Assembly: GCA_947428835.1 (NCBI GenBank) | Contig: CANENE010000005.1 | Coordinates: 1 to 64,000, forward strand | DNA length: 64,000 nt | Source of the DNA: an uncultured bacterium | GTDB taxonomy: Bacteria > Cyanobacteriota > Vampirovibrionia > Gastranaerophilales > Gastranaerophilaceae | Direction of reading: 5' to 3' | In this document: piece after piece, positions 1 to 64,000 of the stretch | Numbering within the stretch: the first letter of the stretch is position 1 | Layout of the letters: every line of letters starts with the position of its first letter | The notes under the pieces: model-generated | Database searches by the model: none | What the model was told of the DNA's origin: nothing | What the model saw: only the letters and a program-made list of their open reading frames with translations | Program-made: the position numbers and the translations under genes

Positions 1-139
1 TTCCGACTGTTGTATCAGTTGCTTTGAGTTTTTTAGTGATAACCGGAGCAAATGCTCCAATTAAAAGCGAGATGATAATAAGCGACACCAATAATTCTAC
101 AAGACTAAATGCTTTTATATTTGTATTATTTTTTTTCAT
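1..139 (-). CDS. Type IV prepilin-like protein, N-terminal part only (runs off the window)
   Basis: The 46 visible residues begin with a short Lys/Asn-rich leader, then KAFSLVELLVSLIIISLL, which is a class III signal: a positively charged leader, cleavage before Phe, Glu at mature position 5, and a hydrophobic helix. The ATG (137-139 on the complement) has a good Shine-Dalgarno, TAGGAG, 6 to 7 bases upstream. The visible part is nearly superimposable on the start of the glycine-rich prepilin at 49733-51517, including the ITKKLKA segment after the helix, so the two are paralogues. It is presumably processed by a prepilin peptidase and assembled in a pilus or type II secretion-like pseudopilus, but the body of the protein lies outside the window. 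Confidence 0.85.
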   Translation of the reverse strand, partial: MKKNNTNIKAFSLVELLVSLIIISLLIGAFAPVITKKLKATDTTVG

Positions 140-289
140 AAACGCTCCTAAAGGCTAACTTGGCACTATATTGTTTTATTTTTTGCAATTCCATAAAATA
201 AACTTATCATAAAACTAATCTTCATGCAACAAGTACTTGTCGTGTTAAGCTATGTTATTGTTTATAAATTAAACTTAAAATTAAGATAA

Positions 290-634
290 ATGATGAAAAA
301 CAATAAAGTTGACATTAAAAATATTTTTGGGGCAAGGGTAAAGGAAGCAAGGAAAAACAAGGGTTTTTCCCAGGAAAAATTTGCAGAAATGATAGGAATT
401 GGAACATCAACCCTAAGTAAAATCGAATGCGGCAAAAGCTATCCAACCCCCGAAACTATAGATAAAATCATATTAAATCTTGAAATAGAGCCATATCTTC
501 TTTTTATGAATTATGATGAAATTTCCCTTGAAAAAGCTCATCAGGCAATTTTGAACAAAATCGACAAACTAAAAAACAACCAAAAACTACTTAAAACAAT
601 TTATGATTTTATTATGTTTTTAGATGCGAAATAA
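290..634 (+). CDS. XRE-family helix-turn-helix regulator
   Basis: This 114-residue protein has one Cro/CI-type helix-turn-helix domain at about residues 11-70 (helix pair around SQEKFAEMIGIGTSTLSKIE), then a short helical tail of about 40 residues. It has no sensor or peptidase domain, so it is probably a small DNA-binding repressor. Two in-frame ATGs open it; the second (293) is equally possible and there is no strong ribosome site. It resembles the XRE protein at 44313-44648 (shared D-I-x-x-I-F-G-A start) and the broken copy at 31211-31570. It stands alone between the partial prepilin gene and a convergent TPR gene; its target is unknown. Confidence 0.85.
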   Translation: MMKNNKVDIKNIFGARVKEARKNKGFSQEKFAEMIGIGTSTLSKIECGKSYPTPETIDKIILNLEIEPYLLFMNYDEISLEKAHQAILNKIDKLKNNQKLLKTIYDFIMFLDAK

Positions 635-656
635 AAATTAGATTTACATTTTATAT

Positions 657-1517
657 TTATAAATCAAATTTATAAAGCTTATTTGTATTCTGCTCCGTTA
701 CATACAATCTGTTATTAAGCTCGTCAAATGTTATGCAATAGGGTCTTTCTATTGTTGCAAAGACTGTGATTTCACCTTGTTTTGTAATTTTTGCTATAGT
801 ATTTAAGCTATAATTTGCAACATAAATATTTTCATTTTTATCAAGCGCAAGACCAATAGGCCCTTTTAAAAATCCTGCTTTTGTAATTGTGCTTTTTTTA
901 CCCTGAGGGGTTATTTTATAGATGCAATTATCGGAAAAACTTGCAACATAAATATTTCCCAAGCTATCTACTACAACCCCCGATGGCGCTGCAAAATTTG
1001 CAAGAGACGCACCTATATTGTTGCCTTGTGTATCTGCAACGTTTTTATGCTCTTTTAATTTAGATTCTATATTAAGTTCTTCCTGCCTTTTTTCAATTTT
1101 AGAAATCAATATTTTTGCGGATTGATACTGCGCATCGGATGCTTTAATTTCAGTTAGATATTTATGCGCTTTTGACAAATATCCTCTTTTATATTGTATT
1201 CTTCCAAGGTTATATAAGGTTTCTGAGTCTTCAGGTTTAATTTTTAATATAGCCTCTAAAGATTTGATTGCTTCTTCATTTTTATCAACAGACATTAATA
1301 TTTGAGCTAAGTTATAATGAGCCTCATAAAATCCGGGATTTAATTGAACTGCCTTAGCAAACAATTCTATTGATTTATCGATTTCATCCTGGCCATATAA
1401 GTCTATTGCCTGATTATATAAAGTTGTAGCTTTTTCGATGTCTTTAGCTGTATTTTGAGCGAACGTCGGACAAGTTAAAAATAAAGTTAGAAATAAAATT
1501 ATAAAACTTTTTTTCAT
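657..1517 (-). CDS. Secreted TPR protein with C-terminal NHL-type propeller repeats
   Basis: Residues 1-20 form a signal peptide (MKKSFIILFLTLFLTCPTFA, cleavage near AFA-QN). Residues about 28-140 hold three or four tetratricopeptide repeats (pattern NPGFYEAHYNLAQIL, KPEDSETLYNLGRI). Residues about 165-286 hold NHL/SMP-30-like strands with the repeating phrase D-x-x-G-N-I-Y-V-A (VVDSLGNIYVASFS, LDKNENIYVANYS). It is therefore an exported scaffold protein, with TPR for protein contact and a partial beta-propeller. The propeller shows only about three blades, fewer than the usual six, so it may be incomplete or assemble with another copy. It is a single gene divergent from tsaD. Function beyond binding is not evident. 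Confidence 0.8.
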   Translation of the reverse strand: MKKSFIILFLTLFLTCPTFAQNTAKDIEKATTLYNQAIDLYGQDEIDKSIELFAKAVQLNPGFYEAHYNLAQILMSVDKNEEAIKSLEAILKIKPEDSETLYNLGRIQYKRGYLSKAHKYLTEIKASDAQYQSAKILISKIEKRQEELNIESKLKEHKNVADTQGNNIGASLANFAAPSGVVVDSLGNIYVASFSDNCIYKITPQGKKSTITKAGFLKGPIGLALDKNENIYVANYSLNTIAKITKQGEITVFATIERPYCITFDELNNRLYVTEQNTNKLYKFDL

Positions 1518-1575
1518 GCTATTATTATAGCAAAATTCAAATAACTTACAACAATTTAATAATTAAAGGAAAACA

Positions 1576-2550
1576 ATGTTAATACTTGGCATAGAAACAA
1601 GTTGTGATGAAACCGCAGCAGCAATAGTTAAAGATGGAAGGCATGTTCTATCAAATATTGTTGCAAGCCAAATTGATATACACAAAAATTTTGGAGGCGT
1701 TGTTCCCGAGGTTGCCGCAAGAGAGCATCTGAATTCTATAGGTATTGTTATTAAACAAGCCTTAGATGAAGCAAATTTAGAAGCAAAAGATATAGATGCA
1801 TATGCTTCCACCGTAGGCCCCGGGCTTACAGGATGTCTTTTGGTCGGTTTAAATGCTGCAAAAACAATGTCTTTAATTCACAACAAACCTTATATCGGAA
1901 TTAATCATCTAATGGCACATGTGAGTGCAAATTATATTGAAACCGAGCTTAAGCCTCCGTTTCTATGTTTATTGGTTTCAGGAGGCCACAGCCAAATAAT
2001 TCATATGAAGGATTATAACAAGGGGGAAATTTTGGCTCAAACCATAGATGATGCCGTAGGCGAAGTTTATGATAAAGTTGCAAGATTATGCTCAATTCCA
2101 TACCCGGGTGGCATTGTGCTTGATAAAATGGCACCTGATGGCAACAAAACAAGATTTAATTTCCCTGATGCAAAAGTAAAAGAAGATGAATTTTCTTTTT
2201 CAGGGCTCAAAACTGCGGTTTTAAGAGAAGTTAAAAAATTTACTCCCGAAACCCTTCCAAAAGAAGATATTGCAGCAAGTTTTCAAGAAAGAATATCTGA
2301 AACTTTAATAAATAAGCTTATTTATTTTTCAAAAAAAATCAACTGTAAAACTTTAGCACTGGCCGGTGGAGTTGCAGCAAATTCAGCCTTGAGAAGCAAA
2401 ATGGAAAATCTAAAAAATCAAGGCTATGCAATATATCTTCCTAAAATGAAATACTGCACGGATAATGCCTCAATGGTTGCATCATGTGCCTATTTTAACC
2501 CGATAAAAACGGATAATTCCTTGCTTTTGGAAGTCTTTTCAAGAGATTAA
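1576..2550 (+). CDS. tsaD: tRNA N6-adenosine threonylcarbamoyltransferase
   Basis: TsaD transfers the threonylcarbamoyl group from TC-AMP to A37 of tRNAs reading ANN codons, working with TsaB and TsaE in the cytoplasm. The ASKHA-fold signatures are present: GIETSCDETAAAIV at the N-terminus, the metal-binding HLMAH (His111 and His115), VSGGHSQI, DDAVGEVYDKVAR, FSGLKTAV, LAGGVAANSALR, and the late CTDNAS Asp. The length of 324 residues is slightly short of the usual 335-340 but no motif is missing. The ATG has AAAGGA seven bases upstream. It sits alone on the plus strand; tsaB and tsaE are not in the window. Confidence 0.97.
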   Translation: MLILGIETSCDETAAAIVKDGRHVLSNIVASQIDIHKNFGGVVPEVAAREHLNSIGIVIKQALDEANLEAKDIDAYASTVGPGLTGCLLVGLNAAKTMSLIHNKPYIGINHLMAHVSANYIETELKPPFLCLLVSGGHSQIIHMKDYNKGEILAQTIDDAVGEVYDKVARLCSIPYPGGIVLDKMAPDGNKTRFNFPDAKVKEDEFSFSGLKTAVLREVKKFTPETLPKEDIAASFQERISETLINKLIYFSKKINCKTLALAGGVAANSALRSKMENLKNQGYAIYLPKMKYCTDNASMVASCAYFNPIKTDNSLLLEVFSRD

Positions 2551-2565
2551 GAACATATATAATAT

Positions 2566-3264
2566 TTAAATAAATTCTTTAATTTTTTCCATAAGTTCAA
2601 TAAATCTTTTGGAAAGTTCTATTTGTGTAATACCTATAACCTGGGCTATTTCACTTTGTGAATACTTTTTCAAATATCGATATGTAAAAATTTCAAAGTA
2701 TTTTTCATCAGGATTTTTTAAATCAATAAGTCTTATCATATGAAGCAATTTATCAATTGTATTTGATGAAACCTCATTTTCTTCAATATTTTCTATAGGA
2801 TCGTCAAGTTTACTTGCACCTTTAAATTGTTCATTTGTTTGGATTTCACCCTGCAAAGTTACGACATCACTTTGGCCTTCATCATAATAATTGTTATCAT
2901 CAACACTTCTAATATCTTGAACAATTTCGTTGCCAACCTTAAATTGATTAGGAAGCTCATCTTTTAGACTTATTATATTTTGTCTTTTTTCGGGGTTGTT
3001 TTTAATATGGTTATATAGAATTTGTTCATCTACAATTTTTTTATCCTTTAAAACTTCCGATATAACACCTTGGGCTATATTCAAAAGATGGCGTCTAAGG
3101 CGCGCTTTATCTTTTATTGCGCCGATTAAAAGATAGCTTTTTTGATAGGTTTTAACTATAAATTCATCTAAAAGTTCACTGTGCTCAAAATACTTTGGGC
3201 ACTCTTTTATAACAGATATTAAAAGCTCTTTATGTTCTTCGCTTATTTGTAAATTTTCTGCCAT
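2566..3264 (-). CDS. Sigma-factor-like protein with C-terminal region 4-type helix-turn-helix
   Basis: This protein of 232 residues is not clearly assignable to a named family. The last 45 residues (FTYRYLKKYSQSEIAQVIGI, then a second helix TQIELSKRFIELMEKI) have the spacing of a sigma-70 region 4 helix-turn-helix. The first 75 residues are helical and could be a diverged region 2 (a YLLIGAIKDKARLRRHLLN segment). The middle (about 95-165) is acidic, low in hydrophobics and probably unstructured. I read it as an ECF-like or otherwise diverged sigma factor, or a sigma-derived regulator. The core -10-recognising motifs are not obvious, so transcriptional activity is unproven. It converges on tsaD with 15 bases between stops. 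Confidence 0.55.
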   Translation of the reverse strand: MAENLQISEEHKELLISVIKECPKYFEHSELLDEFIVKTYQKSYLLIGAIKDKARLRRHLLNIAQGVISEVLKDKKIVDEQILYNHIKNNPEKRQNIISLKDELPNQFKVGNEIVQDIRSVDDNNYYDEGQSDVVTLQGEIQTNEQFKGASKLDDPIENIEENEVSSNTIDKLLHMIRLIDLKNPDEKYFEIFTYRYLKKYSQSEIAQVIGITQIELSKRFIELMEKIKEFI

Positions 3265-3453
3265 TATTTAACCAAACCTTTAATAAAATATTATTATAAA
3301 ATTTTATACTTGGCATCGAAATTATAATTTTTGTAACAATTAAAACGAAAAATCCGTCATTTTATTTATTTATTTTAATATTTTTGGACTTATAATCTTT
3401 TGGCTATATAATAATAGTAGAAGATTTGTCGCTTAAAATAAATTAAAAAATTA

Positions 3454-5625
3454 ATGAAAAAGAAATATATTAAATTTTTAGTTTTGGTAATACTGTCTTT
3501 GTTGATAAAACAAAGTTCTTTTGGCTATGAAAGAGCAGACTATGGAGTAAACGCTTCAACGGCAGGCAAAGTTGATGTTCTTGAGCTTAAAAAAGTTAAA
3601 AACGCATTTAAAAAGAAACCAAAAGCAAAAAAAGAATCTTCTAATGCCTCAAAAACACAAGAAATACAACAACAGCAAGATGTAAATCTTATTCAGCAAG
3701 ATTTAGAAGTTACTGACAAAAAAACCAAAAAAGAAAAAAAGAAGAAAACCAAAGGAAAAGCTAAACTTTTTTCTAAAAAAAAGCTTGATAATAAAGTCGA
3801 TGATAAAGATATCTTAATTCCTCAAGAAGGTACAGGTGATGCTGATTTTATCGAAGATACAACATACATAAACGATTCAGATATTGTCTATATCAAAGAA
3901 GTTGAGATCTATGGAAATAATTTGCTTGATATAAATTATATAAGAGAGCAAATAAAATCCAAAGAAGGCTATCAATATGTCCGCTCGGATGTTTCAAACG
4001 ATTTAAAATCTTTATACAACACAGGTTTTTTTACAAAAAATATAAGAGCGGTTCCAATCAGAATTGATGAAAATAATGTCAAACTAAGAATTGTTCTAGA
4101 AGAAAATCCACCTGTAACAGGTTTTGGGATTGTCGGGAACAAAAGTGTTCCAACAAGCGAAATTATGGCAATTTTAGAACCATATAAAGGACTGCCTCAA
4201 AATATTTTAAGTATTAATAATGCAATTAATCAAATCCAGGAATTATATGCGACAAAAGGATACATACTGGCACGCATTACAAAAATCACAGATGACCCTG
4301 ATGGTTATGTTAATTTCTTAATCGATGAAGGTGTCATAGGCGATATTATTGTAGATGGCAACAACAAAACAAGGGATTTCATTGTAAAAAGAAATATATT
4401 CTTGCAGCCCGGCTGCGTATACAATGAAAACACAATGCGCTCCGATATCTTAAGGCTTATGGGAACACAAGCTTTTAAGGATGTTCAAAGAGAGCTTAAA
4501 AAAGACGAAGAAACAGGGCTTTATGACGTCTATATTGCTCTTGAAGAGCAAAGAACCGGTAAAATTTCATTAGGTGTCGGTATTGATTCGGCTTCAGGAT
4601 TCTTTGGTTCTGTCGGCTTTGGCGAAAATAACTTTAGAGGCTTAGGCCAAAAACTTAACTTAAACCTGCTTGCCGGTACCGGCGTTTTGATGAATGATTC
4701 TTCCGTTGTAAATAAAGCCAACTTACAAGGTGAAATCAGTTTTTTAGAACCGATGTTCAAACGCGAAAACCAATCTCTTTCTGTTAGAGGCTTTGCAAGA
4801 TACTATGGAAGTTATCAGGTTCCGCTTGCAATTGAAAAAAGATTTGGTTTAGAGACTACAATTGCACGTAAATTTACAACATTTAAAAATATGTCAGGTT
4901 CATTGGGCTTTGGTGTTGAAAGTGTAAATCTTTCAGAAGGAGATGAATCTCTTATAAGAGCTAAATATGCTCAAAGAGGAATTTCCTGGGCTAACAGAGA
5001 CAAAGAACTTGATGGCGGCTTTTTCTTGAAAGTCACACCTGCTCTTGTGTATGATACAAGAGATAGTGCAGTTAATGCAAGACACGGGGTGCTCGCCAGA
5101 ATCACTCTTGAAGAAAATCTTGGATTATCAGGCGATACATTTGGCAAACTTCACGGTATGATAAGAAAATTTGCTCCTGTGGGTAAAAAATCTTCAATTG
5201 TCTTGACTGCACGTGCAGGAGGCAAGCTCCACGGAAATATGCCTGAATTTGCTAACTTTGCTCTTGGTGGTCCATACTCTGTCCGCGGTTTCAATATTTC
5301 AGAAGTTGGTGTGGGTGATGGTTATATGATGGGCAGCGCCGAATTTAGAACACCAATTCCATTTGTTGACAGATTAACTTCTAATTCATTCTTAAACAAC
5401 TTAAGAATTGCAGGTTTTGTTGATGCAGGTAAAGTGTTTAATACATCAATCGGAAGCCAAGTATATGACAAACCAGGTTTTGCGATTGTTGCAGGTGTGG
5501 GCTTAAGAGTATTTATCCCGGCTCTTGGACCTATCAATCTTGATTATGGTATTCCTCTTACAAATACAAAAGGGATTGACAGGAAAAACGGCTTCTTCAC
5601 ATTTGGTATGGGAGAAATGTTCTAG
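3454..5625 (+). CDS. Omp85-family outer-membrane assembly protein (BamA-like, three POTRA domains)
   Basis: Omp85 proteins insert beta-barrel proteins into the outer membrane, so this gene marks a diderm envelope. The 723 residues hold a signal peptide (about 1-24), a lysine-rich low-complexity stretch (about 45-120), three POTRA domains (about 145-220, 221-294, 295-370) and a 16-strand-type barrel (371-723). The barrel carries the lid-loop motif GGPYSVRGF and ends on an aromatic residue (GMGEMF), as barrel proteins do. Three POTRAs match cyanobacterial Omp85 rather than the five of proteobacterial BamA. The Lys-rich linker is unusual and would sit in the periplasm next to peptidoglycan. No skp, lpx or lipoprotein partner is adjacent. 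TamA-like function is the alternative. Confidence 0.9.
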   Translation: MKKKYIKFLVLVILSLLIKQSSFGYERADYGVNASTAGKVDVLELKKVKNAFKKKPKAKKESSNASKTQEIQQQQDVNLIQQDLEVTDKKTKKEKKKKTKGKAKLFSKKKLDNKVDDKDILIPQEGTGDADFIEDTTYINDSDIVYIKEVEIYGNNLLDINYIREQIKSKEGYQYVRSDVSNDLKSLYNTGFFTKNIRAVPIRIDENNVKLRIVLEENPPVTGFGIVGNKSVPTSEIMAILEPYKGLPQNILSINNAINQIQELYATKGYILARITKITDDPDGYVNFLIDEGVIGDIIVDGNNKTRDFIVKRNIFLQPGCVYNENTMRSDILRLMGTQAFKDVQRELKKDEETGLYDVYIALEEQRTGKISLGVGIDSASGFFGSVGFGENNFRGLGQKLNLNLLAGTGVLMNDSSVVNKANLQGEISFLEPMFKRENQSLSVRGFARYYGSYQVPLAIEKRFGLETTIARKFTTFKNMSGSLGFGVESVNLSEGDESLIRAKYAQRGISWANRDKELDGGFFLKVTPALVYDTRDSAVNARHGVLARITLEENLGLSGDTFGKLHGMIRKFAPVGKKSSIVLTARAGGKLHGNMPEFANFALGGPYSVRGFNISEVGVGDGYMMGSAEFRTPIPFVDRLTSNSFLNNLRIAGFVDAGKVFNTSIGSQVYDKPGFAIVAGVGLRVFIPALGPINLDYGIPLTNTKGIDRKNGFFTFGMGEMF

Positions 5626-5667
5626 AGCCTGACTTATATATAAAAAGCAGCTTAAAAACCCCAAGAA

Positions 5668-6537
5668 TTACTTTGAATTAATCAAAAATTCTTCTAAAGC
5701 CCTTATTTTCATAGATTTAAAATCAGGCTTAATTCCAACATAAATCTCCATCGCACGAACTGCCTGCCAAACAAGCATATCAAGTCCCGTTACAAACCTT
5801 AAATTACGCTTAATTGCTTTGGATATAAGAGCAGTCCTTAAAGGATTATATACAATATCATAAACTAAGGCGCTATTTGGCAAGCTTTCAATATTTTTGT
5901 CACTGATAGGAGAATTGTCCTCAGAAAAATTCTTCATCCCTACAGGAGTTGTATTAACCAATATATCAACATCATTCAATCCATCCATCAAGGAAGACTG
6001 TATCAAGTTTAACTCAACGGTTTTAAAACGTTCTTTAAGGACTTCAAATGTTTTTTTGGAATTAATTGCATTTCTTGTGTATAGATCAATTTTTTTGATG
6101 CCTTTTTTATAAAGCCCGGCACAAATTGCACGGGAAGCTCCGCCCGTCCCTAAAACAGCAGCTTTTTTACCCATCAAATCAATATCTTTTGGAATTGCTT
6201 CCATAAAGCCAAAAACATCAGTATTAAAACCCGACAGAGTCGAATCTTCATTGATTTTAATAGTGTTCACGGAACCCGTCAAATTAACAAATTCATCATA
6301 TTCGGATAAAAATAATGTCATTGGAACTTTATGAGGAATTGTCACATTGAAACCATAATATTTATTTCTTTTCAGGTATTTGATTTTATTAATCAAATCC
6401 TCAGGAGCAGTTTCAATGATTTCATAACTTCCTTTTAAGCCAAGCTCTCTAAACGCCGTTTCGTATAATATCGGACTCAAAGAGTGGCCTATCGGATAAC
6501 CTATTATTCCAAGTTTATATTCTTTATCTAAAGTCAT
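5668..6537 (-). CDS. aroE: Shikimate dehydrogenase
   Basis: AroE reduces 3-dehydroshikimate to shikimate with NADPH in the chorismate pathway. The 289-residue protein begins with the substrate-binding GYPIGHSLSP. It carries NVTIPHK with the catalytic lysine (about residue 67), a Rossmann GTGGASRAI (about 130), the NTTPVGM motif and DIVYNP near the C-terminal third, all in family order and at normal length. Its ATG overlaps the topA stop by one base (TAATG), so it is translationally coupled and is the last gene of the fixC-to-aroE series. No other aro gene is in the window. Confidence 0.96.
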   Translation of the reverse strand: MTLDKEYKLGIIGYPIGHSLSPILYETAFRELGLKGSYEIIETAPEDLINKIKYLKRNKYYGFNVTIPHKVPMTLFLSEYDEFVNLTGSVNTIKINEDSTLSGFNTDVFGFMEAIPKDIDLMGKKAAVLGTGGASRAICAGLYKKGIKKIDLYTRNAINSKKTFEVLKERFKTVELNLIQSSLMDGLNDVDILVNTTPVGMKNFSEDNSPISDKNIESLPNSALVYDIVYNPLRTALISKAIKRNLRFVTGLDMLVWQAVRAMEIYVGIKPDFKSMKIRALEEFLINSK

Positions 6538-8828
6538 TATTCTTCATCCATGGGTCTGGAGTATTTGCAATTTTTATTTGAACAGGCAATTTTATTGCCT
6601 CTTTTTAAGAATTTTTTTACAAGCAGGCTGCCGCAATCGGGGCATTTTTCGCCATTTGGTTCTGCCCAAAGTGCAAAAGAGCAATCAGGATATTTAGAGC
6701 AACCCCAAAAGAAAGTGCCATATCTTGATTTTCTTTTAACAAGTTCGCCGTCTCTTCCCGCTTTCTCGCATTCCGGGCATTTAACGCCGCTTGATTCTAC
6801 TATTGAAAATCTTTTTTTGCATTTTTCATTCAAACATTGATAATATTTGCCGTATGGCCCGGTTTTAATTACCATATCGCCGCCACAGATTTCACATTTT
6901 TTATCTGTAGGTTCATCGGCCGGCACTTCGGGTTTTACACCATCATCATCCATTGGAAGAGCGGTTTTGCATTCAGGATACCCAGAACATGCTAAAAACT
7001 GTTTTCCATATCTTGATAATTTAACAACCATCTTTCTTCCGCAATTTGGGCAAAGCTTATCTGTTTCAATATCTTTTCTTGTCATATTTTTCTTTGCATC
7101 ATCAAGCGTTTTTGAAAAAGGAGTCCAAAAACCATTTAAAAATTTAATGCTATTTTGTTTATCTTCTGCAATATCATCAAGGCTTGTTTCCATTTGTGCA
7201 GTGAATTTATAGTCCATTATATCTTTAAAATGCTCCACCAATTGTTCGCATATAGCACGACCAAGAGGAGTTGGTTTTAAGGATTTATTGTCAATTTTTT
7301 CAACATAATTTCTTTGTTGTATTTTTGTAATAATCGGAGCATAAGTAGAAGGTCTTCCGATACCATATTCTTCAAGTTGCTTGACAAGACTTGCTTCAGA
7401 GTATCTGCTTGGAGGCTGTGTGAAGTGTTGTTCGGGATTTAATTTCTTTAAATCAAGAACATCGCCCACTTCCAAACTTGGAAACTTCAAAGCCACAACA
7501 TCATCAACATCGGCATAAATCTTTGTAAAACCATCAAATATTATCTTTGATGAGCCCATTTTGAAGATATATTTATCTGCAGTTATATCAACTGTTAAAT
7601 TTTTAACTTTGGCATTTGTCATTTGAGATGCCATAAACCTGTCCCAAATAAGCTTATATAGTTTATATTGTTCATTTGTTAGATATTTTTTGATACTATC
7701 GGGGGTCTTATCTATATAAGAAGGGCGAATTGCCTCATGGGCGTCTTGGGTATTTTGTTTGTTTTTAGTATAAATATTTGGTGTTTTTGGATAATAATCT
7801 TCACCAAAATTATTCAAAATATAATCTTTTGCAGCATCTTGCGCATCATTTGAAATTCTTGTTGAATCCGTTCTCATATAGGTTATAAGACCAACAGAAC
7901 CATCACCTAATTCTATACCTTCATATAGTTTTTGGGCTATCTGCATAGTTTTTGATACACCATAACCTAATTTTGAACTTGCTTCTCTTTGCAAAGTTGA
8001 AGTAATAAAAGGCGGTTGGGGTTTCCTTTGAGTATCTTTAGGGGTTATTTTCGATACCACATAATCAGCGCCTTTAAGATTTTTTAAAACTTCATCAACT
8101 TCTTTTTTATTGTTTAATTCAATTTTTTCATCTTTACCGTTTTTAATAATTCTGCTTAATTGCGCTAAAAAATCAAAATCAGGTTTGTCTTTTTTATTCA
8201 ATAGAGCTTCAAGTGACCAATATTCTTTTGGAACAAATGCTTCAATTTCAGCTTCTCTTTCGCAGATTATTCTAAGTGCAACAGATTGCACTCTTCCTGC
8301 AGATAGCTTATAATTTTTCATTTTTTCCCATAAAATCGGGCTTATTTTGAAACCAACCAGTTTATCAAGTATTTGTCTTGTTTTTTGGGCTTCAACTTTT
8401 AGCATATCGATTTGGTGGTAGTTTTTAACGGCATCTTTTATAGCATTTGGGGTGATTTCATTAAATACAATTCTAAATATCTTATCTTCCGGAAATTTCA
8501 AGCACTCTTTCACATGCCAGGCTATAGCTTCTCCTTCTCTATCAGGGTCGGATGCAAGATAAATTCTATCTGCAGTTTTTGCAAGCTTATTTAATTCTGT
8601 TACGACCTTTTTCTTTTCAGGTATTATTTCAAATGTGGGTTTAAAGTTATTTTCTATGTCAAAACCAAGCCCTTTTGAGGCCAAATCTCTAACATGGCCC
8701 ATAGAAGCCTGTATTGTATAATTGGGCCCGAGAATTTTTCCTATTGTTTTAGATTTAGCCGGAGACTCTACTATAACAAGGATTTTTTCTTTTTTCTCTT
8801 TTGTTGTTTTTTCTTTAGTTGCTGCCAT
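6537..8828 (-). CDS. topA: DNA topoisomerase I (type IA)
   Basis: TopA relaxes negative supercoils through a transient 5'-phosphotyrosine link. After a short Lys/Glu-rich start, the Toprim domain opens with LVIVESPAKSKTI (about residues 17-29) and carries the metal-binding SDPDREGEAIAWH. The active tyrosine lies in GLITYMRTDSTR (about 317). The C-terminal 170 residues hold four zinc ribbons of the CPxCG...CxxxxC type (about 593, 643, 683 and 733). Total length of 763 is normal. It lies 7 bases after dprA and overlaps aroE, fitting the widespread dprA-topA gene pairing. Confidence 0.98.
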   Translation of the reverse strand: MAATKEKTTKEKKEKILVIVESPAKSKTIGKILGPNYTIQASMGHVRDLASKGLGFDIENNFKPTFEIIPEKKKVVTELNKLAKTADRIYLASDPDREGEAIAWHVKECLKFPEDKIFRIVFNEITPNAIKDAVKNYHQIDMLKVEAQKTRQILDKLVGFKISPILWEKMKNYKLSAGRVQSVALRIICEREAEIEAFVPKEYWSLEALLNKKDKPDFDFLAQLSRIIKNGKDEKIELNNKKEVDEVLKNLKGADYVVSKITPKDTQRKPQPPFITSTLQREASSKLGYGVSKTMQIAQKLYEGIELGDGSVGLITYMRTDSTRISNDAQDAAKDYILNNFGEDYYPKTPNIYTKNKQNTQDAHEAIRPSYIDKTPDSIKKYLTNEQYKLYKLIWDRFMASQMTNAKVKNLTVDITADKYIFKMGSSKIIFDGFTKIYADVDDVVALKFPSLEVGDVLDLKKLNPEQHFTQPPSRYSEASLVKQLEEYGIGRPSTYAPIITKIQQRNYVEKIDNKSLKPTPLGRAICEQLVEHFKDIMDYKFTAQMETSLDDIAEDKQNSIKFLNGFWTPFSKTLDDAKKNMTRKDIETDKLCPNCGRKMVVKLSRYGKQFLACSGYPECKTALPMDDDGVKPEVPADEPTDKKCEICGGDMVIKTGPYGKYYQCLNEKCKKRFSIVESSGVKCPECEKAGRDGELVKRKSRYGTFFWGCSKYPDCSFALWAEPNGEKCPDCGSLLVKKFLKRGNKIACSNKNCKYSRPMDEE

Positions 8829-8835
8829 TTGGATT

Positions 8836-9957
8836 TTACCTGCATTTATAATATTTATTGTCTTTTTGTTTAATTAAACCTTTAAGTTCAAGTTCTGTCA
8901 AGATTGTCATCATTTTTGGAGTTTCAAATTTTGCTTCAAGCATTATTTCATCAAAGGTTTTTGCCTCAATTGAAATTATATCCAAAACAAAACTTTGTTT
9001 ATCATCTAATGAAATTGTTTCTTTCTCTTCTGTAATAATATCCCAACCAAGCTGATTTAACAAATCATTATATGTTGTTACTATACCTGCGCCGTCTTTA
9101 ATCAAATGATAAATACCTTCAGTATTTGGGTTTAAAATGTCACCTGGCATGCACATTAATTCTCTATTGTAATCAAGAGTCAAATTAGCGCTTATCATAG
9201 CACCGGATTTTAGCCTCGCTTCTGCAACAAGTGTGCCTTTGCTTATGCCAACAACGATTCTGTTTCTTTGGGGAAAATTCTGCGCCATAGGATCAATTCC
9301 AAGAGGATATTCAGAAAAAATCACCCCTGCCTCATCTTCTATTTTTTTGTATAAATCTTTATTTTGCATTGGATAAATGTGGTCTAAGCCCGAACCTATC
9401 ACAGCAATTGTTTTAAGATTATTTTCAATTGCAGCACTGTGAGCTGTTGCATCAATTCCATAGGCAAGACCCGAGACAATTGTAATGTCAGTATTTCTAA
9501 GGCCATCTATTATATTTTGAAGCCCGATTTTTGCAGAATTTGAAGCCTTTCTTGAACCCACTATTGCAACATTATGATTATTATCAATTCTTTTTAAATC
9601 GCCTTTATAATAAAGCGCCAAAGGAAAATCAGGAATTTGCCTTAATAAAGGCGGGTAGTTGTCATCTTCTATTGTAACCATTTTTACTTTATCATCCAAA
9701 AAAGCCTGATTATATGCTTTTTCGATATTAATCTCATCTCTTTTTTTAAGATAATTTAAAGGAATCGCAGTTTCATAGTAAGAGGCCATTTGCTGAAGAT
9801 CGTTTTTGTCCGCTTTAAATGCTCTTTCAACATCATAGTCAAAATATTCAAGCAATTTACTTTTAAAATAAGGGCGCACAAAAAGATAGCTGAATGCTGC
9901 ATAATATTTCAATTTATCATTATCTTTTTCTAATTTCAGTTGATTTATTTTATCCAC
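8836..9957 (-). CDS. dprA: DNA-processing protein DprA
   Basis: DprA loads RecA on incoming single-stranded DNA during natural transformation. The 373-residue protein has the Rossmann-like core with VGSRKAS, SGLAYGIDATAH, AVIGSGLDHIYP, SEYPLG, FPQRNRIV and EARLKSGAM. A C-terminal winged-helix (about 310-373) matches the DML1-like domain found on many DprAs. The start is GTG at 9955-9957; AAAGGA lies seven bases upstream inside the end of the TPR gene, whose stop codon the gene overlaps by 8 bases. Other competence genes are absent here except the partial dCMP deaminase/ComEB-like gene at the far end, which is not linked. Confidence 0.96.
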   Translation of the reverse strand: MDKINQLKLEKDNDKLKYYAAFSYLFVRPYFKSKLLEYFDYDVERAFKADKNDLQQMASYYETAIPLNYLKKRDEINIEKAYNQAFLDDKVKMVTIEDDNYPPLLRQIPDFPLALYYKGDLKRIDNNHNVAIVGSRKASNSAKIGLQNIIDGLRNTDITIVSGLAYGIDATAHSAAIENNLKTIAVIGSGLDHIYPMQNKDLYKKIEDEAGVIFSEYPLGIDPMAQNFPQRNRIVVGISKGTLVAEARLKSGAMISANLTLDYNRELMCMPGDILNPNTEGIYHLIKDGAGIVTTYNDLLNQLGWDIITEEKETISLDDKQSFVLDIISIEAKTFDEIMLEAKFETPKMMTILTELELKGLIKQKDNKYYKCR

Positions 9958-10900
9958 CCTCTTGTCCTTTTAAAAGCTTTGCTTTGCACTCTTTATATTC
10001 CTGCCTTACCGCATCTATATCAAAAGTCAGACTTCCTTGATATTCAAGTGCAAGCTCCAAACAATCGCACCTGGATTCCATATCATCATTAATTTCAAAA
10101 ATCCTGGACATAAGATAATAAATATCGCCATTTTCATTGTTCTGCGCAACATTAGTCAAAAATTCAAGAGCGCCGTCAATTTCCCCCTGTTTAATCCAAA
10201 TTTGCACAAGAAGTTTCATTGCACCAAAATCTTTGCTGTTTTTTTCAAGAGTCTTTTTAAGCATAATGATAGCATCGTCGATTCTGTTCAGTTCATAGTA
10301 AATCTGCGCAATATTAAAATATGCCCAGGAATAATCGCTTGAAAGCTCAAGAACTTTTTTGTATTCAACAAGTGCAAAATCATACATTTTGAGATTTTTG
10401 TATTCTCCTGCCAGATAAAAATGTGCAAAATAATCGCTATAGTTGTATTCAATTGCTTTTTTAAAACATTTTACAGCAGTTTTGTGGTTTTTCTTTTTAG
10501 AATACAAAACTCCGATTGAAAAAAAAGCGTTTGCATCTTCGTTTTTAAAAAATATAACTTTTTTAAAATTTTCCATTGCTTTATCAATTTCGCCCATTTT
10601 TTCATAGATAAGAGCAAGATTATACAAAAAATCAGGCTCATCAGGTTTAAGCTCAACTGCTTTTTGGTATGCAATTAGCGCGTATTCATCGTTTTTCAAT
10701 TTTTCCCAACAAATACCTGTATTAAAATATAAATCAGCATCCTCAGGAAATATTTCAAGCAGATATTTAATATGATTTAGGGCAACTTTTTCAAAACCTA
10801 AATCAAGGCAAAGCATAATAAGTTCTCTTCTTGCTTGAAAATTTTGAGGGTTTAATTTAATTGTAGTTTGAAGATTTTCAAATTTCTCGCTATCATTCAT
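9950..10900 (-). CDS. Tetratricopeptide-repeat protein
   Basis: This cytoplasmic protein of 316 residues is made almost wholly of TPR units: about seven 34-residue repeats between residues 5 and 270, with phrases such as PDEPDFLYNLALIYEKMGEI and KDFGAMKLLVQIW. There is no signal peptide or membrane segment. I place the start at the ATG at 10898-10900, which overlaps the upstream stop by eight bases (ATGAATGA); the reading frame itself is open further upstream. It is coupled to dprA downstream and to the RWYD-repeat gene upstream. It is probably an assembly scaffold, but the client is not known. Confidence 0.85.
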   Translation of the reverse strand: MNDSEKFENLQTTIKLNPQNFQARRELIMLCLDLGFEKVALNHIKYLLEIFPEDADLYFNTGICWEKLKNDEYALIAYQKAVELKPDEPDFLYNLALIYEKMGEIDKAMENFKKVIFFKNEDANAFFSIGVLYSKKKNHKTAVKCFKKAIEYNYSDYFAHFYLAGEYKNLKMYDFALVEYKKVLELSSDYSWAYFNIAQIYYELNRIDDAIIMLKKTLEKNSKDFGAMKLLVQIWIKQGEIDGALEFLTNVAQNNENGDIYYLMSRIFEINDDMESRCDCLELALEYQGSLTFDIDAVRQEYKECKAKLLKGQEGG

Positions 10901-11336
10901 TTTCTTTGTCTTCAAGTGCTTTATCAAGGTCGAGGTCTATATATTTACCTTCAAATTCCATTTTTTCTTCTTCATAGATTTCGTCTCGGTCTTCGTCTTG
11001 AATGATTTTTTCAATTACGATTTGCGCCATATCAAGAGCAACTTTCTTTTTGGTTTCAGGCGCGCATTTTTCAAGCATTTGAATGGCGGTTCTAACTGTG
11101 GAATCTATATCATACCAGCGGCAATGCCCTCTTTGTATGCGTCCATCTTCAACAGCAGTCATAATATCTTCTACATTTTCATATTTATTATCTTGGATAT
11201 TGTGTTCAATAATTACTTTAATTAAATTTAAGGCAACTGCAATTTGTCTTTCATCTGAAGAACTTGCAAGCGTTCTCATAGACATCGATAAAACCGGATC
11301 TTTATCATACCATCTAGAAAAATATTGATTTTCCAT
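10893..11336 (-). CDS. Unknown protein with two RWYD repeats
   Basis: I do not recognise this family. The 147-residue protein carries the same unit twice: RWYDKDPVLSMSMRTL followed by a helix ending LNLIKVIIE, and again RWYDIDSTVRTAIQML followed by a helix ending LDMAQIVIE. Each unit is about 40 residues, the two separated by a charged linker; the last 35 residues are strongly acidic. A paralogue with the same two-unit plan (RWYEKD, RWYDKN) lies at 52498-52827. The start chosen is the ATG at 11334-11336, preceded by AAAGGAAA; a longer reading frame would run into fixX. It lies between fixX and the TPR gene in one operon. Probably a small helical adaptor. Confidence 0.8.
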   Translation of the reverse strand: MENQYFSRWYDKDPVLSMSMRTLASSSDERQIAVALNLIKVIIEHNIQDNKYENVEDIMTAVEDGRIQRGHCRWYDIDSTVRTAIQMLEKCAPETKKKVALDMAQIVIEKIIQDEDRDEIYEEEKMEFEGKYIDLDLDKALEDKENE

Positions 11337-11358
11337 ATTTGCTTTCCTTTTGCTTTGT

Positions 11359-11655
11359 TTAACTGTTTTTAAAAACCACACCACAGCTAGCTTTTGGCCA
11401 ATGCCATTCTATTGATTTTTTTTCGCAAACAAGCTTACATGCGCCACATTCCAAACAATTTTCATAAACTACCGTAATTTCATCAAGTTGTTCATTGTAT
11501 TCATATACATTTGCGGGACATATAAATGTGCAGGTTTTCTCTTTGCAGTTTTTGCATTTTTCTTGGTCCAAGATTAAATGCGATTTACTATCACAATTAT
11601 ACTTGATGTTTGCTAATTTGTCTTGTATTGATTTTTTATTTTTATCGTCATTCAT
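11359..11655 (-). CDS. fixX: FixX-like ferredoxin
   Basis: FixX-type ferredoxins accept electrons with FixC in the ETF:quinone oxidoreductase branch. The 98-residue protein has two cysteine clusters, CKNCKEKTCTFICP and CLECGACKLVC, in the FixX arrangement, and the C-terminal I-E-W-H-W-P-K-A-S-C-G-V stretch typical of FixX. The ATG at 11653-11655 lies 5 bases past the fixC stop, with GGGA inside the end of fixC acting as a weak ribosome site; a longer reading frame extends into fixC but is less likely. It is the second gene of the fixC operon. FixA and FixB are not next to it. Confidence 0.88.
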   Translation of the reverse strand: MNDDKNKKSIQDKLANIKYNCDSKSHLILDQEKCKNCKEKTCTFICPANVYEYNEQLDEITVVYENCLECGACKLVCEKKSIEWHWPKASCGVVFKNS

Positions 11656-11660
11656 AGTTA

Positions 11661-12995
11661 TTATTTCCCAAAAAGCATATCTAAGGCGCATCTTAGGGCA
11701 CAGAAGGCATCTTTAAATAATTCCAAAATGTTTCTTTCTTTTATGAAATTTGTTAAGAATTTTCTATATTGCTGACTTTTAGAAATATTATTTGCGCCTG
11801 TTATTATTTCAAAAAATTCTTTTATCTTGTTTGGATAATACACAGATATCGAATTTGCTCTTTTATGAAGTAAATTAATTACATTTCTGTATGTGTATAA
11901 ATCTTTAAAAATAAAAGATTTTTCCAATCTTTTAATATAATTATTCAACATATTTTTGGAAAAGTCATTTTTTTCTATTGCATCAAGCGCCGTTTCACCT
12001 GCCAGTTTTCCTGAAATAAGCGCAAAATTAGTTCCTTCAAAATGGACTCCATTTATAAACCCTGCAGCATCGCCTGCGACCATTACACCGTCGGAAACCA
12101 GTTTTGGCATATCATAAAAGCCGCCTTCGGGAATTATATGGGCGCTGTATTCAATTGATTTTGTATCTTTGATTAGCTGTGAAATTACAGGATGTTTTTT
12201 GACTTCGTCTAAAATATAATTAATATTCAGTTTGTTTTTCTTTAAATCTTCAAGGTTGCATCCGACACCAAGCATTATCGTATCTTTGAATGTGAATAAA
12301 AATGTCATCATAAAAAGGTTATTATACTGCTTTAAATTTCCAAAATCCGAACCAAAAAACAGCATATTTTTGCCCGTTGTTCCATCTTCTTTGAGATTAA
12401 ACCTATCTTCAATTGTTTTTTTATCAAGTTTCAAAGTTTCTTTAATGGTTAAAATAACATCTTTAGGCTCTAAATCTTTTTTTCTTAAACCCGCTTGGCC
12501 CAAAAGAATTGTATTTGCCCCATTTGCAATAATTGTTACAGGTGCAAAATATTCTTCCAATTCTGTCTTAATACCCACAACTTTCTTATCTTTAATAATT
12601 AAAGATGTTACAAGGGTAGAAGGGATATAATAAACACCTTCTTTTTTTGCAATATTCACCATCCAGCTATCTAAATCAAATCTTTTTATAGCAAAAGCAT
12701 TAGAATCGGCGGGGTTATTATAAGAAATATTAAATACTCCTTCATCATTCAAAAATGCCCAGGTATGATCATTTATAATTCTTTCATAAGGCATATTTTG
12801 AATATCATCACAAAAAAGCTCTTCAAGCGCTCTTTTATAGACAGCACCTCCATACATATTTTTTGAGCCCGGGTATTCGCTTCTATCTATCAAAATAACT
12901 TTTTTACCGCTCCTTGCAACGGTAATTGCAGCTGCAATACCGCTTGGGCCGGCACCTATAACTATACAATCAACATTATTTATAATTTTATCCAT
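11661..12995 (-). CDS. fixC: FixC-like electron-transfer flavoprotein:quinone oxidoreductase
   Basis: FAD-dependent FixC passes electrons from an ETF to a quinone or, in bifurcating complexes, to a low-potential partner. The 444-residue protein opens with the dinucleotide fold DCIVIGAGPSGIAAAITVA, then LIDRSEYPGSKNMYGG, and has the later FAD motif GVMVAGDAAGFIN with H-F-E-G-T-N. The ATG at 12993-12995 is preferred over a TTG seven codons upstream; there is no Shine-Dalgarno. A good promoter ends only a few bases upstream, so the message may be leaderless. Only fixX accompanies it; without fixAB the electron donor cannot be named, and ETF genes elsewhere in the genome are expected. Confidence 0.88.
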   Translation of the reverse strand: MDKIINNVDCIVIGAGPSGIAAAITVARSGKKVILIDRSEYPGSKNMYGGAVYKRALEELFCDDIQNMPYERIINDHTWAFLNDEGVFNISYNNPADSNAFAIKRFDLDSWMVNIAKKEGVYYIPSTLVTSLIIKDKKVVGIKTELEEYFAPVTIIANGANTILLGQAGLRKKDLEPKDVILTIKETLKLDKKTIEDRFNLKEDGTTGKNMLFFGSDFGNLKQYNNLFMMTFLFTFKDTIMLGVGCNLEDLKKNKLNINYILDEVKKHPVISQLIKDTKSIEYSAHIIPEGGFYDMPKLVSDGVMVAGDAAGFINGVHFEGTNFALISGKLAGETALDAIEKNDFSKNMLNNYIKRLEKSFIFKDLYTYRNVINLLHKRANSISVYYPNKIKEFFEIITGANNISKSQQYRKFLTNFIKERNILELFKDAFCALRCALDMLFGK

Positions 12996-13002
12996 AAATA
13001 AT

Positions 13003-13032
13003 ATTTTAACCGACAATTTGAAACATTACAAT
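13003..13032 (-). promoter_or_regulatory. Probable sigma-70-type promoter of the fixC-aroE series
   Basis: On the minus strand there is TTGTAA (13027-13032), an 18-base spacer, and TAAAAT (13003-13008). The expected start site falls at or within a few bases of the fixC ATG, which would give a leaderless transcript. It lies just beyond the terminator of the SLH gene, where a new promoter is needed. Confidence 0.45.
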
Positions 13033-13055
13033 AAGAAAAACGTATTAATTTATAC

Positions 13056-13090
13056 TAAAAAACCCCTCTATATTTCTATAGAAGGGTTTA
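13056..13090 (-). terminator. Rho-independent terminator after the SLH gene
   Basis: Reading the minus strand, AAACCCTTCTATA, a short loop, then TATAGAGGGGTTT form a stem with one mismatch, followed by a run of T. It lies about 20 bases past the SLH gene stop and separates it from the fixC operon. Confidence 0.85.
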
Positions 13091-13110
13091 TCTTAATCAC
13101 AAACAGTCAA

Positions 13111-14532
13111 TTAAAATATAACTGTTAATTCTTCGTTTGGATTTAATGAAGAAGAATTTGAAAGTGATGGAACAATTGTGTAAAGAATTTCATCACCAAC
13201 TTCATAAATTACGCCGAATGTACCGGAAACTGCAGTTTTAACAAGCCCATAAACGCCTTTTCCAATAGTAACAAATGAGTTACCGAAGCTTGCAGCTCCA
13301 CGTCCAAGGTGACCGGTAAATGTTTCAACAAATGTATCTGATAATCTGTCGCCGTATTCTTCAAGTCCGTTTCCTGCAATTGCAACAGCTTGTTGGGCAG
13401 AACGTCCGGCAACACCAGCAACTCTGGCAGCACCGGTAAATGGTGCACCAAGAATTCTTGCAACGATATTTGGGCTTTTTAGTTTATCAGCAGTTGCAGA
13501 AGTCATTTCTTTAGGGAATTTAGCAACACAGTCGCCATTTTTAATTTCTGTAAATTTAACAGTTACGCTTCCTGCGTTATTGCCCAAACCGGGTCTTTGA
13601 ACTGTAACAACTTCACCATAAACAAGTGAACCAACAGGATAAGTATTACCTTCAATTACAACTTCTTCAGTTGTTTTTGCAGCAAATCTATCGCCGATAT
13701 TAGAATGTCTTGCATCAACTCTATCTATCATTTTAATTTTGATTGCAACAGGAGTACCTGCAGCGTTGAATGCATCACCTGTAATTTGTCCTTTAGAAGC
13801 ATATTTTAATCTTAAATCGCTAATTAAAACTGCAACCTGGTGTCTTGAAAGATATGGATTTTCAAGAAGCAATTTTTGATCAGGAAGGTTAGCTGTTAAA
13901 CCTGAAGCAATAACTTCTTTTGTGCAGCCATATGCCCAAGAAGGTATATTTTGAACAACTTCACCATTGATAGTTGGAGCAGTTCCGTCATTTTCATAAG
14001 GAACTTCGATTAATTTAGCAACTGTAGCAAATACTTCTGCTTTAGTGATTGCTTGATCAGGTTTGAATGATTTATCAGGATAACCAATCATAACATCTGC
14101 TGCTGTTGCTTTTGAAATTTCAGCATCAGCCCAGTATGAAGTAGTTACATCTGTATATCTTTTGCTGCTTTTAGCATCTTGAATATTTAAACCTTGAGAT
14201 AGCATATATGCCAATTCACCTCTTGAAACAGGCATTTTGATATCAAAGTTTCTATCACCTTTTTTAACGCTCATTGCATTTAGAAGATCTTTTGCCCAAG
14301 CATTAACATATAAATTTTCTTTGTTAGTGAAGCCAACTCTATTTTTTTGTTTAAGAATTTTACCACCGATTCTATAAACATTGTTAGCATCTTTAATTTC
14401 TGTAGCATCAGCATTCATCAAAGAAGGGTGAGCATACACTTGTACTTTTTCTTGATCGCATTTAGCCATTGCTAAATTACAGCCCAAAAATAAAGCTAAC
14501 GTAACCGATAGAGCTTTTGCACTTTTTTTCAT
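13111..14532 (-). CDS. Secreted protein with S-layer homology (SLH) domain
   Basis: The 473-residue protein has a signal peptide (about 1-23, ending LAMA-K). An SLH unit at about residues 95-165 carries the pattern F/Y-x-D-V ... W-A-x-x-x-I ... A ... G-Y-P-D-x-S-F-K-P-D-Q-x-I-T-K-A-E (seen as VMIGYPDKSFKPDQAITKAE). SLH domains bind pyruvylated wall polymer or peptidoglycan. In cyanobacteria they anchor outer-membrane porins, but here the C-terminal half has no visible porin barrel; it contains a beta-rich middle (about 235-330) and a Gly/Ala-rich amphipathic stretch (about 345-440). A strong AGGAGT site lies 8 bases upstream of the ATG. It is a single gene with its own terminator, so probably an abundant envelope protein. 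Confidence 0.88.
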   Translation of the reverse strand: MKKSAKALSVTLALFLGCNLAMAKCDQEKVQVYAHPSLMNADATEIKDANNVYRIGGKILKQKNRVGFTNKENLYVNAWAKDLLNAMSVKKGDRNFDIKMPVSRGELAYMLSQGLNIQDAKSSKRYTDVTTSYWADAEISKATAADVMIGYPDKSFKPDQAITKAEVFATVAKLIEVPYENDGTAPTINGEVVQNIPSWAYGCTKEVIASGLTANLPDQKLLLENPYLSRHQVAVLISDLRLKYASKGQITGDAFNAAGTPVAIKIKMIDRVDARHSNIGDRFAAKTTEEVVIEGNTYPVGSLVYGEVVTVQRPGLGNNAGSVTVKFTEIKNGDCVAKFPKEMTSATADKLKSPNIVARILGAPFTGAARVAGVAGRSAQQAVAIAGNGLEEYGDRLSDTFVETFTGHLGRGAASFGNSFVTIGKGVYGLVKTAVSGTFGVIYEVGDEILYTIVPSLSNSSSLNPNEELTVIF

Positions 14533-14724
14533 AAAACATACTCCTATTCCTATTGTTGTATAACTTATACCAACATTTTATTAAGCTCATTATCTTATGA
14601 TAAATCAATTTAGTCAAGGGAAATTTATAAATTTTAATAGGGCCAAACATAATACATATGTATGAAATAGAGCCAATTTAATTATGATATACTATCTTTG
14701 TTAAAAGCATAAAGGACAATAGAA

Positions 14725-15600
14725 ATGAACATAAGTTTATATAGCGAAAACGGCAGTTCCGATTTAAAAAATTTAATACATCTTGATGATGAAACACAGC
14801 TTCGCGAATTTGATTTAAGTGAACTTGAAAACTACAAACAATATAACCCTTCTTTAATGATTTTAGATATGGAAAAAGATAAAGTCAGAGAATTTTGTGC
14901 CGTAAGAAAACTTGAATGTTCCGTTTTGGTGGTTGTGGATGAAATCCCCCAAAATTTGACAGTCAGAGCTCTAACATACGACTATATTAAAAAAGAAATC
15001 AATGAAACCGAGCTAAATGTCAGAATAAAAGCCCTTTTGAAAACATATGAAACAAAGAAAAATCTTGTTAAATCAGCTATTTGCGATGAATTAACAGGAT
15101 TATACAATAGGAAATACCTTCATCATAGATTGGATGCTGAAATTTCCCGTGCAAAACGTTATGGCACTCCATTATCAGTATTATTACTTGATATAGACTA
15201 CTTCAAAATCGTAAATGATATGTACGGTTATGACTGGGGCGATATTTTGCTTAAAAAAATCGCTCAAATGTTAAGTGCATTAGTTAGAAAAGAAGATGTA
15301 TTGACCAGATACGGCGATGAGGAATTTATTATTGTTCTTCCTGAAACCACAGAAGCGCAGGCTATGATATTTGCGGAACGTTTCAGAAAAGATGTTGAAA
15401 AGATGGAATTTATTCCCGCAAATGAGCAAGAACGCCATCCGATTACAATTTCGGGTGGAATAAGCGCATATCCTTATATGGAAGAAGTTGAAGAAAATTC
15501 AAATACAGTAATAAGATACGCGGAACACGCTTTATATCACGCTAAGCAATCAGGTAAAAATAAAATCGTCGAATTTTCAAAAATGAACCCGGGATGCTAA
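14725..15600 (+). CDS. GGDEF-domain protein with degenerate receiver-like N-terminus
   Basis: Residues about 1-110 look like a CheY-like fold lacking the usual phospho-acceptor context. Residues about 120-285 are a diguanylate-cyclase domain: [30 protein letters not shown], and the signature loop reads RYGDEEF, so the second Gly of GGDEF is Asp. The inhibitory site R-K-E-D is present five residues before the loop, as in product-inhibited cyclases. The C-terminal GGISAYPY is normal. Cyclase activity is uncertain because of the G-to-D change, though both acidic residues remain. It is followed after one base by hisF, so the two are cotranscribed, probably without functional link. Confidence 0.88.
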
Positions 15601-15601
15601 A

Positions 15602-16375
15602 ATGAGCTTGTCTACTACTCTAACCAAAAGAATTATCCCTTGTTTAGATGTTAAAGACGGCTATACCGTTAAAGGGGTCAACTTTGAAAACCTTGTTGAA
15701 GTAGCAGATCCTGTTGAACTTGCTAAAAAATATAGCAGCGAGGGCGCAGATGAGCTTGTTTTTTTGGATATAACAGCAACAAATGAAAAAAGAAAAACAA
15801 TTGTAGAACTTGTCCAACAAATAAGCAAAAATATCTTCATACCATTTACGGTAGGAGGCGGCATAAGTTCGCTTGATGATATCAAAGCTATTTTAAAAGC
15901 AGGAGCGGATAAGGTTTCTATTAATTCAGCAGCAGTTAAAAACCCCGATATCATTAAAGAAGTTTCCGATTATTTCGGGCGCCAATGCATTGTTGTAGCG
16001 CTTGATGCTAAAAAAATCGATAATGATTTTTATGTTTTTATTAACGCAGGAAAGAAAAACACAGGAATTTTAGCTCTTGATTGGGCAAAAAAAGTTGAAA
16101 ATTTGGGAGCAGGCGAGATTTTACTTACTTCAATGGATTATGATGGCACCAAAAAAGGCTTTGATATTGAACTTAATAATTTAATTTCATCTAATGTCAA
16201 TATTCCCGTTATCGCATCAGGCGGTGCCGGAGCAGATGCAGCGCATTTTGCAGATGTATTTAATAAAACAAATGTTGATGCGGCTCTTGCTGCTTCGATT
16301 TTCCATTTTGATGAGCTTCCGATTCCAAAATTGAAACAAGAGCTTGTTGAAGCAGGGATTAACGTAAGAAACTAA
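15602..16375 (+). CDS. hisF: Imidazole glycerol phosphate synthase, cyclase subunit
   Basis: HisF is a (beta/alpha)8 barrel that uses ammonia from HisH to convert PRFAR into IGP and AICAR in histidine synthesis. The 257-residue protein has the N-terminal catalytic Asp in [10 protein letters not shown], the phosphate-binding VGGGI, the second catalytic Asp in VVALDAKK, the [13 protein letters not shown] loop and VIASGGAG, all in place. The length is typical. ATG is one base past the GGDEF stop. HisH and the other his genes are not in the window, so the pathway is scattered in this genome. Confidence 0.97.
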
Positions 16376-16388
16376 GATATATATTTTT

Positions 16389-16427
16389 GGATTGCCACGT
16401 CAGGCTTCGTCTTGCTCGCAGTGACGT
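16389..16427 (-). repeat. Single unit of the CATTGCGAGG...GGCAATCC palindromic repeat
   Basis: On the minus strand this reads CGTCACTGCGAGC, a central part, then GTGGCAATCC. It matches unit C of the composite repeats at 43791-43970, 45217-45458 and 49471-49650. It lies just after hisF and before the shared terminator. Confidence 0.75.
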
Positions 16428-16438
16428 ATTTAAATAAC

Positions 16439-16472
16439 AAAAGACCGCAAGCTTTTGCCTGTGGTCTTTTTT
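16439..16472. terminator. Bidirectional terminator between hisF and nifJ
   Basis: AAGACCGCAAGC, a TTTT loop, then GCCTGTGGTCTT make a 12-bp stem with one mismatch and one wobble, flanked by A-run and T-run. It can end both the plus-strand hisF message and the minus-strand nifJ message. Confidence 0.85.
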
Positions 16473-16493
16473 GGTTTATGAAATAAATTTAAG

Positions 16494-19400
16494 CTATTTC
16501 ATCAATTCGCCAACTGCTTTATATACAGCCATTCTATTTGCTGCATCTTTTTCTGCTTGGCTATAAAGAGCTTCTGCAGCTTCAGGGTTTGTTTTGAGCA
16601 GTGATTTATAACGGCCTTCGGATTTGATGAAGTCTTGATAGCTTCCTTTTGGATCTTTAGCATCCCAAGTAAACGGATTTTCATTTGCCGGGTTGTATCT
16701 GTATAGCGGGAAGTATCCTGCTTCAACGGCACGTTTTTGTTCTGTTTGGGTCTTGCTCATATCGATACCGTGTGCGATACAAGGAGCATAAGCAAATATG
16801 ATAGATGGACCATCATAGCTTTCAGCTTCTTGGAATGCTTTTAAGGTTTGCATTCTATCGGCACCTAATGCAACGGATGCTACATACACATAACCATAAG
16901 ACATAGACATTAAGCCCATATTTTTCTTATATGTAGGTTTGCCGCCTGTAGCAAATTTTGCAACAGCACCGGTTGGAGTCGACTTAGAAGCTTGACCGCC
17001 TGTGTTTGAATAAACTTCTGTATCAAGAACTAAGATATTTACGTTTTTGTTTTGAGCAAGAACGTGGTCGATACCGCCGTAGCCGATATCATTTGCCCAA
17101 CCGTCACCGCCTATAATCCAAATTGATTTATCTGTAAAGTAATCTTGAAGTTCTTTAACTTTCGCTAAATCAGGACACCCGCAATCTGCATATTTTGCAA
17201 GAACTTCTTTCACTTTATTTTGAGCACTCAAAGCTTCATCTGTTTTTGAATTTTCAAAGTGAGCCATAGCTTCGTTTAGCGCTTCTTTTAAGTCAGATGG
17301 AGTCTTATCATTTTCAAGAACTTTTTGAACATATTCTTTTAAAAGTTCTCTATTGGAGTCAACTGCCAGTCTCATACCAAAACCAAATTCAGCGTTATCT
17401 TCAAATAATGAATTAGCCCAAGCAGGACCGCGGCCTTCTTTTGTTTTTGTATATGGGATAGTTGGGAAAGTTCCCGAATAAATTGAAGAACATCCTGTAG
17501 CATTTGCAACGATTGCGTTTTCACCAAATAACTGTGAAACCAATTTAACATAAGGAGTTTCGCCACAACCTGCACAAGCGCCTGAAAATTCAAATAATGG
17601 TTTTCTAAGCATTGCGCCTTTGATTGTTTTTGTTGTATTTTTACCCATAACGTTATCAGGAAGTGCATCAAAGAATTTTTCATTAACGACTTCGCAAGCG
17701 TCAACTTCTTTTTCAATAGATGACCAGGTAAGTGCCGGTTTTTCAGGGTTTTTGTTAGCAGGACATTGGTCTAAGCAAACACCGCAACCTGTACAATCCT
17801 GACAATATACCTGAACTTTGAATTTTTCATCGGCTAAAGCCGGTTTAGCATCAATTGTATTGAATGATTCAGGAGCATTTGCTAAATCTTTTGATTCGAT
17901 TAATTTAGTTCTAATTGCAGCGTGAGGACAAGCAGAAGCACAAATACCGCATTGGATGCAGTTTTCACTGTTCCAATGAGGAACTCTTGGGGCGATTCCT
18001 CTTTTTTCTAAACATGCTGTTCCTGTCGGGATAACACCGTCGTTGCTCATAGCAGAAACAGGAATATCATCGCCTTTTTGTCTCATAGAAGGTTCAATGA
18101 TTTTCTTTGCAAATTCTGAAGCGTTTTCAGGCAACAATTGAACTTCATCTATGCATCCTGCAGCTTCAAGAGAAGCAGGAATAACAACTTCTTCTGTTGC
18201 ATTTACTGCTGCATCAATTAAAGCAAGGTTCATATTAACAACGTCATCGCCTTTTTTCTTAAAGGTCTTTTTGGTCATTTCTTTCATACCTTCAAGAGCT
18301 TGTTCAAAAGGAATAATTCCTGAAACTTTGAAGTAAGCTACCATCATAACGGTGTTTGCACCTTTACCTCTTAGCCCCGGTTGTTCTTTGATAAGTTTTT
18401 CAGCATCAACATTATAGAATTTGATTTTCTTATCAATGATTGTTTTTTGCATATCGCGGGTTAAGTGGTTGAAAGCTTCTTCTTTTGTATATGGTGAATT
18501 CAATAAGAATGTTCCGCCTTCTTTAATACCTTTTAAAAGGTCATATCTTCCGATATAAGCATGAGCTGAACATGATACAAAATCAGGAGCTGTAATTAAA
18601 TATGTTGATTTAATTTGTTCATCACCAAATCTTAAGTGTGAAACAGTTACACCGAATGATTTTTTAGAGTCATATGCAAAGTATGCTTGAGCATCTTTGT
18701 TTGTATATTGACCAATAATTTTAATTGAATTTTTATTGGCACCAACAGTACCGTCTGAACCCAAGCCCCAAAACATGCAGTTTGTAGTACCTTTTGGTTC
18801 TGTAACGATGTGTTCGTCTATTTTTAAAGATTTGTGTGTAACGTCATCTTCTATACCTACTGTAAATCCGTGGAAGCCATTGTTTGCAACGTGTTTATAG
18901 ATTGCAAGAACCATTGAAGGTGTAAATTCTTTAGAAGATAAACCATAACGGCCTCCGATTACTTTAATATCTTTGCCGGCCAGTGCTGCAACAACATCCA
19001 TAAATAATGGTTCACCGATTGAACCCGGTTCTTTTGTTCTATCTAATACCGCAATACGTTTAGTCGAAGCAGGAAGTGCTTCATTAAAGCGTTTAACATC
19101 AAATGGTCTGTATAATCTTACTTTAACTAAACCATATTTAGTGCCTCTTGTGGAGTTTAGGTATTCGATTGTTTCTTCGATAGTTTCGCAAGATGAACCA
19201 ATTGAAACAATAACGTCAGTTGCATCAGGTGCTCCGACGTAATCGAACGGATGATATTGTCTGCCTGTAATTTTAGCAACTTTATCCATATATTCTTGAA
19301 CAATATCAGGTACGGCATCATAGTATTTATTAACAGTTTCTCTGCCTTGGAAATATACGTCAGTATTTTGTGCGCCGACCTTACAAATTGGTTGTTCAGG

Positions 19401-20027
19401 TCTTAAAGCGCGATTTCTGAATTCTTCAATATATTTTGGTTCAACAAGACTCTTAATATCATCATAAGAAATTTCTTCAATTTTATGAATTTCATGGGAA
19501 GTTCTAAAACCATCAAAGAATTGCAAGAAAGGAACTTTTGCTTTATATGTGGAAAGGTGTGCAACAAGTGCCATATCCATTTCTTCTTGAACTGAATTAG
19601 CAGCAAGCATAGCATATCCTGTATTTCTGCAACCCATAACGTCTGTATGGTCACCAAAAATAGCAAGTGATTGAGCAGCTAGCGCACGAGCTGTTACATG
19701 GATAACGTGCGGCAGCATTTCACCTGCAACCTTGTGCATAACAGGAATCATAAGCAACAAACCTTGAGAAGCTGTATAAGTAGAGGTTAAAGAACCTGCT
19801 GCAAGTGAACCGTGAACAGCACCTGCTGCACCGGCTTCTGATTGCATTTCAGCAACTTTTACAGTTTTTCCCCAAATGTTTTTCTTGCCTTGAGATGCCC
19901 ATTCATCAACCCATTCACCCATTGTAGAAGATGGTGTGATAGGGTAGATTGCAGAAACTTCGCTTAGAGCATAGGCCACATGGGCTGCTGCATAATTACC
20001 GTCAACAGTAATTGTTTTTTTTGTCAT
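16494..20027 (-). CDS. nifJ: Pyruvate:ferredoxin (flavodoxin) oxidoreductase
   Basis: This oxygen-sensitive enzyme turns pyruvate and CoA into acetyl-CoA, CO2 and reduced ferredoxin. The single chain of 1177 residues is the homodimeric type: pyrimidine-binding domain at the N-terminus (YAAAHVAYALSEVSAIYPIT), domain II, a CoA-related domain, the gamma domain, and two [4Fe-4S] clusters (CIQCGICASACP and CQDCTGCGVCLDQCP, about residues 695-770). Next comes the TPP-binding part (GGDGWANDIGYGGIDH, LDTEVYSNTGGQ), with the further cluster cysteines CAGCGETPY. It heads the hydrogenase region and supplies reduced ferredoxin to the hydrogenases downstream and upstream. A strong AAAGGGAGAT site precedes the ATG. 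Confidence 0.98.
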   Translation of the reverse strand: MTKKTITVDGNYAAAHVAYALSEVSAIYPITPSSTMGEWVDEWASQGKKNIWGKTVKVAEMQSEAGAAGAVHGSLAAGSLTSTYTASQGLLLMIPVMHKVAGEMLPHVIHVTARALAAQSLAIFGDHTDVMGCRNTGYAMLAANSVQEEMDMALVAHLSTYKAKVPFLQFFDGFRTSHEIHKIEEISYDDIKSLVEPKYIEEFRNRALRPEQPICKVGAQNTDVYFQGRETVNKYYDAVPDIVQEYMDKVAKITGRQYHPFDYVGAPDATDVIVSIGSSCETIEETIEYLNSTRGTKYGLVKVRLYRPFDVKRFNEALPASTKRIAVLDRTKEPGSIGEPLFMDVVAALAGKDIKVIGGRYGLSSKEFTPSMVLAIYKHVANNGFHGFTVGIEDDVTHKSLKIDEHIVTEPKGTTNCMFWGLGSDGTVGANKNSIKIIGQYTNKDAQAYFAYDSKKSFGVTVSHLRFGDEQIKSTYLITAPDFVSCSAHAYIGRYDLLKGIKEGGTFLLNSPYTKEEAFNHLTRDMQKTIIDKKIKFYNVDAEKLIKEQPGLRGKGANTVMMVAYFKVSGIIPFEQALEGMKEMTKKTFKKKGDDVVNMNLALIDAAVNATEEVVIPASLEAAGCIDEVQLLPENASEFAKKIIEPSMRQKGDDIPVSAMSNDGVIPTGTACLEKRGIAPRVPHWNSENCIQCGICASACPHAAIRTKLIESKDLANAPESFNTIDAKPALADEKFKVQVYCQDCTGCGVCLDQCPANKNPEKPALTWSSIEKEVDACEVVNEKFFDALPDNVMGKNTTKTIKGAMLRKPLFEFSGACAGCGETPYVKLVSQLFGENAIVANATGCSSIYSGTFPTIPYTKTKEGRGPAWANSLFEDNAEFGFGMRLAVDSNRELLKEYVQKVLENDKTPSDLKEALNEAMAHFENSKTDEALSAQNKVKEVLAKYADCGCPDLAKVKELQDYFTDKSIWIIGGDGWANDIGYGGIDHVLAQNKNVNILVLDTEVYSNTGGQASKSTPTGAVAKFATGGKPTYKKNMGLMSMSYGYVYVASVALGADRMQTLKAFQEAESYDGPSIIFAYAPCIAHGIDMSKTQTEQKRAVEAGYFPLYRYNPANENPFTWDAKDPKGSYQDFIKSEGRYKSLLKTNPEAAEALYSQAEKDAANRMAVYKAVGELMK

Positions 20028-20070
20028 GTTTCATATCTCCCTTTTATTTACTTATAACTGATTGTATTAT

Positions 20071-21525
20071 TTAAATTTTTTCTATATCAGAACTTGTCTG
20101 AATACCTTCTTTTATTTTCTTTTGTGCAACTTTAGTGTTGTTTATGGTTGCATTTCCTGCAATACAGCCGCCTTCGCAGCACATAACTTCTATTAAATTG
20201 CACCCTTCTTCACAAGTGCCACAGGTTGCATATTGCTTTAATTGTTTAATTGAATCTTTGTTTAAGCCATTAATAACTAAAGGCTTTACAGCATCTTCAT
20301 TTTGAAGAGCTTTTTTAACAGCTCCCGCAACTCCGCCTGAGACACCAAAGTTTCTTGCTTGTTTTGAACTTTCTTTTTCATATTGAGTCTCATCCATCTC
20401 TGAAACTTCTATTTTTTTAGCAACAAAAAGTGCACCAAGCTCTTCAAAGCTCATTACATAATCAACATTTTCATTTTCAAAACCTTCTGCACGCTTTGCT
20501 ACACAAGGTCCTACAAATACTGTCACAGCATCCGGCATTTGTTTTTTTATAATTTCTGCTGTGTAGTATAGAGGTGTTTTAGTGTCTGAAACAAAAGGTT
20601 TAATTTCATTGAGGTGTTTTTTGACCAGCTGAATGTAGCCTGCGCAGCAAGAAGTTGTCATAAATTTTTTGCCGGCTTCCATTCGCTCAATAAATTCTTT
20701 TGCTTCATTAGCTGTTGTAATATCTGCACCTTGCGCAACTTCATAAACATCAAAAAAACCTGCCTTCAATATAGCAGATTTCATTTGATACAAATTACCT
20801 CTGAATTGTCCTAAAATAGCAGGAGCAATCATTGCAACCACTTTTTTACCTTGTTTCATAGCCTTTAAAATATCAATTATCTGGCTTTTTTCATGAACTG
20901 CTCCAAAAGGACAAGCAGAGATGCATTTGCCGCAGCTTATACATTTATCAAAGTCAATTTTAGCAAGTCCTGTTTCATCTTTTTTCATAGCTCCTACAGG
21001 ACAAGCTTCTTCACAAGGAACTGTTAATTTAACAATTGCATGATACGGGCAGGCTTTAATACACATGCCGCATTTTTTACATTTTTCGTTATCAATTTTA
21101 GAATGGCCGTCTTTAACTTCAATTGCGCCAAATTTACAAGTTTTTTCGCAAGGTCTTGCAACACATCCTTTACAAAGGTCTGTAACATAGATTGTGTTTG
21201 GAACACAGCCCTTGCAAGCCTGTTGCACAACGGTTAGATTTTTGCCGCTGATTTCTTCTCTGTCTTGGGCGCCTTTAGCATATGTTGAAAGTGAAATTCT
21301 TTCATCATCTTCTTCAAGAGGGAAGCCTAAATCCGCTATAATTCTATTTTTAAGAATAGCTCTTTCTTTATAAATGCAGCATCTATAGGGAATTTCAGAA
21401 CCTACAGGGCGCATATCATAAGGGATTAATCTTGTGTTTTCGGGGAAATTATCGGACAAGTATGCTTCAATAAGTTTTGTCATTGTTTCTTTTTTAATAT
21501 CGATATATTGGCTGTTATTGTTCAA
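20071..21525 (-). CDS. Monomeric [FeFe] hydrogenase, group B type
   Basis: The 484-residue enzyme interconverts protons, electrons and H2, probably with ferredoxin. The N-terminal half carries many cysteines: ACKGCVPN, CKGCVARPCEKTC, CKKCGMCIKACP and CISCGKCISACPFGAV, i.e. several [4Fe-4S] clusters. The H-cluster motifs are TSCCAGY (L1), GPCVAKRAE (L2) and EVMCCEGGC (L3). L1 and L2 differ from the group A forms TSCCPAW and MPCTAKK found in the gene at 24613-26367, which puts this enzyme in the group B lineage known from anaerobic Bacteroidetes and clostridia. The start is TTG (21523-21525) with AGGAGAG five bases upstream. It lies 43 bases upstream of nifJ, suggesting cotranscription and direct coupling to pyruvate oxidation. 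Confidence 0.88.
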   Translation of the reverse strand: MNNNSQYIDIKKETMTKLIEAYLSDNFPENTRLIPYDMRPVGSEIPYRCCIYKERAILKNRIIADLGFPLEEDDERISLSTYAKGAQDREEISGKNLTVVQQACKGCVPNTIYVTDLCKGCVARPCEKTCKFGAIEVKDGHSKIDNEKCKKCGMCIKACPYHAIVKLTVPCEEACPVGAMKKDETGLAKIDFDKCISCGKCISACPFGAVHEKSQIIDILKAMKQGKKVVAMIAPAILGQFRGNLYQMKSAILKAGFFDVYEVAQGADITTANEAKEFIERMEAGKKFMTTSCCAGYIQLVKKHLNEIKPFVSDTKTPLYYTAEIIKKQMPDAVTVFVGPCVAKRAEGFENENVDYVMSFEELGALFVAKKIEVSEMDETQYEKESSKQARNFGVSGGVAGAVKKALQNEDAVKPLVINGLNKDSIKQLKQYATCGTCEEGCNLIEVMCCEGGCIAGNATINNTKVAQKKIKEGIQTSSDIEKI

Positions 21526-21630
21526 TTAATCTCTCCTAAATCCTCTATTATTCTTAACAGTAATGTAGCACAAGCATAATTATTTAACAACAATAATGCC
21601 CCTTTGAAATATTAAGATTTTCTAAATTTT

Positions 21631-22818
21631 TCAGTAAAAAATTTCAAGTGAACGACTTAAAATTCCATTGATATGAGCAATTAAAATTCCATAGTTTATA
21701 ATAGACACATTCTTTTCTTTTGCCTTTTCAATTCTTATTTTCATTTCCTTTTCGTTTAGCATACAGCCGCCACAGTGGATTATTAAATCATATTTTTCAA
21801 TATTTTGGCTAAATTCGCCTCCTGATGAAAATTCAAAATTAAAGGTTTTATTTGTATGCTTTTGAATCCAATTCGGGATTTTGACGGATCCTATGTCATT
21901 GCATTGTCTGTGGTGTGTACAGCCTTCTGAAATCAATATATTTGCGCCATTTTGAAGATCGGATAGTTTTTCAATTCCTTTTATTAAGGTTTCTAATTCC
22001 CCTTTATATCTTGCAAAAAGAATTGAAAAAGACGTCAAAAAGATGTCACTATCTACAATATCTTTTATTTTATTAAAAACCTGCGAATCGGTTATAACAA
22101 GCTTAGGTTTAGTTTTGAGATTATTTAGTATTTGCTTTAATTGCTCAGGTTGAACACATATAACTGAATTGTGATTTTCAAGAAGCTCTTTTAAAACCAT
22201 CTGTTGCGGCAAAATAAGCCTTCCTTTAGGGGCAGATTCATCAATTGGAATAACAAGAATAATTGTATCATCAGAGCTTATTTTATCAGTTATAATTGGT
22301 TTATTTTTTTCTTTTTTGATTTTTTCAATTAATTTGCCTGTCATTTCTTTTAAAGATGAAATATTTGTTTTATCTACAGCGCTTACTATAATTTCATTTT
22401 CTTTAAGCGATAGAGCTTCTTTCGACAAATCAGACTTATTATAGGCGACAATATAGGGGATGTTTTTGGTTTTTAGTTTTTCAATAATTTCAATATCTTT
22501 TTTATTTATGCCTTTTAAACTATCTATAACTACAATTGCAATGTCTGTTTTATCTAAAATTTCATTTGTTTTGGCTTGTCTTAAAATACCAAGCTCGCTT
22601 TCATCATCAAGTCCTGCTGTATCTATTGCAACAACCGGACCATAGGGAACAAGCTCCATAGTTTTTTTGACAGGATCTGTTGTTGTTCCTTTTTTTGATG
22701 AAACAATAGAGACATTTTGTCCTAAAAATGCATTTATAAGGCTTGATTTACCTGCATTCACACAGCCAAAAAAAGCTATATGAAATCTGTTTGCAATTGG
22801 AGTTTGTGATAAATTCAT
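21631..22818 (-). CDS. hydF: [FeFe] hydrogenase maturation GTPase HydF
   Basis: HydF is the scaffold that carries the 2Fe precursor of the H-cluster and delivers it to apo-hydrogenase. The 395-residue protein begins with a GTPase domain: Walker A GCVNAGKS (residues 18-25), the switch region KKGTTTDP, DTAGLDD and YNKSD. The C-terminal cluster domain has the expected C-T-H followed about 45-50 residues later by H-C-G-G-C. I take the ATG at 22816-22818, two bases after the hydG stop, rather than an upstream TTG within hydG. It is translated as a pair with hydG and lies upstream of the group B hydrogenase. Confidence 0.96.
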   Translation of the reverse strand: MNLSQTPIANRFHIAFFGCVNAGKSSLINAFLGQNVSIVSSKKGTTTDPVKKTMELVPYGPVVAIDTAGLDDESELGILRQAKTNEILDKTDIAIVVIDSLKGINKKDIEIIEKLKTKNIPYIVAYNKSDLSKEALSLKENEIIVSAVDKTNISSLKEMTGKLIEKIKKEKNKPIITDKISSDDTIILVIPIDESAPKGRLILPQQMVLKELLENHNSVICVQPEQLKQILNNLKTKPKLVITDSQVFNKIKDIVDSDIFLTSFSILFARYKGELETLIKGIEKLSDLQNGANILISEGCTHHRQCNDIGSVKIPNWIQKHTNKTFNFEFSSGGEFSQNIEKYDLIIHCGGCMLNEKEMKIRIEKAKEKNVSIINYGILIAHINGILSRSLEIFY

Positions 22819-22819
22819 A

Positions 22820-24259
22820 TTAAAACCTGAAATCTCTTTCTCCCTGATCAATTTTTGTAAGATTATTCTTTAAGGTTTCTTTTAATGCTTCGTTTTTCAA
22901 ATTTTCAAGGTAATTTTTAATTAAAGCTTCGCCTGTTTTTTTAGTATCAGCACTTGCATAGTCTTCAAGAAATTCTTTCAAGGTAATAATAGCATTAGGA
23001 GCACAGCAGTTTTGAATTTGTCCTGTTTTACAAAGTTTCATAAATCTATCGCCCGTTCTACCTTCTCTATAGCAGGCTGTACAGAAAGATGGGATAAATC
23101 CAAGTTTCATCAGCCAATTAACTACCTCATCAAGGCTTCTTTGGTCAGATACATCAAATTGCTCTGTATCAGTGGGGCGCTCGGTTTGGCTATAGCCTCC
23201 GACACTTGTTCTTGATGCGCCTGAAATCTGTGTTACACCAAGCTCTAATAGTTCGCGCCTAATTTGTTCAGATTCTCTTGTTGAAATAATTAGCCCCGTA
23301 TATGGAACAGAAATTCTAATTAGGGCAGTGAGTTTTTTAAATATGGTATCATCAATGCCGTTATCAAAGGCATTTGGGTCAATATCGTCGGCCTTTTTAA
23401 TTCTAGGGACAGAAATTGTATGAGGCCCTATGCCAAAAACACTTTCTAAATGCTCAGCGTGCATTAAAAGACCTGCAAGTTCATATTTGTATCTTTCAAG
23501 ACCAAATAAAACTCCTAAACCAACATCATCAATTCCGGCTTCAAGGGCTCTGTCCATAGCTTCTGTATGATAAGCATAATTGTGCTTTGGACCTGACGGA
23601 TGAAGTTTTTCATAAGCTTCCTTATGATAAGTTTCTTGAAACAAGATATAAGTTCCAATTCCTGCTTCTTTTAGCTTTTTATAGTTTTCAACGGTAGTTG
23701 CTGCGATATTAACATTTACCCTTCTTATGGCGCCATTTTTATGTTTAATTGAATAAATAGTTTTGATGCTGTCTAAAATATATTCGATGGGGTTATTTTT
23801 AGGGTCTTCTCCTGATTCTATTGCAAGGCGCTTATGCCCCATATCCTGAAGAGCAATAACCTCTTTTTTAATTTCGTCTTGCGAAAGTTTCTTTCTTGGA
23901 ATGTGCTTATTTTGCATATGATAGGGGCAATATATACAACAATTTGTACAATAATTTGAAAGATACAAAGGCGCAAAAATTACAATTCTGTTTCCATAAA
24001 ATGCCTGTTTTATTTCACGCGCAAGATTGAAGATTTTATTCCAAACGGTTTCATCAACGCAAGCAAGCAAAAGACTTGCACTTCTATGAGATAAACCTTT
24101 TGCATGGGTTTCATTGCCTATTTTATATGGCTTTGCTTCATCTATAATTTTATTGATGAGTTCAAGGTTATTTTTATTCTCTTCGGCCCATTTTAAGCTT
24201 TCAAGAATTTCTTCGTGGTTAATAAATTCAGATGCTGTTTTAGAACTTTTATTGTACAT
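22820..24259 (-). CDS. hydG: [FeFe] hydrogenase maturation radical SAM tyrosine lyase HydG
   Basis: HydG cleaves tyrosine to p-cresol, CO and cyanide to make the Fe(CO)(CN) synthon of the H-cluster. The 479-residue protein has the radical-SAM cluster motif CTNCCIYCPY (C-x3-C-x2-C) at about residue 108. It also has the HydG-specific C-terminal cluster segment with CTACYREGRTGDRFMKLC and the downstream CC of QNCC (about 408-435). The C-terminal cluster distinguishes it from ThiH and HydE. hydE, the third maturase, is not in the window. It starts just after the terminator of the ferredoxin gene and so has its own promoter. Confidence 0.96.
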   Translation of the reverse strand: MYNKSSKTASEFINHEEILESLKWAEENKNNLELINKIIDEAKPYKIGNETHAKGLSHRSASLLLACVDETVWNKIFNLAREIKQAFYGNRIVIFAPLYLSNYCTNCCIYCPYHMQNKHIPRKKLSQDEIKKEVIALQDMGHKRLAIESGEDPKNNPIEYILDSIKTIYSIKHKNGAIRRVNVNIAATTVENYKKLKEAGIGTYILFQETYHKEAYEKLHPSGPKHNYAYHTEAMDRALEAGIDDVGLGVLFGLERYKYELAGLLMHAEHLESVFGIGPHTISVPRIKKADDIDPNAFDNGIDDTIFKKLTALIRISVPYTGLIISTRESEQIRRELLELGVTQISGASRTSVGGYSQTERPTDTEQFDVSDQRSLDEVVNWLMKLGFIPSFCTACYREGRTGDRFMKLCKTGQIQNCCAPNAIITLKEFLEDYASADTKKTGEALIKNYLENLKNEALKETLKNNLTKIDQGERDFRF

Positions 24260-24290
24260 TTTTGGCCTTTTTTACAAATTTTTAAGATGT

Positions 24291-24344
24291 AAAAAATCGT
24301 GCCTTTTATACTTTAGGTAAGTATGAATTTCAGGCACGATTTTT
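24291..24344 (-). terminator. Terminator after the small ferredoxin gene
   Basis: A long hairpin: AAAAATCGTGCC pairs with GGCACGATTTTT, with an inner stem ATACTT/AAGTAT, and a T-run follows on the minus strand. It ends the hydC-hydB-hydA-ferredoxin message before hydG. Confidence 0.88.
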
Positions 24345-24354
24345 AAATTAGTAA

Positions 24355-24531
24355 TTATTCAACGATAATTGCGCTAACAGGGCAGCTTGCAGCAGCTTCT
24401 TTTACGCCATCAACATTAGCATCAACTGCAGCTTCATTTACAACGGCTTTATCTTCAATTGAAAATACGGCATCGCACATTGCTTCGCAAGCACCGCATC
24501 CTACACAAGAATCTTCAATAGTAACTTTCAT
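24355..24531 (-). CDS. Small 4Fe-4S ferredoxin
   Basis: This 58-residue ferredoxin starts at the ATG at 24529-24531, which has AAAGGAG eight bases upstream; a longer reading frame would swallow that ribosome site. One full cluster motif, CVGCGACEAMC, and a distant C-P at SCPVSA give four cysteines, so it carries a single [4Fe-4S] cluster, like the monocluster ferredoxins of Thermotoga and Desulfovibrio. The protein is very acidic. It lies 81 bases after hydA and is a natural carrier between pyruvate oxidoreductase and the hydrogenases. Confidence 0.93.
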   Translation of the reverse strand: MKVTIEDSCVGCGACEAMCDAVFSIEDKAVVNEAAVDANVDGVKEAAASCPVSAIIVE

Positions 24532-24612
24532 TTTGTTCTCCTTTAATAATTTTTTTTTCAACTCTTATATTGTATGTTAAACAAAAAATAAAACCAACCG
24601 TTAAAAACAAAA

Positions 24613-26367
24613 TTATTTTGAAAAATCTGTATAAGAACCTGTTTTTTTATTTGAAAAAGTTGTGTGTAAAAGTTTGTGTGCAAGTTCAGACCCCGGTTTT
24701 TCAAGATATTTTTCATAAAGCTTTATAATATCAGGGTTTTGATGGGAATTTCTGATAGGCAAAGCTTCATCTTCTTTGTATAATCCGATTGAACGTTTGA
24801 CTTTGGTTTGAGAATCCTTACAACCGCTTGGCTGTCCGCCGCCATTTATGCAGCCGCCCGGGCATGCCATAACTTCAAGCATCTGAAAATCTGCAGTTCC
24901 TTTTATTACTTCTTGAACAGCTTTTTCTGCTTCAACAAGAGTGGAAACTACTCTGATTTTAACTTTTTTGCCTTTGATATCAATTTGAGCTTCTTTAGAA
25001 CGGGAATGCTCATCGACCCCTCTTAGAGCAACTATATTGATATCGTCCAGGTTTTCGCCTGTAATCATATTATAAGCGGTTCTAACTGCGGCTTCTGCAA
25101 CACCTCCTGAAGCGCCAAAGATTGTACCGCCACCGGAGTATGTTCCAAACGGAGAATCTGCTTCAATTTCTTCAAGTTTGTCGAAATCAATTCCCTGGCT
25201 TTGGATTAATTTTGCAAATTCATAGGTGGTTAAAACATAATCAGTTTGACCCAACAATTCGTCTCTATTTGCTTCATATTTTTTAGCTGTACAAGGCATA
25301 ACAGAAACCACTCTTATGTTTTCTTTAGTATAGCCTTCATATTCTTTAGGAAGAATTCTTTTCATAACGGCAGAAAGCATACCTTGAGGCGATTTAGCAC
25401 TGGATAAGTGATTTAGCATATCAGGATGCTTCAATTCCATATATCTAACCCAGGCAGGACAGCAAGAAGTAAATAAAGGAAGGTTTTCGCCTTTTGATAC
25501 TCTTTCAACAAATTCGTGTGCTTCTTCCATAATTGTTAGGTCTGCTGAAAAATTTGTATCAAAAACAAGATTAAAGCCTATTTTTTTGGCTGCCGCATAA
25601 ATCTTTTTGATTGAATTATCACCGGGTTTTAAGCCAAACATCTCGCCAAGAGCCACACGAACAGATGGCGCTATTTGAATAACGGTTTTGATATTATAAT
25701 CACAAAGAGCATCCATAACCTCTGATATATTTGGTTTAACAGTCAGTGCTCCGGTCGGGCAGACGCTCACACATTGCCCGCAATTTACACAGTCAACTTC
25801 TGCCAAATTATATCCTGCCATAGGCTGAATCTGGGTGTCTGCTCCTCTTTTAGAAAAACCCAAAACGCCAATTCCTTGAAATTCACTGCAAGCTCTAATA
25901 CAAGCCCCGCACAGGATGCATTTGCTCATATCTCTTGAAATGGAAAGACTTGAATTATCGATTTTAGGAAAATCTTCTTCTTTGATTTTTTCGTATCTGA
26001 TTTCTGTTATTCCGTATTCAAGAGCGAATTTTTGCAAATCACAGCTTCCTGATTTAGTACACAAAGTACATTCCCTGTTGTGTCTTGCTAAAAGCAGTTC
26101 TATAACATTTTTTCTGATTTTTCTGATTTCGGTTGTATTGGTTCTAATTTGCATCCCTTCTTTAGGTGGAAGCGTGCAGGCAGCTTGAATACCTCGGCCG
26201 ACTTGTTCTACAACACACATTCTACAAGCACCATAGAATGTTAAATCTGGGCGATAACATAAGGTTGGAATATTAATCCCGGCGTGCCTTGCAACTTCAA
26301 GAACATTTTTTTCATCTGTAAATCCAACTTCTGTGTCGTTTATAAAAAGAGTTTTTTTATCTGTCAT
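24613..26367 (-). CDS. hydA: [FeFe] hydrogenase catalytic subunit of a trimeric HydABC enzyme
   Basis: This is the H2-forming subunit of an NAD(H)/ferredoxin-linked, probably electron-bifurcating hydrogenase. The 584 residues run in order through a [2Fe-2S] domain (CYRPDLTFYGACRMC), the His-ligated cluster (HNRECTLCTKSGSC), two [4Fe-4S] clusters (CILCGACIRAC, CVNCGQCVSVCP) and the H-domain with TSCCPAW, MPCTAKK and EVMACPGGC. The C-terminal tail (NPDIIKLYEKYL) is the fused small subunit. All H-cluster ligands and the proton-channel Cys are present, so it is group A (A3 type by context). It follows hydB by 23 bases. Confidence 0.96.
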   Translation of the reverse strand: MTDKKTLFINDTEVGFTDEKNVLEVARHAGINIPTLCYRPDLTFYGACRMCVVEQVGRGIQAACTLPPKEGMQIRTNTTEIRKIRKNVIELLLARHNRECTLCTKSGSCDLQKFALEYGITEIRYEKIKEEDFPKIDNSSLSISRDMSKCILCGACIRACSEFQGIGVLGFSKRGADTQIQPMAGYNLAEVDCVNCGQCVSVCPTGALTVKPNISEVMDALCDYNIKTVIQIAPSVRVALGEMFGLKPGDNSIKKIYAAAKKIGFNLVFDTNFSADLTIMEEAHEFVERVSKGENLPLFTSCCPAWVRYMELKHPDMLNHLSSAKSPQGMLSAVMKRILPKEYEGYTKENIRVVSVMPCTAKKYEANRDELLGQTDYVLTTYEFAKLIQSQGIDFDKLEEIEADSPFGTYSGGGTIFGASGGVAEAAVRTAYNMITGENLDDINIVALRGVDEHSRSKEAQIDIKGKKVKIRVVSTLVEAEKAVQEVIKGTADFQMLEVMACPGGCINGGGQPSGCKDSQTKVKRSIGLYKEDEALPIRNSHQNPDIIKLYEKYLEKPGSELAHKLLHTTFSNKKTGSYTDFSK

Positions 26368-26390
26368 TTTATATAAATCCTTTAACTGTT

Positions 26391-28253
26391 TTATTCTGTT
26401 ACAATTGCCTTAAATGGGCATCCGCTCTGGCAAGCCCCGCATTTGATACATTTGTCTTGATTTATTGTATGCGGGTTTTTAACACTGCCTTCGATTGCTC
26501 CAACAGGGCAGTTTCTTGCGCATTTTGTACAGCCTTTGCATAAATCTTCTTTGATTTTATAGGTTTTAAGAGCGCTGCACACGCCTGCAGGGCATTTTTT
26601 ATCTTTAATGTGTGCAATGTATTCATCTTTGAAATATTTCAAAGTGGATAAAACAGGATTTGGAGCAGATTTACCAAGGCCGCAAAGCGAGCCTAATTGA
26701 ACAACTTGAGCAAGTTCTTCAAGTTTGTCCAAATCTTCCATAGTTCCTTGACCTTTTACGATACGCTCCAGTATTACAAGCATATTTTTGGTGCCTTCTC
26801 TGCAAGGAACGCATTTTCCACAGGATTCGTTTTTGGTAAAATTCATAAAAAATCTTGCGACTTCGACGATACAAGTGTCTTCATTCATAACAACAAGACC
26901 GCCTGAACCAACCATAGCGCCGACACTTTTTAACGCGTCATAGTCCATAGGCAAATCAAGATGTTCTTCAGTTAAACAACCACCCGACGGGCCTCCTATT
27001 TGAACGGCTTTGAATTTTTTGCCGCCTCTTATTCCGCCTCCGATATCAAAAACAATTTCTCTTAAAGTTGTATCCATAGGTACTTCAATAAGACCTGTGT
27101 TATTTACTTCGCCTGTAAGGGCAAATGTTTTTGTACCTTTAGATTTTTCCGTTCCCATTGAAGCAAACCAATCTGCTCCTTTTATGATTATTTGAGGAAC
27201 ATTTGCAAATGTTTCAACATTATTTAAAAGAGTCGGTCGTTTAAACAGACCACATTCAGCCATGTGAATGTTTTTGGGTCTTGGCATACCGCGCTCACCC
27301 TCAATGGAGGCAATAAGAGCTGAAGATTCGCCGCAAACAAATGCACCTGCCCCTTCTCTTATGTGGATTTTGAGGCTAAAATCGGTTCCTAGGATATTTT
27401 TTCCAAGAAGATTTTTTTCTTCTGCCTGATCAATTGCCATCTGCAAGCGCTTAACTGCAAGCGGGTATTCAGCTCTAACATAAATATATGCTTCATCAGA
27501 ACCTACTGCAAAAGCTGCTATTGCCATACCTTCAAGGAGCCTGTGGGGGTCGGATTCCATAACGCTTCTATCCATGAAAGCACCGGGATCACCTTCATCT
27601 CCATTACAGATAACATAGGACTTTCCGCCTTTATGTTTTGAAACAGAGCGCCATTTTTTACCTGTCGGAAATCCGCCGCCGCCGCGGCCCCTGAGCCCTG
27701 AATTTTCAATTTCTGTAATAACACCATCAGGGTCATTTTTTTCTAAAACTTTTACAAGTGCTTCATAAGCGCCAAGCGCTATTGCTTCATCTATGCTTTC
27801 AGGATTCAGATGACCGCAATTCATAAGAGCTGTTCTTGTTTGTTTTTTATAGAAATTAATTTCGCTGCTATCAACAACTTTTTTATTCAAAGCAGGGTCA
27901 ACATATAGAAGCCTTTCGACTATAGTATCGTTTTTGAGTGATTCAAATATTTCTTCAACATCATCTGCTTTAACGTGGACATAGGCAAGCTTTTTGTCGG
28001 GAACTACAACAAAACAACCCTTTTCACAAAAACCCATACAACCGGTTGGAACAACGCTCATTTTTGCTTCTTTAGTTAAAGCGCCTGTTTCTACTCCAAG
28101 TTCGTTGAATTTTTCGATTATTTTTAAGGCACCATTTGCGCTGCAGCCTGTGCTTGTACAAACTAAAACTCTTAAGCCTTGTTTTTTAATATTTTCTTGT
28201 GCAATCTTTTTTTCGTTTTCAATTTTTTTTATTAAGCCTGTTTGTGTTATCAT
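26391..28253 (-). CDS. hydB: NADH-dependent hydrogenase subunit B (NuoF-like)
   Basis: HydB holds FMN and NAD(H) and is the site where electrons split between NADH and ferredoxin. The 620-residue protein has an N-terminal thioredoxin-like [2Fe-2S] domain (CTSTGCSANG, CMGFCEKGC), a NuoF core with the nucleotide/FMN motifs GLRGRGGGGFPTGKKW and CNGDEGDPGAFMDR, and the [4Fe-4S] motif SCGKCVPCREGTKNM. A C-terminal two-cluster ferredoxin domain (CKGCTKCARNCP, CIKCGACQSGCP) completes it. The stop codon of hydC overlaps its ATG by one base (TAATG). Confidence 0.96.
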   Translation of the reverse strand: MITQTGLIKKIENEKKIAQENIKKQGLRVLVCTSTGCSANGALKIIEKFNELGVETGALTKEAKMSVVPTGCMGFCEKGCFVVVPDKKLAYVHVKADDVEEIFESLKNDTIVERLLYVDPALNKKVVDSSEINFYKKQTRTALMNCGHLNPESIDEAIALGAYEALVKVLEKNDPDGVITEIENSGLRGRGGGGFPTGKKWRSVSKHKGGKSYVICNGDEGDPGAFMDRSVMESDPHRLLEGMAIAAFAVGSDEAYIYVRAEYPLAVKRLQMAIDQAEEKNLLGKNILGTDFSLKIHIREGAGAFVCGESSALIASIEGERGMPRPKNIHMAECGLFKRPTLLNNVETFANVPQIIIKGADWFASMGTEKSKGTKTFALTGEVNNTGLIEVPMDTTLREIVFDIGGGIRGGKKFKAVQIGGPSGGCLTEEHLDLPMDYDALKSVGAMVGSGGLVVMNEDTCIVEVARFFMNFTKNESCGKCVPCREGTKNMLVILERIVKGQGTMEDLDKLEELAQVVQLGSLCGLGKSAPNPVLSTLKYFKDEYIAHIKDKKCPAGVCSALKTYKIKEDLCKGCTKCARNCPVGAIEGSVKNPHTINQDKCIKCGACQSGCPFKAIVTE

Positions 28254-28747
28254 TATTCGTCCTCTTTCAATAGTGTGTCTATAATTATTGATATCGCAGC
28301 AGGTGTCATTTGAGGATATACCTTATCATTTATTACAACCGCCGGAGCAAGACCGCAAGCACCAAGGCAGCTAACGGTTTCTATCGAAAATAGTCCGTCT
28401 TTTGTTGTCATTCTTCCTTTTTCAAGAGGGATTTTTTTCTTGATTTCTTCTAAAACAGGCATTGAGCCTCTAACGTGGCAGGCAGTTCCGTCGCAAACTT
28501 TGATTTCGTATTTGCCTTTAGGCTCCAAGCTAAATTGAGCATAAAAGGTGATTACTCCGTATACTGAAGCCGGGGAAAGTCCTTCAATTTTATCTCCAAC
28601 ATAAGTTATGATATCTTGCGGAAGATATTTATAGATTGATTGGATTTTTTGCAAAATCATAATCAGATTTGTTTTGTCGTAGCCGAAGCTTTCAAGAATT
28701 TCATCTATTTGATGAAAATCAATTTTGGTTTTTGTTTCTGCGCTCAC
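28253..28747 (-). CDS. hydC: NADH-dependent hydrogenase subunit C (NuoE-like)
   Basis: HydC is the small [2Fe-2S] electron-transfer subunit of the trimeric hydrogenase. The 164-residue protein shows the NuoE pattern: an N-terminal helical region, then a thioredoxin-like domain with C-D-G-T-A-C-H and SCLGACGLAPAVVIND, i.e. the four Cys ligands. The start codon is GTG (28745-28747) with AAGGAA ten bases upstream. It is the first gene of the hydC-hydB-hydA-ferredoxin operon and has a clear promoter just upstream. Confidence 0.95.
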   Translation of the reverse strand: MSAETKTKIDFHQIDEILESFGYDKTNLIMILQKIQSIYKYLPQDIITYVGDKIEGLSPASVYGVITFYAQFSLEPKGKYEIKVCDGTACHVRGSMPVLEEIKKKIPLEKGRMTTKDGLFSIETVSCLGACGLAPAVVINDKVYPQMTPAAISIIIDTLLKEDE

Positions 28748-28782
28748 TTTAATTTTCCTTTTTGAATAACAACACTAATTTT

Positions 28783-28811
28783 ATAATAGTATAATTGGGA
28801 TATTTAATCAA
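28783..28811 (-). promoter_or_regulatory. Sigma-70-type promoter of the hydCBA-ferredoxin operon
   Basis: The minus strand has TTGATT (28806-28811), a 17-base spacer and TATTAT (28783-28788), placing the start site near 28776, about 29 bases before the hydC GTG. Confidence 0.65.
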
Positions 28812-28882
28812 ATGTTTAAGCGCACTATAAAATTTTTACAGGTTTTTTATATGTAATATCAATCATAAACGAGGAACGAAAG

Positions 28883-29785
28883 ATGAGAATTAATCCCATA
28901 AATACTTCAATACCGTTTAACGGCAGGGTTGTAATGAATAAAATGAAGATTACCAATGAAATTGCAAGCTGTCCAAAAGCTGCACGGGAAAGTTTGATTG
29001 GAAATATAAATTCCCTTAAAGCAAGACTTGAACAAAATACTCCCGAGTGGAAAACATTCAATATAGAATTTTACCACGATGTTTCTTGGGATAGTCAATA
29101 TAGCCCGACTTACTACCAAGGTATAATTCGTGTAAAAGACGAAAATGGCGAAAGTGAAGTAAAATCCTTTGACCTTGGACAATTAGGCGGCAAATTTTTA
29201 GCAAACCGCAATTTTGTTCCAGATGGAAAAACAATTTGGCATAAAGGCTTTGAAGAAATCACAGAAAAATTAATAAACAAACAATATACATATTCGCAAA
29301 ATTTGTCCGAAAAAGGCAATTTTTCACAAGAGGTTCGAGAAATTACAGATAGAATTGAAGATAGAGATGAAAGAATTATAATAGATAAAGAAGAAATAGC
29401 TTATGCCATTATAGGAGCTGTTCAGTCACTTAATGACGGCGAAAAAGAAAATGAGCTTAAATGTGCAATAATTGATAATATTAACACTCTAACCAAAAGA
29501 ATAGAAGAAAGTACATCACCTTTAAAAAAATATAAAATTATTCCAAGTGGTGGATTTTGCAGTGATTTTAAATGCTGCTACCATTTTGGTATGAAAGTTG
29601 ATGCATTGGATACATCTAATGAATATTTTTCAAAAGATATAGTAATTGCTGATGTTGATATGGATGATAATTGGAAACTTAAAAATATCGCAACAGGGCA
29701 AGATATTTGGGATCGCTTGTTTAAAGGTTTAACCGAAAAAGTGCTTTGGGATGGCTACCATCATCTTCCTTTTGAAAATGATTAA
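28883..29785 (+). CDS. Unknown protein with two copies of one domain
   Basis: I do not recognise this 300-residue protein. It contains an internal duplication: unit 1 (about residues 30-130) and unit 2 (about 180-295) both open with a helix of the form L-I-x-N-I-N-S/T-L-x-x-R-I/L-E and close with G-x-x-I-W-x-x-x-F-E/K-x-L/I-T-E-K. No signal peptide or membrane segment is visible. The first 14 residues end in a short PFNG segment reminiscent of the start of the small protein at 49012-49362 (NFKG). The ATG has a GAGGAACGAAAG site. It is a single gene between the hydrogenase operon promoter and the tRNA gene. Confidence 0.75.
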   Translation: MRINPINTSIPFNGRVVMNKMKITNEIASCPKAARESLIGNINSLKARLEQNTPEWKTFNIEFYHDVSWDSQYSPTYYQGIIRVKDENGESEVKSFDLGQLGGKFLANRNFVPDGKTIWHKGFEEITEKLINKQYTYSQNLSEKGNFSQEVREITDRIEDRDERIIIDKEEIAYAIIGAVQSLNDGEKENELKCAIIDNINTLTKRIEESTSPLKKYKIIPSGGFCSDFKCCYHFGMKVDALDTSNEYFSKDIVIADVDMDDNWKLKNIATGQDIWDRLFKGLTEKVLWDGYHHLPFEND

Positions 29786-29823
29786 ACAGAAAGAAATATT
29801 TTCATGAAATTGCAGTAAGATTT

Positions 29824-29853
29824 TTGCTAATCTTTTTTTCTTTGTAATATGAT
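29824..29853 (+). promoter_or_regulatory. Promoter of tRNA-Ser
   Basis: TTGCTA (29824-29829), an 18-base spacer and TATGAT (29848-29853) place the start site about three bases before the mature tRNA 5' end. Confidence 0.6.
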
Positions 29854-29862
29854 ATTGATTAT

Positions 29863-29949
29863 GGAGGAATGTCCGAGAGGTTTAAGGTGCAAATCTCGAA
29901 AATTTGTGTGAGGGAAACTTCACCGTGGGTTCGAATCCCACTTCCTCCG
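29863..29949 (+). tRNA. tRNA-Ser (anticodon CGA)
   Basis: A class II tRNA of 87 bases: acceptor GGAGGAA pairs with TTCCTCC, anticodon stem CAAAT/ATTTG with loop CTCGAAA (anticodon CGA, reading UCG), a long variable arm (GTGA.../...TCAC), and T-arm GTGGG-TTCGAAT-CCCAC. The discriminator base is G, as in serine tRNAs. The CCA end is not encoded. A T-rich run follows directly. Downstream lies an accessory segment with several pseudogenes. Confidence 0.96.
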
Positions 29950-30005
29950 TTTTTTGTTTGTTGAAATTATGTTCAGTGTATTTTGTGAGGCATTTGGATT
30001 ATGGC

Positions 30006-30034
30006 GGGCAGTTGTATTATTTGGAAAAGTTGGC
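30006..30034 (+). repeat. Interspersed motif copy 1 (weak)
   Basis: GGGCAGTTGTATTATTTGG and following bases; matches copy 3 in the GTTGTATTATTTxGG core but diverges at both ends. Confidence 0.4.
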
Positions 30035-30054
30035 TATATATCGAGGTTTAAGGG

Positions 30055-30083
30055 GTCGGAAATAATCAAACTAAGTGTCAAAC
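30055..30083 (-). repeat. Interspersed motif copy 2 (inverted)
   Basis: On the minus strand GTTTGACACTTAGTTTGATT then ATTTCCGAC; the AGTTTGATTATTT core is identical to copy 4. Confidence 0.55.
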
Positions 30084-30112
30084 AAAACGGTTAAATGACT
30101 CTTTTGATGGCC

Positions 30113-30140
30113 TGACAGAAAGTTGTATTATTTTGGCAAC
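30113..30140 (+). repeat. Interspersed motif copy 3
   Basis: TGACAGAAAGTTGTATTATT then TTGGCAAC; it aligns with copy 5 (33701-33729, minus strand) over about 28 bases with four substitutions and a one-base gap. Confidence 0.6.
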
Positions 30141-30187
30141 TTGGGTTTAAAACGAGAGTATTCCTGTTTTTCGGCTCACGTAGGGGC

Positions 30188-30220
30188 TTTGACAAATAGT
30201 TTGATTATTTCGGCAGTGAC
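30188..30220 (+). repeat. Interspersed motif copy 4
   Basis: TTTGACAAATAGTTTGATTA then TTTCGGCAGTGAC; shares the TGACA...GTTTGATTATTT.GGCA pattern and lies 75 bases after copy 3. Confidence 0.55.
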
Positions 30221-30346
30221 CGTTTTGAGATTTATCCAAATTTGCCGGTATTTTTATTGATACAAAACCAACACAATGCTCGTACGGCTATTATTGGGAA
30301 TTTATAAAGTAAGGATAGCTATAATGAATGCATAACATTACTAATA

Positions 30347-31121
30347 ATGAACCACTACAATGGGCTTAAAAAAGCCACGTTAGATAATTGGGATGGCGTT
30401 GCTTATATTGGAGAACGCAAACATATCACTGTAATGCAAAAAATAGAACAATTGAGCTATCCGGGTATTTATTTTTTCATAGGTAATGACAAAGAAACCA
30501 ATGAAAATATTTCATACATTGGAAAAAGCAGTAATATTGCAAGCAGACTACAAACCCATAATTCAGACAGAAATAAAGACTGGTTTGAAAAATTTATAGT
30601 TTTCACATCTAAAAATGGCGATTTGAACAGCAGCCACGCAGAATATCTTGAGGCAGACTAACAGATATGTATATGCCTAGAGTGCAAGGATTCAGGAAAA
30701 AGGCTCTTACGTTAATAAACACCTTAATCTTTTAGAATTTTAAATACAGGCGAAGAAAAACCAACCAAGCGAATATCAAATCAACCTGATGCAATTTTTA
30801 CAATGAATTTAAAAAGAAACCATAAAGATAAATCTGCAAGCATCGCGATTACTGCAAACGGCTACAAACTAATAAAAGGATCTTATGTTGCCAAAGATGA
30901 AGTACCGTCGTTTTTGAAAATGTCAGCTTATAAAAAAGAAACGAACTTGTTGAAAAGGCTTATTGCAAGATAATGGCGATGTTTGTATAGCAAGAGAAGA
31001 TATCTATTTTAAATCTCCGTCAGGAGCTTCAGATGTTGTTTCACGAAGCAGTACAAACAGCAGAATTGAATGGAAACTTAAAAATGGTACAACATTAAGT
31101 GAATTTGAGCAAAATCAGTAA
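30347..31121 (+). pseudogene. Broken GIY-YIG nuclease gene with C-terminal DUF4357-like domain
   Basis: The first reading frame (to 30661, 104 codons) encodes a GIY-YIG core: PGIYFFIGN, then YIGKSSNIASRLQTH and H-A-E-Y-L-E-A-D, and then hits a stop where the family continues. The rest is recognisable downstream in two frames: NGYKLIKGS at about 30857 in the original frame, and after a frameshift near 30945-30965 FKSPSGASDVVSRSS and RIEWK, the DUF4357 signature, ending at TAA 31119-31121. At least one stop and one frameshift make it a pseudogene. Members of this family are usually carried by mobile or restriction-associated islands, which suits the setting next to a tRNA. Confidence 0.82.
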
Positions 31122-31210
31122 ATAAAACATAAAACAAACCTTAAGACCTGAATTTATAACCCTATTGTATTGTTATAAGGCGTATAGAACAAAAAGTGTA
31201 TATCATATAG

Positions 31211-31570
31211 CATAAATGTATACAAAAATATGATGAGAATACACTAAAAATCAAAGTTGGCGAGTTAATTGCCAAAAAAAGAAGAGCCAATAAAATGTCT
31301 CAGGAAACTTTGGCAGAAAAATTAGATATTCATATTAGAACTATTGGTAAAATTGAGCATGGAAAAACGTTTCCAACTGCTGACACATTCTGTAAATTAA
31401 GTGTTTTATTCAATATGCCTATTAAATCATTTTTTGAATTTGATGAATCTGAATAAGTAAATAAGACAGATTTGAATACTTTTATAGATAAATTACAAAA
31501 TAGTGATAATGATTTTATTAAATTATATCTGAATATTATCGATTTTATTAATTTGAAATGTTATAAGTAG
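31211..31570 (+). pseudogene. Broken XRE-family regulator gene
   Basis: From about 31241 one frame encodes a helix-turn-helix domain (SQETLAEKLDIHIRTIGKIE, then H-G-K-T-F-P-T-A-D-T-F) similar to the XRE proteins at 290-634 and 44313-44648. There is no ATG, GTG or TTG at the expected start; two ATGs just upstream (31230 and 31233) are out of frame. An in-frame TAA at 31454-31456 cuts it after FDESE, while the same frame goes on for 37 codons with the helical tail (FIDKLQN, YLNIIDFINL) that intact relatives have, ending at TAG 31568-31570. Both the missing start and the stop support decay. A short functional product from the internal ATG at 31295 would lack the first helix. Confidence 0.75.
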
Positions 31571-31572
31571 TT

Positions 31573-32229
31573 CTATATAAAATTTTTTCCGGCATTATAG
31601 GCATTTTCTAAATCTTTTGGGAAGACTTCTTCATGTTGTTTTATTTTGTCTTCAATATCCCATCTCTTATCATCATATTTTGAATAATCGTGGTACTGAA
31701 ATGTATTGAATGCACAAATTCTTCTCGGTTTTTCATAAATATGGGTAATCCAATTTTCAAAAAAGCCAATAGGAGCAGAATTGTTTTTACCTATATATTG
31801 ATTTAAAAAAGTATTTTCATCAACATTCATTGTGTACATTGCCGCCGTTTTTAATTTTTTAGGTGGAATTGGTGTATATTGTTTATCAAATCTTACAAAC
31901 GGATAAACAAGTCTTTCTATAAACATTTTCATAACGCCTGATACATCACCAAAATAAATAGGAGTAGCAAAACAAATTCCATCTGCAAGAGAAACTTTCT
32001 TTAATATTTCTTTCAATTCATCGGGGTATGAACAGAAACCATAGTTCTTACCGTTTTTTAATTTACAAGCTGAACAAGCCCTGCAACCTTTAAAATCAAC
32101 ATCATAAAGATTTATTATTTCAGCACATCCTCCGACATCAACTACTCCTTGAGCAAAACTTTCGCATAGTTTAGATGTGTTCCAATTCTTTCTTGGTGAT
32201 CCGTTTATAATATAAATTTTTTTTGTCAT
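31573..32229 (-). CDS. NADPH-dependent FMN reductase / flavodoxin-family oxidoreductase
   Basis: The 218-residue protein has the flavodoxin-like start IYIINGSPRKNWNTSKLC, which binds the FMN phosphate, and the mid-domain FATPIYFGDVSGVMKMFIER typical of the NAD(P)H-dependent oxidoreductase/iron-sulfur flavoprotein group. The cysteine set GCRACSACK could bind an Fe-S cluster or be structural. It probably reduces quinones, nitro compounds or disulfides. It is transcribed divergently from an HxlR-type regulator, the usual pairing for such stress-response reductases, and a GGAGAT ribosome site precedes its ATG. Confidence 0.85.
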   Translation of the reverse strand: MTKKIYIINGSPRKNWNTSKLCESFAQGVVDVGGCAEIINLYDVDFKGCRACSACKLKNGKNYGFCSYPDELKEILKKVSLADGICFATPIYFGDVSGVMKMFIERLVYPFVRFDKQYTPIPPKKLKTAAMYTMNVDENTFLNQYIGKNNSAPIGFFENWITHIYEKPRRICAFNTFQYHDYSKYDDKRWDIEDKIKQHEEVFPKDLENAYNAGKNFI

Positions 32230-32336
32230 TAATATCTCCTTTCTTTTTATTTCTTAATTTTATTCAATATTATATTTATTACAAGTATTTACTTTTTTGT
32301 AATATACTATATAAAAAGATAGAATTGTGGAAAATA

Positions 32337-32657
32337 ATGAAAAATAAACTTGAAAAATATAATTGTCCGCTTGGTTTAACTCTTGGGGTTATTGGTGGGA
32401 AATATAAAGTGATGATTATATGGTTTTTGTATCAGAATAAAATTTTAAGATATAATGAACTGCAAAAAACAATCAAAGATATTACACCAAAGATGTTAAT
32501 TTCACAATTAAGAGAACTTGAAGATGATGGAATAATTGATAGAAAAGTATATCCTGTTGTGCCGCCAAAAGTTGAATATTCTTTAACTGCAAAGGGTGAA
32601 AGTTTGATTCCGATTTTACTTGAATTAAGGAAGTGGGGTGAAAAGTATGGAGAATAG
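32337..32657 (+). CDS. HxlR-family transcriptional regulator
   Basis: The 106-residue protein is a winged-helix regulator of the HxlR/DUF24 group: a conserved N-terminal Cys in YNCPLGLTL, IGGKYKVMIIWFL, RYNELQKTIKDITPKMLISQ (recognition region) and the wing V-P-P-K-V-E-Y-S-L-T-A-K-G. The Cys often senses aldehydes, quinones or disulfide stress. I start it at the ATG at 32337; the upstream in-frame extension is hydrophobic and crosses the divergent promoter. It faces the flavin reductase gene at 31573-32229, which is its likely target. Confidence 0.9.
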   Translation: MKNKLEKYNCPLGLTLGVIGGKYKVMIIWFLYQNKILRYNELQKTIKDITPKMLISQLRELEDDGIIDRKVYPVVPPKVEYSLTAKGESLIPILLELRKWGEKYGE

Positions 32658-32981
32658 ATTCTTATATAAATATATTCTTGTAAGTTTTTTTGTAATTGTT
32701 GTTATACCCTGTTGTTTAACAAAATTGCCCTTACAATACTTAGGATTTATTTTATCAATAATTTATTTTCTTGCAGTTTTACCGATTTATTTTATAACAG
32801 CACCCTTAACAAGCCAAAAGAAATCAAAAATATTGTGGTTTTTACCAATACTTGATATGCTGTTTTTTTGATGACTTCTGCATTATTTTTTAATTCTGGG
32901 ATAGCTGCATATTTAATAGTTTATGTGCCATTCTCATATATTACAATGGTAATTAAATATTTTTTGAAGTCCAATCGATAA
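32638..32981 (+). pseudogene. Small membrane protein gene with a frameshift
   Basis: The first part (to a TGA at 32869-32871) encodes two hydrophobic segments in 77 residues: KYILVSFFVIVVIPCC and LGFILSIIYFLAVLPIYF. At 32861-32869 lies a run of seven T. Adding one T would read through into MTSALFFNSGIAAYLIVYV and VIKYFLKSNR, a third membrane helix and a basic end, stopping at TAA 32979-32981; the whole would be about 114 residues with three or four helices. I call it a frameshifted gene, though a sequencing error or programmed slippage in the T-run is possible. It overlaps the end of the HxlR gene (start 32638 or 32647) and the 3' end of the next, convergent gene. Confidence 0.6.
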
Positions 32982-33615
32982 GTTTCTCATATAAAGTTTC
33001 AAGTTCATTTTTTTCTATTGAATTGAGTTGTTGACGATTTATGCAAATATTTAAGATTTCTTTGTCCCTGCCCTGCAGGCATTCAAGTAATTCATTTTTC
33101 GTTTTTACATAAGTGTTGGCTTTAATAAAATATTTAGCTTGCAAAATAAAAAATGTCATTTTATACAAATTTTGTAAATCTTCTGCAAAATTAGCCGAAT
33201 GCACAAAACTATGAACTGCTGCGTGATATAATGTTTCAGAACTCGTTTTAATTGATTTTTTTATATCCTCAATTGTTGGCGTTTGAATAATATTTTCTAA
33301 ATTTCCTACTAATGGTTTTGTATCGTAGAAGAATTGAAACAAATCAGCTTTTGACCAGTTTTGCAGTTCTTGTTTGCCGGAGATAAAACCGCAAGCCATT
33401 TCTTTATTTGGCATTTCGTCTATAATTTGACGATATTGTTTTAAATTCTCAAAACTTAATTCTTCTAAAATAACAACTAAATCAATATCACTTTCTGGAG
33501 TAGCTTCTCCTCTGTTGTAGCTTCCTTGTAAGCCAACAAAAAGGAGTTTTTCATCAAAAGTTTTTTGCAGTTTATTTATTACAACACTAAACCATTCTTC
33601 AAGATTAAATGACAT
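32953..33615 (-). CDS. Nucleotidyltransferase-domain protein
   Basis: The 220-residue protein has the minimal nucleotidyltransferase signature GSYNRGEATPESDIDLVV (G-S ... S-D-x-D) at about residues 30-48, giving two metal-binding Asp residues, followed by a helical C-terminal domain (about 125-220) of the kind seen in aminoglycoside adenylyltransferases and in MNT-HEPN type proteins. The substrate is unknown; it could modify a small molecule or a protein. No HEPN R-x4-6-H motif stands out, and no partner gene is adjacent, so I do not call a toxin-antitoxin pair. It lies at the end of the accessory segment. Confidence 0.75.
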   Translation of the reverse strand: MSFNLEEWFSVVINKLQKTFDEKLLFVGLQGSYNRGEATPESDIDLVVILEELSFENLKQYRQIIDEMPNKEMACGFISGKQELQNWSKADLFQFFYDTKPLVGNLENIIQTPTIEDIKKSIKTSSETLYHAAVHSFVHSANFAEDLQNLYKMTFFILQAKYFIKANTYVKTKNELLECLQGRDKEILNICINRQQLNSIEKNELETLYEKLIDWTSKNI

Positions 33616-33700
33616 ACAACAAAGCTCTCCATAAATTTGTTTGACTTGTATAGTTCAATTTTTAAACTAATTGTACAATAAATTAAAAGACTTTGATAGT

Positions 33701-33729
33701 GTTGCCCAAAATAATCAAACCATCTGTCA
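33701..33729 (-). repeat. Interspersed motif copy 5
   Basis: On the minus strand TGACAGATGGTTTGATTATT then TTGGGCAAC, the best-preserved copy. It marks the right side of the accessory segment, the other four being next to tRNA-Ser. Confidence 0.6.
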
Positions 33730-33787
33730 CAAATAACCAAACCTTGTGTCTTTTTACATTCAGCAGGGATGAGAACCCACATAATAT

Positions 33788-34675
33788 TTATTTATTATTA
33801 ATCTTAAAATAAACTTCTCTTAATGTCTTTTTGCTTATATGAGTGTATAGTTGCGTTGTAACTATGCTTGAATGCCCCAAAAGCTCTTGAACAACTCTTA
33901 AATCAGCCCCGTTTTCAAGCAGGTGCGTTGCAAAGCTATGGCGCATGGTATGTGGCGAGATTTTTTTGCCTATATTTTTACCTTGTTTTTTTATAATTTT
34001 AAATACAAATTGTCTTGTAATTTTTTTTCCGTCAGGTTTTAAAAAAAGGTTTTCTTCATCATATTTTAAAGCTGCTATTTTTCTTTCTTTCAGATACTTT
34101 TCAATAGATACAATACATTTTTTATTAACAGGTACAATTCTTTCCTTTGAGCCTTTTCCAAAAATTCTTATAACTTTTTTCTTTATATCCAAATTTTTAT
34201 ATTTCAAATTAACAAGCTCAGACACCCTTATTCCTGCAGAATACAACAAATCTACTATAGCAAGCTCTAAAGTATCCAAGTCATTTTTTAAAATTTTATC
34301 AATTTCGTTAACAGAAAGCACTCTTGGAAGCTTTTTGGGCAGTTTTGGAGCATAAATTGATATAGCAGGATTCTTTCCAAGATATCTTTTGAAACACAAA
34401 TACTTAAAAAACCCTTTTATAGAAGCTATTTTTCTAATTATTGTTGAAGGTGTTATTTCATTTTTTGCAAGATATTTTATATATAGAGAAAAATCTTTCC
34501 TTACAATTTTTTCTATATCCGTACCAATGAAATCAAAAAAATGTCTTAAATCACATTCATAAGCAGTCAAAGTGTTTTGACAAAGCCCTTTTTCAACTTC
34601 CAAATAATTTATGTATTCAGACATATATTGGAGGGTTAATTGTGCAATATTTCTGCTTTCAACACTATTTTGCAC
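33788..34675 (-). CDS. Tyrosine recombinase XerC/XerD family
   Basis: The 295-residue protein has an N-terminal SAM-like core-binding domain (YINYLEVEKGLCQNTLTAYE) and a catalytic domain with the full set: Arg in SAGIRVSEL, Lys in the beta-hairpin (F-G-K-G-S-K-E-R), H-x-x-R in HTMRHSFATHL, LGHSS, and the nucleophile Tyr in LYTH. Size and motifs fit the chromosomal XerC/D that resolves dimers at dif, rather than a long phage integrase. The reading frame opens with GTG at 34675, overlapping the acyl-CoA ligase by 11 bases; an ATG at 34624 is the alternative and neither has a clear ribosome site. It is the last gene of the pur-TPR-ligase series. Confidence 0.92.
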   Translation of the reverse strand: MQNSVESRNIAQLTLQYMSEYINYLEVEKGLCQNTLTAYECDLRHFFDFIGTDIEKIVRKDFSLYIKYLAKNEITPSTIIRKIASIKGFFKYLCFKRYLGKNPAISIYAPKLPKKLPRVLSVNEIDKILKNDLDTLELAIVDLLYSAGIRVSELVNLKYKNLDIKKKVIRIFGKGSKERIVPVNKKCIVSIEKYLKERKIAALKYDEENLFLKPDGKKITRQFVFKIIKKQGKNIGKKISPHTMRHSFATHLLENGADLRVVQELLGHSSIVTTQLYTHISKKTLREVYFKINNK

Positions 34676-36362
34676 AAATTAATTTTTTAACCTCATTTCT
34701 TATGATTTTTCTTGTTGCTGTTCTTGGAAGATTTCCTTTATGAACAATAATATTTGTCGGGCGTTTGTATTGGGTCAGTTTTAAAGTTAATTTTCTAACT
34801 TCTTCAATTAACATTTTTTCAACTGTAGCATCGTCATATTTTTCATATAAATCATCAACACCTCCAACAACGGCACAAACTTCCTCGGTTCCTTTTTTTT
34901 CGCCTGTTTGTTTAATGGTTGATAATACGCAGACTTCTTTAAAAAGATTGCTTTCTTCAAGAACTGCTTCAACTTCTTCGGGGAATATTTTCTTTCCGCC
35001 CGCTAAAACAATCATATTTTTAATTCTGCCCGTTATAAAGACTTGGCCTTTTTTATCAATTTTGGCAATATCGCCCGTGTGCAGCCAGCCATCTTCTATT
35101 ACTTCGTTTGTGAGTTCTTCCTGTTTATAATAACCTTTCATAACAGCAGGTCCTTTTACAAGAAGTTCTCCTGTTTCAGAATCGATTTTAGCTTCAAAGC
35201 TATCTAAAAGAATACCAACCGATTTCATATCAAGACTTTTTTTAAGGTTCATTGTAACAACAGGGCTTGCTTCTGATAAGCCATAAGCCTGGAAAGCATT
35301 GATACCTATGCGTTCAAAGTATTTACCCATTTCAAGATCCATAGGGGCGCCGCCTGAAACAAAGCCATAGAAATTATTTCCGAATTTATTATGGATATTT
35401 TTGAATAAGATTTTTTTTAGCCATCTGAAAGGGATAAACTTTGCTACATAATGGTAATTAAAATTAAACACAGCCTGTTTGAATTTTGATTCTTTAGAAA
35501 GGTCGGATTCAAATTGCGCTTTTACCATTCTAAAAAATGATGGAACAGTAATCATAAAGCGAACCTTTTTATCTTCCATAAGAGTTAAAATATCTCTTGG
35601 ACGAAGAGATTTTGTATAATATATTGAATAACCTACATTTAAAAATGTTGCAAAACCTACGGTAAATTCAAATAAATGGTTCATAGGCAAAATTGATAGT
35701 ATATTGAAATTTTTGTTATTACTGTGCTTAAATGCATCATCTAATACGATTTTCATATCATTTACTTGAGAAAGCAGATTATTGAATGTTGTCTGTACTC
35801 CTTTCGGTCTGCCTGTTGTACCTGAAGTATAAACAATCAAGGCAGTACTGTTTAAGCTTCTGTGACGAAACTTTGCATCATAGTTATTTGGCAAATTATA
35901 AATGCTTATATATTCAGAATCTTTATCTGTTGAATCAAGCAGGATAATGTTTTTAATAGAAGTTACTTCTTTTTGAATTTCTAAGACGGCATTTAGATAA
36001 TGATGTGAAACAAACACTGTCGTTGGTTCACAGCTTGAAAGTATGGACACCATTTCGTGTTTTGTAAGTTTAATATCAAGCGGTACAAAAGTGGCTCCTG
36101 CTATAACACTTGCAAAAAAAGCTGCACCAAATTCCACTCTGGATTCAGAAATAATTGCAACTTTTTCTTCTTTTTTAACTTGAAGGTCATTGATTAAATA
36201 TGAAGCTATTTTTCTGCTCATCTTGCTTAAGCCTTCATATGTATATTCTACCCAGCCGAAATCGCTTTTCATCCCTAGGGCAATTCTATCTTTATATGCA
36301 TTTGTCTTATTTTCCAAAAAAGACAATATATTTTTAGCATTTTTCAAAACCTGTCTCCTCAT
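34665..36362 (-). CDS. AMP-dependent acyl-CoA (fatty acid) synthetase
   Basis: The 565-residue enzyme activates a carboxylic acid with ATP and joins it to CoA or to an acyl carrier. The ANL motifs are present: the P-loop IVYTSGTTGRPKG (about residue 180), the A5-like QAYGLSEASP, GWLHTGDIAKID, and the hinge/A10-side GRIKNMIVLAGGKKIFPEEV, followed by a C-terminal Lys in RTATRKIIR. The length and the GLSEASP motif favour a long-chain acyl-CoA or acyl-ACP synthetase like those used by cyanobacteria (Aas type) for recycling fatty acids. It lies between a TPR gene and xer in one direction. Confidence 0.92.
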   Translation of the reverse strand: MRRQVLKNAKNILSFLENKTNAYKDRIALGMKSDFGWVEYTYEGLSKMSRKIASYLINDLQVKKEEKVAIISESRVEFGAAFFASVIAGATFVPLDIKLTKHEMVSILSSCEPTTVFVSHHYLNAVLEIQKEVTSIKNIILLDSTDKDSEYISIYNLPNNYDAKFRHRSLNSTALIVYTSGTTGRPKGVQTTFNNLLSQVNDMKIVLDDAFKHSNNKNFNILSILPMNHLFEFTVGFATFLNVGYSIYYTKSLRPRDILTLMEDKKVRFMITVPSFFRMVKAQFESDLSKESKFKQAVFNFNYHYVAKFIPFRWLKKILFKNIHNKFGNNFYGFVSGGAPMDLEMGKYFERIGINAFQAYGLSEASPVVTMNLKKSLDMKSVGILLDSFEAKIDSETGELLVKGPAVMKGYYKQEELTNEVIEDGWLHTGDIAKIDKKGQVFITGRIKNMIVLAGGKKIFPEEVEAVLEESNLFKEVCVLSTIKQTGEKKGTEEVCAVVGGVDDLYEKYDDATVEKMLIEEVRKLTLKLTQYKRPTNIIVHKGNLPRTATRKIIRNEVKKLICAK

Positions 36363-36419
36363 TAATTATAAAAATATTATCTATTACTATATTATTTATT
36401 TTTCAAAAAAGCAATATTT

Positions 36420-36803
36420 TTAACCGTTAGTTCTTACGTGCCTTATGGCATTAACGCATCTTTGTCTTTTATCAAGCTCTTTTTCTTCAGTAAAAATTAC
36501 AAGGGCTTTTCCAAAGCAAATAAGAGCCATATCCCACTTATCTAAAAGATAATAACAAACACCAAGATTAAAATATGCTTTTGCAAATCTTGGATTAAGT
36601 TTGAGTGCTTTTTTATAGTTTTCAATAGCTGATGCATGATCTCTCTGCGCAAAATCGCAAACACCCTGAAAATAATAGCCTACAGGATTTTTAGGGAAAT
36701 TATAAATAAGCTTTTCAATGCTTGTTTGGGCAGAATCCAACCTGAGACAAGAAAGCTTGTTTTTAATTATTTGACAGTACTGACCAATAATCTCTTCGTT
36801 CAT
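36420..36803 (-). CDS. Small tetratricopeptide-repeat protein
   Basis: The 127-residue protein is made of about three TPR units (residues about 5-110; YFQGVCDFAQRDHASAIENY, AKAYFNLGVCYYLLDKWDM). There is no signal peptide. It begins 35 bases after the purN/purD stop and is followed after 57 bases by the acyl-CoA synthetase. No role can be assigned beyond protein binding. Confidence 0.82.
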   Translation of the reverse strand: MNEEIIGQYCQIIKNKLSCLRLDSAQTSIEKLIYNFPKNPVGYYFQGVCDFAQRDHASAIENYKKALKLNPRFAKAYFNLGVCYYLLDKWDMALICFGKALVIFTEEKELDKRQRCVNAIRHVRTNG

Positions 36804-36838
36804 ATATTTATTATACCATTATATTTAAGATTTGAACC

Positions 36839-38584
36839 CTATATTTTAATGAACATTTTTTCTTCAAAATCAATTTTTTTGATAAATTCATATATAATAC
36901 CTTTGTTTGCCCCCACAACAGATACAACCCTTCCCGATGCTGAAAAAATTCTATCGTATTTTATTTCGACATTTGAAAAATACAAATTTGCATCTTTATC
37001 ATATTCATTTAATAATTCAAGGTTCTTAAGCTCAACATCTGTTTTAATCGGTCCCGGATAGCCTTTGCTTGCAACAACTATGCAGTATTGCCTTTCGTCG
37101 TTTAAAACAAGTTCAATTGTTTTAAGCATTCTATTTGCACATTTATAAAAGATTTCAAGCCAATCATTTTGAACATAATTCATCAGACTTTGTGCTTCAG
37201 GGTCGCCTAATCTTACATTAAATTCTAAAACATAAAGCCCTTTTTCGGTAAAAATAAGCCCGGAATATAAAATAAAAGGATTTTTGATTTTTTCATTTTT
37301 GAGCATTTCAAAGATTTTGTCTTTATATTCATCTAAAAGCTTTTCATTTTCTTCATTTATTTTAAAAGGACAAATTGAAGCAAGACCTCCCGTGTTTAGA
37401 CCTTGCTGATTTTGTTTATAATCTTTACACAATGGAAAATGCAATATATTTTCGCCATCAAAAAACGAAAACAAGCTTGCTTCAATTCCATAAAGCCTTT
37501 CTTCAACAAGGCTTGTCTTGGAAGCTTTTCCGTATACTCCTTGCAGATACATTTTAAGCTGATATTTAATTTCATCTATATCATCATCTAAATAACAACC
37601 CTTGCCTCCTGTGAGCCCATCTGCTTTGATTACGGGGTTTTTAAAATTATCTAAAACTTTATCTATACTTTCTTTTTTGGTTATTTTTTCATATTTTGAA
37701 GTATTAATAAAATATTTGTGCATTATTTTTTTTGCATATAATTTTGAGCTTTCAAGCTTTGAGGTATTTTTATCTGCGCCGATAACTGAAATATTATATT
37801 TTTTAAAAATATCCACAATCCCGGCTGCAAGATAATTTTCGCTGCCTATTATTGCGAGAGAAACATTTTTTTCTCTTGCGGCTTTTGCAAGGGCAGTGTA
37901 GTTTTTTGCTCTAAGTTGTATTCCGATATCCGAAAAACCATCGTTACAATCATATAAAAATAAATTATTAAGATGCTTTGATTGGGAGATTTTTTGCGCT
38001 ATAACGTGTTCTCTTGCACCTCCTCCTACTACAAGAACATTTAAACCTAAAATATAATCTATAATTCTTGGATAATAATAATGTTCAAGCTTATGTATTT
38101 CTTTTTCAAATTTATCCAATGACCAATTAGCCTCTATTTCAATTTTTTTCTGATAGATGATTTCACCTTCATCTACTTTTTCATTGACATAGTGAATTGT
38201 AATTCCGCTATGGGCGTCTTTGTTAAAATATGCTCTTTGAATAGCTTCTTTGCCTTTATATTTTGGAAGCAGGGAAGGGTGGATATTTATGATTTTAGAT
38301 GTACTTGTAACTTCTTCATCTAGAATTTTCATAAAGCCCGCAAGAACAATAAGGTCATATTCGAAATTATTATCTAAAAGATAACTTTTGATTTTTTCAT
38401 TTGGCAGATAAAGATATGGGATTTTGAGCTTTTTTGCTTTTTTAACTACAGGTGCGTTTTCATTATTTGTAAGCAGCTGAAATTTAATATCATTTCTTTT
38501 TCTTTGTTTAAAATATTTTATAATTGCTTCAAAATTAGAGCCTATGCCTGATGCCATAATTAAAATTGTTTTATTATTTAACAT
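36839..38584 (-). CDS. purN/purD: PurN-PurD fusion: GAR transformylase and GAR synthetase in one chain
   Basis: The 581-residue protein joins two steps of purine synthesis. Residues about 1-180 are a 10-formyl-THF-dependent GAR transformylase: ILIMASGIGSNFEAII, then NIHPSLLPKYKGKEAI (catalytic Asn and His) and ITIHYVNEKVDEGEII (catalytic Asp). Residues about 184-581 are the ATP-grasp GAR synthetase: VLVVGGGAREHVIA, VIKADGLTGGKGCYL, GLNTGGLASICPF and EFNVRLGDPEAQ. The usual order of reactions is PurD then PurN, so product and substrate are handled by one polypeptide, in reverse gene order. The start overlaps the purM stop by seven bases. No internal stop or ribosome site separates the halves. 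Confidence 0.93.
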   Translation of the reverse strand: MLNNKTILIMASGIGSNFEAIIKYFKQRKRNDIKFQLLTNNENAPVVKKAKKLKIPYLYLPNEKIKSYLLDNNFEYDLIVLAGFMKILDEEVTSTSKIINIHPSLLPKYKGKEAIQRAYFNKDAHSGITIHYVNEKVDEGEIIYQKKIEIEANWSLDKFEKEIHKLEHYYYPRIIDYILGLNVLVVGGGAREHVIAQKISQSKHLNNLFLYDCNDGFSDIGIQLRAKNYTALAKAAREKNVSLAIIGSENYLAAGIVDIFKKYNISVIGADKNTSKLESSKLYAKKIMHKYFINTSKYEKITKKESIDKVLDNFKNPVIKADGLTGGKGCYLDDDIDEIKYQLKMYLQGVYGKASKTSLVEERLYGIEASLFSFFDGENILHFPLCKDYKQNQQGLNTGGLASICPFKINEENEKLLDEYKDKIFEMLKNEKIKNPFILYSGLIFTEKGLYVLEFNVRLGDPEAQSLMNYVQNDWLEIFYKCANRMLKTIELVLNDERQYCIVVASKGYPGPIKTDVELKNLELLNEYDKDANLYFSNVEIKYDRIFSASGRVVSVVGANKGIIYEFIKKIDFEEKMFIKI

Positions 38585-39516
38585 TCTATTTCTCCCAAGA
38601 CAAATGATTCGGGCACCAAAGATAAGATTTTATCAACGTTATTTATATCTGAAATAACGCAAAAACCTGCCCCCATATTAAAAACCTTATAGCATTCTTC
38701 TTTATCTGTGAATTTTAACAGAATTTCAAAAATTTCCTGTTTTGAAATGGCGCTATAGTCAATTTTTAATTTAAAATCAGAATCAACCAGTCTTTTTAAA
38801 TTTCCCAAAATGCCCCCGCCTGTGATATTAGCGGATGCCTTTATAAGGTTTTTTTCATATAAATTTGAAACCTCGCTATAATAAATTTTTGTAGGCGCAA
38901 GAGTGCCTTTAAAAGTATCTTCATCTATTTTTTTATCTTCGTATAATTTTCTAATCAAACTAAAACCGTTTGAATGAATACCATTGGATTTAAAGGCAAT
39001 TATAGTATCTTTGTTTTTGATTTTTTCTTTTTTTCTGTCGTTTTTTTGCCCGACTAAAAAGCCTGCTATATCAAAATAATTTTCTTTAATTAAAGACGGG
39101 ATTTCAGAAATTTCTCCCCCGATTAGGGTACAGTTATAGCTATTTAGAATGCTTTTAAGATGGTTTATTGTATCTTTTATTATTTCACCAAGACCATTTT
39201 GAAGAGAATTTGCCGCAATATAATCAAGAAAAAATAAAGGCTTAGCATCCAGTGTCGCAAGATCATTTATATTCATTGCAACAAGGTCGCTTGCAATAAT
39301 ATTTGGCATATTGTATTTAATTAAAGGAATTATTTTAGAACCTATGCCATCACAGCAAGAAACAAAGCAATTATCTTCTTTTTCAAATATTCCTGCAAAA
39401 TTTTTAAAATTTTGTTCTTGAAAATTACCTGAAATATTTTTTATTATTTCATCTGCTTTTTCAATATCTACGCCTGAGCTTTTGTAGCTATATTTTTCTT
39501 TAATTCCTTGAAACAC
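38578..39516 (-). CDS. purM: Phosphoribosylformylglycinamidine cyclo-ligase (AIR synthetase)
   Basis: PurM closes the imidazole ring with ATP to make AIR. The 312-residue protein has YKSSGVDIEKAD, DGIGSK, SDLVAMNINDLATLDAKPLF, TLIGGEISEIPSL, GIHSNGFSLIRKL and ANITGGGILGNL, all family landmarks. It is about 30 residues shorter than most PurM, mainly through short loops and C-terminus. The start codon is GTG at 39514-39516, 49 bases inside the end of purF, the only start near the conserved N-terminus. It is the fifth gene of the pur operon. Confidence 0.95.
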   Translation of the reverse strand: MFQGIKEKYSYKSSGVDIEKADEIIKNISGNFQEQNFKNFAGIFEKEDNCFVSCCDGIGSKIIPLIKYNMPNIIASDLVAMNINDLATLDAKPLFFLDYIAANSLQNGLGEIIKDTINHLKSILNSYNCTLIGGEISEIPSLIKENYFDIAGFLVGQKNDRKKEKIKNKDTIIAFKSNGIHSNGFSLIRKLYEDKKIDEDTFKGTLAPTKIYYSEVSNLYEKNLIKASANITGGGILGNLKRLVDSDFKLKIDYSAISKQEIFEILLKFTDKEECYKVFNMGAGFCVISDINNVDKILSLVPESFVLGEIEC

Positions 39517-40823
39517 TTATTGCACCATTTGCTGTTATTAAAATATTTAAAAAAGTCACTAAAGCCGATAAATTTGACACTATCAACATTAAGAGCTTTT
39601 TTAATATTATCACAAGATTTTAAATTATATGCAAGAAGGTCATTTTTATCCGGTATATCGACTCCCCAAAAACAAGAATTTATTATCATCGGACTTGTAA
39701 GGCGAAGATGAATTTTTTTTGCACCTTCTTTTTTTAGCATTTCAACAAGTTTTTTAGATGTAGTTCCGCGGACTATAGAATCATCAACCAAAATAATATT
39801 TTTTCCTTTGACGTTTTTTATAACATACTTTTCTTCAACTGCTTCTCTTCTTGAATTATTATTTTCAATAAATGTTCTTTTCGGATTTTTTAATTTAATT
39901 AGTTTTTTTAATTTAATTTTTGCTTTTTTGCTGTAACCTTTTGCGCCATATAAGCCGCTATTTAAAATAGGAACAATGTAGTCTGCTTTTAGATTTTCTT
40001 TTTTATCGTATGAAGCTAAAATATCTCCTAAAATCATTCTTGATTTTTTGATATCAAAATTAAAAACATTGTGTTTTGCAAAATAAACTACTTCAAAAGG
40101 GCATCTAGATTGTCTTTTATTATCATTATCGCCAAAATCTGTTATTTTATAACCTGATTTGTTTATTTCGATTATGCTGTTTCCTTTAAGTTCTATTTTT
40201 CTTTTTGCTTTTGAAATGATATTTTCGCTTGCAAGGCAATACAAATCGTCTGTTTCTATAAAAACCAAAGGACGATAAGAAAAATCATCTTTAAGTGCAA
40301 TTAATCTATTTTTAAAAAACAGAATTATCGCCCAGGCACCATCTTTTATGTCATTTAGGGCTTCTTTGATTTCTTTTGGCGTCCAATTATCGGGGTCTTT
40401 TTTTATTTTATAAAAAAGCCATTTTAAAAGAACCTCGCTATCGCTTGTGCCATCAAAGTTATAGCCTTCTTTAATTAAAATATTTTTATATTTTTCTATT
40501 TCAAAAATTGTTCCGTTGTGGGCAAGTGCAACATCATTAAATACCACAGGCTGCGCGTTTTGGGCTGTTATATCTCCAAAAGTTGCATATCTTGTGTGTG
40601 CAAGTGCTATTGAAGATTTGTCTTTTACATCGTTTAAAACATCTTTAATAAGCCCTGTATTTTTTTTAAGCTTAATATTATCATCTTTAATATAGCAGAT
40701 GCCTGCGCTATCTTGGCCCCTATGCTGCAATTTTAAAAGGTTTGAAATTGTCTTTGGAATTATATTTTTATTGTTTTTACTTAAAAAAGCAACAATTCCG
40801 CATTCGTGGTGCATTTTAGACAT
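39468..40823 (-). CDS. purF: Amidophosphoribosyltransferase
   Basis: PurF makes phosphoribosylamine from PRPP and glutamine, the first committed step. The 451-residue protein begins MSKMHHECGIVAF: a short propeptide ends in Glu before the nucleophile Cys8, the pattern of self-processed Ntn amidotransferases. The glutaminase half shows HTRYATFGD and GTSDSEVLL; the PRPP-binding loop is IILVDDSIVRGTTSK. Cysteines in the last part (CNKCFKEL) resemble the remains of a Fe-S-type C-terminus. It lies 3 bases after purL. Confidence 0.96.
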   Translation of the reverse strand: MSKMHHECGIVAFLSKNNKNIIPKTISNLLKLQHRGQDSAGICYIKDDNIKLKKNTGLIKDVLNDVKDKSSIALAHTRYATFGDITAQNAQPVVFNDVALAHNGTIFEIEKYKNILIKEGYNFDGTSDSEVLLKWLFYKIKKDPDNWTPKEIKEALNDIKDGAWAIILFFKNRLIALKDDFSYRPLVFIETDDLYCLASENIISKAKRKIELKGNSIIEINKSGYKITDFGDNDNKRQSRCPFEVVYFAKHNVFNFDIKKSRMILGDILASYDKKENLKADYIVPILNSGLYGAKGYSKKAKIKLKKLIKLKNPKRTFIENNNSRREAVEEKYVIKNVKGKNIILVDDSIVRGTTSKKLVEMLKKEGAKKIHLRLTSPMIINSCFWGVDIPDKNDLLAYNLKSCDNIKKALNVDSVKFIGFSDFFKYFNNSKWCNKCFKELKKNIATKAQA

Positions 40824-40826
40824 AAA

Positions 40827-42809
40827 TTAATTTCCAAATTTTTGATAATGTTTTTTGATATCTTCTATATCATAACTTAAATTGTCGAATTTTATTTTAT
40901 CATCAACAAGTTTTCCTATATAGCACAAAGGAATTTTGGATTTTTCAGGGGTTTGTCCTTTTGGAATAAAAATCAGATAAGAATTAAGATAGGGTTTAAA
41001 ATAAAATTCTTTATTTTCAAGATTGATTTCAAAACCAAGGTTATAAAAAAGGCTTTTTTTAATTAATGTGCCAATAAGACCTAAAGACCCAATAGGGCAG
41101 GTTATGTATTTGTTTTTAAAAATGTATTTTTTCATTTCATTTTCTATTTTAAAATTCGTTTGGTCATTTGGGTTTAAAAGATAGATTTCATAGTCTTTTT
41201 TAAGTGCAAATGGGATTATGTTCTTTTTATTTGCACATCCTACAAAAGCAAGAGTAGTTACGGGTTTGAGCTTATTTTCTTTTGTTTCATTGTAAAAAGA
41301 AACATTTCCTGAAACGACAGGCAACTTGTATTCAAAACTCAGATTTTTCAATGTTTCAATTGTTTCTAAAAAATCATTTTGAACTTCAATATAATTAGGG
41401 TTTGAAAAATTAAGGCAATTAGTAAGCCCCTTGGGTTCAATCCCGCAGGATACAAGACTTCTATAACAGTGAAGAAAAGTATTTTTGACGTTGTTTTTGG
41501 CTGTATCGCCTAGAGCACTATGTATTATATAACCTACAAAAGAATTTGTTTCTTTTAAATATTGAATGCCTATCATATTGTCATTTTGACTGAAACAGGT
41601 TCTTGCTTTGACATTTTGGTCAAATTGTTCATAAATAAAGGCTTTTGAAGAAAAGTTTTTGTTTTGAATAAGGTTTTCAAATTGCCTTTTTAAGTCTAAG
41701 TTTTTATTTTCAGGCTTTTTATTCTGCTTCCCTTCTTTCAATATATATCCATAAGGATTGCATAAGATTTCAAGCTCAATGTCTCCTAAAAGTTCGTTAT
41801 TATAAAACACCTTATAGTGCTTATCATTTGTGGTTTTTCCGATTATTGAATATTCAAGCTCGTATTCACGCGCAATTTTTTCAATTTCTTCTATCGCTTT
41901 TGGGGTGTTTTTTATCGCAAAAGCCATTCTTTCCTGACTTTCAGATAGCATTATTTCAGATGGCTTGATGTTTGGTATTTGAGTGTGGACTTTTTCCAGA
42001 TATAGTTCTATTCCAACATTACCTTTATATGCCATTTCGGATGTTGAAGACAATATGCCGCTTGCTCCAAGGTCCTGGCAGGCAATTGTATTTTTAGAAG
42101 AATTTATTTTTAGGGTCGCTTCAATAAGCTTGTTTTTGGTATAGGGGTCTCCTATTTGAACACTTTGCCTGTTTGAATTTTCATCCAAAGGGTTTGAAGC
42201 GAAATTTGCCCCATTTAGCCCGTCGACGCCCGTTTTTGAACCCAAAAGCACAATAAGACAATCTTTTTTGGCTTTTGAAAGCTTGATTTTATCTTTTTTG
42301 ACTATTCCTGCTGCAAAGACATTAACTATAGGAAGGTCTTTAAAAGCTTCATCAAAAATAGTTTCGCCTGAAATCGTTGCAGCACCGATTGAATTACCAT
42401 AGTCGCTTATACCTTTAACAACACCTTGAAAATGATAGCCTGTGTTTTCAAATTTAATGGAATTCATTAAAGCAATGGGTCTGGCGTTCAGCGCCAAAAT
42501 ATCCCTTACAATACCTCCTATTCCTGTCATTGAGCCCTGATAAGGTTCAATTGCGCAGGGGTGATTGTGAGATTCTATTTTAAAAAACAAGTGATGGTCT
42601 TTGATTTTAATAGAGCCTGCGTTTTCATCTTTGTGGTTATTTTTATTATAAAAATCTTTTATGTAGTTTTTAGAGTGCATATAGCCGCAGTGTTCCGAAT
42701 GCATTGCAGAAAAAAGATATGTTTCAAAGTCATTTGGCTTTCTTTTAAGGCGGCAAATTATATCTTCATATAGAAAATCAGAAATATTTAGTTTTTTATA
42801 TAATTCCAT
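40827..42809 (-). CDS. purL: Phosphoribosylformylglycinamidine synthase subunit PurL
   Basis: This is the small-type PurL that acts as a complex with PurQ and PurS. The 660-residue protein has MHSEHCGYMHSK, IESHNHPCAIEPYQGSMTGI, the catalytic His context, IGDPYTKNK and the C-terminal AIRS-like half with VVSGNVSFYNE. The length is at the short end of the family. It overlaps the end of purQ by 14 bases and is followed by purF. Confidence 0.95.
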   Translation of the reverse strand: MELYKKLNISDFLYEDIICRLKRKPNDFETYLFSAMHSEHCGYMHSKNYIKDFYNKNNHKDENAGSIKIKDHHLFFKIESHNHPCAIEPYQGSMTGIGGIVRDILALNARPIALMNSIKFENTGYHFQGVVKGISDYGNSIGAATISGETIFDEAFKDLPIVNVFAAGIVKKDKIKLSKAKKDCLIVLLGSKTGVDGLNGANFASNPLDENSNRQSVQIGDPYTKNKLIEATLKINSSKNTIACQDLGASGILSSTSEMAYKGNVGIELYLEKVHTQIPNIKPSEIMLSESQERMAFAIKNTPKAIEEIEKIAREYELEYSIIGKTTNDKHYKVFYNNELLGDIELEILCNPYGYILKEGKQNKKPENKNLDLKRQFENLIQNKNFSSKAFIYEQFDQNVKARTCFSQNDNMIGIQYLKETNSFVGYIIHSALGDTAKNNVKNTFLHCYRSLVSCGIEPKGLTNCLNFSNPNYIEVQNDFLETIETLKNLSFEYKLPVVSGNVSFYNETKENKLKPVTTLAFVGCANKKNIIPFALKKDYEIYLLNPNDQTNFKIENEMKKYIFKNKYITCPIGSLGLIGTLIKKSLFYNLGFEINLENKEFYFKPYLNSYLIFIPKGQTPEKSKIPLCYIGKLVDDKIKFDNLSYDIEDIKKHYQKFGN

Positions 42810-43437
42810 TTTGCCTCATTTCGTTTTCTATAAAATCAAAAATGATGCTGCCGCCTTTTGCTTTAAATGGAGTTATCATATTTCTTTCAGGATGCGGCAT
42901 CAGCCCCATAATAAGGGTTTTTTTGTCATATAATCCTGCTATATCAAATTTTGAGCCGTTTGGGTTATCAATATATTTTATAATTTCATAGTCTTTGATA
43001 TCTTCAAAGTTTTCTATGTAGTATCTTCCTTCTTTGTGGGCAATTGGAAGTGTGAAATTTTGATTGTTGAAATTAACCAAAACATCCCTGCAGATAAATT
43101 TATCGGTAATATTTTCAATCAATGCTCCTTTTAAAAATCCGCTTTCGGTTAGAATCTGAAATCCGTTGCAAATTCCTAAAACAAAGACCTTCTTATTTGA
43201 TTTATTTATTTTTTTAATTTCTTCTACAACAGGAGAAAATTTTGCAATTCTTCCTGCTTTAACATAGTCGCCATAAGAAAACCCGCCCGGAAGCACAATT
43301 AAATTGTATTTTTCAATATTGCTTTCATCAGGTTTTATTATTTCAACTTCATATTTTCTTGATTTTAGAGCGTCATAGGTTTCTATGGTGCAATTTGAGC
43401 CTAAAAAATCAACAATCGCGGCTTTGATTTTGGTCAT
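42796..43437 (-). CDS. purQ: Phosphoribosylformylglycinamidine synthase subunit PurQ
   Basis: PurQ is the glutaminase that supplies ammonia to PurL. The 213-residue class I amidotransferase has VLPGGFSYGDY, the nucleophile Cys in LGICNGFQIL (about residue 94), and the His-Glu pair in LMPHPERN. The ATG overlaps the purS stop by four bases. The gene order purS-purQ-purL is the standard Gram-positive/cyanobacterial arrangement. Confidence 0.97.
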   Translation of the reverse strand: MTKIKAAIVDFLGSNCTIETYDALKSRKYEVEIIKPDESNIEKYNLIVLPGGFSYGDYVKAGRIAKFSPVVEEIKKINKSNKKVFVLGICNGFQILTESGFLKGALIENITDKFICRDVLVNFNNQNFTLPIAHKEGRYYIENFEDIKDYEIIKYIDNPNGSKFDIAGLYDKKTLIMGLMPHPERNMITPFKAKGGSIIFDFIENEMRQNGII

Positions 43438-43691
43438 AATTCAATGCTTTCAATTACTTCAAAAGTTTCAATTATGGGATTTGTAAGAATATCAACTGCA
43501 AGGAGCTTGATTTTTTCATCTGCCTCTTGCTTGTCTTTCGCTTCAAAGGATATTTCATAGTATTTTCCTGCTTTAATTTTGGGGCTATTTAGGATTTCAA
43601 GTTTTTTTGAAATATCTTCAATGACGATTCCTTTGGGGTCTTTAATTTCTTCTTTTAATTTTGTTGCGATTTTGAATTTGAAAGTTTTCAT
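43434..43691 (-). CDS. purS: Phosphoribosylformylglycinamidine synthase subunit PurS
   Basis: PurS is the small partner that bridges PurL and PurQ. The 85-residue protein has the PurS pattern: a beta strand then D-P-K-G-I-V-I-E-D, a G-K-Y-Y-E-I middle strand, and a C-terminal L-A-V-D-I-L-T-N-P-I-I-E-T-F-E-V. It is the first gene of the operon purS-purQ-purL-purF-purM-purN/purD. The upstream region up to 43790 carries no purine riboswitch that I can recognise. Confidence 0.95.
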   Translation of the reverse strand: MKTFKFKIATKLKEEIKDPKGIVIEDISKKLEILNSPKIKAGKYYEISFEAKDKQEADEKIKLLAVDILTNPIIETFEVIESIEL

Positions 43692-43790
43692 ATAAAAAAG
43701 TTATCATAAAGTGAATTTGGAATAAAGATGTTTTGATGTGCTATTTTCAAAGCTTTACAGTGATGAATGCAAGCATTGATGCACACAATA

Positions 43791-43970
43791 CGTCATGCCA
43801 AACTTGTTTCAGCATCTGAGGTGTAGGTATGTAAGGATGGATTTATGAATAAGCTTTTATGTATTGCCACAAACTTGGCAAGACCCTGAAACAAGTTCAT
43901 GGTGACGGTTGGTTAAATTAATGTTAAAGTACCGTCATTGCGAGGAGAACGAAGTTCGACGCGGCAATCC
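43791..43970. repeat. Composite palindromic repeat, copy R1
   Basis: Three units in fixed order: A at 43791-43817 (CGTCATGCCAAACTTGTTTC then AGCATCT), B at 43881-43907 (AGACCCTGAAACAAGTTCAT then GGTGACG) and C at 43932-43970 (CCGTCATTGCGAGGAGAACG ... GGCAATCC). Spacer sequence between A and B (ATTTATGAATAA...TTTATGTATT) is also shared with copies R2 and R3, so the whole 180 bases is one repeat, not chance clustering. Confidence 0.85.
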
Positions 43971-43976
43971 AAAGTA

Positions 43977-44192
43977 TTATATTTTTATCTCCATAAAACT
44001 AACACAGACTTTACATAGTCTTTCTTGTACACAATTAAGAACAGGTATCATTTCATATGTTCCTTCTTCATCTCCATAGTGGCTTAGAAAATATTCTTTA
44101 ATTAAAACAACTAATGTATGAGCAAGTTCTATATCGTATTGTGCTTTTTTAAATTCTTCTACCTTAAGACATTTCTTTTCTTCTTCCTGCAT
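43977..44192 (-). CDS. Small hypothetical protein
   Basis: A 71-residue protein of unknown function, starting with an acidic/Lys-rich segment (MQEEEKKCLKVEEFKKAQYD) and then helical (ELAHTLVVLIKEYFLSHYGD), with three cysteines toward the end. The ATG has AAGGAA 7 bases upstream. Its 3' end abuts repeat copy R1 by six bases. It lies downstream of, and in the same direction as, the XRE gene at 44313-44648, so the two may be cotranscribed. No recognised domain. Confidence 0.6.
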   Translation of the reverse strand: MQEEEKKCLKVEEFKKAQYDIELAHTLVVLIKEYFLSHYGDEEGTYEMIPVLNCVQERLCKVCVSFMEIKI

Positions 44193-44312
44193 AGATATTT
44201 CCTTATATATTACTGCAAGTGAATATTATATCTAATGCAAGGGAAGTATGTAATATTTTTAAACGCAAATATTTGTTATTGTTATAAAAAAATAAGGAGG
44301 TAAAGTGTAAAA

Positions 44313-44648
44313 TTATTTGTTCATTATCCTTAAAATATTATATGCATCATTTAGTTTATCTTGTGGGAAAGATTGTAATAATCTTGAAATTATTTTTATG
44401 GAATCAGCGTGTTCTTTTAAAATTAATGTTGGATTTGTAGCAAAGAGTATACTGGGATGGATGTTTAATACATCGCAAAGTTTTGCAAAAGTATCACTTT
44501 TAGGGAAATTCTTACCAGCTTCAAGACGATAAATTGTGCCTGCTTCCACTCCAATTAGCGCACCAAGTTCCTCTTGTGTCAAATCTTTCATTTTCCTGAT
44601 TTCTTTTAAAGAAGCACCAAAAATTTTTTGAATATCTACGCTGTCCAT
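44313..44648 (-). CDS. XRE-family helix-turn-helix regulator
   Basis: The 111-residue protein has a Cro/CI-type domain at residues about 8-66 (TQEELGALIGVEAGTIYRLE) and a helical tail. It starts with D-I-Q-K-I-F-G-A-S-L-K-E, closely like the start of the XRE protein at 290-634, so they are paralogues. It is divergent from the MerR-type gene at 44777, with a perfect 16-base palindrome lying between them (44736-44751) that either regulator could bind. It may autoregulate; its targets are unknown. Confidence 0.88.
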   Translation of the reverse strand: MDSVDIQKIFGASLKEIRKMKDLTQEELGALIGVEAGTIYRLEAGKNFPKSDTFAKLCDVLNIHPSILFATNPTLILKEHADSIKIISRLLQSFPQDKLNDAYNILRIMNK

Positions 44649-44735
44649 ATAAATATGATAAATTATTTTTTTACCCTTCTCTACATCATAACGTGTAAAT
44701 AATAAGCATATCGTGATTAATTTTTAATGTTGTTG

Positions 44736-44751
44736 TGACTATAAATAGTCA
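44736..44751. promoter_or_regulatory. Perfect palindrome between divergent XRE and MerR-type genes
   Basis: TGACTAT-AA-ATAGTCA, two 7-base arms with a 2-base centre, lies 25 bases before the MerR-type ATG and contains a TATAAA that could be a -10 element. This is a likely operator, but which of the two neighbouring regulators binds it cannot be told from sequence. Confidence 0.5.
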
Positions 44752-44776
44752 TGTTGCAACTAGTAAAGGAGTAACC

Positions 44777-45184
44777 ATGTTTGATTTGTTTAGTAAAACA
44801 GAAAATTCTAAAAAATTACACGTTGGCATATCCAATGCAGCAAGTTATCTTGGAGTCCATTCAAGGACACTTAGAATATGGGATAAGCAAGGATTGTTAG
44901 TTCCAAAAAGAACAAAAAGTGACAGGAGATATTATACTCTTCAAGATATAAAAGATGGAAAGGTTGTTTGGCATCTTTTGAAAAAGGTAAGTTTAAATAT
45001 TGTGGGTGTAAAAATGCTTTTAAGTGCACTAGAATTAAATAGTGAATTTTCTAAGGATAAGTATAAGGCTATACTGAAAATTGAAAAACATGCAAAAATA
45101 ACCAAAGAAATGAAGGAAGAAAATGTAAGGAAAAATTCTAAACGCGGAAGGAAGAAGAAAGAAAAGGAGGAAAAGAAGGACTAA
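44777..45184 (+). CDS. MerR-family DNA-binding protein with Lys-rich tail
   Basis: The 135-residue protein has a MerR-type winged helix at about residues 15-65: ISNAASYLGVHSRTLRIWDK followed by Q-G-L-L-V-P-K-R-T, then S-D-R-R-Y-Y. The helices after it are short and there is no effector-binding domain. The final 25 residues are almost all Lys, Arg and Glu. The chosen ATG at 44777 has AAAGGAG eight bases upstream; a reading frame extension of 14 codons crosses the palindrome and is unlikely. Similar to MerR/HspR-type regulators; function not known. It is divergent from the XRE gene. Confidence 0.82.
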   Translation: MFDLFSKTENSKKLHVGISNAASYLGVHSRTLRIWDKQGLLVPKRTKSDRRYYTLQDIKDGKVVWHLLKKVSLNIVGVKMLLSALELNSEFSKDKYKAILKIEKHAKITKEMKEENVRKNSKRGRKKKEKEEKKD

Positions 45185-45216
45185 ACGGTAGCCCGATTAT
45201 CAAGCCTTGAAGCACT

Positions 45217-45458
45217 GGATTGCCGCGTCCTTACTTTCGTTCGTCCTCGCAATGACGCATGAAAACAATAATGCCCACATACGCCAAAGTGAGCATGTTT
45301 GCGCATCTGAGGTGTTGGGGTGTAGTAATTGATTTATGAATAAACTTTTTTGTATTATCACAAACCTGGTCAGACCCTGAAACGAGTTCAGGGTGACGAG
45401 TGTTAAAATTGATGTTAAAGTATCGTCATTGCAAGCAGTTTCGCTGCGTGACAATCCG
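45217..45458. repeat. Composite palindromic repeat, copy R2
   Basis: An inverted unit C at 45217-45257 (GGATTGCCGCGTCC ... CTCGCAATGACG), a worn unit A at about 45289-45310, unit B at 45372-45398 (AGACCCTGAAACGAGTTCAG then GGTGACG) and a direct unit C at 45423-45457. The A-B spacer matches R1 and R3. It fills the gap between the MerR-type gene and kdsC, ending about 12 bases short of the kdsC stop. Confidence 0.85.
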
Positions 45459-45470
45459 GTACTTTGTACT

Positions 45471-46007
45471 CTACTGTTTTGTAGCGTTTGCAAGGTCATC
45501 ATAGCTGATACCTTTGGATTTCAATATAAAATCACAAAGTTCGCGGACGGCACCTTTGCCCCCTTCATAGCTTGAGACAAAATTGCAGACATTTCTAACA
45601 TCACCAATTGCATCATTTGGGCAAGCTTTTAGCCCAACTTGTCTTAAAACACACAAATCCGGCAAATCATCTCCCATATAGGCAATTTCTTCATTTTTTA
45701 AATTATACTTATTTTTCAGCTCTTCAAGGGCAACAATTTTATTTTTCGCACCTTCAAAAAGCTCTTTTATATCAATCATTTCAGCCCTTAATTTTACGAC
45801 AGGATTTTGGCGCGCAGTAATGATAGCAGTCACAATTCCTGCTTTAGATAGCATTACAACGCCAAGGCCATCTTTTGCGCTATATGTTTTGATTTCTCTT
45901 CCATCTTCAAGAAAAGTCAAAGTTGAATTTGTCATAACACCATCAACATCAAAAGCAACAAGCTTGATATTTTTTGCAAGGGCAATTAATTCAATATCAT
46001 TTTTCAT
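45471..46007 (-). CDS. kdsC: 3-deoxy-D-manno-octulosonate 8-phosphate phosphatase
   Basis: KdsC is a HAD phosphatase that removes phosphate from Kdo-8-P on the way to lipopolysaccharide core. The 178-residue protein has the HAD motif VAFDVDGVMTNSTLTF, then D-G-L-G, I-I-T-A-R, and the late YMGDDLPDL and K-A-C-P-N-D-A. Absence of a cap domain and size fit KdsC. It implies an outer membrane with Kdo, in agreement with the Omp85 gene. Other kds genes are not in the window; it sits alone with repeats at its 3' end. Confidence 0.93.
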   Translation of the reverse strand: MKNDIELIALAKNIKLVAFDVDGVMTNSTLTFLEDGREIKTYSAKDGLGVVMLSKAGIVTAIITARQNPVVKLRAEMIDIKELFEGAKNKIVALEELKNKYNLKNEEIAYMGDDLPDLCVLRQVGLKACPNDAIGDVRNVCNFVSSYEGGKGAVRELCDFILKSKGISYDDLANATKQ

Positions 46008-46123
46008 AAAAATAATTATACAACAAATGAACCAAATTTTAAAAATTATGATAAAAATAACCGAAATTGGGCCGTAACTTTTAATAGTTAGATAATTTTC
46101 AAGGAAAATTGCAGAAATAAAAA

Positions 46124-46426
46124 ATGGACAGCGTTAAACAAATTAAACTTTCAAAAGACGATTTTATTGTCATCAGTGAAAATTCTTCCCTAAAATTAAA
46201 ATACAAGATAGAAAACGATAAATATATCGTTGATATCAGCAATTTAAACCTCATTAATGCAGTAAAAATTGCAATTTTAACTTCGACATACTGCTTTATC
46301 CGCGATTTTAAAAAGAAGATTTGCTGGGTTGTTGCAGATGAAGAAATTAAAAAAGCAATTTCAATTTTAAGATTAAAAAATATCGATCAGATGCTGATTG
46401 AAAAAAGATTGGAGATGGCATCTTGA
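46124..46426 (+). CDS. Small hypothetical protein coupled to an Eda-like gene
   Basis: A 100-residue protein that I do not recognise, predominantly beta in the first half (LKLKYKIENDKYIVDISNLN) and with a central stretch NAVKIAILTSTYCFIRDF followed by a charged C-terminal helix. It has no signal peptide. The stop overlaps the start of the next gene (TTGA), so the two are translated together. It may assist or regulate the neighbouring enzyme; nothing in the sequence says how. Confidence 0.7.
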   Translation: MDSVKQIKLSKDDFIVISENSSLKLKYKIENDKYIVDISNLNLINAVKIAILTSTYCFIRDFKKKICWVVADEEIKKAISILRLKNIDQMLIEKRLEMAS

Positions 46427-47016
46427 ATATATTGGATAGCATCAAAAAAGAGAAAATTTATGGCATCATCAGAGAAGATGACTCCGAAATTGCACTTGAA
46501 AAGGTTATGGCATATAAAGAAGGCGGCATAAAATTTATCGAACTTAATGCACCTTTGGAAGCTACAAGAAAAGCAAGCAAGATTGATAATATTTTTATCA
46601 TTCAAGGCGGAATAATTACAACCCAGCAAGCCCACAGCGCCTATGAGGCAGGAGCAAAGATTATATCAAGCCCTATTTTCCAAACAAATCTTGTAAGATT
46701 TGCTTCTTGCTACAAGACATTTTTAATCCCTTCGGTTACAACTCCAAACGAAGCTTATAGCGCCTGGAGAGCAAGAATGCCATTGATTAAAATATACCCT
46801 GTTAATGAGCTTGGAGGGCCTGAATATATAAAAGATATGACAAAACCGATGCCGTTTTTAAATCTTTTGCCCTGCGGTTTTGTTAAGCTTGAAGAAGTCA
46901 AAGATTATCTTGAAAAAGGCGCCATTGCAGTTGGCATTGGGCGCGAGTTGTATGATAAAGAAAACTACACACAAATCGTTCAAACGGTTAAAACCGTTAT
47001 GGATATGGTTAGATAG
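46423..47016 (+). CDS. KDPG/KHG aldolase-like protein (diverged)
   Basis: The 197-residue protein has the fold and length of Eda, which splits 2-keto-3-deoxy-6-phosphogluconate into pyruvate and glyceraldehyde-3-P. GIIREDDSEIALEKVMAY, E-G-G-I-K-F-I-E-L, A-Y-E-A-G-A-K-I-I-S-S-P, V-T-T-P-N-E-A and the Schiff-base Lys in LIKIYPVNELGG are all in the right order. But the Arg that follows the E-V-T-L segment in Eda is absent (here E-L-N-A-P-L-E), and the G-A-G-T-V loop is changed to Q-G-G-I-I. It may use another 2-keto acid. The start is TTG (46423), overlapping the preceding stop by four bases. Confidence 0.8.
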   Translation: MNILDSIKKEKIYGIIREDDSEIALEKVMAYKEGGIKFIELNAPLEATRKASKIDNIFIIQGGIITTQQAHSAYEAGAKIISSPIFQTNLVRFASCYKTFLIPSVTTPNEAYSAWRARMPLIKIYPVNELGGPEYIKDMTKPMPFLNLLPCGFVKLEEVKDYLEKGAIAVGIGRELYDKENYTQIVQTVKTVMDMVR

Positions 47017-47045
47017 TGAATTTAATTCAACTAACTTGAACTTTT

Positions 47046-47075
47046 AAGCCTCTTAAAAATAAGAGGCTTTTTATT
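47046..47075. terminator. Bidirectional terminator between the Eda-like gene and thrS
   Basis: AAGCCTCTTA, a short A-rich loop, and TAAGAGGCTT pair perfectly, followed by TTTATTTT on the plus strand and preceded by an A/T-rich run for the minus strand. Confidence 0.88.
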
Positions 47076-47091
47076 TTAAAATTGAGGCATT

Positions 47092-48891
47092 TTATGAGTT
47101 TTCAGAAATTTCAAAGCTGCCTTTGGTTTCAATTTCCTGTTTAATTTTTTCAATGAAATCTTCAACAAGCATTTCGCCGATTTGTCCGACACCTCTTTTT
47201 CTGATTGCAACGGTGCCCTGCGCTTTTTCTCTGTCGCCTGCAACAAGAACATAAGGAACCTTGACATTTCTTAGGTAGTTTCTAATTTTATGATTCATTG
47301 ATTCTTGTTTATCATCTTCAAAAAGCACTCTGATACCTGCGTTTTTGAGTTTATTAAAGACACTTTCCATATAGTCATTTTGAGCATCTGAAATGGTTAC
47401 AAGCGCAACCTGCTTTGGAGCAAGCCAGGTTGGAAATGCTCCGGCGAAGTGTTCGATAAGGATACCGTGGAATCTTTCCATTGAGCCAAAGACTACCCTA
47501 TGAAGCATAACAGGGGTTTTAAGAGCACCATCTTTATCTTGATATTTCAAATCAAACCTTTCAGGCAAATTGAAATCAAGCTGAATTGTTGCACACTGCC
47601 AGGTTCTTCCTATTGCATCTTTGAATTTAAAGTCGATTTTCGGACCGTAAAATGCACCATCACCTTCGTTGATATCGTATTTCATACCGCGCTTATCCAT
47701 AGCTTCTTTTAGCCCTGCTTCAGCTTTTTCCCAGTTTTCAAGAGAGCCTACATAGCTTTCAGGGCGGGTTGATAATTCGACTTCAAAGCTCATATTGAAT
47801 ATTTCCATAGCATCAGAAATGAAATCAATAATTTCATTAATTTCATTAACAAGCTGTTCAGGAGTACAGAAGATATGAGAGTCATCTTGTGTAAAACCTT
47901 GAACGCGGGTTAAACCGCCAAGAGCGCCTGATTTTTCTCTTCTATATACCGTTCCAAGTTCTGCCATTCTGATGGGTAAATCCCTATATGAGCGCCTTTG
48001 TGCTTGATAAATCAGGATATGGAAGGGGCAATTCATTGGTTTTATTATAAATTGTTCATCTTGTTCGTTTTCTTTTTGAACAAAGAACATATTTTCTCTA
48101 TAGTGGTCAATGTGGCCTGATAGTTCCCACAATTTGCTTTTTGCAATATGGGGAGTATTTACAATTACATAGCCTCTTTTTCTGTGTTCTTCTCTCCAGT
48201 AGTTTTCAATGTTTTCTCGAACAAGTGCAAGATTTGGATGCCAAAGAACAAGACCTGAACCTATTTCATCGTGAACGGAAAACAAATCAAGCTCTTTTCC
48301 AAGTTTTCTATGATCGCGCTTTTTGGCTTCTTCAAGCATTGTTAAATAGTCTTGGAGTTCTTCTTTGGTTGGAAATGCTGTTGCATATATTCTTTGAAGC
48401 ATTTTATTTTTTTCATTGCCTCTCCAATATGCTCCTGCCACAGAAAGCAACTTAAAAGCCTTGATTTCTTTGGTATTTTCAATATGGGGACCGGAGCAAA
48501 GATCGTTAAAAAGGATATTTCCGTCTTTATCTTTAGTTAAATATAAAGTCGGGTTGTCGTTTTTATGTTCTTCTAATAATTCTGCTTTATAAATTTCACC
48601 CTGTGCTTTAAATTCTGCTATTTGAGCTTCAACATCAGGGATAGTGTATTTTTCAAAGGTCAAATTTTGGGCGATGATTTTTTTCATCTTTTGCTCAATT
48701 TCTTTAAGATTTTCTTCGTTTAAGCTCACACCTTCTATATCAAAATCATAGTAGAAGCCATTTTCTATTGCAGGGCCGATTGCAAGCTTGGCTTGAGGAT
48801 ACAATTCCTGTACGGCTTGAGCCATAATATGAGAAGTAGAATGTCTTAAAGTGTGGAGTTTTTCTAAGTTTTCTTTGCTAATCTTTTCCAT
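47092..48891 (-). CDS. thrS: Threonyl-tRNA synthetase without TGS domain
   Basis: ThrRS charges tRNA-Thr and edits mis-charged Ser. The 599-residue protein opens directly in the editing domain (RHSTSHIMAQAV with H-x3-H, and the later HIENTKEIKAF region), so the N-terminal TGS domain of about 60 residues found in most bacterial ThrRS is absent. Class II motifs are complete: motif 2 TVYRREKSG, RVQGFTQDDSHIF, Zn-binding Cys in PMNCPFH, motif 3 GSMERFHGILIEH, then the anticodon domain. I take the ATG at 48889-48891 with AAAGGCAA upstream. A TGS-less form is known in some bacteria. Confidence 0.96.
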   Translation of the reverse strand: MEKISKENLEKLHTLRHSTSHIMAQAVQELYPQAKLAIGPAIENGFYYDFDIEGVSLNEENLKEIEQKMKKIIAQNLTFEKYTIPDVEAQIAEFKAQGEIYKAELLEEHKNDNPTLYLTKDKDGNILFNDLCSGPHIENTKEIKAFKLLSVAGAYWRGNEKNKMLQRIYATAFPTKEELQDYLTMLEEAKKRDHRKLGKELDLFSVHDEIGSGLVLWHPNLALVRENIENYWREEHRKRGYVIVNTPHIAKSKLWELSGHIDHYRENMFFVQKENEQDEQFIIKPMNCPFHILIYQAQRRSYRDLPIRMAELGTVYRREKSGALGGLTRVQGFTQDDSHIFCTPEQLVNEINEIIDFISDAMEIFNMSFEVELSTRPESYVGSLENWEKAEAGLKEAMDKRGMKYDINEGDGAFYGPKIDFKFKDAIGRTWQCATIQLDFNLPERFDLKYQDKDGALKTPVMLHRVVFGSMERFHGILIEHFAGAFPTWLAPKQVALVTISDAQNDYMESVFNKLKNAGIRVLFEDDKQESMNHKIRNYLRNVKVPYVLVAGDREKAQGTVAIRKRGVGQIGEMLVEDFIEKIKQEIETKGSFEISENS

Positions 48892-49011
48892 TAATTTGCC
48901 TTTAAATTTAACTGTTTTCACAAAAATTTTAGCATGAAAATATATAGTTGCAAAAAATTTCTTTCAGGTGCTTTACAAATAATACATAAAGTATATAAGG
49001 GTATAATTATA

Positions 49012-49362
49012 ATGAATTTAACGGTATCAAATATAAATTTTAAAGGTATAAACGAAGCTACATTTGATAAATTGATAGATAGAATGAAGCGCCAGGAAGA
49101 ACTTAATAAAATGTATGGCCAGGATACCTTTACAAGAAGCAGCAATGATACTTTTGATGATATTTTGACTGTTATGGAAAGCGATAAAGTCGATATTGAA
49201 TATAAAAGTGATAAATTTTGCATATTCCAAAATACCGAAGAAAATGAACCCGAGCTTCTTGGAACACTTGCACTGAGCGAAAATATGCAAAAAGTCAAAA
49301 AAGATGAATATAGATTGCAAGATGTCGCTAATTTAGCAAGGACGCTTGATTTGGAAGTGTAG
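49012..49362 (+). CDS. Small hypothetical protein with N-terminal N-F-K-G segment
   Basis: A 116-residue protein with no recognised domain, highly charged and mostly helical, with a beta-strand stretch at about 60-85 (VDIEYKSDKFCIFQNTEE). The first twelve residues (MNLTVSNINFKG) end in F-K-G, like the start of the protein at 28883-29785 (PFNG) and of 55353-55700 (PFGG). I take the ATG at 49012 because upstream extension overlaps the thrS promoter region; TAAGGG lies 10 bases upstream and TATAAT-like sequence is also near. Conserved acidic C-terminal part. Function unknown. Confidence 0.7.
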   Translation: MNLTVSNINFKGINEATFDKLIDRMKRQEELNKMYGQDTFTRSSNDTFDDILTVMESDKVDIEYKSDKFCIFQNTEENEPELLGTLALSENMQKVKKDEYRLQDVANLARTLDLEV

Positions 49363-49379
49363 ATGATATTTAAAATGTT

Positions 49380-49445
49380 AGTGTGAGCAGCTTTGCTGCG
49401 TGGCTTTGTTCAGCAGAGTGCTATTTTCCAGTCTTCACAATGACC
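49380..49445. repeat. Fragment of the composite palindromic repeat
   Basis: GTGAGCAGCTTTGCTGCGTG and the following bases up to TTCACAATGACCGG look like a worn unit C (GCAG...GCTGC core, AATGACC end), just before full copy R3. Confidence 0.45.
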
Positions 49446-49470
49446 GGTGTAGGCATTAATGCTTATATAT

Positions 49471-49650
49471 GTCATGCTGAACTTGTTTCAGCATCTGATG
49501 TGTTGGTGTGAAATAATAGTTTTTACGAATAAACTTCTTTCATTATCACAAACCTGATTAGACCCTGAAACGAGTTCAGGGTAACGATTATGTAAATTCA
49601 TGTGTAATACTGTCATTGCGAGGACGAACGAAGTGAGGACATGGCAATCC
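49471..49650. repeat. Composite palindromic repeat, copy R3
   Basis: Unit A at 49471-49496 (GTCATGCTGAACTTGTTTCA then GCATCT), the shared spacer, unit B at 49560-49586 (AGACCCTGAAACGAGTTCAG then GGTAACG), and unit C at 49611-49650 (CTGTCATTGCGAGGACGAAC ... GGCAATCC). Unit A here is the best palindrome. Together with the worn fragment at 49380-49445 and the terminator, this accounts for the whole stretch between 49362 and 49733. Confidence 0.87.
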
Positions 49651-49660
49651 AAGAAAAATC

Positions 49661-49690
49661 AAAAAAAGCACCTTTGAAAATCAAAGGTGC
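49661..49690 (-). terminator. Terminator after the glycine-rich prepilin gene
   Basis: GCACCTTTGA, loop AAA, TCAAAGGTGC: a perfect 10-bp stem followed on the minus strand by seven T. It lies about 42 bases past the stop of the gene at 49733. Confidence 0.9.
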
Positions 49691-49732
49691 GTAATCTAAC
49701 ACAAAAAATAACATGAAAAGCTGTTTAATTAT

Positions 49733-51517
49733 TTATATACTTTCTTTCCATTCAAGATAGACATATCCATCTGCGCCTTTGCCGCCATAGCCCCAGAAAT
49801 TATTATCACTTCCTCCTCCGCCACCTCCTGCACCATAAGAAGCTTCATTTGCATCAAAACCGTTTTTTCCTTTGCTGCCCCCGGCTCCACCAAAAAGGCA
49901 GCTATTAAATATGCTATAGGTGCTTCCACCCATGCCACCCGTGCCATCGTTTGTTCCATCAAATCCATTTTGCCCTGCTTCTTCGGATATTCCAAGCCAG
50001 TTTAGAAAAACTGCCCTATCCGAAAGATTTTCTTGCAGCAGGCTTTCGCTTAGTCCACCTTTACCATCTGCAAAATTTCCGCCTTTGCCACCTTTGACTT
50101 TGGCGATTTCTACACCATTAACTAAAATTGATGTATCACCACCTGTAAAACCGTCTTTTGCTTTTTCTTCCTGTCTTATTCCGCCTTTCCCGATTATAAA
50201 GCTCAATTTTTGCCCGGGAACAACTTTTATAGTTCCGATCCAAACTTGACCGGCTCCACCACCGCCTGCACCTTGGGCAGAGCCATAATATTTACAAGAC
50301 AATCCGTTTTTGACAATATCGGTACTATATGTAATTTGGATTGCGCCGGGTTTACCCTTACCTTTCGATGAACCGGAGCAATTTGTTAAAGTATTGAATA
50401 TTTTGTTAGCAGCATTGCTTCCGATACCGCCACCTCCGCCACCGGCTCGAGGTTCTGTTTTATTGGTTTGAAAGTAACCATTGCTTCCTGCTATGTATCC
50501 GGTTGCACCTTTTCCAAGTGTACAAACATAAGTATTTGTGCAGTATGAACCACTTCCTCCAAGTCCGCAGTTAGGGCCTCCGCCATTGCCGCCATTGCCG
50601 CCATATGTAGAGCAGCCATTAACACCACTTACTCCGTTTCCACCGCCTCCGCCACCACCCGGGACTTCAAGAGATGTTCCTATAATTCCGGTTGAACCTC
50701 CGCCTCCGGAGCCGGCAGCCACATCGCAAGAATATTGTGTACTTAAAGTACCGTTTGTACCTGCAATTCCATTGGATAATCCGGTACCACCGGCACCGCC
50801 CGGGGTAATATGTGGCTGCATATCTTTATTTTGCGAACCTATTCTGTTGCCTGGCTGCCCGCCTGAACCAACTATTATCGTAATATTATTTGCTATATTA
50901 GTTAAATTAATAGTTTTATCTGCGATATAGCCTCCTGCACCACCAGGAGCAGTATCCATATATGTAGCACTGTAAGAACCTCCGCCTCCTGCTCCGCAAG
51001 CAGTTGCTTTTGCTATTGTTACATTTGTTTTGGGTGAGAATTTAGGAATTTTACCTTCTGAAGCTACGGAAACATTTGTTGAATCTACAATCCAAATTGA
51101 TTCTGCATTTTTACATTGATTAGGCAAAACAGGTGCTTTATATTCATTTGGTGTCGGAACTCCTGTGAAATCATAAGTTCCTGCTTCTAAAATAGAGCTT
51201 GTTGCATTAGTTAATGCAGGAATATCTGCATACAAGTATCTTTCGATTGTAGAGCTGCTTGCGCCCGAACCGCCGCCTGCTATCATATAAACCATAATTT
51301 CTGTTACTCTGTCGGGAACTATCCAATCTGCTTCTGAAACTAAAACTTCTTTAGAACCTTTTGAAGATGATTGTTTAAAATTTCCTATAGTAACATCGGA
51401 AGCTTTAAGCTTCTTTGTGATAATCGGCGTAAATGCCGCAACTAAAAGAGAGATGATAATAAGTGTAATTAATAATTCAATTAAGCTAAAGGCTTGTAAT
51501 AATTTTTTGTTAATCAT
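49733..51517 (-). CDS. Glycine-rich type IV prepilin-like protein
   Basis: The first 45 residues are a class III prepilin signal and helix: leader MINKKLLQA, cleavage before Phe, Glu at +5, and LITLIIISLLVAAFTPIITK. The body of about 540 residues is exceptionally Gly-rich (many GGGGG, GGNGG, GAGGAGGTG runs) with scattered Cys pairs, resembling the glycine-rich module of ALK-type receptors and of some bacterial surface proteins. Gly-rich runs alternate with strands (NITIIVGSGGQPG, KLSFIIGKGGIRQ). The start at 51517 has AAGAAG only weakly upstream. The same signal occurs in the partial gene at 1-139. It is a single gene with its own terminator; likely a large, secreted minor pilin or adhesin. 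Confidence 0.85.
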   Translation of the reverse strand: MINKKLLQAFSLIELLITLIIISLLVAAFTPIITKKLKASDVTIGNFKQSSSKGSKEVLVSEADWIVPDRVTEIMVYMIAGGGSGASSSTIERYLYADIPALTNATSSILEAGTYDFTGVPTPNEYKAPVLPNQCKNAESIWIVDSTNVSVASEGKIPKFSPKTNVTIAKATACGAGGGGSYSATYMDTAPGGAGGYIADKTINLTNIANNITIIVGSGGQPGNRIGSQNKDMQPHITPGGAGGTGLSNGIAGTNGTLSTQYSCDVAAGSGGGGSTGIIGTSLEVPGGGGGGGNGVSGVNGCSTYGGNGGNGGGPNCGLGGSGSYCTNTYVCTLGKGATGYIAGSNGYFQTNKTEPRAGGGGGGIGSNAANKIFNTLTNCSGSSKGKGKPGAIQITYSTDIVKNGLSCKYYGSAQGAGGGGAGQVWIGTIKVVPGQKLSFIIGKGGIRQEEKAKDGFTGGDTSILVNGVEIAKVKGGKGGNFADGKGGLSESLLQENLSDRAVFLNWLGISEEAGQNGFDGTNDGTGGMGGSTYSIFNSCLFGGAGGSKGKNGFDANEASYGAGGGGGGSDNNFWGYGGKGADGYVYLEWKESI

Positions 51518-51691
51518 AAGTTAAACTTCTTTTTTTAATATAAATACCTAATTTAACTTACATTTTACTTGCGAAACTATATATTGTCAATAATTATTAG
51601 AAGTTTAACTGGGTTAAATAATTATGAGATTGAAATATAATATTTGAATAGTAGTTAAAACATACGATATGAGAGCTTTTAAAGGGAAAAT

Positions 51692-52009
51692 ATGAACAAT
51701 TTAAAATTATTCGGCAAAAGGATTAAAGAGCTTAGAAAAAAGAAAAAGCTCACTCAAGAGGGACTTGCAGAGCTTGTTGGAATTGACTATAAGCAAATCG
51801 GCAACATAGAAACAGGCACATATTTTACAACAATGCCGACTTTAGAAAAAATTGCGCTCTCTCTTGATGTCGAAATAGAGGAATTATTTCAGTTTAACCA
51901 CTACAAAGAAAGGGACAAGCTAATCAAAGAAGTTCAAAAGCTTTTAGGTGATGCAACAGACTGCGAAATTAAAATGATATATAGAATTATAAAGGATGTT
52001 CTAAAATAA
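51692..52009 (+). CDS. XRE-family helix-turn-helix regulator
   Basis: The 105-residue protein has a Cro/CI-type domain at about residues 5-62 (TQEGLAELVGIDYKQIGNIE) and a helical C-terminal tail of 40 residues. It lacks the D-I-x-x-I-F-G-A start of the XRE proteins at 290 and 44313 but has the same size. The ATG has AAAGGGA seven bases upstream. It is a single gene facing the HU gene, with a shared terminator between; target unknown. Confidence 0.88.
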   Translation: MNNLKLFGKRIKELRKKKKLTQEGLAELVGIDYKQIGNIETGTYFTTMPTLEKIALSLDVEIEELFQFNHYKERDKLIKEVQKLLGDATDCEIKMIYRIIKDVLK

Positions 52010-52031
52010 TTAAGTTTTAATGGCAAAATAA

Positions 52032-52066
52032 AAAGCGATAATCTTTAAAATAAGGATTATCGCTTT
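52032..52066. terminator. Bidirectional terminator between XRE and HU genes
   Basis: AAAGCGATAATC, an A/T-rich loop and GATTATCGCTTT form a perfect 12-bp stem flanked by A and T runs. It can serve both convergent genes. Confidence 0.9.
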
Positions 52067-52088
52067 AAAATTATATTTATTCAAAAAA

Positions 52089-52367
52089 CTATTTTTTGTT
52101 AACTAATTCTTTGAATTTTTTACCTGCAGAAAATGCCGGAACTGTTTTAGCAGCGATTTTGATTTCTTTGCCTGTTTGTGGGTTGCGGCCGGTTCTAGCA
52201 GCTCTTTTTCTTGATTCGAATGTACCAAAGCCAACTAAAGTAACTTTTTCGCCTTTAGCAACAGTTTTTTGAACAGTTTCAACTAAGCTGTTCAAAACTT
52301 CGCCAGCTTCTTTTTGAGTAACTTTAGCTTTTTTTGCAATTTCTTGTACTAATTCTTCTTTGTTCAT
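52089..52367 (-). CDS. hup: DNA-binding protein HU
   Basis: HU bends and compacts DNA as a dimer. The 92-residue protein has the helical first half (MNKEELVQEIAKKAKVTQKE) and the conserved arm region GFGTFESRKRAARTGRNPQT with P-Q-T-G-K-E-I, A-K-T-V-P-A-F-S-A-G-K-K-F-K; the length is the family norm. A near-consensus promoter and an AAAGGGG site precede the ATG, fitting an abundant protein. Confidence 0.98.
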   Translation of the reverse strand: MNKEELVQEIAKKAKVTQKEAGEVLNSLVETVQKTVAKGEKVTLVGFGTFESRKRAARTGRNPQTGKEIKIAAKTVPAFSAGKKFKELVNKK

Positions 52368-52398
52368 TTATGAACCCCTTTCTATATCTAATATGTAG

Positions 52399-52427
52399 AT
52401 TATATTGAACTTTTTGACATGTGGCAA
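52399..52427 (-). promoter_or_regulatory. Sigma-70 promoter of the HU gene
   Basis: The minus strand has TTGCCA (52422-52427), a 17-base spacer and a perfect TATAAT (52399-52404), placed about 30 bases before the HU ATG. Confidence 0.8.
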
Positions 52428-52497
52428 GTTTTTTTATTAAAATTCACAAAACTTTGCACTGTTTATTTTAACGGTTAAATTTGCTATAATCGAAGCT

Positions 52498-52827
52498 ATG
52501 ATAAATTCAAAGAAAAGATGGTACGAAAAAGACGAACATTTGGGGGCTTTTTTTGCTCTTATTGAAGAGCTTCCCGATGATATTCAATGTGAAATTGCAG
52601 TTGATATTTTAATGAAAACGTCAGAATTGCTTGATAGGAAATATGAAAATATAATTGCTGATGTTGCAGACTATAACCCTAAAGACTACAACAGATGGTA
52701 TGACAAAAACCCCAATATCCATGTGGCAATTGAATCTATAAAGGATTTAGAAGAAGACAAGCGCGATGAAATTGTCAAAGAACTATCAGATTTAATTTTG
52801 AAATATTATCCGGAGGCTCAAATTTGA
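52498..52827 (+). CDS. Unknown protein with two RWYE/RWYD repeats
   Basis: The 109-residue protein carries the same unit twice as the one at 10893-11336: RWYEKDEHLGAFFALIEEL then a helix ending VDILMKTSELL, and RWYDKNPNIHVAIESIKDL then a helix ending VKELSDLILKY. It is a paralogue with a short linker and no acidic tail. There is no Shine-Dalgarno; a TATAAT at 52485-52490 ends 7 bases before the ATG, so the transcript may be leaderless. Its end overlaps the SDR start by four bases (TTGA), with CGGAGG for the SDR lying inside it. The function is unknown. Confidence 0.8.
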   Translation: MINSKKRWYEKDEHLGAFFALIEELPDDIQCEIAVDILMKTSELLDRKYENIIADVADYNPKDYNRWYDKNPNIHVAIESIKDLEEDKRDEIVKELSDLILKYYPEAQI

Positions 52828-53525
52828 CAAATGTATTAATCACCGGAAGCTCTTCGGGGATTGGTTTAGAAATAGCACATTTTCTTGAAGGGGATTATAA
52901 AGTTTTTTTAAGTTCAAGAAGGGCATCGAAATGCACCAACCACTTTCCTTTGGATTTATCAAATGCCAAAGAAGAGGATTTTATTTGTCTAATTGAAAAA
53001 GCAAAAGAGTATTTTAATAGTTCTGTTGATGTTTTAGTAAACTGTGCAGGGCAATATATCTATAAAGAAATAGAAAAAACAACATCTGAAGAAATTGAAT
53101 ATCTTATAAATCTCAACTACAAAGCGCCTTATATCCTATCGAAACTTGTTATTTCGGATATGAAAAAAAACGGGTTTGGAAGAATAGTTAATATCGGCTC
53201 AATTTCATCTATAGTAGGCGAAGCCAATGCCACATTGTATTCTTCTACAAAAGCCTCTTTATTAGGGCTTACGAAGGCTCTTGCACTTGAAGCTGCACCA
53301 TATGGAATTACCGTAAATCAAATCAGCCCCGGATTTGTAAAAACACCATTAAATGATATTTTATCTGATGAAGAAAAACAGGAAGTGATTGATGTAACTC
53401 CACAATCAAGATTTATTGAGCCAATTGAGGTGGCACAACTTTGCAAATATTTGATAAGCGATAGTGCCAAAGGTATAACAGGGCAAAATATTAATCTGTG
53501 CGCAGGGCTTACCCTTGGCTGTTAG
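52824..53525 (+). CDS. Short-chain dehydrogenase/reductase
   Basis: The 233-residue SDR has the cofactor motif ITGSSSGIG at the N-terminus, NCAGQ, the catalytic Ser region IGSISS, Y-S-S-T-K (catalytic Tyr and Lys), and NQISPGFVKTPL. The overall plan is that of FabG-type 3-oxoacyl-ACP reductases, but substrate cannot be fixed from sequence. The start codon is TTG (52824-52826), with CGGAGG at 52811-52816 as a strong ribosome site. It overlaps the RWYD protein gene and is translated with it, the only hint to that protein's role. Confidence 0.9.
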   Translation: MTNVLITGSSSGIGLEIAHFLEGDYKVFLSSRRASKCTNHFPLDLSNAKEEDFICLIEKAKEYFNSSVDVLVNCAGQYIYKEIEKTTSEEIEYLINLNYKAPYILSKLVISDMKKNGFGRIVNIGSISSIVGEANATLYSSTKASLLGLTKALALEAAPYGITVNQISPGFVKTPLNDILSDEEKQEVIDVTPQSRFIEPIEVAQLCKYLISDSAKGITGQNINLCAGLTLGC

Positions 53526-53527
53526 CT

Positions 53528-54187
53528 TTAATCATAAATAATGGTGACACCCGTTCTTCCCGCAATGCCTCCCGTGTCATTTTCCCTATGGCCTTTGTTG
53601 TTGCCTGTAGCATTATTTCTACCCGGAAGCACAAAGATATCTGTTTGTGTTGTAGGAGATTTAATATCGTTATCTTTTAAGATATTAGTATTATTGTTGT
53701 TTCTTTTGCTGTTTTTAACGGGCATAGACATAGATGGTGTGTCTGTGTAGCTTGTATCAGGGCTTGTATATCTGCGATTTGAGCTATAGCTTGGGCTGTA
53801 ATTTGGATTTAACAAATCATAAGCATCGCTTGTAATCGGGGTCGACCAGCCTGTGGGTCTGCCTTGAAGACTGTTTTTAATACTTTTAATCGGATCAAAA
53901 CTCAAGTTGTTATAGATATTGTTCCTCAGTTTTCTTAAGATTTTGATTCTTCGTAGCACATTATCGTCATTTGTCCAATAACGGGTGTTATTTCCATAGC
54001 CATAACGGTATGGCCTGTTGGTATTATAGCCATAGCGGTAAGATGGCATATTGGAAAATGTGCTTCTTCTTGGGAAATTAAAGCCGCTGTTTGTGCTTGG
54101 TCTTTGAAGTGATACTACCTCATATGCCATAGACATAGAAGATAGTGTAGTAATAAATAAACCTAAAATAATAATTTGTTTTCTCAT
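53528..54187 (-). CDS. Secreted low-complexity protein
   Basis: The 219-residue protein has a signal peptide (about 1-21, MRKQIIILGLFITTLSSMSM, then A-Y-E) and a body rich in Asn, Ser, Tyr, Arg and Thr: Y-R-Y-G-Y and N-T-R-P runs at 48-72, then Ser/Thr/Pro-rich and Asn-rich sections. Only the section around R-R-I-K-I-L-R-K-L-R-N-N-I looks helical. No known domain. It could be a wall- or outer-membrane-associated protein. Its stop lies two bases past the convergent SDR stop. Confidence 0.7.
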   Translation of the reverse strand: MRKQIIILGLFITTLSSMSMAYEVVSLQRPSTNSGFNFPRRSTFSNMPSYRYGYNTNRPYRYGYGNNTRYWTNDDNVLRRIKILRKLRNNIYNNLSFDPIKSIKNSLQGRPTGWSTPITSDAYDLLNPNYSPSYSSNRRYTSPDTSYTDTPSMSMPVKNSKRNNNNTNILKDNDIKSPTTQTDIFVLPGRNNATGNNKGHRENDTGGIAGRTGVTIIYD

Positions 54188-54322
54188 AGTAATATTATGC
54201 TAATTTAACTTGAAAAAACTTTCATTGCCTTATTTGGCTAAACAGGTATGACAGAGTTTTTAAAGCCAATTAGCGAAAATATTAATTTTTGTAACAAAAT
54301 CTGACTTTTAAACCAAAAAAAC

Positions 54323-54350
54323 TAAAGAATAATAGTGAAAATGCCGATAA
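54323..54350 (+). promoter_or_regulatory. Sigma-28 (FliA-type) promoter-like sequence
   Basis: TAAAGAAT (54323-54330), a 12-base spacer and GCCGATAA (54343-54350). The -10 is identical to the FliA consensus GCCGATAA and the -35 keeps the TAAA core. It lies 37 bases before the ATG at 54388, which has AAGGAG seven bases upstream. Confidence 0.55.
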
Positions 54351-54387
54351 ACATGTTGTTAGACAATAAAGCTTAAGGAGAATACTA

Positions 54388-55230
54388 ATGGGGCTTTCTG
54401 CAAGTCAGGCAAGGTTTTTACAGTTAACGGCCAGAAAAAGCAATGTTGAATATCAAGCTCAACAGATAAATTTCCAACGTCTTCAGTGGGCCGATAAGCT
54501 TTCTGCCGCATCAAGCGCTTATCAGGACAAAACTTCTAACAGAAAAATGGTATTTTCCTACAACAATGGAACTGAGATTCAAAAAGTTGATGTTACATAT
54601 ACCAACTACAAAAACTATATGAATCAACAATTAGAAGGTTTGCACACTTCTCAGGATAAATATTATCTGGTATCTTCTTCAGGAAACAAACTTGTTGTTG
54701 CAAATAGAGAAGAAATGCTTGATATAATTGAAAAAAATACGATTTATACGCCAATTACGGCAGATACCGCAACAGTTGATGAAAATGGCAAGCCACTTGA
54801 AACAATCAAAAAAGAAAACGATGAAGGTGAAAGCCAAAGCTATCTTGTAAACAGACAATACACCGAAAGCGATTTTATGATTGTTGATGATTTGGATGAT
54901 GTTGATAATTTCCAAAATGCAATTCAAAATGGCATATACTATTTTGCAAAACGCGAAATGGACAATGAAACCAACAAATTTGAATTCAAAACCCAAGCTT
55001 GGGATTCACTTGGTGGCGGTGCAATATCAGAAGTTTATGATAAATCTGATGATGCAGCAGCAGAGGCCGAATATAAAACAACACAAGATAAAATCCAAAG
55101 CATAGATAAAAAACTTGAACTTCAACTGACAAAACTTGAAAGTGAACGTGAAGCAATTCAAACAGAAATTGAAAGCGTTGAAAAGGTTATTAAAGATAAC
55201 GTCGAATCTACATTTAAGACGTTTAGCTAG
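54388..55230 (+). CDS. Coiled-coil protein with GLSASQARFLQLTARKS-type N-terminus
   Basis: The 280-residue protein starts with a conserved-looking helical segment MGLSASQARFLQLTARKS followed by EYQAQQINFQRLQ, and ends with a long coiled coil (about 215-275; KLELQLTKLESEREAIQTEI). The middle (about 75-200) is acidic and mixed. No signal peptide or membrane segment. I have seen similar N-termini on uncharacterised proteins of Melainabacteria and Elusimicrobia but cannot name a function. A sigma-28-like promoter suggests membership in a flagellar or late surface regulon, perhaps as a structural or secretion-related protein. A terminator at 55292-55319 closes the unit. Confidence 0.75.
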   Translation: MGLSASQARFLQLTARKSNVEYQAQQINFQRLQWADKLSAASSAYQDKTSNRKMVFSYNNGTEIQKVDVTYTNYKNYMNQQLEGLHTSQDKYYLVSSSGNKLVVANREEMLDIIEKNTIYTPITADTATVDENGKPLETIKKENDEGESQSYLVNRQYTESDFMIVDDLDDVDNFQNAIQNGIYYFAKREMDNETNKFEFKTQAWDSLGGGAISEVYDKSDDAAAEAEYKTTQDKIQSIDKKLELQLTKLESEREAIQTEIESVEKVIKDNVESTFKTFS

Positions 55231-55291
55231 ATAAATCAAGAAAAAAGAGTAAAAATATCCCTTTCAAAGCACAAACATTTATAAATACGAC

Positions 55292-55319
55292 AAAGCCTTA
55301 TGTATTACATAAGGCTTTT
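55292..55319. terminator. Terminator after the coiled-coil protein gene
   Basis: AAAGCCTTATGTA, loop TTA, then CATAAGGCTTTT; a stem of about 11 bp followed by T and A/T-rich sequence. It is about 60 bases past the stop and could also serve the convergent gene at 55353. Confidence 0.85.
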
Positions 55320-55352
55320 AAATTTGATACATATATATGTCCTTCTTGTTTG

Positions 55353-55700
55353 TTAGCAGTATATAGCAAAACCGTCATGTTTTGGTGATAATTCGCCATC
55401 GTCTTTTGCTTGTTTTTCGGCAAAGATATAATTCATTGCCATTGGATTGGTTGCATTTGCTTTTTCTTCTTCGATTAAGCCATTTATTTCTTCAAGGTTG
55501 TAGCCTTGCTCTTTAGCTTTAGCCAGTTCACCAATTCCTTCATAAAACCCTTTTTGCTCAACTTTAGGCTGCTGCTTGCTTGGGTTTATTTGAAATTGAC
55601 CTGTTTTTTCAATTGGCTGTTGATAAGGTTGTTTATTAACCCCTGTTAAACCGCCAAATGGTAGATTATATTGATATGGACTTACTGCATCAATTGCCAT
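55353..55700 (-). CDS. Small hypothetical protein
   Basis: A 115-residue protein with no recognised domain. The first 45 residues are Pro/Gln-rich (YQYNLPFGGLTGVNKQPYQQ) and probably unfolded; the C-terminal half is helical and charged (YEGIGELAKAKEQGYNLEEI). The start resembles the N-termini of the proteins at 28883 and 49012 in having F-x-G within the first 17 residues. The ATG is preceded by AGGAATAG. It faces the coiled-coil gene at 54388. Function unknown. Confidence 0.65.
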   Translation of the reverse strand: MAIDAVSPYQYNLPFGGLTGVNKQPYQQPIEKTGQFQINPSKQQPKVEQKGFYEGIGELAKAKEQGYNLEEINGLIEEEKANATNPMAMNYIFAEKQAKDDGELSPKHDGFAIYC

Positions 55701-56099
55701 TTTTGTAAACTATTCCTATAAATATAAACTCTTACAGTAAAATAAAGTATTTTTGGGCTCAAAAATTGCCTTTATGGCTTTAAAATGTAACAATACTTAA
55801 TAAACTAAAATAGTATGCAATTTATCATAATTTAAAAACGAACCCGAAAACACTTTACCGGATTCGTTTTCCATTTCTTTTGTTCTCCTAACTATTGAAA
55901 AAATAGTTAATCAAAATTTAAGTTTTGTGTATGAGCTTTAACCTATACTCTAGCATTAAAATTCAAGTAACTCAAATTGAGCGTCTAATTAACAAACTAA
56001 CGCTGTCTTGAAAATCAGATGGTAGGAAAGTATCTACATACATATAAAACACTTTTACGAAAAATTTTGCTAGTTTTTTGACCGTAGCTTTATAAAACT
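55701..56099. other. Intergenic region with a hairpin and a possible 25-codon ORF
   Basis: Roughly 400 bases without an established gene. A hairpin (55835-55870) reads AACGAA.CCG / CGG.TTCGTT and is followed on the minus strand by T-rich sequence; it could end the transcript coming from the S1-domain gene at 56100, 230 bases away. Just before it on the minus strand an ATG (55872-55874) preceded by AGGAG opens a reading frame of 25 codons ending at 55797-55799. The stretch 55880-56099 shows no similarity I recognise; a small RNA is possible. Confidence 0.5.
55835..55870 (-). terminator. Probable terminator hairpin
   Basis: On the minus strand AAAACGAATCCG, a loop of about 12 bases and CGGGTTCGTTTTT form a stem with one mismatch followed by a T-run. 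It is oriented to end transcripts from the gene at 56100-57137. Confidence 0.7.
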
Positions 56100-57137
56100 T
56101 TACTTTTCTTGTGTTTCAAATATTATTTTTCTGTTTTCTATATCAAATTTTTTGACTGTTAGCTCAATATTATCGCCTATTTCAAGAGGTTTTTGAAGTT
56201 TTGCCTGAATGGCTTTCGCCTGTGCCTTATTTAAAAGCCCTTCAACACCTTTATGGATTTCAACAAATATTCCAAAAGGCTTTATTCTGGTGACTTTGCC
56301 TGTAATTATGCTATTTTCTTGTATTTCGTCTTTTGCCTCGAGCCAGGGATTTTCTTTTAAAGTTTTGATGCTTAGAGAAATTCTTTGCATATCTTTATCA
56401 ATATTGATGATTTCGACATCGATTTTATCATTTAATTCAAGAATGTCTTTAGGATTATCTATCCAATTCCAAGACATTTGCGATAATGGTAAAAGCCCGT
56501 CAACTCCTCCGATATCTATAAAAGCTCCAAAATCTGCAAGTCGGACAACTTCACCTTTAACTACCATGCCGACTTCAATTTTATCAAAAATTTCTTTTCT
56601 TATTTCTTCAATAGAATCCAGATATACTTTTTTATTTGAAAGGATAAAATCGTTTTTGCTTGTATCTATCGATAAAATTTTAAGTTCAATATCCAAGCCG
56701 ACTTTGGCATTTTCCTGCTTTAGGTGGCTTAATGGAACAAAACCTTTGACTCCCGAGACATTGACGATTGCGCCGCCTTTGCTTATGCTTGTGATTGTAC
56801 CTGTCACAATTTCATTGTTTTCAAATTTTTCTTTTATTTTTTCAAGAGCGTCAAAAATTGCAACTTTTCTATGGGATAGATAAAATACCCCGTTTTCATC
56901 TTCTTTTGAACTAATTACAAATTTTATTTTGCTTCCGATTTTAAAGACATCTTTGATGTTTTGGTTTTGAACGTTTAAAAATTCTTGTTCTTTGCAGATT
57001 GCAAGTGTTTTTGCTCCAATATCAACAAGAGCATTGTTTCCTTCAAAACCTGCAATGGTTCCTTCAATATAATCACCTTCTTTGAAGGTATAGCTGTATC
57101 GCTCAATTAATTCCTGATATTGCTCGTTACTAATCAT
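56100..57137 (-). CDS. rpsA: S1-domain RNA-binding protein (ribosomal protein S1-like)
   Basis: The 345-residue protein has four S1 domains at about residues 18-85, 102-168, 188-258 and 274-342; typical signs are G-x-V-x-G-x-V-x-x-I/L-x-x-F-G-A/I-F-V/I-x-I (GEVVRLADFGAFIDIGGVDG, GKVTRIKPFGIFVEIHKGVE). Bacterial S1 has four to six, cyanobacterial S1 three. It should bind mRNA on the 30S subunit or, in a shorter form, act as an RNA-binding regulator. It is downstream of rpe with 85 bases between, in the pyrH-frr-cdsA-rnc direction. Confidence 0.9.
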   Translation of the reverse strand: MISNEQYQELIERYSYTFKEGDYIEGTIAGFEGNNALVDIGAKTLAICKEQEFLNVQNQNIKDVFKIGSKIKFVISSKEDENGVFYLSHRKVAIFDALEKIKEKFENNEIVTGTITSISKGGAIVNVSGVKGFVPLSHLKQENAKVGLDIELKILSIDTSKNDFILSNKKVYLDSIEEIRKEIFDKIEVGMVVKGEVVRLADFGAFIDIGGVDGLLPLSQMSWNWIDNPKDILELNDKIDVEIINIDKDMQRISLSIKTLKENPWLEAKDEIQENSIITGKVTRIKPFGIFVEIHKGVEGLLNKAQAKAIQAKLQKPLEIGDNIELTVKKFDIENRKIIFETQEK

Positions 57138-57221
57138 TTTTTAAATCCAAACAACTTTTATAAAAGCACTTATTCATTATAGCGGTTTTTTGCTTAAAAT
57201 AAGTGTTTTTGGATTAAATTA

Positions 57222-57869
57222 CTACAAATGAAGTAATTGAACAGCTTCTTTGATATCGTTGGATTTATAGATGTAATTTCCTGCAACAAGCGAATTTGCG
57301 CCAAAACAAGTGCAGATTTTTCCTGTTTCATTGTTTATACCGCCATCAACCTGAATAATAAGATTTTCGTTTTTAGAATATTTTTTTACAATTGCAATTT
57401 TATCAGCGCATTCATTCATAAATTTTTGCCCCCCGAATCCGGGCTCCACCGTCATAATTAAAACTAAATCCACAAGGTTAATATAGTCTTTGATTTCATC
57501 AACGGATGTATGAGGCTTTATTGAAATACCTGCTTTAATGCCATTTTCTTTAATCTTTTCAATGGTTTTCACTGTATCATTTTTGCTTGCTTCAAAGTGA
57601 AATGTAATAAGGTCGCTTCCTGCTTGAGCAAATGCATCTACATATTTAACCGGATTTTCTATCATAAGATGGGTATCTAAAAATAATTTTGTCGCTTTTC
57701 TAATGGATTTTACTACAGGGACACCGATTGAAATATTTGGAACAAAATGCCCGTCCATAACATCAATATGAAGCCATTTGACATATGGTTCTACTTTTTC
57801 AATATCTTGCTTCAAATTTGCAAAATCTGCAGATAATATAGATGGAGAGACAATAATATCATCAGTCAT
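57222..57869 (-). CDS. rpe: Ribulose-phosphate 3-epimerase
   Basis: Rpe interconverts ribulose-5-P and xylulose-5-P in the pentose phosphate pathway. The 215-residue TIM barrel has SPSILSADFANL, the metal-binding HIDVMDGHFVPNISIG, DTHLMIENP, H-F-E-A-S, MTVEPGFGGQKF and V-D-G-G-I-N, all signature positions. Length is normal. It overlaps the end of rnc by eight bases. Confidence 0.97.
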   Translation of the reverse strand: MTDDIIVSPSILSADFANLKQDIEKVEPYVKWLHIDVMDGHFVPNISIGVPVVKSIRKATKLFLDTHLMIENPVKYVDAFAQAGSDLITFHFEASKNDTVKTIEKIKENGIKAGISIKPHTSVDEIKDYINLVDLVLIMTVEPGFGGQKFMNECADKIAIVKKYSKNENLIIQVDGGINNETGKICTCFGANSLVAGNYIYKSNDIKEAVQLLHL

Positions 57870-58635
57870 TGTTTAATTCCTTGTTTTCCAGTTTCAATTT
57901 TTCAACAGCAGCTTGTGCTGCCAGCTGTTCTGCTTCTTTTATGCTTTTTCCTTTGCCTTGGGCTAAAATTTTGCCTTGAAAAGCAACTTCAACAAAGAAC
58001 TTTTTATTATGAGCCGGACCTTCTTCTTTGATTAATTTATAAATCGGAAGACTATGGTTTATTGCTTGTGTGTACTCTTGCAGGGTAGATTTCGGGTTTA
58101 TTTGATTCATCTGTTGGTTTATAGATAAAATATCTTCGCCAAAATTATCTTTTAAAAATTCTTTTACTTTTTTGTAACCGGATGCTTTGTATTCTATAAA
58201 AATAGCCCCTAGAAGTGCCTCAAAAGCGCAAGCTAAAATAGAAGATTTTTTTGCCCCGCCCTGTTTTGCTTCACTTGTACCGAGCAAAATTAATTTTTCT
58301 AAACCTAAAGCAGCCGCGTATCTTGAAATATTTTTATCTGAGACAATTTCCCCTCGAAGTTTTGTAAGTTCTCCTTCTTCATAGTCTTTGAAGTTATTAT
58401 ATAAAAAATCGCTTGTTACAAGCTTTAAAACGGCATCGCCATAAAATTCCAGCTTTTCATAAGAACAGAAAGAACTAAGCTCATTTTCATTTGTATAGGA
58501 TTTGTGGATAAAGGCTTGATTTAAAAGGTTTATATTTTTGAAATTGAGCTTATACTGCTTTTGAAATTCTTCCAGCTTTCTTAACCTCAAATTTGAAACA
58601 GGTATTTTGTCCGTTTTTTTAGAAGTAGACATCAA
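57862..58635 (-). CDS. rnc: Ribonuclease III
   Basis: RNase III cuts double-stranded RNA, including the rRNA precursor. The 257-residue protein has the RNase III signature EKLEFYGDAVLKL (in place of the usual ERLEFLGDAVL, with catalytic Glu and Asp kept), the second acidic cluster A-F-E-A-L-L-G-A-I-F, and a C-terminal double-stranded-RNA-binding domain (about 185-250; PKSTLQEYTQ, G-K-G-K-S-I-K-E-A-E-Q-L-A-A-Q-A-A). It overlaps cdsA by 17 bases, and rpe follows. Confidence 0.97.
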   Translation of the reverse strand: MMSTSKKTDKIPVSNLRLRKLEEFQKQYKLNFKNINLLNQAFIHKSYTNENELSSFCSYEKLEFYGDAVLKLVTSDFLYNNFKDYEEGELTKLRGEIVSDKNISRYAAALGLEKLILLGTSEAKQGGAKKSSILACAFEALLGAIFIEYKASGYKKVKEFLKDNFGEDILSINQQMNQINPKSTLQEYTQAINHSLPIYKLIKEEGPAHNKKFFVEVAFQGKILAQGKGKSIKEAEQLAAQAAVEKLKLENKELNND

Positions 58636-59533
58636 TTACGCCTTTTAAGTAACTCAAAAATTCAACAAATACGTTTTTCCCTATGCAAAAATGTGTAAAG
58701 AAATAATATGCAACAGGAAGCGCAAAGATATAGCCATCGAATCTGTCAAGCATTCCGCCATGACCGGGCAGTATATCGCTTGAATCTTTGACACCTGCAT
58801 CTCTTTTAATCAATGATTCCGATAAATCGCCAAGCTGCGCAAATACTGTAATTAAAAGCCCGCCTATGATTGCCTGGCAAAAGCTTAAAGAAGCATATTT
58901 TGTACCCAAAAGTGAAATTAAAATAGCGCAGATGCCGCCGCCTATGGCTCCTTCTACGGTTTTTTTAGGGCTGATTACTTCTGCAAGCTTGTGTTTGCCA
59001 AAGTTTACACCAAAATAATATGCACCGATATCAGTCATTGCAACAGCTAAAAATGTAAATAAAAGAAGGCTTAAACCTATTGAAGGAGTGAATTCAAAAG
59101 CTGCAACTCTATTTAGACCGATTTGTCTGATTAAAAGCAGGTGACAAGGAAGCCATCCGCAATACAGTGCTCCTAATATTGTTGTTGCAACATTTACTAT
59201 ATAAGGTTGTCTTCCTCTAAATAAAACTATTAAAAAAGATGCCGCAATTGTCAAAGTAAGCATTGATGGTACAAGGTCAAATCTGTGGAAAAATGTCAGG
59301 GTTATAAAAACTATTGCAGAAAAAAGAATGATTGATAAACTTGGATGAAACCCTTTGTGTGTAAGGATTTTAACAAATTCTTTTGAACATAATATGATGA
59401 TTACGGTTAACAAAACAAAAAGAGGAATTGAGCCCAGTATAATCGCCCCTATTGAAATAAGAGAAATTATTGTTCCTGTAATTACTCTTGCAATTTTGTT
59501 CTTTTTAACGTTTTCAGAATTTGTTTGTTCCAA
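58619..59533 (-). CDS. cdsA: Phosphatidate cytidylyltransferase
   Basis: CdsA makes CDP-diacylglycerol from phosphatidate and CTP in the membrane. The 304-residue protein has about eight hydrophobic helices and the family signature at the C-terminus, S-x-x-K-R-x(4)-K-D-x(5)-G-H-G-G-x(2)-D-R-x-D seen as SLIKRDAGVKDSSD then LPGHGGMLDRFDG, plus SPKKTVEGAIGG. It lies in the standard pyrH-frr-cdsA order, two bases after frr. Confidence 0.96.
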   Translation of the reverse strand: MEQTNSENVKKNKIARVITGTIISLISIGAIILGSIPLFVLLTVIIILCSKEFVKILTHKGFHPSLSIILFSAIVFITLTFFHRFDLVPSMLTLTIAASFLIVLFRGRQPYIVNVATTILGALYCGWLPCHLLLIRQIGLNRVAAFEFTPSIGLSLLLFTFLAVAMTDIGAYYFGVNFGKHKLAEVISPKKTVEGAIGGGICAILISLLGTKYASLSFCQAIIGGLLITVFAQLGDLSESLIKRDAGVKDSSDILPGHGGMLDRFDGYIFALPVAYYFFTHFCIGKNVFVEFLSYLKGVIDVYF

Positions 59534-59535
59534 AA

Positions 59536-60096
59536 TTATATCTCCATAACTTCTTTTTCTTTGTTAATGACTTCACTATCAACAATTTTTGTGTATTTAT
59601 CTGTTATTTTTTGAACTTGGTCAAGACCGTCTTTAACTGCATCTTCAGGTAGGTTTTCGGCTTTTTCAAGTTTTTTAACTGCATCTTGTCCATCGCGTCT
59701 AACGTTTCTGATTGCAACTTTAGCATCTTCTCCGGCTGCTTTAACGTCTTTTGCAAGCTCTTTTCTTCTATCTGTAGTTAAAGGAGGAAATTGAAGACGA
59801 ACAACTGTTCCATCTGAATTTGGGGTAATTCCTAAATCTGCTTTTACAATTGCTTTTTCAATTTCTTTTAAAATTGATTTGTCAAAAGGAGTGATAACAA
59901 GAGTGGTACCTTCCGATACGCTCACCTGTGCCAATTGACGAAGACCGGTTGGAGCACCATAATAATCAACCAAAACTTTATCTAAAATCATAGGATTTGC
60001 TCTTCCTGTTCTTATTTGAACAAGCTCTTTTTTAAGCTGGGTGATACATTTTTCCATTTTTTCTTCTGTTTGCTTTTTAATTTCATCAATTGACAT
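59536..60096 (-). CDS. frr: Ribosome recycling factor
   Basis: RRF, with EF-G, splits the post-termination ribosome. The 186-residue protein shows the family helices KKELVQIRTGRANPMILDKV, Y-Y-G-A-P-T-G-L, R-L-Q-F-P-P-L-T-T-D-R-R and the long C-terminal helices ending K-Y-T-K-I-V-D-S-E-V-I-N-K-E-K-E. Length is typical. It follows pyrH by 21 bases and has AAGGAG upstream of its ATG. Confidence 0.98.
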   Translation of the reverse strand: MSIDEIKKQTEEKMEKCITQLKKELVQIRTGRANPMILDKVLVDYYGAPTGLRQLAQVSVSEGTTLVITPFDKSILKEIEKAIVKADLGITPNSDGTVVRLQFPPLTTDRRKELAKDVKAAGEDAKVAIRNVRRDGQDAVKKLEKAENLPEDAVKDGLDQVQKITDKYTKIVDSEVINKEKEVMEI

Positions 60097-60117
60097 TTTA
60101 TTCTCCTTAAAGATTGA

Positions 60118-60834
60118 TTATTCTACAATTGTTCCGACTTCTTCGTGGTTTAAAATTTTAACAAGGCTGTTTTCAAGATTAAAATCAAAAACACATATCG
60201 GGATATTATTTTGTTTACACAAGGCGCAAGAAGTTAAATCCATAACCTTTAAACCTTTAATAATAATATCATCGTAACTTATTCTATCATATTTTTTAGC
60301 ATTTTTGTTAACTTTTGGATCGTCATTATAAATGCCGTCTACCCCGTTTTTTGCCATCAACATAGCATCAGCTCCAATTTCAGCAGCCCTTAGAGCAGCT
60401 GCAGTATCTGTTGTAAAGAATGGGTTTCCGGTACCTGCTGCAAAAATTACAACCCTGTTTTTTTCAAGGTGGCGAATTGCTTTAAATCTGATATATGGTT
60501 CTGCGATTTTATCCATAGTTATAGCACTTTGAACGCGGCATTCAACGCCCAATTTTCTTAGTTCGGATTGAAGGCTTATAGCATTCATAACTGTTGCAAG
60601 CATTCCTACATAATCCCCTGAAGCCTGGTCCATTCCAAGTTTAGAAGAATTGTTCATGCCTCTAAAGATATTGCCGCCTCCGACAACGACCGCTATTTGG
60701 CAACCCGTTTCGTATGCTTTTTTGATTTCAGAACAAATTTTATGAACAGGATTTGGGTCAATTCCAAATGCCTGGCTTCCTAAAAGTGCTTCACCTGATA
60801 TTTTTAAAAGTATCTTTTTATATTTTAAATCCAT
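60118..60834 (-). CDS. pyrH: Uridylate kinase
   Basis: PyrH phosphorylates UMP to UDP. The 238-residue amino-acid-kinase fold has ILLKISGEAL, VVVGGGNIFRG, D-Y-V-G-M-L-A-T-V-M-N, F-A-A-G-T-G-N-P-F-F-T-T-D-T-A-A-A-L-R, and a C-terminal V-F-D-F-N, as in bacterial hexameric PyrH. It is the first gene of the pyrH-frr-cdsA-rnc-rpe series; frr follows after 21 bases. Confidence 0.98.
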   Translation of the reverse strand: MDLKYKKILLKISGEALLGSQAFGIDPNPVHKICSEIKKAYETGCQIAVVVGGGNIFRGMNNSSKLGMDQASGDYVGMLATVMNAISLQSELRKLGVECRVQSAITMDKIAEPYIRFKAIRHLEKNRVVIFAAGTGNPFFTTDTAAALRAAEIGADAMLMAKNGVDGIYNDDPKVNKNAKKYDRISYDDIIIKGLKVMDLTSCALCKQNNIPICVFDFNLENSLVKILNHEEVGTIVE

Positions 60835-60907
60835 CTGTAATCACTCCAATAAAAAATAATATAAATCAATTATACACAAGAATTTTCGAATATGTAATAA
60901 TTATCTT

Positions 60908-62107
60908 ATGAAATCTTCAAATTTTGTAAAAAACATAATTTCAAAAGACAAAAATATTTTTAACCAAGCTCTAAACAATCTTATAAATTCAAAAGATGTA
61001 CAACTTTTTGTCGAATTAGATGATAGTTCGGATTTCATTTTTTCTTTTGTTAAAGAAAAAATTATCAACGAATTTGTTAAGTTAATTAATAAAGAAAATT
61101 TAGATGTTGTTTTTGAATTTATGAAGCATTATTCGTATGATTTTGAAGATATGGTGATTATGCCCCTGCTTAAATACGCAAATGAAGATTTAACAGATAG
61201 AATGCTTGATATATTTGAATGTGGCGATGAAAATCAAAAAGCATATTGCGCAAAATATTTTACAAAAATCAAAGACACCTTAGCACTTGATTATTTAAAA
61301 AAAGAAGCTTTTAGCGATTTTTATTATTTAAAAACCAATTGTGCCAAGGCTTTGAAGGCATTTGGTGATATAGAAACATTAAATAAAACTAAAGAAATTA
61401 TCTTAAATTCAAATGATGAATATGAAAAGCTTGCTGCATTTGAATTTATAATTTCTTTTGAAGGTGAAATCGATTTTGTTTTAAAAAACTGCTTTAATTT
61501 GCCTTTTAGCCAGAATATTATTGCAAATTTGCTTGATGAAAATAGTTTTGACGAAATAAAAAATAATAGTGAAGATAAAATTCCTGATATATTCAAAGTT
61601 TTAATGGAAGGATATCCTGAAAATATCAGCCTTAATACTATCAAATACTATGAAGTTCAAAAATACATAAGATTTTTATTAAACAGGCAAAATAACTTTA
61701 ATCTTGCTCTTTTGCTTTATGCAAAAGCAAAGTTTAAAGAATTTTTAGATAATGATAACTATACATTTGATTTAGACAATGACCTCAAAAATGAATTGAA
61801 AAATATAAATTTGCTTTTAAAAGACATGGATTTGAATAAACTTAAAATACAATATAAATCCGATAATGAATTTTCAGCAATATTGGATGTTATTAGAGAA
61901 TTTAATTCTGATGAATTTGACAAAAAGCTTGCAGATACAATAAATACTCAAAAAATTTCGCCTACAAATCTGGTTGAAGCATTAGAGATTTTATCCGGTA
62001 AAAATAAAATAAATCTTTTAAATAAAGACATATTACAAACCGTAGAATGCATTGAAAACCCTAATTTAAAGGCAATTGCCCAAAAATATTTAGAAGAGGT
62101 TATTTAA
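60908..62107 (+). CDS. HEAT-like helical-repeat protein
   Basis: The 399-residue protein is entirely helical, acidic and Leu/Asn-rich, with repeated helix pairs in the first half of the type seen in HEAT repeats (YCAKYFTKIKDTLALDYLKK, TNCAKALKAFGDIETLNKTK, KLAAFEFIISFEGEIDF). No signal peptide or catalytic motif is visible. There is no clear Shine-Dalgarno before the ATG, but A/T-rich -10-like sequence (TAATAAT) lies about 8 bases upstream. It is divergent from pyrH and likely a protein-interaction scaffold; role unknown. Confidence 0.7.
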   Translation: MKSSNFVKNIISKDKNIFNQALNNLINSKDVQLFVELDDSSDFIFSFVKEKIINEFVKLINKENLDVVFEFMKHYSYDFEDMVIMPLLKYANEDLTDRMLDIFECGDENQKAYCAKYFTKIKDTLALDYLKKEAFSDFYYLKTNCAKALKAFGDIETLNKTKEIILNSNDEYEKLAAFEFIISFEGEIDFVLKNCFNLPFSQNIIANLLDENSFDEIKNNSEDKIPDIFKVLMEGYPENISLNTIKYYEVQKYIRFLLNRQNNFNLALLLYAKAKFKEFLDNDNYTFDLDNDLKNELKNINLLLKDMDLNKLKIQYKSDNEFSAILDVIREFNSDEFDKKLADTINTQKISPTNLVEALEILSGKNKINLLNKDILQTVECIENPNLKAIAQKYLEEVI

Positions 62108-62199
62108 AATCATAACAGCCGGCATGCCTTATAATTTTTTCCATGCTACAAAAATACTCCAAATGTATTAAATATTAAGAAATATTACAGAAATTGCGC

Positions 62200-62236
62200 C
62201 ATGCTAAAACATGCTTCAGCACATGATTTTGGCATG
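62200..62236. repeat. Imperfect inverted repeat in the gap before yggS
   Basis: CATGCTAAAACATG, loop CTTCAGCA, CATGATTTTGGCATG: two 14-base arms with a wobble and one mismatch. No T-run follows, so I do not call a terminator. Nearby CCATGC and GGCATGCC words (62130-62160) share the motif. Confidence 0.6.
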
Positions 62237-62357
62237 ATTTAAAAATTCCAAAAATGTAATGAATACAATTTTTTGCAAGTCCCCAACAATATTTTATAAT
62301 TAAATAAGAACGAATTTAACAAAAACAAGTTAGAGAGTATTTTTTAAGGCTTTTGAA

Positions 62358-62996
62358 ATGTCAATCGAAGAAAATCTCAAAAAAATTTTGAAAGAAATTG
62401 AAAAATACCATCCTGTTCTTATCGCAGTAACTAAATACTACGATATTGAAAAAATGATAGAAGCCTATAATTCGGGAATAAGAAATTTTGCCGAAAGTAA
62501 AGCGCAAGCTGCAATTGAAAAAATCGGCAAAATGGATGAGACAATAAAATCCCAATCGGTATATCATTTTATTGGACATTTACAAACAAATAAGGTCAAA
62601 TATGTAGTAGGTAATTTTGACTATATCCATTCGGTAGATAGCCTGAAAGTTGCCAAATGCATAGACCAAGAGGCTAATAAAAAAGGTATTGTCCAAAAAA
62701 TCCTGCTTCAGGTGAATAATGCACAGGAGCCTCAAAAGTTTGGGGTTCACATTACGCAAATTGAAAATTTAATCAGCGAAATTTCTAAGTTAAAATCTCT
62801 TGATTTGGTCGGGCTTATGAATATAGCTCCGATTGATGCAACACAAGACGAGCTTAGAGTGCTTTTTAGCCAAATGAAAGAACTTCAAAAACGATACAAT
62901 TTAAAAGAGCTTTCAATGGGCATGAGCAAAGATTATAAAATAGCGCTTGAATGCGGCGCAACGATGATTAGATTAGGAAGAATATTATTTGAATAA
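62358..62996 (+). CDS. yggS: Pyridoxal-phosphate homeostasis protein (YggS family)
   Basis: PLPBP/YggS proteins bind PLP and buffer it, without known enzyme activity. The 212-residue alanine-racemase-like barrel has the PLP lysine in IAVTKYYDIEKM, F-A-E-S-K-A-Q, FIGHLQTNKVKY, S-V-D-S-L-K, QVNNAQEPQKFGV, GLMNIAPIDA, and LSMGMSKDYKIALECGATMIRLG. It lies 26 bases before sepF, the gene order of cyanobacteria and Gram-positives. Confidence 0.96.
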   Translation: MSIEENLKKILKEIEKYHPVLIAVTKYYDIEKMIEAYNSGIRNFAESKAQAAIEKIGKMDETIKSQSVYHFIGHLQTNKVKYVVGNFDYIHSVDSLKVAKCIDQEANKKGIVQKILLQVNNAQEPQKFGVHITQIENLISEISKLKSLDLVGLMNIAPIDATQDELRVLFSQMKELQKRYNLKELSMGMSKDYKIALECGATMIRLGRILFE

Positions 62997-63022
62997 TTAA
63001 ATTAAAGATAAAAGGAGAAAAG

Positions 63023-63514
63023 ATGGCGCTTTCAGAAAAAATTAAGGAAATCATAGGAGCTTTAACAGATTCCTTGAATCCAATGGGTGAAGAAGTCTAT
63101 GACGAAGAAATCGACAACGGATACGATACAGATTATCCGACAGATGCTAATCGCGCTCTTCAACCGAGCTTTTCAGAAGCAAATCCAATCAGAAAAAGCA
63201 GACCAAATTTAAGAGTATTACCTCAAAAAGCAGCTTATGAAGTTGTAGTGATTGAGCCAAAAGCATATAATGAATCAATTACAATTGTTCAAACTCTAAA
63301 AGAAAGAAAAACTGTCATCTTAAATCTTCAATTGCTCGATAGAGAACAATCCCAAAGAATAGTCGATTTTCTTTGCGGTTGCACACTTGCTCTTGAAGGT
63401 TCCCAAAGAAAAATCGGTGAAAACGTATTTATCTTTACTCCATCAAATATAAATATTTCTCAAGAAATTGTAAATTCAAAACTATCCACAGATGCAATGT
63501 GGACAAAATCATAA
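63023..63514 (+). CDS. sepF: Cell division protein SepF
   Basis: SepF links FtsZ to the membrane and aligns its filaments. The 163-residue protein has an N-terminal amphipathic segment (MALSEKIKEIIGALTDSL), an acidic linker with Tyr/Asp-rich stretches (about 24-45), and the SepF core (about 72-160) with V-V-I-E-P-K-A-Y-N-E-S, LKERKTVILNLQLLDREQSQ, R-I-V-D-F-L-C-G, and I-G-E-N-V-F-I-F-T-P-S-N. A Gly in the I-V-D-F-L-x-G loop mediates dimerisation. AAAGGAG precedes the ATG. sepF in a diderm is typical of cyanobacteria and their relatives. A terminator follows. Confidence 0.97.
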   Translation: MALSEKIKEIIGALTDSLNPMGEEVYDEEIDNGYDTDYPTDANRALQPSFSEANPIRKSRPNLRVLPQKAAYEVVVIEPKAYNESITIVQTLKERKTVILNLQLLDREQSQRIVDFLCGCTLALEGSQRKIGENVFIFTPSNINISQEIVNSKLSTDAMWTKS

Positions 63515-63563
63515 AAACGATAAAGTCGTGATGAATAATTAGTATATTAAGTAGAGAAGTTGG

Positions 63564-63593
63564 AAATGCACTTGATTGAAAGTGCATTTTTAT
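63564..63593 (+). terminator. Terminator after sepF
   Basis: AAATGCACTT, loop GATTGA, AAGTGCATTT pair perfectly, followed by a T-rich run. It lies about 50 bases past the sepF stop. Confidence 0.88.
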
Positions 63594-63652
63594 TTTGTGC
63601 AAATTTATTTGTAGTTTTCTTATGATAAAATATAAATCAAAGGAGATTTAAA

Positions 63653-64000
63653 ATGGAACAAAGACTAAGCCCGATTGAATGGAATGATTATTTTTTAGAA
63701 ATTGCAAAAACTGTGTCCAAACGTTCTAATTGCCTAAGGGCACATGTTGGAGCAGTTGTTGTCGGGTGCGACAAAAAAATTAAAGCAACCGGATATAATG
63801 GGGTTCCAAGTAAAGTCGTCTCTTGTATGGAACTTGGCGAATGCTATAGAATTAAGCATAATATCAAATCCGGCACCCGTTATGAAACCTGCCGTTCTAT
63901 CCACGCCGAACAAAATGCTATTATTCAAGCAGGTCAGGATAGATGTATGGGTTCAAGCTTATATATATATGGTCATAATATGATTTGTATTTTATGCAAA
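63653..64000 (+). CDS. dCMP deaminase / ComEB-like deoxycytidylate deaminase, partial at window end
   Basis: The 116 visible residues show the CDA-family deaminase: W-N-D-Y-F-L-E-I-A, V-G-A-V-V-V, then G-Y-N-G-V-P, a Cys/His-rich stretch SCMELGECYRIKH, the zinc motif S-I-H-A-E-Q-N-A-I, and C-I-L-C-K (C-x2-C) at the cut-off. dCMP deaminases turn dCMP to dUMP for thymidylate supply, and ComEB is a relative in competence operons. AAGGAG lies seven bases before the ATG, so the start is secure. The 3' end lies outside the window. Confidence 0.9.
   Translation, partial: MEQRLSPIEWNDYFLEIAKTVSKRSNCLRAHVGAVVVGCDKKIKATGYNGVPSKVVSCMELGECYRIKHNIKSGTRYETCRSIHAEQNAIIQAGQDRCMGSSLYIYGHNMICILCK

Follow-up and report, generated by a model that had tools for sequence, protein, structure and literature searches.

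A nested glycine-rich domain on a type IV prepilin of a gut Gastranaerophilales bacterium: a probable surface adhesin within a large family of prepilins, nearly all of which face XRE regulators

The window, by which we mean the whole stretch of 64,000 nucleotides analysed here, opens contig 5 of a 1.8-Mb genome (24 contigs, 97.7% complete). On its reverse strand, at 49733-51517, lies an open reading frame of 594 amino acids that begins with ATG and looks like a prepilin. The gene and its surroundings comprise the following features:

49733..51517, reverse strand: glycine-rich modular prepilin, 594 aa (open reading frame with Pfam and NCBIfam matches)
51491..51517, reverse strand: class III leader peptide, residues 1-9, with predicted cleavage between A9 and F10 (TIGR02532 above cut-off; in register with paralogues)
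51404..51490, reverse strand: predicted N-terminal pilin helix, residues 10-38, with E at +5 and P at +22 (single-sequence model)
51562..51590, reverse strand: promoter-like site TTGACA-17-TAAAAT (11/12) in the divergent intergenic region, 45 bp 5' of the ATG (consensus match only)
49668..49690, reverse strand: terminator-like hairpin followed by seven T, just 3' of the prepilin gene
51692..52009, forward strand: divergent XRE regulator, 105 aa (HTH_19 53.5 bits, HTH_3 45.8 bits), 174 bp from the prepilin start

The N-terminus of the protein reads MINKKLLQA followed by FSLIELLITLIIISLLVAAFTPIITKK, residues 1-9 being a short and basic segment. The NCBIfam model TIGR02532 matches it above the cut-off (19.1 against 16.3 bits), and the Pfam model N_methyl falls just below its own cut-off when the protein is scanned (19.9 against 21.2 bits) and exceeds it, with 25.9 bits, in a six-frame search of the genome. 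Glu +5 and Pro +22 of the predicted mature protein can be read directly off the sequence, in pilin numbering. In a single-sequence model, residues 4-38 form a helix, with the confidence ending at about residue 34 (block pLDDT of 73-89 for residues 1-30 and 52 for residues 31-40, and below 50 from residue 35). Among 39 of the 41 members of the prepilin family of the same genome (see below), the 35 codons counted from position -1 encode leaders with a mean amino acid identity of 82% (741 pairs), as compared to 45% identity at four-fold degenerate third positions (737 pairs). Hence, the leader is conserved as protein, which points to selection on the protein and not to recent copying, and the possibility that it is an ordinary membrane helix or a chance hydrophobic stretch is ruled out. 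The earlier note on this DNA had read the gene as a large glycine-rich prepilin and named a mis-set start as a potential flaw. This concern does not apply, because the leader is in register with the leaders of the paralogues; the class III leader is borne out by TIGR02532, by N_methyl in the six-frame search and by the protein-level conservation, so that the large prepilin is confirmed, with its class III leader followed by an ectodomain that is 21% glycine.

The promoter-like site is the best among 13 sites scanned (shuffles give 5.8). Terminator-like sites number two as against 1.8 in shuffles, so that the argument here is one of position, not of number. With such a site upstream and a hairpin with a T run downstream, the prepilin gene looks monocistronic, as far as can be judged from the nucleotide sequence. 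Beyond its 3' end, the stretches 49473-49496, 49612-49640 and 43794-43817 are short and partly palindromic; one palindrome-like sequence near the prepilin has its second copy at 43794, with two mismatches, where none is expected by chance. An Rfam scan of the window yielded one tRNA and nothing else.

The protein contains 21% glycine and 10 cysteines. The profile search against Pfam glycine-rich families, which had been proposed as a check, retrieved Gly_rich_2 (PF21722) with 78 bits against a cut-off of 24.3 (E 1.4e-21), in three stretches. When pieces of the protein were scanned with this model, the domain order was obtained as follows:

51248..51358, reverse strand: outer Gly_rich_2/TG-like domain, part 1, residues 54-90 (Pfam residues 62-90 correspond to model positions 5-33; 17.7 bits as a lone piece)
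50327..51040, reverse strand: nested second Gly_rich_2 domain, residues 160-397 (model positions 8-225; 23.8 bits, just below the 24.3 cut-off)
49748..50284, reverse strand: outer Gly_rich_2/TG-like domain, part 2, residues 412-590 (model positions 31-225; 48.7 bits)

The order of the model positions in these three pieces implies that the outer domain is split after its first strands and that a second copy is accommodated inside it. Judged by eye from an alignment, the same nested layout is found in three loci of Candidatus Gastranaerophilales (L187, L191, L250). Sequence comparisons of the ectodomain that take composition into account are weak. Bias-corrected phmmer, run on the 438 ORFs that the named loci contain, found no match to the protein at E 1e-5; BLASTP with composition adjustment, between the C-terminal part and L250, was not significant; and a scan of contigs of genomes with the window protein gave no relative. 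When the query minus its last 20 residues was compared by BLASTP with the prepilin of G005 that is the target of a diversity-generating retroelement (DGR), only the leader was significant. BLASTP without composition correction matched many glycine-rich relatives and is not relied upon. Profile searches of the PDB by sequence yielded nothing for the window protein or for the query A2, and an antibody match to L194 in the same search (E 0.007) is taken as chance.

The fold was approached by modelling. Single-sequence AlphaFold on the whole protein was uninformative (mean pLDDT 31.6), and a model from six sequences reached a mean pLDDT of 43.4 and a pTM of 0.37, with 90 of 550 residues at 70 or above. 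In the latter model, the blocks of the outer domain have pLDDT of 85-89 (residues 55-84), 56-92 (residues 425-484) and 84 (residues 585-594), and the nested domain is of low confidence, mostly below 50. Foldseek with this low-confidence model returned nothing at E 0.001 (best E 0.37); 20 of the 31 non-significant rows are ALK/LTK chains and two are the tail fibre of cyanophage Pam3. A second aligner, applied to the 113 alignable chains out of Foldseek's 116, placed the Pam3 fibre and ALK/LTK in all of the top 14 entries, with Z of 9.2-10.6 and the next entries at or below 3.0. On this model of mean pLDDT 43, the Pam3 fibre gave Z 10.6 (167 aligned residues, 3.8 A, 22% identity) and ALK/LTK gave Z 9.2-10.2 (134-144 aligned residues). 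In a search against viral models, several glycine-rich phage proteins were listed, none of them at E 0.001. At low confidence, therefore, the outer domain would have the TNF-like/glycine-rich (TG) fold of the phage fibre and ALK/LTK. The ALK-type glycine-rich modules that the earlier note had seen in the protein are thus supported, with the reservation that the model is of low confidence, and its idea of an adhesin or a fibre tip, which would be the most likely role, gains from the same fold matches.

Could the ectodomain be a low-complexity, largely unfolded matrix or spacer, of the coat, silk or cell-wall kind, with no binding role? The glycine content, the pLDDT below 50 in most of the nested part, and the failure of both phmmer and BLASTP against L250 to find significant relatives are compatible with such a view. 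Against it stand the score with a curated Pfam model, the core strands with a block pLDDT of up to 92 and the consistent Pam3 and ALK rows in the fold comparison, so that we consider an unfolded spacer improbable.

The combination of a prepilin leader with a glycine-rich domain extends beyond this genome. A full-length relative of the window prepilin was found, at E 1e-20, in one of 57 other genomes, namely, G022, where an 818-aa protein matches residues 54-591 at 45% and likewise has an XRE gene opposite, with 30% identity to the window XRE. With a filter of at least 180 aa, at least 12% glycine and one GGGG run, the relatives' loci contain 30 distinct glycine-rich ORFs, of which 20 start with a prepilin leader, 9 are truncated 5' and one is intact at that end and leaderless, i.e. 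the leader is present on 20 of the 21 ORFs with intact 5' ends. Hence, the combination recurs and is not a quirk of one assembly. A divergent XRE gene was detected at 10 of these 20 leader-bearing ORFs and none at the other 10. Shorter or less glycine-rich prepilins near PF21722 matches, e.g. those of L135, L137, L139 and L140, lie outside the filter. A six-frame search with PF21722 matched at least 16 of 58 genomes, a count in which the own genome is unmatched although the window protein itself scores 78 bits. Other ectodomains also occur in such loci: the prepilins L194:4989-6893 and L224:4986-7172 carry numerous Cys-rich repeats of the ephrin-receptor type (PF07699, 119.9 and 99.2 bits), after which L194 has a Gly_rich_2 domain as well. 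L195 contains a lectin-like stretch (recognised by eye) that stands ahead of a low-scoring Gly_rich_2 match (model positions 36-155, 15.7 bits) and lies at about the position of the nested domain in the window prepilin.

This distribution bears on a further possibility, that the gene is a phage tail-fibre protein captured from a prophage or its relic, the prepilin leader being coincidental or secondary. The protein does match PHROG family 863, of the category tail (1.6e-9), and the Pam3 fibre is its top fold match. Nevertheless, the leader is common to 40 paralogues in the own genome and recurs on the glycine-rich ORFs of the relatives, tblastn at 1e-5 against 50,697 records gave no phage match, and the neighbouring genes look like housekeeping ones (ThrS and HU, recognised by eye). 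The absence of a phage match and the recurrence of the leader largely refute the prophage fibre reading, which we regard as very unlikely.

The genome encodes pilus-type machinery. The two components that the earlier note proposed to look for are both present: a prepilin peptidase (Peptidase_A24, one match) and pilus ATPases, with four of five T2SSE matches over the cut-off, the best of them full-length with 418 bits and three others weaker. With the peptidase present and the leader in register, neither of the objections named in that note applies. The best T2SSE gene, at C10:6386-7558, lies near the sole secretin, at C10:8640-9170. Type IV pilus genes as such have already been reported in Gastranaerophilales (PMC5877343, accessible part). 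The leader recurs in the own genome, where BLAST gave 41 matches, self included, and N_methyl gave 46 in six frames at E 1; the stretches fetched around these matches contain 41 motif-bearing genes, which we treat as the family, and three ordinary pilins. The latter, on C4, were kept out as a control; also left out are C3:163307 (a 987-aa frame with its start cut by a contig end), C6:51034 (motif unmatched) and C1:65303 (12 bits). The family comprises 32 whole genes, of 367-1007 aa with a median of 535.5, and 9 that are cut by contig ends (on C1, C3, C5, C11, C16, C17, C19, C20 and C23). With so many members at contig ends, this repeat family is a probable cause of breaks in the assembly, and the actual number of copies may be different. 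One of the cut members opens the window:

2..139, reverse strand: second family prepilin of the window, truncated by the contig end after its first 46 codons (leader match)
290..634, forward strand: divergent XRE regulator of this second prepilin, 114 aa (HTH_19 62.4 bits)

The ectodomains of the family are of very different lengths and mostly built of C-type-lectin-like modules, on leaders that are conserved. One to four copies of the signature W[RK]LP are found in 31 of the 32 complete members, the window prepilin alone being devoid of it; among seven family proteins scanned, three contain Pfam Lcl_C and two contain furin- or ephrin-type Cys-rich repeats (one over the cut-off in either case). 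The window prepilin is the richest in glycine among the complete members (21%, the next one having 12%) and is the sole glycine-rich member of the family of 41. Across 58 genomes, the number of N_methyl matches ranges from 0 to 111 per genome, so that large numbers of prepilin-like genes are in themselves nothing unusual in the lineage.

Nearly all members of the family face a regulator. A profile built from 33 XRE ORFs that had been found by phmmer detects a divergent XRE gene at 37 of the 41 family genes, at a distance of under 450 bp on the upstream side; the other four have, respectively, a MerR-type ORF, a weak HTH_38 (17.5 against 27 bits), no HTH and, on C11, no ORF within 450 bp. As controls, a divergent XRE gene accompanies none of the three ordinary pilins on C4 and one of the remaining 49 window ORFs that are 120 aa or longer, so that among the 50 such ORFs only the window prepilin and the MerR gene at 44735 face an XRE gene. 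The divergent XRE and MerR genes at 44313-45184 have no adjoining prepilin and are perhaps an empty slot or an unrelated pair. In named records, a divergent XRE gene lies within 600 bp at 56 of 80 loci (62 of Candidatus Gastranaerophilales and 18 of uncultured bacterium, with the wrongly parsed L253 still counted). For 33 pairs, XRE similarity and ectodomain similarity are uncorrelated (Mantel r -0.078; 4187 of 5000 permutations at or above), similar ectodomains being found behind dissimilar XRE genes; duplication of regulator and ectodomain as one module is rejected on these grounds. It follows that a one-to-one regulatory link between the two genes is argued from position. We read the occurrence of similar ectodomains behind unlike regulators as slots with exchangeable ectodomains, fast divergence of the XRE genes being the alternative.

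In the own genome, an Avd gene and a reverse transcriptase gene adjoin a lectin-type prepilin (C3:78957-80306) and form a DGR locus at C3:76817-80306 (L079/L107). The Avd protein matches bAvd above the cut-off (48.6 bits) and NF033474 below it (55.9 against 80). A search for the template of this DGR was negative; 16 positions distinguish the repeat from the copy 3' of the reverse transcriptase, which has T at 12 of them, C at 3 and A at one and resembles, by sequence, a further variable repeat. Of the 11 places that match the repeat in this genome, none lies inside the window gene, which is accordingly rejected as a DGR target, having neither such a match nor the W[RK]LP lectin signature. What follows thus concerns its lectin-type siblings. 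Relatives of the reverse transcriptase are present in 9 of 58 genomes, own included. In G016, whose template was searched on six genomes, 24 of 26 mismatches fall at template adenines; in G005, 19 of 20 do so on the coding strand, and both the template and the repeat are coding on the strand opposite to the reverse transcriptase. The target in G005 (L122:517-2172, forward strand) is a prepilin with a DGR-variable lectin module between glycine-rich stretches. The stretch after its variable repeat has no Pfam match, PF21722 included, and hhalign against the window C-terminus gives 1.3% probability, so that these flanks resemble the window ectodomain in composition and layout only.

Two congeners have a DGR with many targets: the own template of G019 matches 11 variable repeats in 9 dispersed genes, and that of G025 matches 11 in 8 dispersed genes, some genes in both genomes having two repeats. 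The prepilin leader is present on seven target genes in G019 and six in G025, with two per genome cut at contig ends, and a divergent XRE gene was detected at 9 of the 14 leader-bearing targets, one of which is from G016. The loci L292-L310 are the DGR loci of G016, G019 and G025, where changes are concentrated at adenines. Pooled over the repeats, the changes affect 227 of 650 adenines versus 75 of 1622 other bases in G019, 231 of 606 versus 80 of 1582 in G025, and 69 of 182 versus 41 of 471 in G016 (three repeats); sites not being independent, p-values on these counts are a guide only. The counts omit a template-like copy in G025 (L308:52265-52481, with differences at 13 of 61 adenines and at 30 of the 159 remaining bases), the short row G025:C8:23277, and everything from G005, G022 and G015. 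The repeats are not uniformly clean, the worst one in G019 having 25 of 157 other bases changed. The association of DGRs with pilin-like proteins is not wholly new, since a DGR survey cites, in its accessible part, earlier work that linked putative pilin structures to DUF1566 targets (PMC6642488). Several cyanobacterial DGRs have multiple targets, according to the available text of PMC7517822, and that of PMC8144416 contains no pilin term. Our literature search found nothing on a DGR with a prepilin, nor on Gastranaerophilales with a retroelement.

Among known systems, the modular type IV pilins come closest. The accessible part of PMC8179133 describes more than 1,200 such proteins in 264 architectures, one of them of 860 residues, so that large pilins with grafted modules were already known and the suggestion of the earlier note that such a protein would be new for type IV pili does not hold. 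Like PilB and PilC of Streptococcus sanguinis, the window protein joins a class III/pilin segment to a large non-pilin module, and both are likely tip-exposed adhesins (PMC8179133, same part). It differs from them in having no recognisable pilin globular module, in the nature of the grafted module, a nested glycine-rich domain that is not named in the accessible text of PMC8179133, and in belonging to a family of 41 prepilins, 37 of which face an XRE gene.

The first of these differences calls for caution. About 15 residues separate the helix, which ends at about residue 38, from the glycine-rich domain, which begins at about residue 54; this leaves no room for the usual pilin globular module between the two, and makes assembly into a filament doubtful. 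Pfam and NCBIfam gave no match to a pilin body above the cut-off, and the structural models are weak. Some fate other than that of a pilus-assembled, surface-displayed adhesin might also be suspected from the size of the family proteins, up to 1007 aa when complete, and from the machinery, with one secretin and one strong full-length T2SSE, next to the three weaker ones, for 41 proteins. Still, modular pilins described so far do assemble and are believed to be exposed at the tip (PMC8179133, accessible part), and the rapidly diversified lectin-type ectodomains of the congener siblings make most sense if exposed. On balance, such an alternative seems to us unlikely, albeit less so than the unfolded spacer, and the modular surface adhesin is the reading with which we proceed.

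The likeness to phage and animal proteins is one of fold. In the available text of PMC9608196, the Pam3 fibre is a TNF-like sandwich with glycine-rich loops and a conserved stem that resembles ALK, its variable tip is proposed to bind the receptor, and gp38 of S16 is named as similar. As in Pam3 gp24 (PDB 7ypx, 7yfw), an N-terminal helix would be followed in the window protein by a TNF-like sandwich that projects glycine-rich loops; gp24 differs in being a trimeric, chaperone-made phage fibre, with no nested second domain mentioned in that text (PMC9608196). The extracellular TNF-like/glycine-rich domain of ALK/LTK (e.g. 7nx3, 7ls0) would have the same fold, by comparison with the low-confidence model; these being animal receptor kinases, such a likeness is no evidence of a common function. 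The lectin-type siblings, and they alone, have a counterpart in the multi-target DGR of Treponema denticola (TvpA family), where one template and one reverse transcriptase serve several dispersed surface proteins of the C-type lectin fold, 62% of the targets having lipoprotein signals (PMC4891356, accessible part). The T. denticola targets number from two to seven genes (PMC4891356), as compared to 8-9 genes with 11 repeats in the two congeners, whose targets, unlike those of T. denticola, carry prepilin leaders, with a divergent XRE gene detected at 9 of the 14 leader-bearing ones, the one from G016 included. Our literature search found no description of such a prepilin/XRE repertoire or of such a layout of a variation system. 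As far as searched, what looks new is a prepilin with a nested glycine-rich module, the large membership of the XRE-paired family and the coupling of this family to a multi-target retroelement in congeners. A further precedent is PilV of plasmid R64 (the shufflon), a minor pilin of large size in which adhesion is varied by swapping the ectodomain; there, a single gene is changed by DNA inversion, unlike the many regulated slots envisaged here.

Taken together, these data suggest that the window prepilin is probably a modular, pseudopilin-type surface adhesin. In the best reading, it would occupy one regulated slot of a repertoire. The XRE protein would regulate the promoter of the prepilin, in the 174 bp between the two genes; processing by the prepilin peptidase would take place after A9, and the helix would admit the protein into a pilus or a pseudopilus as a minor, probably tip-exposed subunit. 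The glycine-rich loops could form a stiff stalk, with the distal tips binding a surface ligand, be it host mucus, epithelium or other microbes, as has been suggested for phage fibres of the TG fold. The genome may then be envisaged as a set of separately regulated slots, each with a different ectodomain, mostly C-type-lectin-like and, in the case considered here, of the TG type.

A broader scenario, which we put forward tentatively and regard as less likely than not, is that gut Gastranaerophilales possess a surface-recognition repertoire that combines fixed slots, one distinct XRE gene each, interchangeable ectodomains on a prepilin anchor and, in certain species, one retroelement that hypermutates many lectin ectodomains in trans, the window prepilin being a slot with a different recognition fold. 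To our knowledge, the interaction of Gastranaerophilales, gut relatives of cyanobacteria, with their host is little known. With 41 genes for prepilin-anchored ectodomains in 1.8 Mb, 37 of which have an XRE gene opposite, this organism would seem to invest heavily in surface recognition, and the prepilin/XRE pairs lend themselves to direct testing. The glycine-rich member points to the reuse, on a bacterial prepilin, of a fold of the phage-receptor type, here nested in itself. If the repertoire reading is true, this would be a system of antigenic or adhesin variation built on type IV prepilins and, should the slots be expressed one or a few at once, a prokaryotic counterpart of surface-antigen repertoires.
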